Below are positions 1 through 64,000 of a DNA stretch of 64,000 nt, in pieces. Numbering within the stretch: the stretch's first letter is position 1; every line of letters begins with the position of its first letter. Source of the stretch: Dichotomocladium elegans (Eukaryota > Mucoromycota > Mucoromycetes > Mucorales > Lichtheimiaceae); the NCBI GenBank assembly GCA_025716815.1, contig JAIXMN010000020.1:372001-436000 (forward strand). Reading direction: 5' to 3'. A model generated the notes under the pieces. The model was not told the DNA's origin. It saw only the letters and a list, made by a program, of their open reading frames with translations, and made no database searches. Made by a program: the position numbers and the translations under genes.

Positions 1-1766
1 ATTTCATTAATCCTCCGGAAAAGATAGGATAAAATAGGATACTCTCATTTCACGAGATTCAATCAGTTCAGCTATCGTATATATTCGGCTGGCAGGTAGG
101 ATACGAATGGAACCAGTGGTATGAACTACTTAGACTGGTGTTTCCGTCCATAGGAGGGTTAAAGTAAATGGCGGACCTGCATAAAGCCGAAATGAAGGGA
201 CCTTCCACTGTGTCTGAACATGCCGATTAGTTTGAGGGAGTCTCCTGAGGATCCTTGCGAAAACCATCGGTTGAGGTCTAATATCCACTCTCTTAAAATC
301 TGCCCTTGTCGTCTGGCTTAGTATGACGACCGCCTTTATTCTGTTGAACAGAGACAGCCCTCGCTTTCTCACCATTCGCCACTAGAGTAACGGTGCCATC
401 CACAGTGCACTGTGCAACTGAACAGTTACTGATACATAGGCTACCTTTCTGTGGTTTACTTTTAATAGTTATCAGCGATATATTGTTCCTCTTTTGTATC
501 CAGTTCAAGTCCATTGATGCGAGTCATCAAAAGTGTAGTTCCATCTACATGACTTGAGCAGGCCTTAACTTGTAAAATGTCTTCCATCTGTGTAAAATCA
601 AGCGTTGGGAATAATGAAAAGAGCCGGCAAGAGATTATGTGAGACTCATTAAAGGATTGATTGTTTATTAAGATGCAGCAGGGCAGTGTATAAAATCATT
701 GATATGTTAATTGCTCGGGTACTGTCGTTGCACCGGCGGATGTTGAAATCTGTTCCCTGAATCTTGAGCCTAGACCATACAGCGCAATCACCACCGCCGT
801 ACAACGATAAATCTTACCCCATAGTATCCAAAATATGTGAATATGTGAGTGTGTAAGTGTCGATGTCATAATCTTTCTACATAGCGATGTCTGCAAAGCA
901 ATCAATTTCAACATGAATATTTTTCCACTGGTGTGCGGATCTTTTACATATTACTATACCATTGATCGAAGTGGAGGTATGACACAGTGACATGTCGAAG
1001 ACGCGTACAAAGGATATTCTGAAGTATGGTTAGACAACAGCTCCCAAGGTCTACGTCTTTACGTTTTCCAAAGCATTCTTTTTCTTTTAAGAAAAAAAAT
1101 CAAAATAAGCAGACAGAATGAGACCCCCATATTGCTCTTAATAAGCAGTAGACGTTTCTTCTTGAGAGGCAGCAAAGTGTTCTCTGAACATCTTCACTAC
1201 AAGTGGGACAGGCGTACCCACGCATGTTTGTGGCCGTTGGATATCTGTGTGGCGGTGGGTTTGAGGGACAATCGTAGTCCGGGATACTATTGACGATCAG
1301 GTATCGTTGGGTAGCTAGGGTAAAACCGACACAATGTCGCTACCTGAAAAAAAATTAATGGATTCGAACAAGATTACATCGCAACCCTAATTTCATGGGG
1401 TGATATCTGTCAGACATATGCCTATGGCTACTCTGCATATAACAAGGAAAAATAAAACAGTATGTGTCAAGTGAAAAAATCAGTCAAATTTACTGACAAT
1501 CAGGAAGTCTATACAGTCTGTGCGATCTTTCCCGAACCCATGTATTGCAAATTGCTATTTGAAATATTAAGCAAGTTGTACAAAATACTGTACGGTGTCC
1601 ACATACGATTTACGAGAAATTGTCTTGTACACAGAGATGAAATCTCTCGTTGTAAACCTTGTCAGACATAGAAACAATTCGTTGTGTCCAGCTATCAAAT
1701 AAAAGAAATTATGTCGACCCATATGCTTTCTTTTCAAATTCATGCAGTAGATTAGAACGCTAAATA
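1..1766. other. Gene-poor flank with duplicated 5' region of the methyltransferase array
   Basis: No convincing gene is visible. Short open frames on the minus strand between about 130 and 590 resemble no family I recognise. From about 1149 the sequence is closely repeated at about 3791-4427. It is the upstream part of the tandem unit carrying the methyltransferase copies, so its promoter probably lies in 1149-1766. An A-rich tract is seen at 1085-1110. Confidence 0.5.
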
Positions 1767-3193
1767 ATGTGCGGATGTGGACTTTTTAACTTCTTTTGCA
1801 AGAAACATTCACACCACTCTCGAAATATGGAAACGCACCAAGACCCAATTGATGAACACGCAACTCCTGAAAATCAAAGCATCCCGACGCCTGGATACCG
1901 CATCGAAGGGGGGAGGCGTTATTATGACCGAGAAAACATAGCGTATATTTTGCCTGAAGATGATGAAGGTTCGAAAAGAAAGAAAGAAAGCAAGAGAGAG
2001 AGAGAGGGGGGGGATGGTCAGTGAGTCAATGATATAAGTTGGATTAACCCTCATTGCATCTGAAGAAAATGACCGTGTTCATTTTCAGCATTGGCTTCTT
2101 AAAGCGGCCTTCAACGGCAATTACCATTCCCCAATCGAAGATGCACTTGTGAAAGGCATCCGCGTACTCGATTCCGGTTGCGGTAAAGACTTCTATCTTT
2201 TTGAACTGGATTGAGGATGTTACTGAGTTGCAATATATGACCATCATAGGACCCGGCACTTGGACACTTGATATGGCAAAGACGTATCCAAACTCAACAT
2301 TCTATGGAGTAGATATTTCGACCCGTTTCCCAGAAGCGATCAAGCCGCCAAACTGCCACTTTAAAGTCCACAATATATTGGAAACCAACGGTTTTCCAGA
2401 TAACCACTTTGATTTCATTCATCAGCGATTCCTCATCTTTGGACTTTTGAAGGACCATTGGCAAAATGTATGCTTTTTAAGACCAAAGTCATACTGTATT
2501 GTACTAACTTGATCAACAAGGTTATCACAGACTATGTGAATAAGCTAGCTCCAGGTGGATGGCTTGAATGTGCAGAAGTGAGTGAAAATGCAGTTTCATT
2601 GGATCAAAGTAATTCACAGTTAACACTGGTCCATTGTACGTAGCCTGCATTCGGTCTCTCGCATAATATAGGGCCAAAATATCAAGTCTTGATCAACGCC
2701 TGTATGGAACCAACGGCATCATCATTCCGCTCATATTACTGACAAGTGTTATCTTTTTGATTCACACTCCTAGTTGATGCCATGTGCCAAGCAAGAGGTC
2801 TTTCTGCACATATTTCAAATCACTTAGAGGATATGTTCAGAGATGCAGGTCTTATCAACATTGAACATAACGCGGCTGGTGGATCCATTGATGATGAGAC
2901 CCAGCTTGGAAAGCTTAGCTGGTAAAAGAGAGACAAATATCCGGCGGATACAAAGAAATCGAGAACGCCAAGCAAAATAAACTAATACCCGGCCACTTAT
3001 TAGGGAGGATTTCAAGAGCGTTTTCATCGGCCTTAAACCTGTGGTTTCCAGAGTTATGCCAGAAATAGAGAGCGACGAGAAATACGGAGCCTTCCTTGAC
3101 GAGGTGCGTCAAGAATGCATCGAGCGGAACACTCATACTATGGCTTATCGCATTTGGGGCCAGAAGCCTATGGTTGCAAAGGAAGAAGTTTAG
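1767..3193 (+). CDS. SAM-dependent methyltransferase, copy 1
   Basis: A class I SAM-dependent methyltransferase in about seven short exons; the substrate is unknown. Exons I can place are 1767-1968, 2066-2182, 2250-2467 and 2521-2577, followed by smaller ones to the stop at 3191-3193. Motif I is assembled across an intron as VLDSGCG then GPGTWT. It is followed by the acidic loop YGVDIS and by the fungal block HFDFIHQRFL, then LAPGGWLECAE (motif III region) and a C-terminal YRIWGQKP. The first intron begins GTTCGA, where copy 2 has a normal GTAATA, so splicing here may be weak and the copy partly disabled. The start is the Met of MCGCG, shared with copy 2. A small cysteine-rich N-terminus (MCGCGLFNFFCKK) is unusual for this fold and could be lipidated; that is inference. 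Confidence 0.75.
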
Positions 3194-3419
3194 CTATATA
3201 TAGAATATATAGACGAAAATACGGTACAAAATATAAAGAAATCCACCACCTCTTCCCGTTGACATTTGTTAAAAAAGGGGAAACTTACAGTGTGCTGTAA
3301 TCCAAGATTTCCTCCACACTAGATGACTGCAGCGCACACGTCGGGTTTTAGCGTATCTCGTGTACCTAATCCATATAGGGAAGACGGATGTAATAACACC
3401 ATCTCTTTCTTCAGAAACT

Positions 3420-3470
3420 ACTGGAATATTTAAAAACGTTAGATATTGAGATCAATGCAAATTTCCAGTA
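3420..3470 (+). pseudogene. Truncated scar of a further methyltransferase copy
   Basis: About 50 bp downstream of copy 1 matches the 5' leader of the third copy (6075-6126): the shared reading is roughly YLKTLDIEINANF. Similarity ends abruptly at about 3470 and no later exon follows before unit 2 begins at 3791. This is read as the remnant of a copy lost by deletion or replacement. Confidence 0.6.
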
Positions 3471-3790
3471 CAATATTTCTACCTGTCTTCCATGAGGGAA
3501 TCAGATCAATATATCTTTTCGTCCCATTGAGTAAGATGTCGCCAACGACCAAACTACATGTAGCTTCACAATGCCCTTTTAAAAAAAAAACTCTATTATA
3601 GAAGGAGAGGCTTTCGTGCGTCTAGATTCATGTGTGGAATACGTGGATGCGCTTGCTGTTCTGGACATCGGCGATGCCTTTTGGGTAACCAAAATACAGT
3701 CACCAGTCGTCTTGATCAGACACTATTGCGTACCAATTACAAAAACATTGAAAGCACACATTCTTTATTCATCGCAACAGAAACCTTGAA
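3471..3790. other. Non-coding spacer between duplicated units
   Basis: This 320-bp stretch has no match in unit 2. It contains an A-run near 3580 and no ORF I can support. It separates the truncated scar from the second duplicated unit. Confidence 0.5.
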
Positions 3791-6126
3791 TAGACGTTTC
3801 TTCTTCTTGGGAGGTAGCAAAGTGTTCTCTGAACATCTTCACTACAAGTGGGACAAGCGCACCCACGCGTGTTTGTGCGTGTTGGGTATCTGTGCCGTAA
3901 TGGTTTGAGGGACAATTGTAGTCCGGGATATAGTTAAGGTTCAGGTATCATTGGGTAGATATGGTGAAACAGACACAAAGTCGTTCCCTGAAAGCTAATG
4001 GATTCGAACAAGATTAGATCGTAGAGATAATTTCATGGGGTGAGTATCCGTCAGACATATGCCTCCGGCTACTCTGCATATAACAAGGAAACAGAAAGCA
4101 GAATCTGTCAAGTGAAAAGATCAGTCAAAGTTACTGACAATCAGGAAGTCTATATATTCCTTTCGATCTTTCCCGAATCCATTTATTGTACAGAGAGATT
4201 ATGTATCGCAAATTGCTATTTGAAATATTAAGCAAGTTGTACAAAATACTGTACGGTGTCCACATACGATTTACGAGAAATTGTCTTGTACACAGAGATG
4301 AAATCTCTCGTTGTAAACCTTGTCAGACATAGAAACAATTCGTTGTGTCCAGCTATCAAATAAAAGAAATTATGTCGACCCATATGCTTTCTTTTCAAAT
4401 TCAGGCAGTAGATTAGAACGCTAAATAATGTGCGGATGTGGACTCTCTAACTTCTTTTGCAAGAAACATTCACACCACTCTCGAAACATGGAAACGCACC
4501 AAGACCCAATTGATGAACACGCAACTCCTGAAAATCAAAGCGTTCCGACACCGGGATACCGCATCGAAGGGGGGAGGCGTTATTATGACCGAGAAAACAT
4601 AGCGTATGTTTTGCCTGAGGATGATGAAGGTAATAGCAAATAAGACAGAGAGAAAAATACGAGATGATCAGTGAAACGATGATAAGAATCGGATTAATCC
4701 TCATTACATCTGAAGAAAATGACCGTGTCCATCTGCAGCATTGGCTTCTTAAAGTGATCTTCAACGGCAATTACCATTCCCCAATCGAAGATGCACTTGT
4801 TAAAGGCATCCGCGTGCTCGATTCCGGTTGCGGTAAATACGACTATCTTTTTGTGCTGAATTGAGGATGTTACGGAGTTGCAATATATGACCATCATAGG
4901 ACCCGGCACTTGGACACTTGATATGGCAAAGACGTATCCAAACTCAACATTCTATGGAGTAGATATTTCGACCCGCTTCCCAGAAGCGATCAAGCCGCCA
5001 AACTGCCACTTTAAAGTCCACAATATATTGGAAACCAACGGTTTTCCAGATAACCACTTTCATTTCATTCATCAGCGATTCCTCATCGTTGGCCTTTTGA
5101 AGGACCATTGGCAAAAGGTATGGTATTGAAGACCAGAGTCGATCCTGCACTGTACCAACTCGATCAACAAGGTTATCACAGACTATGTGAATAAGCTGGC
5201 TCCAGGTGGATGGCTTGAATGTGCAGAAGTGAGTGAAAATGCAATTTCATGGGATCAAACTAATTCACAGTTAACACTGGTCCATTGTACGTAGCCTGCA
5301 ATTTGTCTTTCTCATAACGTAGGGCCAAAATATCAAGTCTTGATCAATGCTTGTATGGAACCAACGGCATCATCATCACGCTCATATTACTGACAAGTGT
5401 TATCTTTTTTGATGGTCCTTCCTAGTCAATGTCATGTGCCAAGCAAGAGGTCTCTTTGCAGATATTCCGAATCACTTAGAGGATATGTTCAGAGATGCAG
5501 GTCTCATCAACATTGAACACAAAGTTGCTGGCGGGTCCATTGATAATGACACCCAGCTTGGAGAGCTTGCCTGGTAAAAAAAAAAAAAGAAACAAACGTT
5601 CGGCGGATACAAAGGAATAGAGGAATCCAAGCAAAATAGACTAATACCCAGTCATGTATTAGGGAGGACTTCAAGAATGCTTTCATCGGCCTTAAACCTG
5701 TGGTTTCCAGGGTTATGCCAGAAATAGAGAGCGACGAGAGTTACGAGGCCTTCCTCGAGGAAGTGCGTCAAGAATGCGTTGAGCGAAACGCTCGTGGTGC
5801 AGCGTATCGTATTTGGGGACAGAAGCCACTAGTAACAAACGAAGGAGTATAGCTTTATATAAATATATATATATACGAAGATCCTGTAAAAATTATAAAG
5901 AAAGCCCAGCGTCTCTTCCTGTTAGCTGTTAAAGAAGGAGATATCTACAGTCCGTAATAGCCACAATTTCCTCCATATTAGATGCCTGCAGTGCAGACGT
6001 CGGGTATTATCGTACCTTGTGTATCTAATCCGTATAGAGAAGATGGAGGTAATGACGCCATCTCTATTTCTTCATAAGCTACCAGACTATTTAAAAACGT
6101 TAGATATTGAGATCAATGCAAATTTC
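3791..6126 (+). repeat. Tandem duplication, unit 2 (methyltransferase locus)
   Basis: Second copy of the repeat described at 1149-3470. It contains methyltransferase copy 2 and continues into the divergent third copy. Differences from unit 1 are mostly point changes, plus a short insertion near 4190 and A-run length changes near 5578-5590. Confidence 0.8.
4428..5852 (+). CDS. SAM-dependent methyltransferase, copy 2
   Basis: Near-identical paralogue of the gene at 1767-3193 with the same exon plan: exons 4428-4629, 4716-4832 and 4900-5117, then a VITDYVNKLAPGGWLECAE exon and downstream exons to the TAG at 5850-5852. All splice sites that I can place are canonical, including GTAATA for the first intron, so this is the best candidate for a working copy. 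Motif I is VLDSGCG/GPGTWT, the acidic loop is YGVDIS and the HQRFL block is intact. The C-terminal exon reads EDFKNAFIGLKPVVS and ends in YRIWGQKP. Such genes form expanded families in Mucoromycota; this is from general knowledge and the substrate is not known. Confidence 0.8.
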
Positions 6127-7456
6127 AACATGGAAACACAAGGCTTCACTGATGGTTCTTTGCTCGTTGAAAGGCAGACGAGTTCAACTTCTGAATATTG
6201 CCTGCAGGGTGGAAGCCTCTATCACAACCGTGATGATGTATCATGCATTTTACCAGTTGACGAAGCAGGTACAAAAAAAACAGAAGAAACTTGGAGCGGG
6301 GAAGCTGTTAGATTTACGTCCTCCGCTGCATTTAGAGAATGATCGAGCGCATCTTCAGCATGGGCTTTCCAAGGCATGGTTCAATGGAAACTATTGTGCC
6401 CCGGTCAAGGACGAGCTTGAGAAAGGAACCCTAGTGCTCGATGCTGGTTGCAGTAAGATAGGACAATGTACGCTATATTGATCGTTTATATGGAGGAATT
6501 TTAGCTATGGAGTATTTTTTTTTGAAAATAGGACCCGGCACATGGACTCCTGACATGTCCAGCACATATCCATCATCGACATTCTACCGGACAGACACCA
6601 TTGCACGCTTCCCTGAGGCGGTCAAACCCAGGAATTGCAATTTTTTGGTACATAACCTGCTAGACAACGGTGTTCTTGCAAAGAGTCATTTCGGGTTTAT
6701 CGCATCAACGGTTTCTTCTGTCTACCTTATTGGAAAGGGATTGGGAGAAGCTATACAAACCATGTAAGCATGTTATTATGATCAACGCTAACTAGTATTT
6801 TTCCCCCTTCTATCTACAAGGTCATCTCGGAACACGTGCAAACGCTTGCCCCAGGTGGATGGCTCGAATGTGTTGAGGTATGAGAGGAATTCTATGATAT
6901 GCAACGTATGAAACGAAAGTGTTCTGAACGATTATATGTAGTTCTCATTGCACTGCTCTAAAAATGTCGGACCAAAGTTCCAAATCTTGATTAACGCATG
7001 TAAGTAAAAGCTCAATTTCCATATTCCACTTCACTGAGCCTCATCCTTAATCTTTTTTTATACTTACTGCGACGTGAAAAGAAAGGGGCCTTTTTTGGGA
7101 TGTTTCAGACCACCTTGAAGAGCTCTTCAGAAATGCAGGTCTTATCAACATTAGTCATGAGGAACCCAGCACAGGGGTTAACGATGAGTCTCAACTAGGA
7201 AAACTAGCAAGGTATATATATATAAGGACTGGGTACTTGCAACAAAAGCCAGGCTAACGGGAGAGCATTGCTCAGGGAGGATTTCAAAGAAGGTTTTCTA
7301 GCGGTGAGACCTGCTGTTGCCAACATCATTCCAGAACTGGAGACCGAGCAAAGTTATAAAGAGTTCTTAGAAGAAGTGATTCGGGAGCGCGCCGAACTGA
7401 AGACTACCAGCACAACGTATCGTATCTGGGCCAGAAACCCATATAACAGCAGCTGA
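6043..7456 (+). pseudogene. Methyltransferase copy 3, frameshifted
   Basis: Diverged third member of the array. Exon 1 can start at 6043 or at the Met of METQG (6130). The exon plan follows copies 1 and 2 and the last exon ends in YRIWARNPYNSS at 7456. Two lesions are visible. At the exon 2/3 junction (exon ends TGCA before GTAAGA) the motif I glycine becomes arginine, giving DAGCRPGTWT. At about 6702 one extra base separates FGFI from HQRFLLSTLLERDW, so the conserved HQRFL block is out of frame and the continuous frame runs to a stop soon afterwards. Downstream exons (LAPGGWLECVE, LFRNAGLINISH) remain recognisable. I call it a pseudogene; a sequencing error at 6702 is the alternative. Confidence 0.75.
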
Positions 7457-8086
7457 ACAACGAATAGACCTGAAACCTCCCCTACCTCCAAGAATCGGTG
7501 CCATCGCTGCTAGTGGATAAAGTTCAAATTAATACCACCTAGATAACTATATACAACATTTCCCCAATATCGATATCGTATACCCCATCCAATTCAGAAT
7601 CGTATTTAGCCAAGAAAAGTGACGAATTAAAAGTAGCATACGTAGACGAGGAAGAAATTACGTCCAGCAATGCACATCTTGGCATCCGTTTGTTTTGACA
7701 TAGAATATCGGCATCAGTCCACCTTGGAAAGGTAATGCTAAATTCAATATCTCGTAATTGTCAAAGTGGGTTAGCCTTGTTATTAGCACCGAAGAGTTAT
7801 CTAGTATATTTATCATCCCGTTTATCGTCATTATTCTTCAGTAGTTGAGTTATCGTTTACGACAAATGGTTAACTATTTCTAATGGATAATTTCCATGTT
7901 CAATGAGCCCGGTGCGATTAGTAACACCCACTGAGCGAGTGCTAATATGAGTCCTCATTGGGCGATAATAACAGTAAGATACACAATGTACGTCAAAAAA
8001 GGGAAACTACCAATAGCATGTATGTATGCATCAAAAATAACTTGCCCTATCAAAACATGATCTTTTATAGGCATTTTTGATACAAT
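7457..8086. other. Non-coding, AT-rich
   Basis: About 630 bp between the methyltransferase array and the left end of the Fanzor-bearing element. No ORF of note, no repeat array and no RNA gene seen. Confidence 0.5.
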
Positions 8087-8103
8087 ACAGTAAATTGTAT
8101 ACA

Positions 8104-8240
8104 CGATTTTTCAAAATCAAATTCGCACCCTGCCAGTTCTGAAGTCGCAGGATCGCAAAAATACAAATCGCATTTTTGCCCGGAAATCTTTACGCGTGAT
8201 GACAAAGCAAATGTCGCATACATACACGGAAAGATGTCGC
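8104..8240 (+). repeat. Left phased array of 22-24 bp TGTCGC units
   Basis: Six consecutive units end in TTCGC (8126), GTCGC (8148), ATCGC (8171), TACGC (8195), TGTCGC (8217) and TGTCGC (8240), giving spacings of 22, 23, 24, 22 and 23 bp. The outermost unit (ATTTTTCAAAATCAAAT) resembles the outermost unit of the right array read in reverse (TATTTTCAAAAATAAAT). The innermost ends AAAGATGTCGCAAATCCAT, against AAAGATTTCGCATCCAT on the right. This is the form of subterminal transposase-binding repeats. Confidence 0.65.
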
Positions 8241-8698
8241 AAATCCATCTCATCCTTATGACTCTTTCTCTTTATAAACTTTTACATTTTGAAATGAGCA
8301 ATCTATTATTTTACAACGATGGCCAAGGTCATGTCGCTGATGAGGAAATGTACTCACTTCAATCCGTTTGTTCTTACACTGAATATCTGCGTAGCATATC
8401 GTGCAAAGATAACTCTGAGTTTACTCTCACACACATTCCCAAGCGAAAGGATACATACATTCGGATGAAAGAAGCGGGGATCAAGGGCAATTACACAGCA
8501 TACACTGATCAAGGCAAGGTCAGATGTTTCAAATTGGTGTTTGAGGAGGTCTTGAGTGCATCCGTTGCTGGGAATCCATGTTCGTTCAGCCTAGCGATAT
8601 GGGCATTGCAGTGCGAGAAGGACCCTGACAGCATTTTAAGAAACGTAGAAGCAGAGGGCCGATCGTGTATTCTCAATGAAGAGCATTTATTGTTCTAG
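8234..8698 (+). CDS. Hypothetical protein, 154 residues, inside the Fanzor element
   Basis: Single open frame starting within the last left-array unit (ATGTCGC) and ending in LNEEHLLF. I recognise no domain. The protein is mixed hydrophilic with several cysteines, a YIRMKEAGIKGNYTAY segment and a LVFEEVLSASVAGNP segment, and no signal peptide or clear membrane span. Its position between the left array and the Fanzor gene makes it the only other candidate cargo of the element. It may be one exon of a larger decayed gene, and it could be spurious. Confidence 0.35.
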   Translation: MSQIHLILMTLSLYKLLHFEMSNLLFYNDGQGHVADEEMYSLQSVCSYTEYLRSISCKDNSEFTLTHIPKRKDTYIRMKEAGIKGNYTAYTDQGKVRCFKLVFEEVLSASVAGNPCSFSLAIWALQCEKDPDSILRNVEAEGRSCILNEEHLLF

Positions 8699-9143
8699 AA
8701 TGCAATTTTCGCTAAAAATAGCCGTACTCAAAAGAATCCTATATCGAGAAGACTAAGTTTATTCTTGGAAAGAACAAAGAACTATCGGAGCGTGCTTGTC
8801 TCTCTGTCAATGAGCCATTTAGCCTGGGGATTGTAACTCCGAAACTGGTTTCAAATGGAATAATGAAGTAATGGCTTTCAGGAGACTCCTGTGTTCTCAT
8901 TGTAATATTCAGAGAAATTATTCATTATGTACCTACACTTTCTGAACGTATGGATAAGGATGACAGCAGCGTCGTGTTTTGTTGTGTTGTAAGAGACTGA
9001 GAGAGTACGAAAAGAAATACAATCTTCCTACACTACACAAGGGCCGGATATGTATCGGATTATTCTTGAGATGGTCTCTTGGAATTACTTGTTGGAATTG
9101 TTTGGGATTTCATTGTTGATTTCAGACCTCCCTTACGTCGATA
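8699..9143. other. Non-coding stretch inside the Fanzor element
   Basis: About 445 bp with no supported ORF, lying between the hypothetical ORF and the MITE. Confidence 0.5.
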
Positions 9144-9315
9144 CAGTGGCCGCCCGTTATAGTGATACCCTCGGTTCCAGGAAATCGCATCACTATAATG
9201 AATTATCACTATAATGAATTGGAATAAGCCCTACCTGGCAATTTTGTCCTTCATAAAGTGTATCGCTATAACGAATTATCATTATAATGAATATCACTAT
9301 AACGAGCGGCCACTG
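9144..9315. mobile_element. Pogo-like (Tc1/mariner) MITE, 172 bp
   Basis: Terminal inverted repeats of about 24 bp begin CAGTGGCCGC on both strands and differ at one position (CCCGTTATAG against CTCGTTATAG). The element is flanked by TA dinucleotides at 9142-9143 and 9316-9317, the expected TA target duplication. The interior is filled with short repeats of AATTCATTATAGTGAT in both orientations, so the single strand can fold into a long hairpin. There is no coding capacity. The TIR form (CAGT...CGTTATA) fits pogo/Tigger-type elements. Confidence 0.8.
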
Positions 9316-9381
9316 TAAAACCTCATTAAAGAACCCAGTGGGAAAAAGAAAAACACTGTGGAGATGGATCATTGCTGACAC

Positions 9382-9389
9382 TATAAATA
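9382..9389 (+). promoter_or_regulatory. Candidate TATA box of the Fanzor gene
   Basis: TATAAATA lies 172 bp upstream of the Fanzor start codon, after the MITE and before any other feature. The sequence match is good, but position relative to a transcription start is unknown. Confidence 0.4.
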
Positions 9390-9560
9390 GTGATGCTCAA
9401 GCAAGCTGTTCCTTTCCATTATCCACATACAAAACTAGAGCCCATACAGCCTACAGAAAATAACACAGCACCACATTTACGGTTGAAAGGTAATACGGCC
9501 GCTTTCATACTCGGCTCTGCGATACTAAGAAATAATATACCCTAGGTCTTCACCCACCAA

Positions 9561-10331
9561 ATGGCCCAACCCCACCGCCCCGTCATTCACGAAGGTATGC
9601 GCACTGGCCACAGCATTGACCGCACTGGCCGTATAATTGGGGTGAAATCGTCCATACGGGGCATCGGCTGGCGACAGCAGTACCGTGAACGTCTGTATCA
9701 GTTGGTTGACCTTGTCCACAACACCACAACACAGGCGTACGCGTTCGCCAAATATATTTTCATCAACGAGGCAGCGCGCGATCCAACTTTTAACATCCAG
9801 GAAAACATCACGGAGAAGTTCTTTTCAGAAGTTTGGCTCTCCATGGTTAACAAAGCCGAACGCCGCACCCAAGGTGAAACTGCCCGCATCCGAGAACTAA
9901 TTAATCGCCACAAGGATGAGTACCTTCGGATATCCGGATACGACAGGCCTGCGTTCCCTTATTCCCAGCAATGTTCTTCTTACGAAGGCACCAAGATTTA
10001 TACTGCTTACGTGAATAATGTCCACATGCGGTTCGGGCAACACCTTCGGCGTGTCATCAATGTCATCCTGAATCTTCGTCAGCGAAAAGCCGACCGCAAG
10101 CGAGAGTTAATTGCACAGGGCCTAAGCCCCGATCAAGTACGCCAGGACCTTTATGAAACCATCACCCGGCATGCCACAGGATTCAAGCTAGCAATTGCCC
10201 GTCGAGGTGTTTTGAGGGAAGACATTAATGCCGAACCTGGATTTCTTCGGGAAGCATACGATATCCTACAACCTGTCTTAAACGCTTACCCCCGAAACCA
10301 CCAATTCCAACACCAGAGTATCTATTACGAC
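9561..10331 (+). CDS. Fanzor N-terminal portion (residues 1-257)
   Basis: Begins MAQPHRPVIHEG and ends HQSIYYD at the insertion point. The frame then runs eight codons into the LTR (CFITSGSK) to a stop at 10356-10358. This half is helical and basic, containing the recognition-type N-terminal region but no RuvC motif. Any product from the present allele would lack nuclease activity; it might still bind RNA, which is inference. The start is the first ATG after a TATA candidate, and no upstream in-frame ATG fits. Confidence 0.8.
10327..10331 (+). repeat. Target site duplication, left copy (ACGAC)
   Basis: Five bases immediately before the left LTR are ACGAC; the same five follow the right LTR at 15451-15455. 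Five-base duplications are normal for Ty3/gypsy integrases. Confidence 0.95.
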
Positions 10332-10480
10332 TGTTTTATCACGAGCGGAAGTAAGTGAGACTGGATAAAGGTGCTCTTTATTGTACCATGAGCTGCCTCG
10401 CTATAACAAATTGGTAAGCGGTGTTTCACGAGCTACTAAGAAGGTCATGTGATCTCCGCTCTAGAGTGATAACTACAACA
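10332..10480 (-). repeat. 3' LTR of the chromovirus (149 bp)
   Basis: Identical to 15302-15450. In element orientation it begins TGTTGTAGTT and ends GATAAAACA. It contains AATAAA, a plausible polyadenylation signal, and TTATAG upstream of it. At 149 bp it is short for a chromovirus. Confidence 0.95.
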
Positions 10481-10616
10481 TTACCCCCCACCAGGTTGAA
10501 GTCAACCGTCTAATGCCAATGAATCCAAGCATATGCAAGTGAATGAATAAAAGACCAATTCCTAGAAACATCTGCAAAACCCTAAAAAACCCAGTGGGAA
10601 AAAACGGGAAAGACGT

Positions 10617-13600
10617 TTACTTGCGCGAACGCTTAGAGCGCCTAGGGCTGACCGTTTCGGTTGGCTTCCTCTTGTTTCTCCTTGTGTATGGAGCACAGGT
10701 GTCCTCAGTTACATTTTGACATGTACTACTAGACTCTAATCTGCCATTCATATTGATAGCAGCTTGCCTGCGTTTCCAGTATTTGTCTATAATACTGAGG
10801 TCGTTAAAGTTGGTGGCAGGTTCCCACGTGTCATCCTTTGCGGAATAGCCTTTCCAGCGGCAAAGGTATTCATATTTTCCACGTGTGCCTCGATGGTTGA
10901 TGATTGCTTCAATCTCATAGAACTGATCATCCGATACAAGAGTATCTTTCGAAATGGCTTTGAGATGGTTTACAGGAACGTCACGTGAAAGCAGATCATT
11001 GTCTTCATCGGCGAGGACATAACTATTGCCTCTACGACCTACCACAGTGAACGGGCCTTCGTAATTTTGGTCCGTCTTTGTCTTTTTGTCCATATTAAGG
11101 ATCATGACTTTTGTACCAACCGGATATTGTTCGACAATTCTATGTGTTCTTGCGAAATTGCGTTGGTCAATATCGTGTACTGCTTTGATGCGCTTTCTAA
11201 TAGCCGGAATGACCACAGATTGCATTTGTGCGACAATCATGTTCCTTTTTTCTACATCCTTCATTGAAGATTCGGATGACTTTTGCTTGGTGTAATCCAC
11301 AAATTCATTCGGTTGTCTACCAAACATGAGTGCAAAAGGTCGGCTGTTATGAAGCCGGCTATACTTGCAATTGATTGCATATTGTGCAGACGGTACATAA
11401 AGATCCCAATCATGCTTGACACCTTTTAAGGATTTCATGATGACCATTTTTGCAGTGTGTACCCATTTCTCTGCTACACCATTTGCACTAGGGTGATAGG
11501 GTGTTACACGGCGATGATCGACGCCACAACAATCCAGAATATTATCTACTAATTCATTAACAAACTCCCTGCCATTATCAGATTGCAGTGCTCTGGGGAA
11601 TCCAAAATCACAAAATATTTGCACCAGCTGCATTGCAATTGTCAGAGAGGACTTGTCAGGTATGGCGCGTAGAACACAGAATCGAGTGAAGATATCCACC
11701 AATACGAGCATATAATTGTTGCCTCTTGCAGATGTAGGAAATTCTCCTAGGTCGATAGCCCAATGTGCTGCTGGTTCATTAGAGTAAACATTACGTAGCG
11801 GATGGTACCCACGCTTCGTGATGGAGAATTGTTGGCAAGTTTGACATTTCGAAACCAACTCTAGAGCTTCTTTCTGCATGTTTGTCCAGTGTATACCATC
11901 ATTATGTAGGGTCTTGACTATGTGATCTACACCAAAGTGACCCAACAGATGCGCTTTTTCCAACAACTGTGTCCGTTCATTCTCTGGTGGCGTCATGTAC
12001 TCTGGTCGCGTGACAGCTGCGACTGTGGGAGTTTTCAAAAGCACAGGCGTATTTGGGACATTACCCCTCACCAGCTCTTTTTCCGGAGGGAACAGACGAG
12101 AAAGAGCGTCAGGCAACACGTTAAGTACACCAGGACGATGCACAACCGTGAAATTGTAATCGCAAATGGCATCTAACCATTGGACCATCATAGGATTAGC
12201 AATGGGTTGCGTGTGTAAATAGACGAGGGCTTTGTGGTCCGTGTATAATGTGAATGGACAACCCCACAAGAACTGGTGAAATTTCTTGAATGCATACACA
12301 ACGGCCAGCAACTCTCGCTTCGTGACAGAATAGTTGCGCTCTGATGGCGACAACGCGCGCGCAACAAAACCAATGTAGCATGTTCGATTTCCACGCGTTT
12401 GGTACAAGACAGCACCAATACCACTATTTGAGGCGTCAGTTGCGACTTCAAAAGGTAAACTCAAATCTGGGAGACTGAGAACAGGTGCGCTTTGTAATAA
12501 TTTTTTGATGGCTTCAAAATGACGGAGGTGTGATGGTGTCCATAGATCTTTCAATGATCCAGCATTACGTAGGCTATTCAGCGGTGCCGTCAACTGAGAG
12601 ATTTTGGGTAGATGGTCGCTGAAGTAATTAACTAAGCCCAGAAATCTTTGGATGTCTTTACCCGATTGGGGAATGGGCCATGTCATAACATTGGACACTT
12701 TCCGGGGATCCACCGAGACTCCTCGGGCACTAACACAGAAGCCAAGTAGGTAGACTGACTGCTGTGCAAAATGGCATTTGTCTGGGTTGAGAATCAAGTT
12801 GACCTTTGTGAGACGCTCTATAGCATCTAACACATGTCCACGATGTTCTTCCATGGAGTTTGAGAACACAACAATGTCATCAACAAAAGCAGTGACATAA
12901 CGAACATCCCGGAACAACAGGTTGATAACCCGTTGAAATTTAGATGATATGGGTTTAAGTCCGAACGGACAACCTTTGAACATATACTGTATATCGTTGA
13001 AAGTGAAGGTAGTCTTATGTTGATGTGGTTCATAAATCTTGAAACGGTGAAACGCATTCTTCAAATCCAATGTGGTAAACACACGAGCACCGCGCATTTT
13101 CAAGAACACATCCTTGATCAGAGGAAGCGGGAACCGATCATCAGGTAGTAAATTGTTGATATGCCGAGGGTCCAGGCATGGTCTACGATCACCAGTATAA
13201 TTGCCTTGAGCATCTTTCTTTGGGGCGAAAGTAAGAGGACTATTCCATCCATTGTTACGTGGAGCCAAAGTGATAATATTATCTGCTAACCACTTGTCAA
13301 TCTGTTTCTGCAACACGTCATGCAAAGCATATGGCAACGGATACTGCCTTCTATGTGCAACCTTATTAGGGGGAGTGTCTAAATAAATAATTGACTCAGG
13401 CATTGTACAGAAAGATGACATAGGAATGTTTCCATTACGTTCCATAGCAGGACGAATTAAATCCATGAACTGTCTGTGCTCAGTCGTCGTGCCAGCTGGA
13501 GACGCATTGGGTTCTTCTTCAGCAACAATTGGATCAATTGCTTTTTGCGTATTGGGACGAATCCAACCTGTTGCCATACCTCCAACAAACAAACCAATGT

Positions 13601-14801
13601 GCTGCCATATGTCAATGCCCAAGATAAGGCCAGTTTCATCCTCTACATCCATGACCTCAAACTCATGTTGCACTGATTTCCCATTGTGAATGATGTTAAG
13701 GTTAACGATGCCAATACGAGCAACCGTTTCCTTTTTGACTGCTAGTTTTATTTCACCCTCGGCAGGTTGAATAGACCACTTGAAAGAGGCGCACAAAGAG
13801 GGGCTAACTGCGGATATCGTCGCAGCACTGTCAACCAAGGCAAACAACTCCTGATCATTCACAATAACAGGAACATGGTAAGTCTTCGCTTGAACTGAGT
13901 TGGTAGTACCCATGGCAAGCAACTTACATTGCTGACTGAGGTTGTTAAGCTCAGCATCGATGTCTAGCATATGGACATCATGCTCCATTGGCCACTGCAA
14001 ATCAGCAAGAGCATCCTCGTCGACACCCAATAAGCTCTTGTCAACTTGCAATCGGGGTGCGATATCCGTTTGAGTGCTGACGGATAATGCGCTCGTGTTG
14101 GGCGCCGAAGACGAACCAAAGGCCGGGATTACAGCACCAGATGCCGAAGCGACTGGAGCAACACGAGCAGAAGACGACACAGCCGAAGCGTTGAAACCTG
14201 ACTTCTTAGGTTTCACCACACGCGAGAACGCGCGGACCACTCTAGTTTCCTGAGGCTGATGACGTGAGCCTCTCACCTCCTTGCGCTTATCTGCGCATAT
14301 GTGTCCTGGCTTCCAGTTAGGAGCCTGGCACCGATAGCATGCAGTTCTATCGAATTTGCGCTTTTCCTTGTGTTCCCCACGGGGGCCAGGCGAGCGCGAC
14401 GCCGAACGACCAGAGTGGCGGGAGAATCGGGACGAGCGGGACATGGAGTCACCACCAGAAGAACGTTCACTAACCCCGAATAGAGCCGTAGGCTCAAAAT
14501 AGGTGCGAGCAATAGCAGCTACTTGTACTGCTGTTGCTCTCTCCTCCAAGGGCACACGCATCAACTTTGCAATTACCTTCTTATTCATGCTACCTGGAAA
14601 AGAGCCCACTAAGATAGCAGCTACCACCGGTCCATCTTGGAAACCTGCCCGCATGCACAGGTCCTGGAACCGGGCAATATGCTCGTCATACGTTACCCCC
14701 TTGCTCAACCGGAGTTTGACGAGTTCGTCAGCAGCCAAAACACGTCGGTCTTCGTCCAACGCACCATACTGCTTCAGAATACTAGACGCACTATCGACCA
14801 T
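10617..14801 (-). CDS. Chromovirus Gag C-terminus and Pol polyprotein with chromodomain
   Basis: 1394 codons without a stop. In order: the rest of Gag with a CYRC...PGHIC zinc-binding motif (about residue 155-170), an aspartic protease (LVDSAAT, about 320; Ala replaces the usual Gly after DS), reverse transcriptase (FTTLDLKNAF and the FVDD catalytic box at about 637), RNase H (ATDASNSGIGAVLY), and integrase with an HHCC zinc finger (H/H then CQTC). The integrase DDE core is WAIDLG at about 1015, SDNGREF at about 1075 and the Glu in GVAEKW near 1110. A chromodomain follows (YEIEAIINHR...YLCRWKGY, about 1291-1345), then a basic tail. The chromodomain puts it among chromoviruses, which use it to read histone marks at the target. 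Confidence 0.95.
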   Translation of the reverse strand: MVDSASSILKQYGALDEDRRVLAADELVKLRLSKGVTYDEHIARFQDLCMRAGFQDGPVVAAILVGSFPGSMNKKVIAKLMRVPLEERATAVQVAAIARTYFEPTALFGVSERSSGGDSMSRSSRFSRHSGRSASRSPGPRGEHKEKRKFDRTACYRCQAPNWKPGHICADKRKEVRGSRHQPQETRVVRAFSRVVKPKKSGFNASAVSSSARVAPVASASGAVIPAFGSSSAPNTSALSVSTQTDIAPRLQVDKSLLGVDEDALADLQWPMEHDVHMLDIDAELNNLSQQCKLLAMGTTNSVQAKTYHVPVIVNDQELFALVDSAATISAVSPSLCASFKWSIQPAEGEIKLAVKKETVARIGIVNLNIIHNGKSVQHEFEVMDVEDETGLILGIDIWQHIGLFVGGMATGWIRPNTQKAIDPIVAEEEPNASPAGTTTEHRQFMDLIRPAMERNGNIPMSSFCTMPESIIYLDTPPNKVAHRRQYPLPYALHDVLQKQIDKWLADNIITLAPRNNGWNSPLTFAPKKDAQGNYTGDRRPCLDPRHINNLLPDDRFPLPLIKDVFLKMRGARVFTTLDLKNAFHRFKIYEPHQHKTTFTFNDIQYMFKGCPFGLKPISSKFQRVINLLFRDVRYVTAFVDDIVVFSNSMEEHRGHVLDAIERLTKVNLILNPDKCHFAQQSVYLLGFCVSARGVSVDPRKVSNVMTWPIPQSGKDIQRFLGLVNYFSDHLPKISQLTAPLNSLRNAGSLKDLWTPSHLRHFEAIKKLLQSAPVLSLPDLSLPFEVATDASNSGIGAVLYQTRGNRTCYIGFVARALSPSERNYSVTKRELLAVVYAFKKFHQFLWGCPFTLYTDHKALVYLHTQPIANPMMVQWLDAICDYNFTVVHRPGVLNVLPDALSRLFPPEKELVRGNVPNTPVLLKTPTVAAVTRPEYMTPPENERTQLLEKAHLLGHFGVDHIVKTLHNDGIHWTNMQKEALELVSKCQTCQQFSITKRGYHPLRNVYSNEPAAHWAIDLGEFPTSARGNNYMLVLVDIFTRFCVLRAIPDKSSLTIAMQLVQIFCDFGFPRALQSDNGREFVNELVDNILDCCGVDHRRVTPYHPSANGVAEKWVHTAKMVIMKSLKGVKHDWDLYVPSAQYAINCKYSRLHNSRPFALMFGRQPNEFVDYTKQKSSESSMKDVEKRNMIVAQMQSVVIPAIRKRIKAVHDIDQRNFARTHRIVEQYPVGTKVMILNMDKKTKTDQNYEGPFTVVGRRGNSYVLADEDNDLLSRDVPVNHLKAISKDTLVSDDQFYEIEAIINHRGTRGKYEYLCRWKGYSAKDDTWEPATNFNDLSIIDKYWKRRQAAINMNGRLESSSTCQNVTEDTCAPYTRRNKRKPTETVSPRRSKRSRK

Positions 14802-15292
14802 GAAAACTCACGGCAGTTGCGCAGGGTACTCATGTACCACGTGCGCTGACGAGGCGTGATGCACAAAGGCAACAAGCGAAACCAGTCAAGATCGACGTCA
14901 AGGTTGTGGGCTTCAACAACCATTTGAAACTCATAAAGAGCTGATTCCACGTCCGGTTGGACGGGACGCTTGGGGTCAACCACCAAGTCTGGCCACTGGA
15001 AATAAGGAAGACCAGTCGGAATGCCCGAGGAGTTCGATACTCCATTACGAGGCGAGACCGACGATTCCAAATGAATGGTTCCAGGGGGAGCATGGCACGC
15101 ATAGCGCACTGCTAACTCCTTCAAAACAGCCATTCTGCTGAAGTTCGCCTCCTCTCTTCTTGCTTCATCGTGTTTCGCCAAGACTGACAGTTCCTGCGCC
15201 TGGACAAAGAGTTGGTTCACCGAAAGTGACGCGAAGTCATTGGTGATGGCGTTGGTGTTGGCGATGGTGGCAGACATGGTAAGAGAATTCAC
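14774..15292 (-). CDS. Chromovirus Gag, N-terminal ORF
   Basis: 172-codon ORF starting within 20 bp of the 5' LTR, either at MNSLTM or at the next Met (MSATIANTN). It reads into a capsid-like region (FQWPDLVVDPKRPV, LPLCITPRQRTWYM) and stops 28 bases inside the next ORF, which lies in the -1 frame. The next ORF opens with the expected continuation of Gag, so the two are probably joined by ribosomal -1 frameshifting at a GAGTTTTCATGG stretch near 14800. A frameshift mutation is the alternative, but the identical LTRs make long decay unlikely. Confidence 0.8.
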   Translation of the reverse strand: MNSLTMSATIANTNAITNDFASLSVNQLFVQAQELSVLAKHDEARREEANFSRMAVLKELAVRYACHAPPGTIHLESSVSPRNGVSNSSGIPTGLPYFQWPDLVVDPKRPVQPDVESALYEFQMVVEAHNLDVDLDWFRLLPLCITPRQRTWYMSTLRNCREFSWSIVRLVF

Positions 15293-15301
15293 TTAAAAAA
15301 A

Positions 15302-15450
15302 TGTTTTATCACGAGCGGAAGTAAGTGAGACTGGATAAAGGTGCTCTTTATTGTACCATGAGCTGCCTCGCTATAACAAATTGGTAAGCGGTGTTTCACG
15401 AGCTACTAAGAAGGTCATGTGATCTCCGCTCTAGAGTGATAACTACAACA
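15302..15450 (-). repeat. 5' LTR of the chromovirus (149 bp)
   Basis: Identical to 10332-10480. In element orientation the base run directly after this LTR is TTTTTTTAAGTGAATTC, not the TGG that starts a tRNA-complementary primer site. Confidence 0.95.
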
Positions 15451-15455
15451 ACGAC
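15451..15455 (+). repeat. Target site duplication, right copy (ACGAC)
   Basis: Matches 10327-10331. Counting only one copy, the Fanzor reading frame passes directly from Asp 257 to the Ala codon at 15456. Confidence 0.95.
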
Positions 15456-16883
15456 GCCAAGGCCAATCCTGTTAAGCATTTCAACGCCTTCTTCCAGCTT
15501 GCACGCGTTTGTCAACAGAACGGAATACGCGGATTCAACTGTTTTCCACTTCGTCGCTCGTGGTCACCATGCTACATGGAGATCGATACGAAAATCCTTT
15601 GCTACCATATCCTGGGCTGCAAAATGGAATCCCACACAAGCAACATGGAGTACTGGAGACGTGTTGTAAACCTGAAATCAAGAGCTTTCAAACCCCAAGA
15701 ATCCGAGCTGCTCCAATTCCGTGGGACTATTCACACTGACGGCGTCGGTGTTACTGTGTTCAAGAAGACAAATGGCCTTCCATCGGGTTTCGGACAGAGA
15801 TTTGACATCCAGAGCGAAGATATCGAATACGTCACCCCACAGATAGTCCGGAACGAAGACTATAGAGGACAATGGGTCACCATTGATCCTGGCAGAAGGG
15901 ACCTGTTGTATTGCGTTCATGAGAACTCGTCACCCGACAACCACCAGACCTTCCGATATACAAAGCAGCTTCAAGATCATACACGGAAGACCAAACGGTA
16001 CCGCAGACTCCGAGAACGACTCAAGTTAGAGCGACCCGAGGTCGCGTTGGCTGAGCAGAATCTATCTCAATTTCAAAGTCATACGCTTTCCGTGCCCAAC
16101 TACGACGGATACCTCGCCGCCAAGAATCGGGTCTCTGTAGTTCTCAAGTCTTTCTACGCGACAACCACTACGAACCACCCGAACCCGCAATTTCTTTTTC
16201 GAAAACTTCGCCTGTCAGCGTTTTACAAGAAGCAGCAAGCAGATGAAAAGCTTCTCGACTCTTTGAATGCGAAGTTTGGCAGTAGGTCCGTTTTCGTGAC
16301 GGGAAATTGGTCTGCGCCGCATACAAGATATCACGAGCCTATCCGTGGTGTCGGCTTCCGGCGGCTGTTGAAGAAGAACAATTGCAATGTTTATTTGATC
16401 GACGAGTACAAGACAAGCAAGTGCTGCCCTGTATGTGACAATGAAAGCCTTGCTACCTTTAAAATGGTTCCTAATCCACGCCCATATCGACGACCCGACA
16501 ATCCGCTCACGATCTGCCATGGCCTGCTACGGTATGAAGGACGGGCATGTTGTGTTATATTTCCAAAAGATTATAATACAGTATTTTGATGTTTCAATAG
16601 ATGCACAAATCAAAACTGTACAGCAGGCATGGCAGAGGGTGTTTGTCAACCAAGGTTATGGAACCGGGATCTGGCGGCGGCTCTCAACATGCATCATATC
16701 CTCCGGGGTCTTCGGGAAGATGGTATCATCCCAGCAAGGTTCCAGAGAAGAAATGCTGCACAAGCATCCGCAGCTGGTGGAAGGCCACACTCACCTGAAC
16801 CAGAGCAGCGCAGCGTGAGACCACGACGGGCAAGGCCAGGAAGGCCACGAGGTGCACGCTCTGGCGGGTCGAGACGACCGTAA
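15456..16883 (+). CDS. Fanzor C-terminal portion (RuvC and zinc ribbon), spliced
   Basis: Open from 15456 with no stop until the intron at 16532. The first internal Met is at 15576 (MEIDTKILCY). Exon 16601-16883 completes the zinc ribbon and carries RuvC-III. The intron is GTATGA...AATAG; without splicing the frame stops at 16587-16589 and RuvC-III is lost. A product from the internal Met would hold all three RuvC motifs but lack the N-terminal half. The C-terminus is low-complexity and basic (RRARPGRPRGARSGGSRRP). Confidence 0.85.
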
Positions 16884-16889
16884 CCCCAA

Positions 16890-17030
16890 CCAAGTATTTT
16901 CCGCGTCAGTTATCGCTGACGCACCCAGGATAACCACAGCCCTTCGGGGCAAGCCCCCTTCCTTTGGAAGGACGGTGTGTTGTAAGTCAACGGGATTGGA
17001 GAAGGCGTAGTATTTTTCTGTTGACTAACA
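16890..17030 (+). ncRNA. Predicted Fanzor guide-RNA scaffold
   Basis: Starts within 10 bases of the Fanzor stop. Hairpins visible: GCGTCAG (16903-16909) with CTGACGC (16916-16922), loop TTATCG; GCCC-TTCG-GGGC (16939-16950), a UUCG tetraloop; CCTTCC-TTT-GGAAGG (16957-16971). There is also a longer-range AGTCAAC (16985-16991) with GTTGACT (17020-17026). Four stems packed into 125 bp next to a TnpB-like ORF is the arrangement known for TnpB and Fanzor guide RNAs, which overlap or follow the 3' end of the gene. The RNA ends and the guide segment cannot be fixed from sequence alone. Confidence 0.65.
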
Positions 17031-17047
17031 GGGTTTCATCCATGGAT

Positions 17048-17160
17048 GCGAAATCTTTTTGCCTATTGATACGACAAATTTATATAATTCAATGCGACAT
17101 TTTTCTTGTATTTTGCACGACATTATTTTATCTTGTTTACGACATTTATTTTTGAAAATA
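17048..17160 (+). repeat. Right phased array of 22-23 bp RCGACA units
   Basis: Units begin GCGAAA (17048), ACGACA (17071), GCGACA (17094), ACGACA (17117) and ACGACA (17139): spacings 23, 23, 23 and 22 bp, about two helical turns. The spacers are AT-rich. Orientation is the reverse of the left array at 8104-8240, so both arrays point inward. The array starts about 20 bp after the last predicted guide-RNA stem. Confidence 0.65.
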
Positions 17161-17162
17161 AA
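17157..17162 (+). terminator. Candidate polyadenylation signal after Fanzor
   Basis: AATAAA on the plus strand about 275 bp after the Fanzor stop, at the outer edge of the right repeat array. The facing gene ends at 17268, leaving room for cleavage of both transcripts. Confidence 0.35.
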
Positions 17163-17267
17163 GTATTACTAAGAAAAGAAGAGAATGCCAAAGATGGATG
17201 GGAAGCGGAAGAATTTTGGATATACACATGCTCCTCTTCTTAAAAAAAATTGCAAGATTATGTGATT

Positions 17268-19013
<1,746 letters not shown>

Positions 19014-19123
19014 TACTGAACTAAAATAAGGAAGAAAAGGAACCCTTGCCCGTTTCTCCTCGGCATTTCCAAAATATAAATGAAGCGGTGTTTGAACACA
19101 AGAGGAGTACGAAATTTTCGGTT

Positions 19124-19313
19124 ATGTCCAGCTCCACCAGTGTCCCTGCCTATCTTCCGTCGTTCCGGGACATTGGAGAACATATCGATTCTAAAATGTA
19201 CGCGTATTTGTACTTATTCATGAGACTATAGGCGTTGTAGGTCTCCGGAAGATGGTGGTTTATGCTTATTAAAACTTATATTGTGTCTCTGCAGTCCACA
19301 TAAAAAGATATAG
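19124..19313 (+). CDS. Possible 30-residue microprotein, spliced
   Basis: ATG at 19124 opens a frame reading SSSTSVPAYLPSFRDIGEHI. A GTACGC donor at 19198 and a TCTGCAG acceptor at 19294 would join it to IPHKKI and a stop at 19311-19313. It sits in the gap between the dehydrogenase start and the TCP11 gene end. I recognise no family; the SFRDIGEH segment looks helical. It may simply be chance. Confidence 0.2.
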
Positions 19314-19330
19314 CTAAGGGGTGTTTTTTT

Positions 19331-21349
19331 TTACGCCAGCAAAGTCTGAATGGTCTCGCCATGGACATGATAATTGTAATCTGCGAGTGCTGCCGCACGT
19401 TCACAGAAGGATTCCAGGTCATTCGCAAAAAAATCAAGTCCGTAGCTCTCTAGTGTTTCCCTGGCTGGCATAGATCTTTGATGGTTGAGGTAATGACTAA
19501 TTATAGATGCCAGTCTACGTTGAAGAAGAGAGAATAATGCATCTTGGCGATTCAATGTCTTGTCGACCATGACTCGGATAAGCTTGGAGCCTTCTGTGGT
19601 AGTGTTAGCAGGAACAAGAGTGCAACAGCGTTCGAGCTCGGCACACAAGTGATCCACTGTGGTTGTATCATTTTGAACCAGCAACTGTAGTCTAGTGATG
19701 AGCGCATCCTCTTTACCCTGCATGCCGAAGCTTTTGGCAAGCATGACAAGAGCTGCGACAGTCGTGATAGCGATACATCTTTTCTGGAAATGATGGATGC
19801 GAGCCGTATCAAGGACAAATATTTCGGGGATCGCTACTTCGTCTGTGCAGCCGGTCGTGACCAGGGATGCAAAGGCATTGTTGAAGCGTGTACGCGGATT
19901 TCCATGGATTGCGGCGGATTCGTGGCCTGCAGCAAGCCACGCGCGCGTATGCACGAGATTGCGCGAGTTGCGCTGGTGGTTCTTTTGGAATTGCTCTCGG
20001 CCGTATTGGACGGCAATGGGCAACAGGTGCGGCCGCAGCGAGGCTAATTGGATGTTCGCCAAATCGAGTAACATGTCCTGAAGGACGTCCATGACCCCCC
20101 ACAGCCGATCCGCAGTGGAATGTGAGCTGTACTGAATATTTCGGATCGCAGCGTCCCTAGCGGGAGCGCATGATATGGCCATTCGATCAAGCGCAAAATC
20201 GATTATGGCATCAAGGTCAAAGCTATTCGTATCAAGCTGTCGCCTGATCACGTCGAGATCAATTACGTCTGCAACCCATCGCTTCTCGGACAGCGGAACA
20301 ATTTGGTCTAGTTTCTATGTGGACAGCAAAATTGTTACATGAGGGATCTGAGTTGACCTATCTCAACTAAATACCTTGCGGAGGTCCGATAAGACTTCTA
20401 GAAGATTACTTTTGTCCATGTCTCGAACAAGCTGATTAAAGAAAGCCTTGGAAGCGGCAGTTGCGATACGACGTTCGAGGGACTCTTCTGGTGGTCGCGC
20501 GAGCCGAAACTCCGGATCAACCACAAGCTCATGCGCGAGCTGCTCGTTCGTCAATTTCTGGTGGTAGACCTGCTCCGTCATAAGCAGACGTTGAACGCAT
20601 TGTAGAGCGGTTTGCTGTCTCTCCTCATCAAGCTTCTTTTCATCATCGTAATCAGTTTCAGGTGGAGTGGGTATCTCGTGATGGGGTCTCATCTCTTTAG
20701 GTACAGCCCCACCTATGCTCTCAATCTTTTCCTGGACATCTTTGAGCTGTTCGTCCAGTAGCTGGAGCGTATCGCGCCGATCTAGGCTATTTTCGTGCAC
20801 GCAACTCTGACTGATCGAGCTCTTGAGGTGGAGCAGGCTGTGGTAATGTGCAACTGTGCTTTCCAATAACTTCTGTTGATCTTTTACTTTCCATTCTTCA
20901 AAAAGTCGTACGTAATACTTCCATAATGGTGTGATATCCTCCGAATATTCTGCCGGGTTGGTCACGAAAGATTCAAAGCCGTCTAGCAATTGCTTAGAAG
21001 CGGTGTGTATTTGCTATCGAATGTCATGGTTAGGAACTGAGGGAAGAGAGTGAGAGAGAGCGGAGGCGAAAACCTTGGCAAGATCTTCTTGTGTGTCTTG
21101 TAGGATGGCATTCTGGCATGTATATATAACATATGCTGATAAAAACATGCGCGCGCGTTGAAGTGGTCTTTTAGCTTTCTTAGTAAGAATTTGGTTGAGG
21201 ATGGCGGCAACAGAAGTGATAAGACTAGGTTGAGAAATCAGTCGAGCGAGCTGCTCAAAGTCGAGCCAAGTGGAGGGGTCTCGAACTACTGGAAGGCCGA
21301 AACTGAGAAAGCTTCGGACGGCTTGTTCGTGGGTTGCTTCAGAATTCAT
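19331..21349 (-). CDS. TCP11/SOK1-family protein
   Basis: About 632 residues in three exons (21074-21349, 20375-21013, 19331-20314), with introns GTTTTC...GATAG and GTATTT...CATAG. The T-complex 11 domain covers the second half, with LDLDVIRRQ-type helices, FALDRMAISCAPARDAAIRN and MLLDLANIQLASLRPHLL, all family hallmarks. The first half has acidic and Gln-rich coiled-coil stretches. The yeast relative Sok1 is a multicopy suppressor of protein kinase A loss, so a role in cAMP signalling is suggested by family only. The start is the only Met ahead of THEQAVRSFL. It is divergent from MPE1, sharing a 225-bp promoter. Confidence 0.85.
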
Positions 21350-21574
21350 AATAGAGAATAAAAGAAGAAACCTACTTGCTCTTTATCACATACAAATTAC
21401 TGCCCTTTCCCTGCGGCTGCAACAAACAAAAGTTTTATTTTTTGCGTTCGCGGAAATTCTCTCCCCAATCGGGCCGCAGAAAAATCACCCATCTTTGGGT
21501 GATAGGCCTTGTTTGTTTTACGCAAGTTTTTCTATCCCTATCCCTCTCACGCCCCCCGCACACCCCCGACTGCC

Positions 21575-23654
21575 ATGTCTGTAATTTACTACAAATTTAA
21601 AGCTGCAAAAGATTCAGACTATGATAAATACATCTTTGACGGACCTGGAGCCTATGTCTTTGATGTAAAGCGTGAGATTATACGAGCAAAGAAATTGGGC
21701 AAGGGCACGGACTTTGATCTTGCCGTTTATAACGCTCAAACGGATGAAGGTAATTATAAATGGTGCAATCTGATCTATAACACCTATGAATTTCCGTATT
21801 GAGCGCACACTTTTCTTTTTCCTCACCTATTGGTGTAACTTCTATGGCTTGTTTTGCTACTGGCAGAATACAAAGACGATAATTTCACAATTCCTCGTAA
21901 CACTTCTATCATTGTAAGACGATTGCCAGCATCAAGGCCTGGAAAGGGTACAGCCCAACGATATGTGTCAGGCGCAATGCATACAGATGGGAAAGCTTTG
22001 GGATCAAGTGGCATGGGTATGATGAAAGGTGGACTGCATGGACCGCCGCCGCCTGGTTCAGCAGCTGAGCGGTTCAGCAATGGCGGGCGGAATATGGTCT
22101 TAAATGCGCCACAATATCGACAACGTCAACAGCAACAACATCAACTATCACAGGAAACCCTTTCTACCACAGTGGAGCAAATGAACCCAACCGTTCTAGC
22201 CGCAGCTGCGGCTGCAGTAGCGGCAGCATCGTCCGGAGGTGGTCCAAGTGATGACTCAGAAGAAGCACGCATCCAGGCTATGTTTCAGCAAACGACAGAT
22301 CAATGGGGTGCTATGCAAGAAAAGCTTGCCGAGTAAGTGTGTCTGGTTTTCTTTCTCCTTCCTTATATTATACCAGTCAGATATAAGAATATGGGATGTG
22401 TATGTGGGTTTTGATGGGCAGCACGCGACATGGTTTTATTTTTCTGTCATACAGGCGCACAAGAAAAAGGTGGGGAGTGAAAGAAGAGAGAGAGAAAAGA
22501 AAAGAGAAAAATATATGCAAACTTGCGTCTTTTTTTCCACTCAACATCAGTTTACGTTTAATACCTTATATCATTGTGTTGCGCGAATGTAATGTGTTGC
22601 TATCACGACCTGACAATACAAGCAAGGGGGGCTATGAACACAAATTGCTTAAGCTATGACTGGCTTACCTTCTGCTTTTCCCATTTCTCACCATGCTTTC
22701 TTTCTTTGATTTGACAGACAACAATACATTCCCTATGCACGAGGAAACGATTATCGCCGCGGTCGAGGTGGAATGCATCATCAGCAACGGGACATAAGCG
22801 GCAATCATATGGGTGGCGGGAGCGGCATTGGCAGCAGCAGCAGTATGGGTACAGGCGAGGGCGGTGAAAATGGACAACAGCAACAAATGCAGCAACCTAT
22901 CCGCATTCCCCCACCGACATACGTATGCTATCGATGCGGCCAGAAAGGTACGGCGCTTGCAACGAGGTGGTTGTAGACTGCAAAAAAAAAAGAAAACTGC
23001 AGAAGCAGCTAAAAGAGATAGGATATTGATACAGGTCACTATATCAACCAATGCCCTACCAATGGCGATAAGGAGTTCGACAAGCATCCGAGGATAAAAC
23101 GTACGACGGGTATCCCGCGAAGTTTTCTCAAAGTTATTGAAGAGCCTAAGAACGCTGTCAAAGCTGGTACGGGCGGTTTAATGGTGACTCCCAAAGGCGA
23201 TCTCGTCGTAGCACAGGCAGACTCGTAAGCATACAACCATATATAAAATGGAGAGAGAAAAAGGTTCAAATCATGCTGAAAAAATACATTCAGATCAACA
23301 TGGGACAAGCACGTTGCTAAAAATGCAGCAGCCATGAATCTCGGATCGGCGACCGCAGGCGATTTGTTGGATCTATATGGCTCAATTCCTGTGCCTGACT
23401 ACTTACGCTGCCCCATATGCGAGGGTTTGTTCCGGGAAGCAACCATTACACCCTGCTGTGGCGCCACGTTTTGCGACGAGTGCATCCGCGGGCACATGCT
23501 TGATAACGATTTCTGCTGCCAGGATTGCAATACACAAATCAAATTAGGCTTAGATGGGCTGATTTCAAACATAGATGTGCGTGAGAGTGTAGACAACTAT
23601 GTGCGTGAGTATGTCCGACAAGAAAAGGAGTACAGCTTCGCGAATCAAAAATAA
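21575..23654 (+). CDS. MPE1: Cleavage and polyadenylation factor subunit Mpe1 (RBBP6-like)
   Basis: Subunit of the nuclear mRNA 3'-end processing complex (CPF/CPSF), with a RING E3-type fold. Domains in order: ubiquitin-like DWNN at the N-terminus (MSVIYYKFKAAKD...DFDLAVYNAQT), a linker rich in Gly, Gln and Ala, a CCHC zinc knuckle split by an intron (CYRCGQK then GHYINQC), then a RING finger (CPICEGLF...CCGATFCDECI...CCQDC). The domain order DWNN-knuckle-RING is diagnostic. Five exons with short introns; the first ends GATGAAG at 21749. It stops soon after the RING, so it lacks the long C-terminal tail of animal RBBP6, as in other fungi. Confidence 0.93.
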
Positions 23655-23724
23655 AATGCTCTCCACTGGGAGCGACATTATAAAGAAGTGATGGGAGGAA
23701 GTAGTAATAGTAGTGCTGCGTTAT

Positions 23725-24814
23725 TTACAGAGGTAACCCGATTCCAAATGTATTATCCCTAGACCACAATGTTGAACATACAGGACATTTTCGGTTCTCG
23801 TCGCTCGTATAGCCGAAAAGACCGTCCGCACAATGACGATGTATCCTAGTCTGACAGTCTTGCAGTTCGCAACGTTCGCCCATGGTGATCACTTCTAAAC
23901 ACACCTTGCAGCTCTTCATCATGTCAGGATACTGCTCTTTCAAATAAGTTTGGAGTTCGAGGATACAGCGGGGTGCCGCAATGTATGAGCTGCCGTCCGG
24001 CGAGGTATCTAGCCAGCCATCCTCCATCAGCCGATCCAGAAAGTCCTGTGCGTCCTTTTGCGAGATCGGAGGCTTCATCTTCGGGCCTAGGCGTAAAGCA
24101 GCCATTGTACCCACGCCAAATGCTTCATCGTCGGCCATGATCATCATCTCCAGCTAAAGAATAAAGCAATATGTATTCAATATCCGCGCCCTCCCACATG
24201 GCAACTTCTCTGATATCTAGGCAAGTTGCCCCAGCGACTTTTTTCTTTTTACCAGTTGTCGCAGATAGGTAATTTCGGCGGGTGTATAGTTGGTTGCCGT
24301 CTGCGCCACCTCGTCCTCTCGAGTGTTGACCTAGACACGCAAACGTTTACGGGAGAGAAGAGAGAATGCTGTCAGAGCAAGATAAACCGAAAGGCATGAT
24401 GCTGTTGTTACTTACAAGCGCAATAATAGGCGTGCCGTCAGCTTCCTTGCGCGATCGTCTCAGTGCAAGGTCGATCTCGTTGATCTCGCCATTAATTGTA
24501 GCCACAAACTCGTCAAAGTCGATTGCCTCCACTATATATGCATTCACCCATGTGGATCGATAGTTAGAGATGCTACTACTGGCTCCTGTACAAGCACGCA
24601 CGCGCCTGCTGACAAAACAAAGAAAAAGCAAGTAGTTACCGTCCGTGAGTTGGCAAATTTGGTAGTAAATCTGGATGGCTTCCTGTTCCTTCAGTATTCG
24701 ATTGGAGAGCATGCTCTGAAGAAATAACCGATGCGAGTCATTGTAGGATTCTGTTGCGATCATAGCCCCATTGTGATGAAGCTGTTGCGAAGACGATCTG
24801 GGATCGGAATTCAT
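23725..24814 (-). CDS. NSE1: Smc5/6 complex RING subunit Nse1
   Basis: Component of the Smc5/6 genome-maintenance complex, with winged-helix folds followed by a variant RING. Exon 1 begins MNSDPRSSS (an in-frame Met 14 codons upstream at 24856 is possible). It reads HRLFLQSMLSNRILKEQEA, the family's N-terminal signature, followed by exons ending in TPIIALV and then NYTPAEITYLRQLLEMMI. The last exon has winged-helix residues (AQDFLDRLMEDGWLD) and the C-terminal zinc-binding RING CKVCLEVI...CELQDCQTRIHRHC...KCPVC. Three introns are inferred. The length, about 300 residues, fits the family. Confidence 0.9.
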
Positions 24815-24856
24815 TTCCACTAAGGACGTGCAAGTGGGCAAAAAAAAGCGCCCCAC

Positions 24857-25235
24857 GTGAGCTGGGTTGCCTTGACTTAAACTTTCCTCTCCTCCCGCTC
24901 ACACTTACCCCCGTATCACATCTTAAAGCAGGCGCTAATTATCCATTTCTTTCTGGTTGAGGGAGGGAGAGAGAGAGACCTAATTGTAAGGAAATGTGCA
25001 AATGATACACAGATCCATGGCACGTTCGGTAAAAACATTCCGTCCGTTATTAAACAATTTCCTTCCTACAACCCCCCCCATTTGCGAAAATCAATGAAGT
25101 CCTCATGGTCCGATTTAGTAACTGCGGATATGAGCGAGAAATAGAGCAGAATGGCGTGTGCTGCAGTCTGATGTCGTACCACCATCAGGCTGCAAGCATG
25201 CATCATGTTAAGGAGTGGAAAGGGGAGGCCACCAC

Positions 25236-25274
<39 letters not shown>

Positions 25275-25525
25275 AGAATCCTGCTAATTGCTATAATTTA
25301 TTGTAATGAAATAGAGCAAAACACGGATGGTGGTTGCTAGAAGAAGGAGGAAGGTGAACGGAATAAGGAGAAATCGAACAAAGCGAGAGGGGAAGGAGAG
25401 GAAGGCAGATGGTATGTATGTAACAGATGATGTATTTTTTGGCATGTTTTTTTGAAAAAGTGAACGGAACAGAAGAAAGATTTGCGCCAGGCAAAAGCTA
25501 AGATGAATAAGGGAATCTTTTTTTT
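24857..25525. other. Intergenic, with (AAC)n microsatellite
   Basis: No supported gene. Contains a CCCCCC run near 25072, the trinucleotide repeat at 25237-25274 and purine-rich DNA downstream of the homeodomain gene. Confidence 0.5.
25237..25274 (+). repeat. (AAC)n microsatellite
   Basis: About 12 uninterrupted AAC units. A short frame through it would encode poly-Asn but has no other support as a gene. Confidence 0.9.
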
Positions 25526-27034
25526 TTACATCAAATGACCTAAAGGGCTTTCCTGGGTTGAGGCGAATGCAATACTTGGTGGTGGTGCTACTGCGCCTGT
25601 GGCAGTGATGGTAGACCAATCGTGCGGTGCATGCTGTTGATGCTGCTGCTGTTGCTGCTGCTGCTGCCAAGCCCAATCAACCATTGGTTTTGACAAGAAA
25701 GACTCCGCTGCCGCTGCTGCCGCTGCGGCGGCGGCGGCGTTCATCCAGCATGCTGCAGGCGAAGTTGATGTTGCCGAGAACGGTTCGGGGGTAGCTGAAG
25801 GCGATGAGGTGAAGCTTCTGGGTGGGCAGGAGGAATTGGATGTGAGATCCAGTGGAGGAGGGCTGTTATCCATGGTGCACTTTCCGAAAAGATCGGGTGC
25901 TATGCCAAAGAGCTGGAGAAGAGCTGGGCGGAGAGACATGCCCTGAAGCACATGAATGGATTGGAACGAAGCTTGCTTGTTCTCAGAAAAGTCGCCACAC
26001 CTTATCCATTCGTGATCAAGGCCGTTGCGCCACATGCTGAAGGTCACATCTCCAGGATGATACAGCTGGATAGCCAGTTGATCGACAACAACGACGGGTT
26101 CGTCGGTCACATCGCCCGTTGTCATTTCAGAGGATAGAACAAGTTGCTGAATCCCGTCAATATCGATAGATATGCGAAATTGGTGGCCGCCATCTTGAAT
26201 CTGCCAGATGAGCTGGCGGTTTTGAGCAAAGCATTCGAGATCCCATGATGGAGGATTGGTCATGGCTGAGGTAAAGCGAGACCAAGTGCCAATTCGAAGC
26301 GATGTAACGGGAAACGAAACGGTGTCGTGCTGATTGGCCATGCCTAATTGGTTGCACAAAGTCAGTTGGTTTGGAAGTTAAAAAATTACCATTGTATATC
26401 ATTTACCTTGTTTGGGCATCATTCTGTCCGGCATCCCCTCAGATACAGCCCTACTACCGACGGAAACGTCAAAATCGACATGCTTGTTGAGTTGTTCTGG
26501 CTTGGATGCCGATCGAGGTCGACGCTTCGTAGACGATGAGCAATTGCTGCTGCCGCTGTTGCTACTGTTACTGCTGCTGCTGCTGTTGTTGTGGAGCTCC
26601 TCAAAACGCTCAGGGGTCATCATTGTTCGAAACGTGGCTTGATAACGCTGGTGTGGCGTCCCCGTATTACAAGGAGGTTCGATCCATCCTGTACGCACAC
26701 TTGGCATCAGGCAAGGCACTTTGTTGCCATCCGCCCCTGACTTCCGGAATGATCCAGACATAGCGTCGAGTTTGCGGGCCTTGGCACGTCGGTTTTGAAA
26801 CCAAATCTGGATTGTGCGCTCCGTAACGCCAAGATCGCGCGCTAAACGAGCCCGGATCGCCGCATCGGGCAATGGGTTGGTCACAAAAGACTCCTGAAGA
26901 ACAGCTACTTGACTGGGCTTGAGATGCGTACGTTTGCGTGTGGGCATGGTGACCAGTGGTCCAGTCGGCGACGAACTGAGAGTGGGATACGCCATCGGAG
27001 AAAGTGTATCATTGTGTCGGTACTTGGTAAGCAT
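25526..27034 (-). CDS. Homeodomain transcription factor
   Basis: About 481 residues from two exons (26407-27034 and 25526-26343; intron GTAAAT...ATTAG). The homeodomain lies near residues 30-90: RKRTHLKPSQVAVLQESF, then the recognition helix TIQIWFQNRRAKARK. The second exon starts with MANQHDTVSFPVTSLRIGTW, a region seen in fungal Hoy1/Pho2-type homeobox proteins. The C-terminal half carries poly-Ala (11-12) and poly-Gln (about 8) tracts and Ser-rich runs, typical of activation regions. The chosen Met precedes LTKYRHNDTL; an in-frame Met 79 codons upstream would add an unlikely hydrophobic leader. It is nuclear by family; targets are unknown. Confidence 0.85.
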
Positions 27035-27295
27035 GGTTTTAGTAGTAGTGGTTCGTTGAGTGTGTTGCGTAAATGAGTTTGAATATATGAACAAAGAAAG
27101 ATGATGGCTTTGTAAGATGTGAACCAGCACAAGAATGGAAACGAAAGAAATTGGATAGAAAAAGTGGAGGAAGAATGAAGACAATAAGTTGCGAAGGATG
27201 TTGAATGAAAATGAAAAGGAAGAGCCCGTGTTTCTTTTATAGAGAGGATGATCGGATCCTATCTGATGCATGCCTATTTCTAGGGAGACTTTCCT

Positions 27296-27357
27296 TGTGT
27301 ACGTGTGCGTGTGCGTGTGCGTGTGCGTGTGCGCTTGCGTGTGCGTGTGCGTATGTG
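27296..27357 (+). repeat. (GTGTGC)n simple repeat
   Basis: Alternating purine-pyrimidine tract of about 60 bp with a GTGTGC hexamer core. Confidence 0.9.
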
Positions 27358-27501
27358 GGTATTTTGAGTGCCTGGTTACACTGCAAGTTGGACCATGCGG
27401 TCAGGGCGGCAGCAGCGTGCAGGTCATTCGACCAGTATACAAACAACTATTCGTACGTCAGTAGCTCTTGCCGATACCACGCACAAGCAGACACTTATGT
27501 C

Positions 27502-27577
27502 CACGCATATGCATACGCATACGCACACACACACACACGCACACACGCACACGCACACGCACACACATCCACACGTA
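27502..27577 (+). repeat. (CACACG/CA)n simple repeat
   Basis: About 75 bp of CA-rich repeat with CACACG hexamers, inverted with respect to the array 145 bp upstream. Confidence 0.9.
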
Positions 27578-27886
27578 CGTACACCACGTACACAGAGTCT
27601 TCCCCTTGGTATTGCCGGTCCAGACCGGACTTTCTAATCCGTTCCCTTGTTTGACATCTTCCAAAATCCGTCCATTTTTATCCCTGGATTGTTCTAATTT
27701 TAAAGACCAGCCAAGCAGACAGAACATTAAGTCCTCCACAATGGGAACCAGCTGAAACATCAGCGAACTAAATGACAAGGTCCGCTGGCTGCCCTTGGAG
27801 ATTATTTTTCATTAGTCAGGGAGGGAATGTTACTTCTTGACTTCTCTTTAACTCATTTGTTCGCTGATATAATTACTACCGACGAG

Positions 27887-30800
27887 ATGGCAAAGAAGTC
27901 TGTGCGCATAACAACTGATGATGAGAAGGGCTTAATGACAGGTAAACAGAGTACGATAAACACGCGTATAGCATTGTGTCTTACCCAATACCATATGCAG
28001 ACGCGGCGCCGATGTCCAGGGCGAGTAACGATGACATTATTGACATGCACGTCGACATGGAAGCTGCAACAGTTCGATCAGCGGGTTCGGAGTTGCGCCC
28101 AAAAAAATCCTTTCTCCATCGTGCGGCGATGCTGCAGAAGGACGATCAACACCATAACGAAAATGATAACGAAGCAAAAGACAAAGAAAAAAAGGATGGC
28201 GGTCGTGAGGATGATGATGACGACGAATTCGATTGGGACGATGATCCAGATCAACCTCGACCTCGACGCCGGAAGACAGCCCGCGAACGAATTCACTCCG
28301 TGATGCGAAGGCCCTGTTGCTGGAGCTATTTGAGTCCAGTCGTAAAGCACATTATCATTGGCCTCGTTGGCTCCTGTTTGTTCATCATTGCGGCTGTGTG
28401 CGTATATGCCTTTTTGCCCAAACCCACCGAGGAGGAGCGGTTGCAACCGGGATTTAAAAATGTCCGGAGCAATCTCCAGTGCTGGCTTTACTGGGCCGCT
28501 TTCCAATGGCACATTTTTTGGGTGGTGACCATGGCTCTCGAGGTGGCTCCTTCTATTGTGTCGCTGTGGACAAAGGTCTTCAAGGGCCGGAGGTCGGAGA
28601 AGGTCAAATCGTCAATGGAGGTGAGACGAGAGTCATGCGACGGGGGGAGCTTATTGTTTGTCGTTGCACAGCAGATCATCATCTCCTGTACGTACGTACA
28701 GTGAACTGACCATGGGCTTACGTCTACTACTAGTACTACCTAAATGTCAAACGATATTTGACACTCTTAATATTGGCGGCGTTTAATTGGGGCTCCTGGG
28801 CCTTCTTGGTAGATTATCCCTTTAATGTAAGTATGATCGGCAAACGACTAGGGAAAGAATTAAACAGGAAAAATTGAGGGAGAGAGGTAGAGAGTGAACT
28901 TTACTAACTATTTCATGTATAAGATAGTCCATCAAAGAACAGGGTTACTCGTCCGTCATCTTTAAGGCATTTGCATGCATCTTTGTTGCATGTTGCTTTC
29001 TCTTGCTTCAAAAGATTCTAGTGCAGTTGATTGGTAAAGCTATCCAATATGTCCGATTCTCTCCCTATTTTGTGATGAGCCTAATTGTACTTCTCTTCTT
29101 ATTGGATATCTTTATTTAGCAACACGCTTTCATCGCGAAGCATTCAGCGACCGTCTTGCTGAGAATAAGTATGCATTAAAGAGTAAGTGTGAACAGTTTT
29201 ATTAATTTGGGTTGGTCCAGACGGACCTCCAACGTCGTTGCTCACCGTTGCTATTTATGTCCAACTACCAGTTCTCGACACTTTAAGCAAGTCAGAAGCA
29301 CGGCGATCCCGTGGAGATCCAAACGGATCGCGCAACCGTCGGCCTAACAATAGGGGGTCTCCCGCTACCGACAACGAGGGCTACTATCCTCACGCCAGTG
29401 GCTATAGCACCGGTGTCGATCTCGCGTCAGATGGCGCATCCCATCAAAATAAAAACAACACGGCAGCGGAGCCCAAGCTGCTGAATCAATTTCAGAAACG
29501 GATCCAGAACATTGTGCTGACTGACCAGCCGCAGTTTGGATCCACCATAGAGCGAAACAAGGTCGACATCAACTCGACCGATTATGCAAAAAAGGTTGCC
29601 CGCAAACTTTTTTACTCACTAGCATACCCTCATGAACTCCCACCGATGCCTCCACTCTTTGGGCAAGGCGAGCATGAACTGGATGTGAAGAAATCGTTAG
29701 ATGTGAACCATTTTAAGCCCTACTTCCCGTCACAGGAAGAGGCAGAAAAGGCTTTTGCCGTATTTGACAAGGATGGCAATGGGAATCTGACAAGGCGTGA
29801 GTTCCGCGACACAGTGTTATACATCTACAAGGAACGCAAAGCACTTGCCCAATGCGTCCGTGATACCAGCCAGGCTCTCGGCAAGATTGATATGCTCCTG
29901 CTTGTTTTCAGCATCGTGATTGATCTTTTTATTTCTCTCGCCATTTTTCATGTGGATCTCTGGCATGCGCTGGTCCCCTTCGGCTCGTGCCTCGTGGCAC
30001 TTTCTTTCATTTTCGGAGACACTTGCAAGAATACGTTCGAGAACGTCATCTTCCTCTTTGTGACCGTAAGTCTATTTTTACCCACTGTCTTGTCGCACAG
30101 ATCAATTCATTTCTGTATTTTTGTTCTGTCAATACAGCACCCGTACGATGCAGGAGATTATCTATTGATTGAAAATCAATTTTTGCTAGTACAAAATATG
30201 GGCCTCATGGGAACCGTCTTTATGTATGTAAATCTCGCTTCGCAAAAAAAAGGGTATCTGAGCAATGTTCTTTCTCTGTAGTCGCGGCGATGGTCAGCTG
30301 GTCTATGCACCGACCACAGTACTGCGTACAAAGCTCATCGTGAACGTTCGGCGGTCGGGCGACATGGGTGAGACTATTGTTGTCAATGTTGATTTCCGCA
30401 CGCCCACAGACCGGCTCCAGCAACTGGGCACCAGGTTAACAGAATGGGTCCACGATCATTCTCGGGATTACGCGCCTGGATTTGACATGCGTGTGACAGA
30501 TATTGTGGATGTGAACCAAATCATTTTATCGCTATGGTTGCCGCACAAGGGCAACTGGCAGGACCTTGGCAAACGCTTCCAAAGGCGCACAAAGGTAAAA
30601 AGAAAGCGTTTGTTTTTCTGGTGTAACTATCCAAAATCTCACCTGTACAACCCTGGCCTGGTCGATCCAGTTTATGATTGCGCTCAAGAATATTTTGACG
30701 GAGCTCGACATCCGCTATGAATTGCCTGCACAACGCTTTACTCAATCGGCAGGCGACCAAACGTTCCTGCATTCCTCTTCCGCTGTCGACTCATATTCAC

Positions 30801-30895
30801 AGCCGCCCGCAACGGACCATAACTCGATCAGCCAATTGACGGTTCAGTCATTTGGGCAAGATTCCCAGACAAAAGATGCCTCAAGGCCATGGTAG
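27887..30895 (+). CDS. MscS-like mechanosensitive channel with EF hand (Msy type)
   Basis: Eukaryotic MscS homologue of the Msy1/Msy2 type, an ER-membrane channel that tunes calcium release on osmotic shock in fission yeast. About eight exons. The N-terminus is acidic (a DDDDDEFDWDDD run) and basic before the first membrane segments (HIIIGLVGSCLFIIAAVCVY; LLILAAFNWGSWAFLVDYPF; FKAFACIFVACCFLLLQKIL). An EF hand reads DKDGNGNLTRREF. The pore-lining MscS region follows with LVPFGSCLVALSFIFGDTCKN and the beta domain (HPYDAGDYLLIENQ, then GQLVYAPTTVL). The C-terminus ends QDSQTKDASRPW. The start is the ATG of MAKKSVRITT. Its promoter contains the simple-repeat arrays. Confidence 0.92.
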
Positions 30896-31848
30896 TTGAG
30901 GTATAAAGTTATAGATAAGAGCCACAAGGCAAAATGTATTATAGTTGTATGTATCATCCCCTTCGTGTTGAAATATAAATTCAATGTATTACATATTCAA
31001 GCGGTATAGCCTAGTGGGTCCAGGTCGAGTTTGTGTAATCATTCTATGCCTCCCTCCTTCTCCGTCTACCCCTTGATTGCTTATTCTCTGTACTTCTTTT
31101 CTGTTTCGAGCCTTTCTCTGGAGCAGCAAGATATGGCGTTGTGAGTGAGAAAACGGGAAGATACCGAGTTTCTGTATCAATGAATAGAAGGAAAGTGGAG
31201 AGCAGGACACGGTCTATATTAGGAGGATATGGGGAAATGCATGCTTATCCTGGTATTCTATTCAAAATACAAAAGAAAACAGTTGGGTGATAGAATAGTG
31301 GGGCCCATAGTCTGGGACCGTTCACATTGAGCTCTAGGTGACACACAGGTGCATCTCCAAATGAGTGGAGTGTAAAGCGGGCAAGTAACAGGCGGCAGCA
31401 GAAACAAATGAGGCAATCGACGTGTCCTCTTATTTTATTGTCCGCAAATAAAAGCTTATGGAGGACATCTCCATCAGCTGGATGAGAAGTAGCAAAGAAA
31501 GAAATGATGCTCCGAGAGCGGGCAAAGCGATTGTACAAGAACTCTTGCTGTATAGGTGAGAGGAAGGGGTGGGGGGAGGAGCAATCAGGAAGCTATTTTT
31601 ATACATCGAGCCATTCCTTTGTGCGCACGCCCTTTCTCTTTCACTTTCCTTCCTCTTCACTCCTTCCTTCTTCCACCTCGTTATATATCTTGGGCTGGCC
31701 CTCGTGCGTTCCAGATTGCCCTATATATTTATATTCGTCTTTCTTTGGTCTCCCCCTACCTCTCTTTTTTTCGCTATCCTATTCCTTCCTTCCTTGCTAA
31801 TAAGCAACCTTCCCTTCCTTTTCGTTCTTCCTTGATAAGCTCTTCATT
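30896..31848. other. Intergenic; pyrimidine-rich chitin synthase promoter
   Basis: No supported gene. The last 250 bp (about 31600-31848) is a long CT-rich tract on the plus strand, the usual look of strong fungal promoters and leaders. Confidence 0.5.
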
Positions 31849-34800
31849 ATGCCACCAGGAGGACCTTATCCATACGGCGGCGGCGGCGGCGGTCCAATGG
31901 GCCCTGGCGGCCAGGGTGCTTACGCGTATTCTACAAGTAACAACTTCCCTCCGAATCCTAATACAGGCGTTGCCCTTGGCCGAAAACAAACGACTCTCGG
32001 ACGTGCACCCACTCGACGTATCGTTCCCGGTGCTAACACCGGCATTGCCAACGCTGGCCAGAATATCCAACGTGGCCGCACTTTGATCCGGCCAGACCGA
32101 TACCAAGAACCGCCACCACTGCTCACCGGCAAGAGCCAAAAAAGCCGTAGCTGGTTCGATCCCTGGGTAGCTCTTTCCCGCATCGTTACATTCTGGGCTA
32201 TGCCGAGCATGCTCGCGGCCATGAAGATGCCCGATCCTGGTATGCAGCAAGCCTGGCGCGAAAAGATTACCCTCTGCTTCTTGATCGCCTGCTTGGGCGG
32301 TCTGGTAGCTTTTATTACCATCGGTGTCAGCTCAGTCCTCTGCCCTCCTGATCAGTCGGATAACAAGCAAAATTTTGCATCGTACAACGATACAACAAAC
32401 AGCGGTAAGTATCTCTTCCCCTTTTGGGAGACCTCAATTTAAGGAGTTGGAAAAAAAAGAACATGCGGGAAAGAGGATTGTAGTTTAAGCTTTTGCGAAG
32501 ATCGGAGAGAGTGAAGACACGCAAACGCATTCACACACTAAACAATGTGTTCTTTTTTTTCTGTTTTTTTCGTAATAAGCCGGTTTACTTGGCATTCATG
32601 GTTGGCAGTTTAATGTTTCAGCGGCCAAACCTGCAGCGGTGGACTTTTACTCATATGTAAAGGTTCCCGGCACCGATATCACCAATTTCTTCACGCACGG
32701 CGCCGACATTCCTTCCTGTCTAGATACGGGGAACACTGTCTCAAATTCTTTTGCGGCCGTCAAGCTCAACCCTTGCTCAGCAACCGGGTGCGTTTTGGGC
32801 GCGATGACCGAAACGACCTTCAACACGTTGGGCATCACCAACTCATCGCGCCGCGTCGGTTTTGACTGGAACTATTTAGCATCCGAAAATCTGACGTCTT
32901 ACTTTGTTATTGACGGGAATGTGCTGAACATGGAACCATATTTGAAGATGCATCCTCATCCCATTCCGAATGATGCTCTTGATGGTCTTATTCGTGATAT
33001 GCTCAATTCGTCATTCGCAGCTGGCGGTCGTGATGCCACGAAAATGTTCCAGCGACGTCCTGAATTCCATTCAGCGATGAGCTGCTTGATGGAAAAGTAC
33101 AAGGCTGGCTACATCGACAAACAGACCCCAGGTTGCTTTGCGTCGCAGCTCATCCTGTATTTTGCACTTGGCTGCGTATTGTCCATTGTGTTTGCACGCT
33201 TCTTTATGGCCCTGATCTTCGCTTGGTTTATTTCCCGCCGGTTGTCACGTACTCCGCCGCCAATGTCAGCAACGTCGATCCAACAGAACCAATCCATGGA
33301 GATGAAATCGATCGGCGGCGGTTCGGTTCCCGGCGCCTCTCGCCATCTGATCGAGGTTGGCAACGACCTCTACACCGTCATGCTCATCACAGCGTATTCT
33401 GAAAACACAGAGGGTATTCGTGGCACGGTCGAGTCCCTGTCGATGACAGACTATCCCGATAATCGCAAACTGCTTTTTGTCATTGCTGACGGTATCATCA
33501 CCGGCCATGGCGAAACAATGACGACTCCTGACATGTGCCTGGGACTTATGACATTCAGCGACCCATCTGACAGAAATGTGGAACCAAGAGAATATATTGC
33601 CGTCGCAAACGGTGCCAAGATGTATAATCGCGCTAAGGTCTATGCAGGTCATTATGGTAAGTTACACAACAGGCGGGGTGGGTGCCGCTGCTGAAAACTA
33701 GACGGTTTCCTAATATGGATCTAGTCTGCAAGGGGCACAAGGTCCCAATGATTCTGGTTGTCAAGTGCGGAAACCCCGACGAGGATGGCAAACCCAAAGC
33801 GGGTAATCGTGGCAAACGTGATTCGCAGCTTATCTTGATGAATTTCTTCAGCCGAGTTACCTACAATGACCGCATGACACCACTCGATTATGAGCTGTTC
33901 CAAAAGATACAAAAGTTGATGAATGCCACGCCAGACTACTTTGAACTTTGTCTCATGGTATGTAAAAAAAAAAAAGCTGAGGAAATTTCTGATCTAATGA
34001 TCTATTGTCGATAGGTGGATGCAGATACGAAGGTGTATCAAAGCTCTCTCCGATTGCTAGTCAACTGTATGGTCAATGACAACCTAATCATGGGCCTGTG
34101 CGGTGAAACCAAGATTGCAAACAAGCGTGCGTCGTGGGTGTCAGCCATCCAGGTGTATGAGTACTTTATTTCCCATCACCTGGCAAAGGGTTTTGAGTCT
34201 GTCTTTGGTGGTGTGACTTGTTTGCCGGGTTGTTTCTGTATGTATCGTCTCAAAGCACGCAAGGGCGATGGTGATTGGGTTCCTATCATCACCAAACCGG
34301 AGATCGTCCAGGAATACTCCTCCAACACCATCGACACGCTTCACCAGAAGAACCTGCTTTTGCTTGGTGAGGATCGCTTCTTGACCACGCTCATGCTTCG
34401 CAACTTCCCTTACCGCAAGATGACCTTTACTCCCCAAGCCGTGAGTACATTTTCGTATTGCTGAAACATCAGGGGCGGATGGACTCATGGATGTGAATGT
34501 ATAGATATGCAAAACCATTGTACCTGATGAGTTCAAGGTGCTGCTATCGCAACGCCGCCGATGGATCAACTCGACCATTCATAATCTGTTTGAACTTGTG
34601 CTTGTACGAAATCTTTGTGGCACATTCTGCTTCTCGATGCAGTTCGTGGTGATGATGGATCTCATTGGTACATTAACACTACCTGTGGCTATTGTTCTGA
34701 CGGTAGTGCTGGTTGTTTCGATTGCGAGTACACAAATTACGAGTTTCCAAACTGCTGTTCCGCTTGTTCTTCTGCTGATTGTGCTATTTTCGCCGGCGGT

Positions 34801-35455
34801 GCTCATTTTCCTGACGACGCATAAATATGTCTATGTTCTGTGGATGATTGTGTATCTCTTTGCGCTGCCGATCTGGAACTTTGTGCTCCCGGTGTACTCG
34901 TACTGGCACTTTGACGATTTCTCGTGGGGTGAGACGCGTAAGGTCGAGGGCGAAACCAAAGGCGATGGTCACGGCAACGCGGATGGTGTATTTGACCCAT
35001 CGTCCGTGCCGCTCAAGCGCTGGGAAGATTATGAACGCAAACGTGTGCGTGCCAACAAGCGACGGGAGCGCAAGGAGCGCCAGATGCGTGAGATGGGCCC
35101 CGTACACCTTGTGCACTCTATGGTACCCGGTGACGAGGAGGAGAGCAAGCGTGGCTTGTTGGCGGACCCATTTGATAACGATGATGCCTACAGCAGCCGC
35201 TCAGACGTGTCCAGTCAGGACCCGATGGGGTACTTTGACCCTACCAAGGAGGCGCCTGCACGGGCTGGCCAAGGTGGATACTACCCCAGTTTCCGTCCTC
35301 AGAATGATGGTCCAGGTGCCCACGCTGCTCCTCCTCCTGCTCGAGGACCTGCCGGCGGAAACAACTGGGCAGGAAATCCGTCACCGCCGCCGGGCCAATA
35401 CATGGGTTCTCCTCCTCCTCCCCATGGTGCACCGGGTCATTATAATGGGTTCTAA
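31849..35455 (+). CDS. Chitin synthase, division 2 (class IV type)
   Basis: Membrane glycosyltransferase (GT2) that polymerises UDP-GlcNAc into cell-wall chitin at the plasma membrane. Six exons, roughly 1100 residues. The N-terminus is Gly/Pro-rich, followed by membrane segments ([40 protein letters not shown]) around an extracytoplasmic region. Catalytic-domain landmarks: [19 protein letters not shown], then [27 protein letters not shown] and the family signature QRRRWINST. These are followed by a cluster of membrane helices and SWGETRK. The cytoplasmic tail is charged, then Pro/Gly-rich ([13 protein letters not shown]). There is no myosin motor, and the layout matches class IV (yeast Chs3-like). 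Confidence 0.93.
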
Positions 35456-36785
35456 TTCTTTTTTCTGCCTAACCCGCGCCTTTACCCTCCCCACGCTTTC
35501 CTCCAAACCGCCACTGTGTTTACTCAAAAAAGCCAACCGTACTTCCCCGCCCCAAAACACACACATCTGAAAAAGGCCACCCCTTCCCAATCTTCGCATT
35601 CACACCCCTTCTTCCTCCTTCATCTACCTGTATTATCTTTCCTCCTCCTTTGTTTTGGAAAGTTAAATAGAATTCGCTTGTATTTTCTTTCTAGTCCTCT
35701 TTTCCATTCGCACATGTCACATTTTTTTATTATTCTTTTTTTTTTCAAGAACTCATTATCTCGAATAAAAATGAGGTGAACGTTCGTCACCCGCATTGAG
35801 CATGAGGATACATGACAAGCGAGCGGTTGCAGCCGAGGATACGAACGACGAGACAACGTGGCTGTCTATTATTTGTTGTTGGGGGGGGATGGTGGATGAT
35901 GCCGGGGTGATTATATCTGTCTAGCGAAAAGGTTGGAACTACGGCATGCATCTTGGCCTCTCTGCTGCTGTTGTCATCATTGTCTTTGCTTTTTTTTTTT
36001 CCAACAAAAGCATGAGCAGAAAAGCGTTGTCTTGCGCGACTGGCAAGAAAAAGGGCATGGGAGGAGCGGGTCCGGGCAATATATCCTGTAGGATGAGCAT
36101 CCTCTTGTTCTTGCTCCTCCATCACAAAAAAGAGCCGTCGTCGTAGCTCAGACACCTTTCCTCCCCAGCCGCGGACAGAAGATGACATTGGCCAGGCAGA
36201 TACGCCTTGCTTGGGCACCTTGCATATCGCGCTTGAATTCTCCCCCCCCTCCCCCAACAGCAACCCAGATTGGGGGAGGGGTCGGGTCATGTCGAGCGCC
36301 ACACCCTCCCGCTCCCCAAGGGTCCCCCACTCCCCGAGCTGCAACGGCGTTGCACCATCCGGCCAATGAACGGGGATGTCTTTGGTTCTCAGGGACTCCG
36401 CACCCAAACACTGCCCCGACACGCGATCATCTTACACCGTATAAAAGATGTACGTACTGTGCTGCAGGATTCAACCTTGGATGGACCTCGGACTTAATTC
36501 GAGCCATCCACAGGCGATGCATTCGGAAACATTTTTGTGTCCCGATGCTATCGCCTCGGCTGCAAACGAGTGCCGTCCGTAGCCTGAAGGACCCACAGTG
36601 CAGGAAGTACCAGGGAGAAGGGCCGGATAAAGACCGCATCGAAATGTATGGTAAAGTGGAAACAAGACCCCCATCGTTCCATGTACGTACGATGGTTACA
36701 CGCACTGTGTGTGCAATTTTATTTGAAATGCAAAAATGTAAATCTAAAGATTTGGGTTACCATTGAGGCCGGATGAATGCGTTCT
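35456..36785. other. Intergenic, no supported gene
   Basis: 1.3 kb between convergent genes (chitin synthase and SMP3). It has T- and C-rich strings and G-runs. A 211-codon minus-strand frame is GC-biased, low in complexity and unlike any family I know. Confidence 0.5.
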
Positions 36786-39327
36786 CTACTGATCCTGGTC
36801 GTTGAGCAATAGGTAGACATTGAGACCAATCATCGCCCGCGAGAAGGTGCCCCGTTTGATAGAATCCATATAGATCTGGGCATCATCGAAGTTAATATGG
36901 GGGTTAAAACTTCCCACGATCATATAACGGGCTCCCTCGACTCTCGGCAACATCGAGATGCTTGGCGCAACCACAAGTGTTCTGGCAAAATGCATAGACT
37001 TGCGTATTAGAAATAACCATTCGCCCCCACCCCTCCAACGCTTTACTTTACCGTTCGAAATTGACTCCCAGTTTTGAAGGTGCAAAATTCAGCTTGGGTT
37101 CACTATAATGGTGAGTCATCAAAGACACTCCTGCCCGCTGCTCGAGCTCCTTTTCCAGTCCGTCGAAGTCGCCTGCGAAATCCACAATGCGAACATGCGG
37201 CTTGTTTCGAAGTACTAGTTGACATTCGTTAGACGTTTGGTACATAAATGTGACATATCTCTCTCTCTACCTTCCCAGACGTTAGGATAACCGATTAGAT
37301 GGCGAGGAGCCATGTACGTCTTGTAAAAGAGAAGATTGGACGTAACATTGTAACCATCCGTGAATGCAGTTTCTTTTTTTAAGAAAAAAAAAAAGATAAA
37401 TATCATTATTTATAGACATTGATCATTTTACCTCTCCCCCCATCCCACCATATCACTTACCCGGGTCATTAAGATTACAAAACACTTCGCCATTAGCTGT
37501 TAATTTGCAATCGTGGACACCCAAGCTCTGACGTTGAAGGTACATCATCGTGGGTACAATGCCTCCCTATAAAGCAGAGAATTGTTTTGAGTTGTGCATG
37601 CATATTCCAAAAAAAAAATTATACCTGGTGCAGATAGCCAAACACAAACGTCATAATGAAGTTGAACATCATCCACATAACCTAAGATCCCGGCCGTTCT
37701 CGCATATATCAATAAAAGAAACAAATTCCATCCACGACTTATATATACCCAGAACGTCTTGGGAACTGTGGTACGATCCCAAGCAAACACCAGAATAAGA
37801 GGGATAAGCAAAGGCACCAAGAACCGTGCTTCTTGGTGCGGGATAAGAGACAGGCCACCAAGCCCGACAATGATAATGGCCGAGAGAGCTTATATAAAGA
37901 AAGAAAATAAGCCGCGTGTCAACCAACTGACCCTGGTTCCCGAAGGAAACTTACTTCGATAGAATATGTGATCCTGGTTTGGCCTTTTCACTGCAGCCAA
38001 AACACCTGCGACAAGAGGTCCATAGAGCAGTGGCATGTTGACAAGAAGATGTGTGTAGAGAGGGTGAAGTCCATGCTCCTTCAAATTTTCAGTGACTGAG
38101 TTGTATCGAAAATTATTCCAGAATGTCAACACAGGATAACCCTAAAGGAGGGGGGAGGGGGTAAACGCAATAAAGCATGTTAGTGAGCCCCGAGAAACCA
38201 AGCATGATTGCATACCGATAGGCGGATCGAAGTCCAGCTGGTCGGCTGAACAAGCACATCCAACCATTTGAGCCATTCAGTGACTTTGACTCCCTCGAGC
38301 GTCACCCGCATAGTTTGATAATAGATAGAATCTGTAAGCACAAACACTGCGGTGACAAGAGTTGCTCCGAGGATGAATGGAGAAAGTAGAGATGGGACTC
38401 TCTTTAACGCACTAGAATAAAGGACCTATTGGTACATATCTCCATTTATATGGCTGTCTGACTCTGTTTTTTTTTACCTTCTAGTGAAACACTGATAAAT
38501 GAATGCGACGCCCAATGGAAATCCAAATAGAGCAAAGGTGATGCGTGTCAGAACACCGGCCGCCAAAAGACTGCCCAAACAAAACGCAGACCCAACATTG
38601 ATTTCTTCTAGCATCGTACAGAAGGACCATAAGCTTAAGACGAGAATGAGCGATTCGATGGCGTTAGAGAACGGGCGGACATAGTAAACCAAGACTACAT
38701 GACTGGTGGACAGCAGGGCCATCGGGAGCATTGGATTACGTCCCAAAGTTCGGCATATCCGATACAATGCATAGTCTGTTATTGATTGACAGGGTCGATA
38801 TGAGTCTTTCTCTCTTTTTCTTGTCAACAACGCGTCCGCTTACCCATGATTAGCGTCGCCAGGAAACCTGAGAATCGTTCGACCAAAAACATATCCACTG
38901 CATTGGGTACAACTAAAACACACACATACATGATCGCGCCACTTCTAAGCCTTTGAACGCTTCTCTTTTGGTGAATGCTGTTCTTTACCTGAACTTGATC
39001 CCCATTTGATCATTGCAAACGGCAGTCCTGTGCTGAGGAATCTATCATATAGTTGCGGACCAAATCGTGGAATGTCTCTTTTCTTTTAGATATACGCGTT
39101 TGCAATCAGGCAGTGGTACGTTTTCGTAAACCTTACGGGGGAATGACCGAGCGTATGGGGGTAGTAGGTTTGAATTCCCAGGGAATGAATGTGTGGACGT
39201 CAAGGACAGTACGGGCAGTGACTTCCGCTGACTGGAAGTACTCGTCTGGATGAATGTACCCTGGGGTACTTGATACGATCCATCGACCCCAAAGCAGAAT
39301 GCCATACAGCACTTTGGCCAAGACCAT
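36786..39327 (-). CDS. SMP3: GPI mannosyltransferase 4 (Smp3/PIGZ)
   Basis: GT22-family ER membrane enzyme that adds the fourth mannose to GPI anchor precursors, an essential step in fungi. About ten exons on the minus strand. The N-terminus [18 protein letters not shown] leads to the family signature [12 protein letters not shown] (a lumenal acidic motif) and [10 protein letters not shown]. Then follow multiple membrane helices, the FWNNFRYNS and [15 protein letters not shown] block, [12 protein letters not shown] (the HQE motif common to GT22 enzymes), and a soluble C-terminal part ([25 protein letters not shown]) ending YLLLNDQDQ. Some small exons are inferred only from splice consensus. 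Confidence 0.9.
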
Positions 39328-39775
39328 TTCCGAGCTGCTGCTGATGTGGTTGTTTAGAGAGGGAGAGAAAGGGATGTTCGTGTGTCATTTTTTGGAAATC
39401 CGCCTGTCGAGGCAGTAACTGCTGGGTAAACATTTTTTCACCGGGCACCACCATTCATGCAAAGTAAAAATTTAAATGCTAAATGGCTGCATGCCTGTCT
39501 CTCTAACGCATAATTCGCTTGAATGAATCCCGTGCTGGTTTGCACGCTCTGCTCACTCCCCCCAATGGCCCCAATGCGGATCGAATAACGGGGGGCGAGA
39601 CTTTAGTGGAAAGAGGGATGTAATCCGGTTTAGATAACCGCAACAGGTGTTGGCGGGTGGATAATTTATTAGCCTAAGTCGCCTGCTTTTCAAATTGGGG
39701 GAGAGGGAGGGGGGGACAAGGGAAGATGGAGGAGGCAAGTGGGAAAAAGCAACCCGAGTAGGAGAGTTTTACTTC
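39328..39775. other. Divergent promoter of SMP3 and the Rab7 gene
   Basis: About 450 bp; no ORF. Contains a purine-rich GGGGGAGAGGGAGGGGGGGA tract at 39697-39716 upstream of the Rab7 start. Confidence 0.5.
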
Positions 39776-40767
39776 ATGCATAAGGACATTTTGAAGGTTG
39801 TGCTTATTGGCGACGGCGGCGTCGGAAAGGTACCATTACCAACGCATCGAACACGATGGATGAAATAAAAAACTAATTAGCCATTCTCCTTCCGCAACAC
39901 TTAGACGAGTTTGCGTAATCAGGTTGGACAATAATAGGGCAAACAAACACTAAGGTCTACTGCAATTCTCTCTCACACTTACACACGCTCTCCCGCACAT
40001 CAAAATAATGACAACCACAACAAAAGTTTATACATAAGCGATTCACGAATGCATACAAAGCGACGATTGGTAAGCTCCATTACGGCATCTAGAAGAGAAG
40101 CAAGCGATGGACCCTTCATCTACTTATACACAAGTCTCTCTCCAAAAGGTGCGGATTTCATTACGAAGCAAGTAGAGACGGAAGATGGAAAGAAGGTGAT
40201 GATGCAGATCTGGGACACTGCCGGTCAGGAGCGGTTCCAGTCTCTTGGCGTTGCATATTACCGGGGTGCGGATGCGTGCATACTCGTCTATGATGTGAAT
40301 AATTTCTCATCCTTCCAACACTTGGGTAAGAAAAGAGGGTTTCTGGGCTTTGTCTGTGCATGCGTGTTTATGCATGTATGTGTGTGTGCTCACTTTGAAG
40401 GAGGGGGGCTCGGTCATCTCCCTCAGGACGCTGGCGGGAAGATTTTTTAAAGCAATCCTCACTGCCTGCGGAAGAAGCCTCCAATTTTCCAATGTTGATC
40501 ATTGGTAACAAGATTGATATCGATGACCGTGTCGTATCACGCCGACAAGCCCGTGCGTGGGCCGAGCAGCACTCGAATGACCGGATGCGAATCCCTTGCT
40601 TTGAAGCAAGTGCAAAGGACGGCACCAATGTCGAGGAGGCGTTCACCTATATCGCAAAGATGGTAAAGATACCCCAGCTGGAGCTCGACCTAAACGGAGG
40701 AGGCAGCAGCGATACAGTAACGCTATCCGCGTTGGAATCTGCCCGCTCTAAACGGACCTGTTGCTGA
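39776..40767 (+). CDS. YPT7: Rab7/Ypt7-family small GTPase
   Basis: Vacuole/late-endosome Rab GTPase that recruits HOPS for membrane fusion. 210 residues from five exons: 39776-39829, 39905-39922 (only 18 bp, TSLRNQ), 40027-40069, 40149-40325 and 40427-40767. G-box motifs: GDGGVGK/TS, then TIGADFITK, WDTAGQE (switch II), GNKID and SAK. The Rab7 hallmarks IGADF and [14 protein letters not shown] are present. It ends RTCC, a double-cysteine prenylation site. The P-loop has GDGGVGK where most Rab7 have GDSGVGK. The [12 protein letters not shown] tail differs from yeast Ypt7, so another close Rab is a minor alternative. Confidence 0.9.
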
Positions 40768-43079
40768 CATCAGCACGCGCTCACATACTCGACTCTACCG
40801 TACACCTTTATATTCGTATAAATATTTCTTCTGCTTCTGCTTCTCGTACATAGGGCTATAAACCGAACTCGCGGCCCATTCCTTCGCTTTCGCTCTCCCC
40901 TAACCTCTAGTATACTCTTACTCTTTTATATACGTACGCCGCCATAGTATTTATCACTATACAATATCACCTTATATATATATATATATATACATATAGG
41001 ATGTTTTGCTCTCAGGGTGGTTAACAGGAGGAAGAGACCAGTCATCTTCCGGGTCAGGGTCCATAGCACCTCTATCGAGACGCACTTACTGTGCAATGAT
41101 TTACTTCATTGTCTGCAATAGTGCTTGTTGGTTACACGTGCGATCCATCGCCACAACTTTTTCGTATGAACAATGCTTATTTAGTCGGTTCCCAATCTAC
41201 CTTACCCGCAAAGCATTCACATAATATCATCGTTAGGCAGCTGATCGATCGCAACAAGCATGTAAGCAACTAGTTCACAAAAGTAGTTACATCGTCACGT
41301 CATATGGCTCATCAAACGAGGGTACTGGCGATGATTGGGAGGCATGGTTTGCCCCAAGGATGGATCCTCACTTCTTTGTCTCCACCACCACCATGATATA
41401 CTCTGGGCATTGTATGCACCTGATTGTGTGTGTAGATATGCATACGTACTTGGCACCTGAAGAAAATCCATCATGATAGCATATCAAAAGACGTTTGAAA
41501 TTGGCGTGTCGTTCCTGTACGCTGTGACTTTGTATAATTCATTTTTCTAGACAGTATATTAGATGCCTGGTGCGTATTTCCATGAGTCTACGCAGCCGTT
41601 GCCAATGCTCCGCATGCTGCTTAGACTATCATCATGTGAGCAAAAAGATGTCTTCAAAACTCCATTAAGAAACAAAAACAAAACAAAACAAAAAAAAGTG
41701 AGGGGGGAAATGTGTATGGAAAAAAGGTCCAAGCCTGTATTATTTTCCTTGTCTTGATACCTCTGCGGCTACTGCCCCTACACTTTACCCAGACTGCTTG
41801 ATCATATGCCTAATGTGTAGTGTATGAGTTAATCATTCCATATCTTATAATCGCCGATGTAGTGAGGGCCGGGAAGGCACAGCTTTGATATATCTGAGGC
41901 TTCAATTGGCAAAACGAATCCAGTATTCTCTTTTTATTGACCCTGCCAATACATTGCCTGCTGTTTTGTATCTAACCCGTTGCCGCTTGTCAAGCATATT
42001 CTAGGACAATTTGCGCTGTCTACACACTGAAATGAAATGAGGACATAGTGGAAATGCGTCACACGCACTACAGTATAAATGTAGGGTTTATACCGTGGTA
42101 ACCTAGAAGGCTCGCAAAAGATAGATGACTTGGTTATCAATCTTGATCAAGTCCATGTTCCTACTTATTGTATCTTTTTCTTTAACGAAGCGGCATTGCT
42201 GTGGGCAGCTCTGACCAATGGTTATGCGCACGTCCCTTTTACCAACCTCATGGAGGGCCGACTTCCAATCACAGGCTGTTCATTCTTGGTGCTCCGTTGG
42301 TTTTGGCGGAAACAGGGCAAAGGTGGATGCGGGGGGGTGAGTGTCATGAAACAACTCGGGTGAAATCTATTTATTATCCAGTAAAATATCTCCACTCAAA
42401 TATCCCGGATGATATCGAACCCTGGCAAAGATCGAAAGCATCAAATGCTTCCATTCGACGTATCATTTCATACAACAGCGAGACTGATACTCTAACACCA
42501 GAGCTTTTGTGTATGCGCCATTTTGACCCCCATAGCTGCATCGCGAGGCCAGGGACCGTTTCGCCAATCTCATTGGTTTGAGTTCTGCGAGACAGCAACA
42601 TGCCTTTTACACTTGCGAGCAACGCTGAGTAATTGTGCGTACGTACATGTGGATGGGTGGTTGGAAACTCTCCACTCTCTAGCACTCGCCTGTTCGTATC
42701 TCATTGTTGCTCTCATCAACGTTCTACTGCTTTTACTCATTTCTTTCTTCTTCGTGGGTTTTTATCAGTACCTTTTATCCAACCCGCATTACTCAAGGCC
42801 AATATTTCGAGAAAAGAGCACTCTGAGTACATTGTCTGTCATGCCTTGATGCCAACGAGTTACAAGATATGCCTTCCAATGCGGAAACTAGGTCATTTCG
42901 CGCGCATCTCTTGGTCAAAGAACGGCAAACAGTCAGACTGAGTCCACCGCCACGAAAAGCACTGCTACAACCTACAGTACGAATGACAACTACGAGTCAC
43001 CACCATTCTCATACCTAGAACAACACCTGTAGACAGTATCAGCGAACAGAAAGACAGCTGTCCACTCGACAGCGTATAG
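40768..43079. other. Gene-poor region
   Basis: About 2.3 kb without a gene I can support. Contains a (TA)n tract at 40974-40992 and several short frames. One plus-strand frame at 42201-42581 (126 codons) has no recognisable family. Confidence 0.5.
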
Positions 43080-43790
43080 ATTTAACGCAAACGTCAAACT
43101 AGGTAACACGGGAATATACGCCTTGGTCTACACGGGAGCCGGAGTCACTCTGTGGATGAAGAGACAGTCAAAAACACTGACCTTACAACCACACCAGCAA
43201 AGTGGCTCGAGATCCATTATGACAACAACTCGGTGACAGTATCAACAAATTCCGATCAACCTGCGCTTTGTCGAACAACAACGTGTAAGCGTGAAATTGG
43301 GCATTGACTGGACGGTAGCATTGGGTATCTTGCTAGACCCAGACACCGAGAGCTTGATTCCCGACTACGCGGCAAGGAACCAAGTACACCAAAACAGAAC
43401 AAAAGATACCAGAAGAAAAAAAAACTCCAGGGCGCCTATCGACTACCTGAGCAAGAAATTCCTTCTACGGTTGAACCAATGGACGGAAGAGCATAAAAAG
43501 GAGTTTATCTGCCAGGACGACGGCGCTAGCTAACATACTGGCAGCTATGCGCATTGGTGGAAGCAACAAGCCGAACATCGTCCAAAGCCAAGACCTCAAC
43601 CCAGTCGAGCACCCTTGGAGTTTATCTTTGAAAACAGATCAAGAAGAGAAGGGCGCAGCCTCAATACAGTCCGTGACATTGAGGCTATTCTACATGAGCC
43701 ATGGTGTAATATATCTTGGCAGTATGTGAAGAAATAAGGCGACGAAAAACTGTTCAAGTATATGACAACCGTACGCGACAAAGTCGATGG
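43080..43790 (+). pseudogene. Decayed Tc1/mariner-like transposase
   Basis: Broken plus-strand reading that resembles the C-terminal half of a Tc1-type DDE transposase. Segments: KLGIDWTVALG and RAPIDYLSKKFLLRLNQW, then KKEFICQDDGAS. This is followed in the same frame by a stop and HTGSYAHWWKQQ, the usual block after the second catalytic Asp. The next frame continues QSQDLNPVEHPWS, matching the SPDLNPIE signature. At least one stop and one frameshift are present, and no inverted repeats were found at its edges. Confidence 0.6.
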
Positions 43791-44379
43791 TCGGTATCGA
43801 CAATGTGACCCGTCCAGTGACCAAGCCTGCATTTGCCAGAGTTGTCAGCATTTATACGCACTTCATTATCGAAGGCGATGGATCAAGCACTAACCTTTTA
43901 TCAAAGAAATGCGTCAAGGATATGCTGTCGAGGGGCAGCAGGCTACATCATTAAGCTCTTGGGCCGCCCCCATCGAGCTGCACTTTCTCTATTAACCCTC
44001 TAGTTAGAATGACAATACTGAAGGAGCGTGTATTATCTTTTTAAGGACGGTGATTGCACGTACAATAGTTAACGACTCTACCCGCATTACGACACCCAAA
44101 CCAATGGCACAGCTCAGTATCTCGATAGAAAGAAAAAACTCATGGGAGAAGGAGCAAAAGCAAATTATCTGTGGCGCTTGCGCCATGACCACAAATTCAA
44201 ACATTGTGGTCAGATGGACGTGAATCCCACCAAAATATTTTATCACGTGACTTAGACATTGGACGAGTGGAATGTTTCTGCGTTCCCCCCAGAATAGGCG
44301 GAACTTGAAATAAAGTTATGTGAAATCTGTTAAAACCCGAACTAGAGGAGCACTGGGCCGAGAAAAGCAAAAGCGGGGA
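43791..44379. other. Non-coding, flank of the transposase relic
   Basis: No gene or repeat recognised; short frames only. Confidence 0.45.
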
Positions 44380-45462
44380 TCACAAGGATTTCTTGGCAGG
44401 TTCCTGGTTCCCATCGTTGGATGTAACTGATTCGGCTGGAGACGATCCATTGGCTGGTGATGGCGGCGGCGGCGGCGGCGGCGGGTCGGCCACCACTGTC
44501 AGCATATAGGCTGCCGCGGCCTGCGCGACGCCAAAACCGAGAAAACCGACTATGGGAATCCGGGTCAACAGATAGGCAAGGGCCGAGAAGCCAAACAATA
44601 CATCCTTTCGGCTGCTGAACCACTCTAACTTTTGCCGATGCGTCATGTTCATTCGTACGAAATAAGGCTCAAGCAGTTCGCGCATCAATGCGCGCATGCC
44701 AATCAAGGCCCGTATTAAGCGGATCGTCATTGGCCGTGGGAGGAATAAGAAACAGATGCCCACTGCAACCCCTTGGGTCTTTCCGAGCGATTGAAATGTA
44801 GCAAATGCACCTTGGAAAGGAAAAAAAAAAAATACACATTATCACCTTCGCGTCCCTTTTCTTGCAACACGCCTTCTTCCAACCCAACCCTCCGGCTGCC
44901 TTTTATTATAGATACCTGCTGCCGGAAAGGCATATCGTCCGACAACGGGTAAAAGCGATACCAGGTAAATAATCAACCCGAGTCGCAGATTTTTCAACAT
45001 TCGGTACCCGTATCCTTTCAGGTTCGCCCAGTACTCTTTACGGTATTTGCGCTGGGAGAGTGCCGAGGCGAACGGGGGCCGTTCAGGGTGCATCGTATCA
45101 ATGTAGGCCAAGGTTTCCATAAACAGGTCGTCAATGGGTTTGGGGTATACATAGCGTATGAATAGAAGCACAAGAAACGGTAGGTATTTGAAAGCGTCGC
45201 CGAGAGCGCGGTCAAAAGTGTCCAGCAGTTGACCGACTTGGTGATTCAACCGAGACACATGGAGGACAAGATGCAAAATATAAATAGGTATCGCAATGAG
45301 CAGCCGGACAATCCCAAAGAGAATGAACGAGAAGATTGATAAGTAGAGGAAGATTCGAAGAAACTTGTGCTTTCGAAGATCGGGATTCTTTGCTACAAGG
45401 TCAATGCCACGGGCTGCGTGGCCTGCTCCGGTCGTCAGACCGTTGATTGTCCAACGCGACAT
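44380..45462 (-). CDS. Multispanning membrane protein, RRT8/LDS- or EI24-like
   Basis: 325 residues from two exons (44916-45462, 44380-44810; intron GTATCT...CCAAG). Four to five hydrophobic segments: LYLSIFSFILFGIVRLLIAI, YLPFLVLLFIRYVY, LGLIIYLVSLLPVVGRYAF, VAVGICFLFL and VLFGFSALAYLLTRIPIVGF. The LLPVVG...AAG pattern before a last amphipathic block resembles fungal spore-wall/lipid-droplet proteins of the Rrt8/Lds group and bacterial EI24/CysZ-like proteins; this is a weak family call. The C-terminus has eight consecutive Pro residues and a charged end (PAKKSL). The function is not established. Confidence 0.7.
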
Positions 45463-45612
45463 GATGGGAAGAAGAATAAAAAGAGGTATGAAGGTTACTG
45501 AAAACACATGAATTCGGCCTTCTTTAAATAAAAATGGCTTGACAAGAAAAGATTGGCATCTCGCCACTCAGGCCCCCAATTCTTTTTATTAACTCTCAGG
45601 CATTCATAAAGG

Positions 45613-48356
45613 CTACCAGAGTTCACATTTGGAATCCGGATTCATGGGACTGCCAACTGGACAGTTGAACACCTCTGCAAAGTATCTTGAGTTCTGCACA
45701 GCACCAATCGTACGCCATTTACCAGGCGAATGTGGATCCGTTAGGACCTGAGGAAGAGAAGATGATAGGTTAACACCAGTTTATCCGCCTCTCCATCTTC
45801 ATCCTTGCTACCACTTACGCGTTGTCTGGCCTGTGCAGGCGTAACGATACTGCACCAGACTCGACCATAGTTGATAAAGAAGAGCTTTTCGGGAGTAAGA
45901 TCCTCCAAGCCTGGCAAGAGTCGATTCTCGCCCTGGTTATTCTCGTATCGCGCTTTCCAGGCTACAAAGGACTGCCGTAGGCCACCGTTATCGGCCAAGT
46001 TCTCACCCAGTGTGAGATGGCCATTAAGGTGAAGGGCTTCGCCGTGCTCATCCTCAATGGTAAAGTTGCTGTATTGATCCACAAAACACTGTGCCTTGTC
46101 GTTGAATGCCTTTGAAGTCTCATTTGTCCACCAGTCAATCAACCGGCCTCTGCCATCATAAAGCCGCCCCATGTTATCATATCCATGAGTCAGCTCATGG
46201 CCAACCACAACGCCAATGCCGCCATAATTGAGATAGTCTGGGACATCATTGCTAAAGAAGGGGCTCTGAAGGATACCGGCAGGAAAGACGATCTCATTGA
46301 AGGGGGGGTTGAAATACGCGTTCACCTCTTGTGGGTTCATAAGCCAACGAGTGCGATCAGGGGTAGTTCCCACCTGACGCCACTCCTTGGCGACCTGCCA
46401 TTTTGCCGTACGCAGCGAGTTGCCAAAGAAGTCGTCGGATGACATGGACAGTTCAGAGTAGTATTCGGAGATGGAGATCGGCGACATTGTGTCGGGGTTG
46501 TTGGTTGGGTATCCCACCTTGCGCACTAGCATGTCGACCTTGTCAAGTGCTTTTTCACGTGTCTCATCATCAAGCCACTCAAGTTCCGGTAAGCGGTCTA
46601 CAAATGAATTCTTGATCGAGTTGACAAATTCTTCGGCGCGAGTCTGTGCATCCTCACTAAACTTTTTAAGACTGAAGTAACGGCCGACAAGGAAACCAAG
46701 CGACTCATCCATATACCCCAGGCATGTTTCCCAGCGAGGCTTGGTCATCTTGGGGTTTGTACCACTTAACTTGGCAGAGAGCTCCTTCAGTGGCTGGCGG
46801 ACTTCTTCAGAAAGCCCAAAGGCGTATGTGTTGATGGCGCGCCAAAGCAAATAAGCCTGGATAGCGCGAGGCTGAGAGGCAGGTATGATCTCGGTAGAGA
46901 GTTTCTCGAGGTATCTTGGGGATGAAACGACAAGCGTATCCTGGTGCGGCGCATTGGCAGGCAGTAGATGACTAACGAGCAGGCCCCAGTCAAAAGCAGG
47001 CGCCGAACTAGCAAGCTGAGATAGCGTTCTGGGATTGTATGTCTTTTCGGGATCTTGGAGGTATTCAACCGTGTCGCTGACGGATGCCAGGCGACGCTCG
47101 AGATCAACAACCTGACGGGCCGTAATGTTGGCGCTCCACCGGTTCCAGCCAAATTCAGCTGAGTAGTCGCGAAACACAATATCCATTGTGCGAGATACTG
47201 CGAGGAACAATGCATCAACGTACTCTTCTTGTTCATAGTATTCCTTGGAGGGCAGGGTGAAGCCGTCCTGAAAAATCTGGAGGGAGATTCTTTCTGGATC
47301 CTTTGGATCGGCTTCCACAAGCAATGCGAAGAAAGGATTCACACCCGTCTTGGCAAGGCTGGTGTATACATTTGTCAGCTGCTGCTGTTGTGGAGGATCC
47401 TCTGAATCTGCTTCTTCAAATTCGCCGGCCTCTGTTGCAAGGAATCTGAGAGCTGGGTAAGATTCACGGATGTCATGCAACATCTGAATGATTGGGTCTG
47501 CACCGAGGGAATCAATGCGGTCTTCATCCATACACGAGTCAAACAGGTTCTTGGCCTTCTTAAAGTTTTGTTTGTCCAACAATTTATCTGGATCTGGTAG
47601 CTCGCCACTCTTGCCAAAGACTTGCTCGTGGAAAGTCTCAAAGTCGCTCTTGAAGATTTTGTGCAAGATCTCCTTGTTGGCTGTGCTCAACAGTTCAAAC
47701 GAAGTGAGCCTTGATTTTCCGATGGGCAGGTCATGGCTATTAATCCAGTTGTTGCCTATAGAAATTGTTAGACAAATCAAATAGGTGAGGTATAGGACTG
47801 TTACTTGCATGTATAAGCATAGAAATCTTCGCATGGATCCACTGTCATGTCAATATCCTGAAAACCATGCTAATCAGCATACTACACTCGATCCCCTCAG
47901 TGCCGTCCTCCACCTACGTACTTTCAAGATTTCGGCAGCTGCCAACACGCAGCCCGCTGACAAACAAAGCTCCTAAGTTGTCAAGCAAAAGTCAGTCCTA
48001 TTCGTTCCATATGTTGTCCCACGCTTTACCGGTTTAGTATCATTTTTCCCGTCGCCTGGACCACCTGGTGGACTAGTTGGACTAGGGTTTGGCGCTTTGT
48101 CATGATCGCCATCGCCATACACACGTCGTGCAAAAAAGCCGACCAATATGCATAGTATGATGAGGAACGTGACACTGATTGCAAAGAGGATCTTCTCGAG
48201 CAGCGAGAACCGTCGGACTAGGTACCTCGAGTCGGGATCTTGTTCATGGTGCTGTGGTGGCTCAACATTGTCATGAGGATTTACTGTGACGTCTTCGCTG
48301 TTGTATCGTTGCCCAGGCTGCCCAAGCAACGGCTCTCTTTCGCCTCCTTCGGCCAT
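45613..48356 (-). CDS. M13-family metallopeptidase (neprilysin/ECE-like)
   Basis: Type II membrane zinc endopeptidase. Short cytoplasmic head (MAEGGEREPLLGQPGQ), one membrane anchor (ILFAISVTFLIILCILVGFF), a Pro/Gly/Asp-rich stalk, then the ectodomain. Early cysteine blocks are split over small exons: LCLSAGCVLAAAEILK and DIDMTVDPCEDFYAYTC, which match the family's opening signature. The zinc site is VVGHELTHGYD (HExxH) with GENLADNGG (the third ligand Glu and the following Asp). The substrate-binding block is NAYFNPPFNEIVFPAGIL. The C-terminal exon ends SKCELW, close to the usual CxVW. An apparent in-frame TAG near 47985 falls inside a 57-bp intron (GTAAAG...CTTAG), so the gene is intact. 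Confidence 0.93.
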
Positions 48357-48977
48357 GGGAAAGACTGGCTTTATTTTACCGGGGGGGGGGTAAAAAGGAA
48401 AGAAAAGCCGTTGGAGAACGCGAGTGATGAATAGGGAGATAGCCGGGATTTCAATTCGGGTTTGGATGCGGCAAACGAGGAGGATAAGGGATGAATGGGG
48501 CCTCCATATATCCCGGTACACATCCATTCACCCACCTGCGGTTGCGCATTAGACAACGAATCCTTTGAAAATGGACGATTCATCTATGTTTTCATTTCTC
48601 AACATCTTTATTGGAAAATGTGACAGGGACAGACTGATGACGACTGAAGCAGTGTCACACTTGCATTGACTCTTTTTTTGGGAGTGGAGAGTTTCCTATC
48701 CAGTAAAACTCCAGATATAAACAAAAACTACGGTTTTTTAATTATTATTAAACCTTGGCTCCATTTGTAGTAATAAGTAATGCTATACGGCGGTCCAGTT
48801 GGATTCTAGCCAATGTAAGGAAGAGGCATGTGCTATAGTGGAAGAACAGCGCAAAAGGGGAAGCAGAAAAACCCAAACGAAAGCGGAACAAGGGCATTGA
48901 AAATAAAAAGTTAACTTTACAATGTAGACAAAATATTTACTGCTAAATAGATGGCGGAAGTGAAAGAGACAAGGCGT
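48357..48977. other. Intergenic
   Basis: 620 bp with no supported gene. It contains the presumed promoter of the peptidase gene, with a CCGGGGGGGGGG run at 48379-48390 close to its start. Confidence 0.45.
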
Positions 48978-49220
48978 TTATTGGCACACTCCATGATCTT
49001 TGCCGACACCACAGCAGTTCTGGAAGTCCTTTGCTTTGGCGTCCGCGACGCTGCAGTACGCTGGCTGACCGTTTACCAGCTGAAGGGTTCCGCCGACACC
49101 GTTGCCACTGATACAGCATGTTCGCATATCCTCCACTCGATTGTCGGGACAAGAACATTGAAGTGCTGAAGCCGCTGACAATGATAAAAGAAGCACAGCA
49201 AAAATGGAAAGCTTGGTCAT
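48978..49220 (-). CDS. Small secreted cysteine-rich protein, 80 residues
   Basis: Single exon. A clear signal peptide (MTKLSIFAVLLLSLSAASAL) is followed by a mature chain of about 60 residues with eight cysteines in the order C-x-C, CC, C, CC, C (QCSCPD, RTCCISG, AYCSVA, QNCCGVG, GVCQ). The two CC pairs recall hydrophobins, but the spacing and the first C-x-C do not match. I would not assign that family. A wall-associated or effector-like role is possible; this is inference. A TATA tract lies 65-80 bp upstream. Confidence 0.75.
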   Translation of the reverse strand: MTKLSIFAVLLLSLSAASALQCSCPDNRVEDMRTCCISGNGVGGTLQLVNGQPAYCSVADAKAKDFQNCCGVGKDHGVCQ

Positions 49221-49284
49221 GTTGCGATGGATGAATAGAAACTTAAAGATATGAGGTAAAACAGAACATCAAGGCCCATTGTGC

Positions 49285-49300
49285 TTTATATATATATAAA
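49285..49300 (-). promoter_or_regulatory. TATA tract of the small secreted protein gene
   Basis: TTTATATATATATAAA, a perfect palindromic TATA tract 65-80 bp upstream of the start codon at 49220. Confidence 0.6.
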
Positions 49301-52300
49301 TGCTCTATGATGACCACTCCTGCAGAAAAAGAAGAAACATTGTGGAACTAGGAGTCCTCCGTTCTTGAGATCAAGGAGCGTGACGACCTGCAGGAAACAC
49401 CTATTGCGAGTACAAGTGTAAATATTATTCATATCGTGCATTGCCGCACGCGGTCTTTATTGTTGATGGCGACATATGCCATCAGGAGCAATACCGCTTG
49501 GTCTCGTGTGACTGCAATTCCTCCTTTATTCCCCGTGAATCAAACAAACTTGGCGGAGGGGGTTTACCTAGTGTATACTTTAATTTCAAGATAAATTCGT
49601 ACGCAAGATAAAATAATGACGCATAAATTATATGAAGTCGTATCAATAGGCAAAAGGTTTCCGCATCCGTTGGATCGAAACCTTCTAGTCACACTTTCTC
49701 TATACGCTTTAACTTACACTCAAGGGCGCAAACCCCTCCCCCCGAGTAACTCAAGAGTTCTCCTGGGTAGTCCGGGCGATCACCAGGGCGGGGGGAGCAG
49801 AGAAGAGAGGAGAACCAGCACGTCGAACAGAGACCGGAAGGAGTGGAAGGATGCCCAGGATCTCCTCTCCTCCGTGACACGTCATGCACTGTATGATTGG
49901 TCTATCTACAAAGGAGAACGGATGGAAGTATGGAAGAGAGGACCAGGTTGAAGTCGGATGGAAAGAATAAACTTCACAACTGTCCATTATTTATAGGAAA
50001 TAAGCATTCGATGCTACTAATTATAATGTTTTCTGTACTCCAGACTGCGCACGCAATGTATATTAACAACCGATATTGGGATATCAGTAATGTTACATAC
50101 GGACTTGTATTGTTGGGCTTGTTCCGGCGCGGCTTGATATCAATTGTATAAAGAAATATTACGTTCCTATTTATGATACTGTAGAGAACGCCGACGACTT
50201 TGTGCATGTTTTATTCTGTTCTCTTAATATATGCATCGCTTAGATCTCAGAAAAATTTAATTATCCTCATCAAAAGGACAATTGAAGTTCTCTTTGTAGA
50301 TACTTGGTGATGTCGCATTCTTGAATAACAGAACGATTCGATCATCTCGGTAATCCTCCTTATTTCATCATACATCCCTGCTTTTGGTTACTGTCTAGCA
50401 AAAGCGGGTGGCAGGGCTCACATTCTGTAACTACAAACCTAACATCGTTTTGCCGCTTATATCGTATCCGGAAAAACAGTTGCATTATTCACATGGAGTA
50501 TAACAGCAATCGTGCCTTCATTCCTCAGAGCAATACATCCGGCACCTACAGGCATTCTGTTTCTTTCTTACGATAATATGTTCTCCTACTATAGTTGACC
50601 AACTACCTTTATGGGATTAGATAAATAAATATTATATGCTACGGTAGACTTACAGAATTAACATAGTTTGGATCAAGCCGATTCTCCATTACATATGTCT
50701 GTAAGAATAATAGAAAAAAAAACTTCATTTACATGTGCTGTCAACGCCCGAACTTCTCAAGGATCTATGGTCTTGAGAGGTAACCGCAATTGCCCCTATT
50801 GGATCAAGCTCAAGCAAGTTTGACAGAAGATAGACGCATCGATATCCTCGAAATCCAACATATTTGGAGATACTCTCAGCTTTATAGATAGCTCTATTTG
50901 TCCATAACTACACATTGTAATAGCTGTCCGTGTGTTTATGCTTATCTATCTCGCCCATTGGTAGAGTCACGAAAGCTGAGGTAAATGTCTACTCATAGCT
51001 TCCTTACTTTGCACAATTTTGAGTTGACCTGCCCTCTTTCTTCTCCAGGCTGGCGGCTGCGTGTGTCTCACGCGGCATTGAATAATGTCCGGTAGCTTAT
51101 GCTACTGCCGTTGGCTTTGTTTTCACCCTTGGTACTGTCATCACTGCAGATGCTCTTCCTTTGAATTAGGCTGTACTACGTTTCAAGCTACTATGGAATT
51201 TTGACCCATCAAAGGAAAACACAGTTCCTTCCGATATCAGTGTATGTCATATCCCATCGGCACACGGAGTCAACGCCACATCTGTATGCCTACAGCACTA
51301 CAACTGTCTACAGTCAAAATCGAGTCCTTTTTAATGATAAGCTGCATTCATTTCCGTAAATCATCAGCACGTCGTTTTGGTTGCTCAGAGTTCCTGAGCT
51401 TTCTAAAGCCGTAAAGTTGCTCTAGGACACTCGGCGAGATTCTCATTAACGCAGTCTAAGAAACATTCATTTAGAATGCATGAATAACTCCCCCCTGATT
51501 CTAAGGTTCTTAAAAATGCTGTAAGGGCTCTAAGAATATATATTCCTAGCCGTTTCGCTGCAGATGATGCACCCAGAGCCTTCTCAAACTGAATGTTTGA
51601 GATTGGTGCATAGCAGCTAAGTGCAAAGCTACCATTTTCCAGATAGACCATGCATGTATTCTATGTGAGAACATCGCGTTTAAAGAGTGTACATTATCCC
51701 TCGTCCCAATCAACGACATAACCTATAAGCTCAGGACAACGTCGTTCCCCAGTACCGTCACCCTATCTATCTTCATGATGAAATCGAACACACATATTAG
51801 AATGTCGTATATCTATAAAGAAGAATCAGCAACACCCCTCCCCCGGAAAAAAGCTGACCTATCTCTATAAAGACTTCCTTGTCATCCTGCGGAACCGTAT
51901 ATGTTTCCGAAAACGCAGACCACAGGCTATGTGTTCCTAACCCCCTTCTGCTGTAAATTCCATACCCAGAGCAACTGTCCCTGCACGATCTCAGGCATTT
52001 TAGCATCGGCAGGTTGACATAAATGTACAGGAATATATTATGCGTAAAGAAGCGAGGAGAACAACTTTATTAATTCCAATATTAGTCACATGTTCATCCT
52101 TCTCTACGTACTCTTTACAGCAACGCGCGATGGAAAATATCATATATGCTTGATAGGTAATATGTATAAAGTACATAATCGACATATATGTCGTCCACCC
52201 TAAAAGAAACTGGATCACTTGACATGTACTGTCAGGAGATAGGAATTCAAACCGCTTGGCTAGGATCGTCAAATATAAGGATTGATCCGCGAGGATAACA

Positions 52301-53268
52301 TAGGAGGGATAAACAGGGGGTAGAGAAGAATGCTTTCATAAAAAGAGGAGCTTTTTGCTCTCCACGGCGATAAAGGTAGCGATAATATATGTATCCTAGA
52401 ATTATTGGCTGCATGAAATCCACGATTACAGAATTGTTAGGGTGATCGAGCTGACCCTGGGCACAATCTAAACCTATTCTCCTCTCATACCTTATTATTA
52501 GAAGAGAAAGGTTAATCGCCACTACCAAACTTTGTTATGTTTAAGTAATCGAACTTCGATCTATCTCCAAACATACACGACTGGAAATAGAGCAGCCATA
52601 TTAACCTCGGTTTAATCGATGAATACGCATCTATGACATGATTAACTATGTTAAGGCCGTCAAAGGGCTCTTCCGCTTTTCGCTGCATATATGCCCGTCA
52701 TTTTTCCTGCTCTCATTGGCTAGCTGGGATCGGAATACAGGTTCATCCCAAAGAAGGTATCGGGATTGGGGGGTGGGCACTAATTGTCTTATGAAACGGG
52801 ATGGGGGAGAACATCATCTTTGGGCAATGTGAGCATTTGTAAGATTTCGTGCCAGCGTACCAATGAAGAAAACCACCTTGCGTATCCTTTATAAATAATA
52901 GTAGATAATTCTTAAGCTAGTGTTAGCAAGATGAAGGGTCTTTCCTGACCCCCAAGGGTTAGATAAATAGGCAGGAGCGGAAAAAGGGAGGGGGAGCTGT
53001 GGTCAAACTGTAGGGAAAAAGGGACCGTCGACCCTTTTTATATCCATGGTCTACCTTAGAGATCCTGCTGCGCTTCTCAAAACAGCATAAGCTGGGGAAC
53101 GTCATCACAAAGCAATGTGGTGGTGTCCGAAAACGTGTATGCGCGTTAGGGGAATAAGGTCACGCGGGTGACCCGGCAGTAGGCGGCCTAGCTAATCCCT
53201 TTTTCCCTCTCTTGCTTTTTCTCTACTTTTTCTTTTCTTGTCAAGGCTTCCGTCAGATCAAATCACAA
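49301..53268. other. Gene-poor AT-rich region
   Basis: About 4 kb without a gene I can name. Minus-strand frames at 52528-51400 include hydrophobic pieces (VIQFLLGWTTYMSIMYFIHI; NGSFALSCYAPISNIQFEKA) separated by GTATG/TTCTAG-like splice strings, so a diverged membrane-protein gene or its remains may be present. No repeats or RNA genes were recognised. Confidence 0.45.
51403..52528 (-). pseudogene. Possible diverged membrane-protein gene or relic
   Basis: Three or four open segments on the minus strand have membrane-like composition. One begins MVVAINLSLLIIR just before a GTATGAG donor-like string. Another reads QFLLGWTTYMSIMYFIHITY followed by a hydrophilic stretch with CCKEYVEKDEH. I could not join them into one frame. 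No family recognised. Confidence 0.25.
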
Positions 53269-54959
53269 ATGTCCACTCCAATTCCCGCGGGTGGAATGGC
53301 TATGGACGCCAGCCATTCCCGATCATCTGCCGGTTATGACGTTCACAATAGCGGAACGAATGGACGTTGTGCAGAAAAGGAAATATACCAGTACGACGCT
53401 CCTTGGCCTGTCTATGCCATTGACTGGTGTAAAGCGCCTACGGATCGCGAAGGTTTCCGATTAGCAGTTGGAAGCTTAATTGAAGAACAGACAAACAAGG
53501 TTAGAAACGACGTGTGGCTATAGTTCAGTTTGAGACACACGCACACAGAGATCACATATGTATGCATAAATACTGACTATTCCTCTTTGTTCCCTTTCAT
53601 ATGCTTTTTTTGCTTCCTTCTGGATCCTTTACCTGTCTTTTTATATACAGCTTCAAGTTGTGACACGAACTGATCTCAGTCTTAAGGACGAAGGCGAGCG
53701 TTATAACCTTTATGGAAACCAACAGAATCCTGATTTCATAACGCTCGCCGAGGCGGACACCTATTATCCAATCACTAAAGTTTTATGGGAGCCTCGAAAG
53801 GTAAAGGCGTCGAGAAAAACATCTGCGTGTGCATGGGTATGCAAGAGACGCTTAAACTAATGGGGATCTATAAGTCATCGCGGCATTCGGACATACTAGT
53901 GAGCTCGTCGGATGTGCTACGAATATGGGAACTCAGCGACAATCCTGCATATGCACGCTATGACAATAACATTGGCCGGCGTCGAGGGGTGGAACACCAG
54001 CAATTACTGAGACAGTCTGAGCTTGTAAATGTAAGGGAGAGGGAAAAATGCACGTGCTGCAGGTCTTTTGCCTTTGCATAGTAATCTCGATCAACTATAG
54101 ACGAAGCAACGCGACTTCTGCGCGCCCCTCACGTCGTTTGACTGGAGCGAAGTCGATCCTTCACTCATCGTCACCGCAAGCATCGACACCACCTGCACTA
54201 TATGGAATATCGAAACGCGCCAGGCGAAGACTCAGCTCATTGCGCATGATCGGGACGTGTACGACGTTGCATTCATGCACGGAACGGCCGATATATTTGC
54301 CAGTGCAGGTGCCGATGGCAGCGTCCGGCTCTTTGATCTAAGGTAGTAGCATTAAAAGTAAAAGAAAAGTCGCCCTCGTTCACCTGATTTCGAAAGTGAC
54401 AAGGTCCTTAGAGCACTCAACCATCCTCTACGAAGCACTGCCAGCTACATCTAATTCGTCAAGCCCCTTTGCTTCGGCCATTAGTGACGGTTCAAGACCA
54501 CTTTTGCGTCTTCAATTTAACAAACTTCAACCAGACTTGCTTGCTACTTTTCATATGGACTCGGACTCCGTCCAAATCCTGGATATTCGCTTTCCAAGCA
54601 TCCCGGTCACAGAGCTCACTCGAAGCCATCAAAGCAGCGTCAACTGTTGCAGCTGGTCTCCGTCACACCCAGCGCTTATCTGTACCGGAGGTTTGCACAA
54701 CAACGCCCCCCTTCCACACATCAATCTGTCATATCAGTCATCTCATGGACGGACAAATATAGGGGACGATGCTCAGGTCCTGGTGTGGGACATCAACAGC
54801 ACGCAACCAGCGCATCGATCCCAGCGCACCAACATAGTCCAGAGCCCCAGCCTGCGCTATGTGGCTGACTCCGAGGTCAAATCGCTTTCTTGGAATCAAA
54901 ACCTTCCCATGTGGATTGGTATCGGATTTGGAAGAACGATTCAGACATTACGCGTTTAA
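53269..54959 (+). CDS. WD40 protein, DCAF7/WDR68-like
   Basis: 444 residues from five exons: 53269-53499, 53651-53800, 53875-54030, 54101-54342 and 54404-54959. DCAF7/WDR68 (plant AN11/TTG1) is a single beta-propeller scaffold that binds DYRK-type kinases and cullin-4 ligases. Family blocks seen: [108 protein letters not shown] and a C-terminal [15 protein letters not shown]. The third exon starts after a GGGATCTATAAG acceptor. Some insertions (after INLSYQSS) are longer than in the animal protein. Confidence 0.9.
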
Positions 54960-56214
54960 TATCCACACTTCGAAGACCGCACATTACAAATGCTGAGCCC
55001 CGCAAAGTTACAAAAGTAGAAGTCGCCTTTGCCATCAATGAAATGCCGTATTAATACCGACTTCCTGTGCGTTATACATTCTAAGTACGACGACTCTATT
55101 GAGACAATGAGCTATGGGTATAAAGGGCAGAAACCGTTGGGCTCTCCACAAGCTGTTTGATCTCACACTCAGCATCAGTGCCATGTATCTGCACATGGGG
55201 GAGGTAGCTCTTCATTTACTGCTACCCAGTCAGTCAGATGAAAAAAAAAAACTAGTAATATGGCTCAGTTACACATGCCCTACACTAACCAGCGATAAGA
55301 TCAATGAGTGGATTGGCTCAAGTAATGGTCACACGTCCGTGCGAAAATGATCGGGTAGTACTTTTAGAAGCCTAGAATCAAGAAGAAAGCCCACAATGTA
55401 TGCTCATGAAGAGCTATTGCAGCGATGGGAATCTATCCGTTATCCAAGAGTTCCAGCCATTTGAGGGATCTTGAGAAATGTTGCAATTTCAGTCTCTGAG
55501 CAGGAATTGTCCATTTTCTTTTGATATGAGTCCTGACTGCGTTAGGATAGGTATAAAACGCAGCATGACAAGGACCGCTCAGTAAAAGGTACTTCTGCGT
55601 GGGGGTTGGGTAATGTACATGCGTTACGAAAGACACGAAACAGAACACTCCTACGATTGGAGGAGCAACTTTGTTGTCAGCCATCGTGAAAAAATAAAGT
55701 TGCACACAAAACGAACGTCTGACGCTTATTCCAACAAACATTCAGCGACTGTGGGTGAGATAACGATGGACATGTATATATCTCATAGAGCCGTTACTTG
55801 AGTAAATGGATAATGTACATACTCGTAAGGCTGTGAACATTTATCCATGTGCCGGTCTTGCGCCATTATGTACTCGGACCTTGTATTGAGCAAGCTTTTC
55901 GGCAGATGGCAAAAGCAAATGTAGAACGGCGACAGATTCCCTGCGCGAAACTCGAAGGTTTGGCGAATCATCCAACTGCACATATGTAACACCGGCAGGT
56001 TTATCGCAATGGACACTTTTTTTTTTTTTTAGCGTAAAAACAACCACCCGCACAGACCGATTTAAATTTCCGCAAGATGGACCCGCCCAAAGCGGTGGGA
56101 GGTGTACATGCTTCAAGCCTGATTTTTTTTTATTTGAGAACAACCCCACGCGTTTTCGACACAGCAGTGCTTATTTTTTTTTTTTTGCCTTTTTATAAAG
56201 CGAGAGAAAGAATT
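54960..56214. other. Intergenic, no supported gene
   Basis: 1.25 kb with only short frames. Long T-runs at about 56020 and 56174 flank the acyltransferase start. Confidence 0.5.
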
Positions 56215-58879
56215 ATGGAACACCGAGAACAGAAATGGCTGGATCTCGGCTATGATACTGTACTCTGGATCTTCAACATCATGCTGGAGGTGTTCTTCCG
56301 AGAAATTCGGCCTCGTGGCGCGCACAAGATCCCAATGACGGGTCCGGTCATTTTTGTCGCGGCTCCCCATGCCAATCAGGTTAGCGAGGTGTTCGAAGAA
56401 TGACACCACCATGAAAGCCGTTACTGAATTTGAAGCGATTTGCGAATGGGGGGTTGGTTCTTCAAGTTTGTGGACCCTTTGATAGTTATGCGCGAATGTC
56501 ATCGGCGGGTCTCGTTCCTCATTGCGGCGAAATCGATGAAACAGAAGGCGATTGGTTTTCTTGCGCGAATGATACATGCGAGTAAGTCATAACGGACCAT
56601 CCACTTGACTCGACTTTTTATCATAACATGCTTATATTATCCTCTCCCCCGGCCCGTCCAGTCCCTGTGGTTCGGCCGCAGGATATCGCAACAAAGGGCA
56701 AAGGACGCATCATGCTATTGAATCCGAAAACACATCCACTGCGGTTAACCGGGACAGACACAGAATTCACGTCGCAGCTGCAACCGAACGATGCCATTGT
56801 GTTGCCCCGAAATGCAGGCAAACTCGTCGTCGCCGAGATCATTTCTGACACGGAACTCGACCTCAAAGCACCATCCGACGTGTGGAACAATAACGAGATG
56901 GCCATGAAATATTTGACGTCACCTGAAGGTTCAGCATACAAATGTCTGCCTCATGTGGACCAGGACGGGGTTTACGAGAAGGTGTATGACGAACTGAATA
57001 ACGGCGAATGCATCACTATTTTCCCCGAGGGCGGAAGTCATGATCGAGCCGAAATGTTGCCGCTCAAAGGTTGGGGCTCCAAAAAGCGAAAGAGAAGGGT
57101 TGGGGGGGGGGAAAAGGAAGGTTGGGGTAAAAAAAGACTAAAACTTTATTTTTTTTTTAAAAAAAAAACAAAAAGCTGGTGTCACGATCATGGCCTTGGG
57201 TGCCATGGCAAAGTACCCTGGAATGGAAGTCAAGATTGTTCCTTGTGGTACAAAATCGCACAGACGCAGGGGCGCGAGATGGAAGAGATAATGATTCCCT
57301 AAACGGGTTGTTCACTTTTGTAGGACTCAATTACTTTCATGCACACCGGTTCCGATCCAGAGCTGTAATCGAGTTTGGCAACCCCATCAAGATATCACCC
57401 GAACTGGTTGAGAAGTTCAAAAAGGGAGGTGATGAGAAACGTGAGGCCTGCAGTACCTTATTGGATACCATCTACTATGCCCTCAAGGCTGTTACGGTGA
57501 ATGCCCCCAATGATCAAACGCTGATGGTAAAAAAGAAAACAGCTGAATCCACCACCCCCATCCACACACACACACACATTGATTCCTTTTGTTAGGTCAT
57601 TCAAGCTGCGCGTCGACTTTACAAACCCGCCAACAACCGCCGTCTCCATATTGCTCAAGTGGTCGATCTGAATCGACGGTTTGTGATAGGCTACAATCTG
57701 TACAAGGACGATCCAAAGATAATTGAACTCCAGCGCAACGTGCTGGCATACAATCAGCTGCTCAAATACCATGGTCTGCGTGACCATCAGGTGGCCGATA
57801 CAAACCTACGTGGCTGGCGCACCTTTTTCCTCTTGTTGCACCGAGTCCTGACACTGATCGTGTGGGGGCTTCTTGCATTTCCTGGGTAAATGTTCGATTT
57901 TTTTTTTTTTTGTTTTTGCCTGTCGTCATGCTATTAACAAACACGAACCATCTGGCTCATAGTGGCATCCTCAACATTCCAATCTTGGTGGTGGCCAAGG
58001 TGATCAGCATGCGGAAGGCAAAAGGTGAATTAGAATTTCCCGCTTTGGCAACTAGAACGTATTTGCTATTTGTGACAACTCATCTCTTCCTTATATAGAG
58101 GCGCTTGCCAGCTCGACAGTGAAAATCAGAGGTCGTGATGTCTTGGCGACGTGGAAGTTTTTGGTTGGCCTGGTGCTGATCCCAACATTATACGGACTTT
58201 ATTCATTGATTGTCTTTGCCTACATGTTGAAGACCGACAAGTCCTGGACAAGCAGATTGCTTGTAACTCTGGCGACGTGGAACCTTTTACCCTTTATTAG
58301 CTATGCAAGCATGCGCTTTGGCGAGAATGGCATGGACGTGTACAAGTACGTTTACGGAGTGGTGGTGGCTGATATAAGAGAGAGGAGATGAAAGGAACTC
58401 ACTCACTAACGTTTGCCTTTCATGCACCAAGGTCACTCCGTCCTCTTTATATGGCACTTGTCGATCCCGACAGCACTCAGAATCTACGACACAACAGGGA
58501 GCGTCTGTCGCAGGAGATGACAGAGATTATCAACGAGTATGGACCCAAAGTATTCAGCGATTTCGATCCCAACAATGTCTTCCGGGCCGATCCTGAAGGG
58601 AACAAGGAGTCTGTCTCGGAGCTTGGCAATGGTAGACGTACCTTTTCGCAAATTGCGAGCCAATTCTTCAACAACAGGGCGCTCGATTGGTTAGACGACC
58701 GGAATATTTTCAATCTTACTCGCCAGGAACAAGAAGAAGACGACGTGCTGCATTTCCTCGACAAGCACAGTGGGTTTATCAGTGGCGGGTCTGCGAGCGA
58801 GGCTGAGACGGGTGGTATAGACCGGCGGCGGCGGCAGGTCCGGAAGCCTGTATCCATGACTCGTCTCAAGAAGGACTGA
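56215..58879 (+). CDS. Glycerol-3-phosphate / DHAP acyltransferase (Sct1/Gpt2 type)
   Basis: ER enzyme of the first step of glycerolipid synthesis, acylating sn-glycerol-3-phosphate or dihydroxyacetone phosphate. About nine exons. Acyltransferase boxes: APHANQ joined by splicing to FVDPL (the HxxxxD catalytic motif), then a RVSFLIAAKSM block, FPEGGSHD (box III) and VKIVPCGLNYFHAHRFRSRA (box IV). Between boxes I and III lies a long insertion (DTEFTSQLQPNDAIVLPRN), as in fungal Sct1/Gpt2. Membrane segments in the C-terminal half: FFLLLHRVLTLIVWGLLAF, FLVGLVLIPTLYGLYSLIVF. The tail is acidic and Ser-rich, as in the yeast enzymes where it is phosphorylated. One intron (about 57070-57176) is unusually purine-rich. 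Confidence 0.92.
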
Positions 58880-59213
58880 AGCATTGACGAAATCCTTTTT
58901 TCGCGTGTACTATAATTACTTTAAAAAATATATATACATTCCCCCCATCAGGATTGGCATGCAACATTAGAGTCCTGGGGTTTTATTTCTTTTTTGGAAA
59001 AAAATTGGGAGGGGAAGAAGGAGAATAAGAGGGGTACATGCCTCTCCCGATATTACCGACCGGTGTGCACCAACACCCTTTATTCATGGCGAGCGGTCTT
59101 TGTGTTTAATAAGGAACGAGAAGGTTACGGAGCGGGAATTGTGTGTGTGTCACAGCATCCATTTGTAAGAAAGACGGCTGTGGTGGGGTATCGGGTTATT
59201 CCGATCGTGGTGG
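58880..59213. other. Convergent intergenic spacer
   Basis: 334 bp between the acyltransferase and the TBC gene, with AT-rich 3' sequences and no gene. Confidence 0.5.
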
Positions 59214-61731
59214 TCATATCAGTTGCTTGTGGCCATTAGGCGGGAGGACAGCAATCGAATGCCTTGTGTTGGTAGGTGACGTAGGAATGGCGCTCCAGAG
59301 ACGCGCATACATGCTTGTTCGCTTGCCAGTGACCGCCGGATTTGAGAAGCTGCCAAGAGAGGTGACCGATGTAATGGACGATGCGTAACTTTCCGCAGAG
59401 TCTCGACGCTCCATGCGGCGCTGGAGCGGCATAGCCCCCGCCTCGTACTCGGCCAGCTTGACCTTTGCTTCAGCAAGCAGCTTCTCCAATTCTCGGCATC
59501 GCAATTCACTCTCGACGAACTTTTGCTCGTACTCGGACCGTGTTTGACTCTTGTCTGCCTCTTGGATATCCTTGGCTTGGGCTGTTGCTTCGGCTGCTAG
59601 TTTCTGATTCGTGTCAAACAAGAGTCTGTGGGCAGTCAAGACTTCGTCTGCAAAAGACTGATGAGGTGAAAGATATGCCTTCTTTTCGTCCTCGAGGACA
59701 CCCACACGGGCCCTGAGCTGATCTGCCCTTTTGGCCAGTTCGATCTTCTCGAACTCGATCTCAGCCGCGGTGCGCTTAACGGCCATGTTCTTCTCAGCCA
59801 ACTCCTCGTTTTCCCTGATGAGTTCAGTATTCTCCTGCATAGCGAGCTCCCTGTCGACCTGCATCTTGTCGACCTGCGTCTTGAGATGCTCTACACACCC
59901 TACGAGTTCCAGGTAACGGTTCTGAGTTCCTGTGAGGGTTGCCATTGTTTCCTGATACTTTTTCTCTAATGCCTCGTACTGCTGTATTTTTTCAAAGTGG
60001 GCAAACTTGAGCGCAATCATCTCGTTTGCGAGCTGGGATGATTCGCGTTTCTTTTTTGTCGTCGCAGCAGATGTACTCTGCTGCTGCTGCTGCTGTTGTT
60101 GTTGTTGTTGTTGAGTGAGTGCGGAAGCAACAAGAGAACCAAAATCGCCGCTCGTGCGTAAAGAATCGACAAAAGTCTTGTATTCTCCTCCGCCGTCTTC
60201 CTTTTGGCCCGCCAGCTTGAGCTTGTACTTCTTGACTTTTTTCTCCAGTTGCTGGTTTCGTTTGGAGAGCTTGGATCGCTCGATTTCGTGATCGATTTCC
60301 CTGAGCTTCAGGGCAGTGATATCGTCATTCAATTGCGAGTGTTCTTTCTGGAGGTGAGACAGGGCAGTAACGAGGTCTTCAATTTGGCGGTGCAAGACAG
60401 AATCTTCAGCATTCCATGATTGGCGCCTGGGATGGATCTGGATCTGTGGGCGATATGATCTCGTAATGACGTCTAGCTTTTCGCGGGTCACAATAAGGCT
60501 GCTCTTTTGTAGAGCATCAACAAGGTCGGCATGGTCGGCAAAAAGCATTGTTGACATCAAGTATTGTCTCAACTCCGCAAAACCATGAATAGCAAGGAGC
60601 TCGTCCTGGTGCTTTTGCATGATAGCAATTGCCAGGCGCAGCATCGAGAGCACTGCACCCTGTGCGAACACGAGGTCATACATGTACAAGACGAGATGTG
60701 TCGGCAAGCAGGAGCCAAACAGTGTCAAGAACCACTGCGATACATACATGGGCGGGTGCATCCCATGAAGGGCAAGATGGGCCTTGAGGACTGGGCAGAC
60801 CTGTTCGAGCAAACGTAAGTATTGGTGCAGCCGAAGATGCAAGCCTTCTAGGTTTAGCGACCGCATCTCATGGACTTCCATCAGTCTATATACACAGTGT
60901 ATAGGTGTGATTATTTTCAGGAGTTGTTCGCTTGTAGTTAGGCTGGGTAGACTATATACCTGACAAAAATGCAGAAGGCTTGCTTCTCTTCCGTCTGCAA
61001 GCATAGTATGTCTGAGTCACTTTTTCTGGGGGAAGAGACATGCGCAGGATGGCGGACAAAACAAAGAAATGTCAACTTACCACCATCAAGAGCGGCTTGG
61101 CAAGCAGGAGCAGAGACTGGGAGTAGCCGATATGAGCATCATATATGCTGTATGCTTTAAGGAGACGGCCCAATGCATCAGACTCTCCGGACGTCTTGAT
61201 GTCCCGGTCAATCAGGCGCTCATATGAGGAGATGCCCATATCGCCTTGCACGAGCTTGTCATAGATTGCTTCCAGTCGAGTATCCGACGCTCTCGATAGG
61301 GCTTGCCACACTATACCGCGAAAGGGTGTGGGTATGCCTTCTTTTCTGTCCGAAAGTCGATCGGCTAGTAGTTGGCTCACGTCGCCCTGATTCTCGACGA
61401 TGGATTTCCAGACCCAGTCCTGAGGCTCTTGTGCTATCGTGGCAAGCGCTGCGTCATCAATGCATGTGCTTTGGATGTCTGCTCTGATGAGATACTGCTG
61501 GTGCTCCAGATGGCTTCGGATATCAGTCTGGGAAATACAAAATATGCGCGCGAGTGGATTTTACAGAGTAAGGAGCAAAGCATTTTCTTTTCTTTTCGAT
61601 GGAGGGTCTCCTATTTTTTTTTCCCTTTTTTATTTTACCTCGAACGTACTGCGATGAGAGAGGAAATCGTCCTTGAGATTTACTTGTGAAGTCATCTCCA
61701 GCGGTGTTGCGGGTGGGGTATTCTCGTCCAT
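59214..61731 (-). CDS. TBC-domain protein with long coiled coil (Gyp5/EVI5-like)
   Basis: 748 residues from four exons (61639-61731, 61081-61527, 60960-60994, 59214-60885). The N-terminal half is a TBC (Rab GTPase-activating) domain: GIPTPFRGIVWQALS, LLKAYSIYDAHIGYSQSL, EEKQAFCIFVRLMEVH, PPMYVSQWFLTLF and VLYMYDLVFAQG. The second half is coiled coil (heptads from about residue 340 to 690) interrupted by poly-Gln (about 11). The layout matches Gyp5/EVI5 proteins that act on Ypt1/Sec4/Rab11-type GTPases. The arginine-finger box, normally IxxDIxRTFP, reads LIDRDIKTSGES: the Arg and about ten following residues are missing. The glutamine of the second finger (GYSQS) is kept. It may therefore be a non-catalytic Rab binder. 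Confidence 0.85.
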
Positions 61732-62455
61732 TGCAAAAGTCATTCGGGTGTGTGTGCGTGTGTGTGTTTAGGTGCGTTTGCCTTTTGAGTGAGGATCGAA
61801 AATAAGGATGCACCAGGAAAACGTGGAGTTGGTGTTACCAAAATCGAAAAGCAATGGTGATCTACCTAGCGATACGTTCAACCAAAGATTTCCTATAACC
61901 TAAAGAAAAATGGCTAAGAAAGGGGGAGGGGACGAGAAGAGAAGAAAGGATGTCAACGAAAAACGATTGTTAAATAGCCTAAACTTGACGGCGGCAGAGG
62001 TGGAGTTACATGGGCCCCTAAAAGGAGGGGGGCAGTCGGTGGCCGCAAGCGAAGATTCCTTGCAACAGGATTATTTACTGACGACACCGTACTCTGTGAT
62101 GTTTTGAGGGGACTGAGTTTAACGGTCAAGAAAGGAGATCCTTCTTTCTCCTGGCAACCTATTTGGTTACTCTTCACTATAGACGGGCGAGGGGTGTATA
62201 AGGGACTGGTAGCGCGCCACACTACTCCTCTCTTTCCATGACCTTGACCTTCCCCAAATGCAGTCTGTCGCACATAAACATGCAGAGGGACCCGTCTTAT
62301 TTGGGAATAAGCGCTTGAAATGATGTGCTCGTTCCGAATCCTCGTTGGTGGGACGCTGGGTTTTCTTCAAGTCAGGTACGTACTTTTTTTTTTTGTTTTC
62401 CGGTCGTCATTTTTTTTTCTTTGCTGGCATAGCGTCAAGCAATCACTTGTCGACA
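61732..62455. other. Divergent intergenic region
   Basis: About 720 bp between the TBC gene start and the transporter gene. It includes a GT-rich stretch at 61748-61770 and a 65-codon Lys-rich frame (61910-62107) that I do not consider a gene. Confidence 0.5.
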
Positions 62456-63928
62456 ATGGCAGAACCGGACAGTCAGCCGCGAAGACGTTACTTTGGTGGT
62501 GTCTGTGCGCTGATTGCCGTGGTGTTCATTTGGGTCAGCTCCTCTTTCGCAATGAATGCAAGTTCGGACAACTTCATTTTGAAGGCGTCGTAAAACTGAC
62601 ATCCATTAAAAAACCAGAGCATTTTTGGAGAACAAAATTACAACAAACCTTTCCTTGTCACCTATCTCAACACCGCTACCTTTTCATTTTACTTGATACC
62701 ACTTCTCTGGGTTCGCCGGGGCTCACCAGAAGAGCGCACAAAGTATGCAATTGATCGCTGTCGAATGGGGAGATCTCATGTATCCTCACTTTCATCACTC
62801 TACCGTACCATGCTGCAGACTCATCGACCGTGATATATCATCCGATGCCCGAGTAAGTCCACGACATAATCGATCACATGTGTTCCCAGGCCGCACGACG
62901 CTCATCGACAGTCACCTACCTTAGACCATCCACGCCGCCGACACACTTAGCACGACAGAAACAATTCGTCTCAGCCTCGCATTCTGCATTCTTTGGTTCT
63001 GTGCAAACTATACGACCAACGCAAGCCTTGCTTATACCACTGTCGGCAGCTCCACCATCCTGTCCTCCACTTCTGGGCTGTTCACTCTCGCTATAGGTGC
63101 GCTTTTTAGCGTTGAGCGATTCACCCTTGTCAGAGTCATTGCTGTTTTTGTGAGGTAGAATTGCAGCAACATGGGTCAGATACTCTACCTTTTTTGTGTT
63201 CCCTGACATGATAATATAGCTTTCTCGGCGTTGTCCTCGTGTCTTCGTCCGATAAATCAGGCGAAACTAATGCCCCGTTTCTGGGCGACTGTCTGGCACT
63301 GGCGGGCGCCTTTTTCTATGGATGTTACACGACTCTCTTGAAGTTACGTATCGGGGATGAGTCAAGGATCAACATGCCCATGTTTTTCGGCTTTGTCGGA
63401 GCATTCAACGTTATGCTACTTTGGCCAATCTTCTTCATCCTTGACTATACTGGGCTCGAGATGTTCGATCTACCTCATGGTGGCGTTCTATGCACAACAC
63501 TAATCCTCAATGCGTTCATTGGCACTTTTCTGTAAGACCTCATACCACCTTTCGGATAACAGAGCCGACAATTGTATCTTATTCTAGGTCCGATTATCTT
63601 TGGCTTTTGGCGATGCTCATGACCTCCCCGTTGGTGGTGACACTTGGTATATCGCTGACGGTAAGTAATAAATCAGAATATATGCCGAGAACTGTTCCGA
63701 GAGGCTGGTGCTCATTTTAGATATGAATAGATTCCGCTGGCGCTCGTGGGCGATGTCCTGTTTAAACAGATCATACCCGGGCTTCACTATGCAAGCGGAG
63801 CGATCCTAGTGTTAATCGGTTTCTTTGCTGTCAATGTGGTGACATTTTCTGACATTGAGAAAGCGAGTGATCATGCTAATAGAGCGCTTGTTCCTTTCCA
63901 CGACGAGGAGGAAGCAGCAACAGCTTGA
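62456..63928 (+). CDS. DMT-superfamily transporter, SLC35F/Thi74-like
   Basis: Ten-helix drug/metabolite transporter of the SLC35F5 / yeast Thi74-YML018C group, likely in a vacuolar or other endomembrane; the substrate is unknown. About eight exons. It begins MAEPDSQPRRRYFGG and the first helix CALIAVVFIWVSSSFAMN. The intron that follows is GC-AG (GCAAGT at 62558, acceptor at 62617). The next exon gives IFGEQNYNKPFLVTYLNTA, a family hallmark. Later blocks: FCILWFCANYTTNASLAYTT, VGSSTILSSTSGLFTLAIG, GDCLALAGAFFYGCYTTLLK, LTLGISLT-type helices and PLALVGDVLFKQI. The last exon ends HDEEEAATA. The exon between 62743 and 62960 is inferred less surely. Confidence 0.85.
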
Positions 63929-64000
63929 GGGAATTGTAAATCTGTGTAAAATAAAATACTCTAACCGCAGCCAACGAGATTTTGACAACAATGGGACCCC

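Follow-up and report, generated by a model that had tools for sequence, protein, structure and literature searches.

An interrupted Fanzor1 gene in Dichotomocladium elegans and a candidate omegaRNA at the right end of its mariner-derived element

Introduction

In SPu-1, the Fanzor1 element of Spizellomyces punctatus that encodes SpuFz1, the omegaRNA lies 3' of the gene and extends to the right end, the guide is in the flank, the TAM is CATA, and a conserved CA stands ahead of the left repeat (PMC10432273, cited sections). For three Fanzor1s, omegaRNAs of 75-150 nt are given in the cited part of PMC11423790. The biological role of Fanzors has been stated as unknown, and help in trans to other transposons has been proposed (PMC10432273). 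Already in print, as far as the cited sections go, are Fanzor1 genes in mariner elements (PMC3627910) as well as ghost loci and Gypsy/Ty3 insertions (PMC10432273).

Here, we describe a locus of Dichotomocladium elegans (Mucorales). The DNA under study, called the window throughout, comprises 64,000 nt (assembly GCA_025716815.1, contig JAIXMN010000020.1:372,001-436,000, forward strand). An earlier note on this DNA had recognized a Fanzor gene at 9561-16883, complete but in two parts, and our analysis confirms it as an interrupted Fanzor1. That reading is incomplete: the gene is one of many copies in a mariner-derived element, and the structured RNA at the right end of this element is the more informative part of the locus than the split gene.

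Results

The split gene encodes a Fanzor1 protein

The features of the locus are collected in Table 1. An open reading frame is present at 9561-10358, and the C-terminal frame is open from 15456. Summed from pieces that were read apart, 257 + 358 + 1 + 93 residues give the joined frame of 709 residues that the earlier note had proposed. Its other particulars hold as well, and in our reading they comprise the following: the 69-bp intron, GT...AG with an in-frame stop inside; IDPG at RuvC-I from residue 400, with Asp 401; the zinc ribbon, with CCPVC from residue 580 (Cys 581/584) and CTNQNC from 617 (Cys 617/622); Asp 639 in WNRD of RuvC-III; the ACGAC duplication flanking the LTRs; and the absence of any lesion besides the insertion, both pieces being free of further stops or frameshifts outside the intron. 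The intron separates the two zinc-ribbon pairs, the second of which is encoded past it, as exon 2 begins at residue 617. Both exons are matched in five further elements (C40, C79, C57, C68 and C47), and in each the protein match breaks at this intron site.

Table 1. Features of the Fanzor locus in window coordinates
Feature	Position	Strand	Basis or remark
Whole Fanzor-carrying mariner-derived element (family A), LTR insert included	8098..17165	+	copy-similarity limits, junctions
Left end with the terminal repeat TATACAC...; TA at 8100-8101 as putative target duplication	8098..8127	+	left junctions
N-terminal remnant of a mariner-like transposase	8234..8695	+	68% identity to 475-aa frame
Small stretch with 26-bp inverted repeats, in siblings' upstream loci	9142..9317	.	
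Fanzor exon 1, first piece (residues 1-257)	9561..10331	+	frame reading
ACGAC target duplication, left copy	10327..10331	+	
LTR (3' LTR of minus-strand retrotransposon)	10332..10480	-	identical to 15302-15450
Ty3/gypsy pol: protease-like, RT, RNase H, integrase, chromodomain	10617..14801	-	Pfam; protease matches below cut-offs
gag reading frame, probable start	14774..15292	-	by position; no Pfam match
LTR (5' LTR of minus-strand retrotransposon)	15302..15450	-	
ACGAC target duplication, right copy	15451..15455	+	
Second piece of Fanzor exon 1, with IDPG of RuvC-I, the DEYKTS glutamate and the first zinc-ribbon pair	15456..16531	+	
Intron, 69 bp, GT-AG	16532..16600	+	same break in other families
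Fanzor exon 2, with the second zinc-ribbon pair, WNRD and the stop codon (16881-16883)	16601..16883	+	
Candidate omegaRNA scaffold (right end)	16896..17165	+	RNAalifold and window minimum-energy fold; 6-bp closing stem
First hairpin GCGTCAG-TTATCG-CTGACGC	16903..16922	+	covariation across families
UUCG hairpin GCCC-TTCG-GGGC	16939..16950	+	only two pairs in consensus folds
GAAAAT at right terminus, predicted pairing with ATTTTC 16896-16901	17154..17159	+	practically invariant
Putative TA target duplication (17164-17165) and flank, would-be guide source	17164..17200	+	flanks of listed copies differ

The protein carries the described marks of the class. The Fanzor1 motif, D-x(125,275)-[TS][TS]-xx-C4 zinc finger-x(5,50)-RD (PMC3627910, cited part), is matched by D401, KTSKCCPVC, the second Cys pair in exon 2 and D639 of WNRD, as checked by eye. 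Fanzor1 proteins are further marked by DPG at RuvC-I, by a glutamate about six residues ahead of the zinc finger, and by the Fanzor TDG motif in the WED domain (PMC10711439, cited part); the window protein has IDPG at 400-403, E574 in DEYKTS with Cys at 580/581, and TDGVGV at 351. An uninterrupted sibling, L002, strongly matches solved Fanzor1 chains of the PDB. The closest by sequence are PpFz1 (E 1.6e-117), whose match runs in two stretches and skips a part that is absent here, and SpuFz1 (E 4.3e-43). By motif, D401, E574 and D639 correspond to D383, E541 and D606 of SpuFz1 (PMC10432273), the alignment covering the first two motifs and ending ahead of the third. The protein database yielded 118 matches, the best 48% identical (Mucor mucedo) and none naming D. 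elegans as its source. Pfam says almost nothing about this protein: the C piece matches PF07282 weakly (E 0.0079, below the cut-off), and the N piece has no Pfam match.

Siblings without the insert encode the same protein, with 93-98% identity over the C part. Because of these siblings and the match of L002 to solved Fanzor1 chains, the gene is not a chance frame. The window copy differs from its siblings at several amino acids; one such difference is VTGNW (16290-16310), which reads VMGNW in L002. Together, the sequence data support a Fanzor1 gene into which a young LTR retrotransposon has inserted, and this allele was likely working before the insertion.

The insert is a Ty3/gypsy retrotransposon

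The 5.1-kb insert lies on the minus strand, and its LTRs, TG...CA, are identical over 149 bp. With LTRs, a target duplication, and the order RT, RNase H, integrase, it has the features of the Ty3/gypsy class, to which we also take its pol domains (RT, RNase H, integrase, chromodomain) to assign it. The gag region seems to be spread over two overlapping minus-strand frames (14774-15292 and 10617-14801). The LTR is widespread in the genome, and since all 149 bases are matched in 13 of the 40 scored matches (the two of the window included), the family has been active recently. The window copy was broken recently. As Gypsy/Ty3 insertions in Fanzor loci have been reported before in Spizellomyces (PMC10432273, cited part), a Fanzor gene split in this way is not new.

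The gene belongs to a high-copy mariner-derived element

Without the insert, the element measures about 3.95 kb (window 8098-17165 less the insert; one sibling was read whole). Copy similarity stops at 8097/8098 in all six upstream loci and at 17165/17166 in 15 of 23 aligned plus-oriented copies, six further loci having been left unturned. The C-terminal Fanzor piece has at least 116 matches in the 39.4-Mb genome; this search scored 109 of 643 candidates, and two further copy searches scored 40 each, so that all copy numbers are lower bounds. Among the 29 loci compared with the window (L002-L030, 93-98% identity), exon 1 is open from the start through all tested motifs in 15, and 14 fail this strict test. 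One 1235-bp copy (L062) has kept both ends and the right-end RNA and lost most of the gene, which makes it a ghost in the sense of PMC10432273, where SPu-1 loci lacking the gene are described.

Upstream of the gene, the window copy retains only the N-terminal remnant of a transposase, presumably HTH-like and without a Pfam match. Over 120 residues (32-151) it shows 68% identity to the beginning of an open frame of 475 aa, found in C44 and C57 (L069, L068), that also matches PF13358 DDE_3, which we take to denote a transposase of the Tc1/mariner superfamily. The elements with the DDE_3 match have the left end in common with family A, the family of the window copy. L069 and L068 are 98% identical over 2.75 kb and diverge abruptly near the Fanzor intron (L069 ~3188); exon 1 was not found in C44. 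The 176-bp inverted-repeat stretch at 9142-9317, which also concerns L067, L070 and L071, matches at about 80% a piece upstream of a reversed Fanzor in C68, where the Fanzor proteins are only 45-52% identical. Around the element, the window holds two direct copies of a 2.3-kb stretch (1156-3465 and 3801-6126, 87% identical) and, to the right, pieces of a zinc-binding dehydrogenase, a chitin synthase, a homeodomain protein, TBC and an M13 peptidase, as in an ordinary fungal chromosome.

TA is present at both ends of the element, which by eye form imperfect inverted repeats. All 27 examined left junctions of family A start with TATA. On the right, an exact end pattern has 286 genomic matches and none in the reversed control, and among 25 paired copies AAAGTA is followed 24 times by T and once by C. 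That next base depends on the type of the adjoining RNA, types A and D having been assigned by eye: it is a pyrimidine in 35 of 35 cases with A-type RNA and a purine in 22 of 28 with D-type RNA (Fisher p 7e-12; 63 pairs, formed from the 100 RNA places and 143 exact right ends that were listed; these right ends comprise all 43 purine ends and 100 of 118 pyrimidine ends). We had considered ends of the form TATACAC...AAAGTA with a variable right TA, and dropped them because TA directly before CAC and after AAAG fits other families better; in C68, C47, C57 and C90 the right flanks are G, G, A and G. The simplest reading of the junctions is a TA duplication outside CAC...AAAG with family-specific neighbour bases. 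A nested insertion at C28 is uninformative about the duplication, since the related host sequences themselves read TATACAC. When the joined flanks (45+45 bases) of 25 elements were compared with the genome, 40 of 55 candidates were scored, and all 40 were flank halves at their own loci; as this search revealed no empty site, both the target duplication and the TAM are putative.

Whether the bases at the ends reflect a TAM is a close call. TA is the site chosen by mariner elements, the A and D types may differ in their transposase, and the +1 base goes with the type, so that the bias of the first flanking base and the left TATA could express target preference of the transposase only. We give this account, with no TAM at all, a chance slightly short of even. 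Two parallels speak against it: SpuFz1 is similarly arranged, its TAM being CATA and a conserved CA preceding the left repeat (PMC10432273), and the TAM of PpFz1 is ATN (PMC11423790, cited part). They fit a TAM without proving one, and by analogy with SpuFz1 the left bases may serve as such.

The right end carries a conserved RNA structure

Between the stop codon of the Fanzor gene and the right end of the element lies a region that we regard as a candidate omegaRNA scaffold, with a predicted length of about 270 nt. The Fanzors of families A and B are 55-57% identical; at their right ends the two families have in common ATTTTCCG, a hairpin with loop TTATCG, the UUCG hairpin and the right terminus. 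RNAalifold and the minimum-energy fold of the window both pair ATTTTC with GAAAAT, which closes the region. Since both motifs are invariant, this closing stem lacks support from covariation. As a whole, the region has only a mild folding advantage over its shuffles (z -2.1 and -2.0), of which 4 in 200 fold equally well.

The first hairpin was compared among families A and B plus C57, C68, C47, C90 and C28. Over 13 distinct rows from five right-end types, 97.8% of 91 cells are paired, the two unpaired cells both being in L085, and both sides change in five of the seven pairs. Its covariation is 0.678 as against 0.296 in shuffles, a score reached by 0 of 500 of them. None of the 500 shuffles reached the hairpin in cells paired or in cells with two-sided changes either, but 5 reached its number of pairs with two-sided changes and 1 its number of further pair types. 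Sliding the partner lowered pairing to 23-60%. With families A and B alone, two of the five measures were ordinary (344/500, 486/500). Many of the rows represent copies within a single family, so that there are far fewer independent changes than cells.

An RNA model matches the window with 89.8 bits, by construction, since the window sequence is inside the model; at gathering threshold, Rfam gave no match in the window. The pattern GTTATCGC-N(20-45)-CCTTCGGGG has 113 exact matches in the genome and 0 in the reversed control. It covers types A and D only, because the gap in types B, C57 and C28 is 17, below the required 20-45.

A conserved palindrome could also be a DNA feature, a binding site or cruciform for the transposase, and its presence wherever a right end was found in the fully examined element types, with or without a Fanzor, would suit such a role. 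A binding palindrome would however be expected to keep its letters, whereas here the letters change and the pairing is kept, with U-G and G-U intermediates; moreover, at the left end of the window element the model detects no further copy. We therefore think it improbable that the palindrome acts as DNA rather than RNA.

The RNA seems to go with the right end rather than with the Fanzor gene

In families A and B, the RNA follows the Fanzor on the same strand. In C68, C47, C57 and C90, the left end is followed by a transposase (+), a Fanzor (-), the RNA (+) and the right end; in C57, the frames of the transposase (475 aa) and of Fanzor exon 1 (609 aa) are both open, and in C90 the Fanzor is reduced to a remnant. 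These four (C68 at 491-498 kb) are the loci with RNA and right end among seven examined with a transposase and an opposite-strand Fanzor. The fetched stretches of the other three (C46:255400-260900, C68:1-5600 and C44:467700-474300, the last matching exon 2 only) contained neither RNA nor right end, and since the right end too was not found there, they neither confirm nor deny the rule.

The genome-wide count extends this picture. Within 7.5 kb upstream of 100 listed RNA places (of 113), a Fanzor match was found on the same strand for 45, on the opposite strand for two and not at all for 53, relative to 116 Fanzor places (a lower bound) and 150 of 173 N-terminal ones; 72 of the listed DDE_3 places were used alongside. 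For 56 RNA places (the 53 without detected Fanzor, the two opposite and one same-strand), a larger part of the listed DDE_3 rows was checked, and in 13 of them a same-strand DDE_3 match starts at most ~1.06 kb upstream, which leaves no room for a Fanzor. Three of these 13 were fetched, and all three have left end, transposase, RNA and right end in about 2 kb and no detected Fanzor match; their transposase frames look broken, as the matches fall into several stretches. At C28:508901-510659 (L053, L073, L094), there are transposase matches and a right-end RNA, with a Fanzor fragment just past the right end.

At every right end that could be examined together with its surroundings, the RNA is present irrespective of the direction or presence of a Fanzor, with one exception, a family A copy at C68:396000-396920 that has the right end and no match to the RNA model. 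The occurrence of the RNA in elements without a detected Fanzor, or with a reversed one, suggests that the omegaRNA is part of the transposon end and not of the nuclease gene, and means that the motif is not simply the 3' UTR of Fanzor mRNA. An ordinary Fanzor gene that a retrotransposon has recently disrupted, followed by hairpins that belong to its mRNA 3' UTR or to a transposon-end structure and guide nothing, would agree with the known Gypsy/Ty3 insertions in Fanzor loci (PMC10432273) and with the silence of Rfam, but is an improbable account, given stem changes that are compensated over five right-end types around a nearly constant loop and the motif at right ends with no detected or a reversed Fanzor.

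The opposite-strand Fanzors do not form one clade. In a tree of 37 rows (7 of our own and 30 of the 118 database matches, with a long-branch warning that includes C57), the C57 Fanzor joins families A and B, and those of C68 and C47 join Mucor and Rhizopus sequences. These two separate positions suggest that the orientation changed more than once or that genes were exchanged.

Discussion

Our data suggest a model that we consider highly probable as a whole: the window locus is a dead member of a high-copy family of mariner-derived, non-autonomous elements, which carry a Fanzor1 gene and an omegaRNA scaffold, take their guide from the right flank and are mobilized in trans. Of this, the sequence data establish the gene and its copies, the ends of the element, the LTR insertion and the conservation of the RNA structure. 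For the intact siblings, the mechanism is modelled on known Fanzors. The right-end RNA would be expressed, and genomic DNA just to the right of the element would supply the guide. The nuclease would load this RNA and, as analogy with characterized Fanzors suggests, cut an unoccupied site beside a TATA-like motif; repair from the occupied copy would then restore the element, to its benefit. Mobilization in trans could be provided by mariner elements with common ends.

Homologous right-end RNAs are found in transposase-only elements, in Fanzor elements of either orientation and in a gene-less ghost. We see even chances that the guide RNA belongs to the mariner right end as such, and that a common pool of Fanzors could act on it in trans and protect or spread the DDE family. 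If so, shared Fanzor proteins would act on many guides and serve a whole family of cut-and-paste transposons. The idea of help in trans is directly testable in D. elegans, because ends and right-end RNA are common to transposase-bearing and Fanzor-bearing elements and many copies are nearly identical. The compensated hairpin also offers a way to seek omegaRNAs away from any Fanzor gene.

In the consulted parts of the open-licence Fanzor/TnpB literature, we came across neither transposase-only elements that carry the RNA nor a Fanzor whose RNA lies on the other strand. PGv-1, PUl-1 and PUl-4 resemble the D. elegans elements in that their Fanzor1 is accompanied by a mariner transposase, or else by TA duplications and repeats of a mariner-like kind; a right-end RNA common to transposase-only and Fanzor elements was not found in the cited part of PMC3627910. 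The MCi elements of Mucor circinelloides and ROr of Rhizopus likewise comprise several Fanzor1 families in Mucorales, but were filed under MuDR or as unclassified, not as mariner, and the cited part of their description of 2013 mentions no guide RNA (PMC3627910).

PpFz1 of Parasitella parasitica is the closest solved structure by sequence to the D. elegans sibling, and its match is split around a stretch absent in D. elegans, which we take to be the FRI insertion (PMC11423790). Its omegaRNA is reported as 75 nt, and the ~270 nt predicted here exceed the whole range given for the three Fanzor1s (PMC11423790), which speaks against our preferred explanation.

SPu-1, finally, is like the D. elegans element in many respects: its Fanzor1 lies between inverted repeats, an omegaRNA 3' of the gene reaches the right end, some loci are ghosts that lack the gene, bases preceding the left repeat are conserved, and there are Gypsy/Ty3 insertions (PMC10432273). 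However, the authors who described SPu-1 detected no transposase inside its repeats (PMC10432273, cited sections), whereas in D. elegans related ends enclose a transposase and the RNA, with the Fanzor undetected or reversed.
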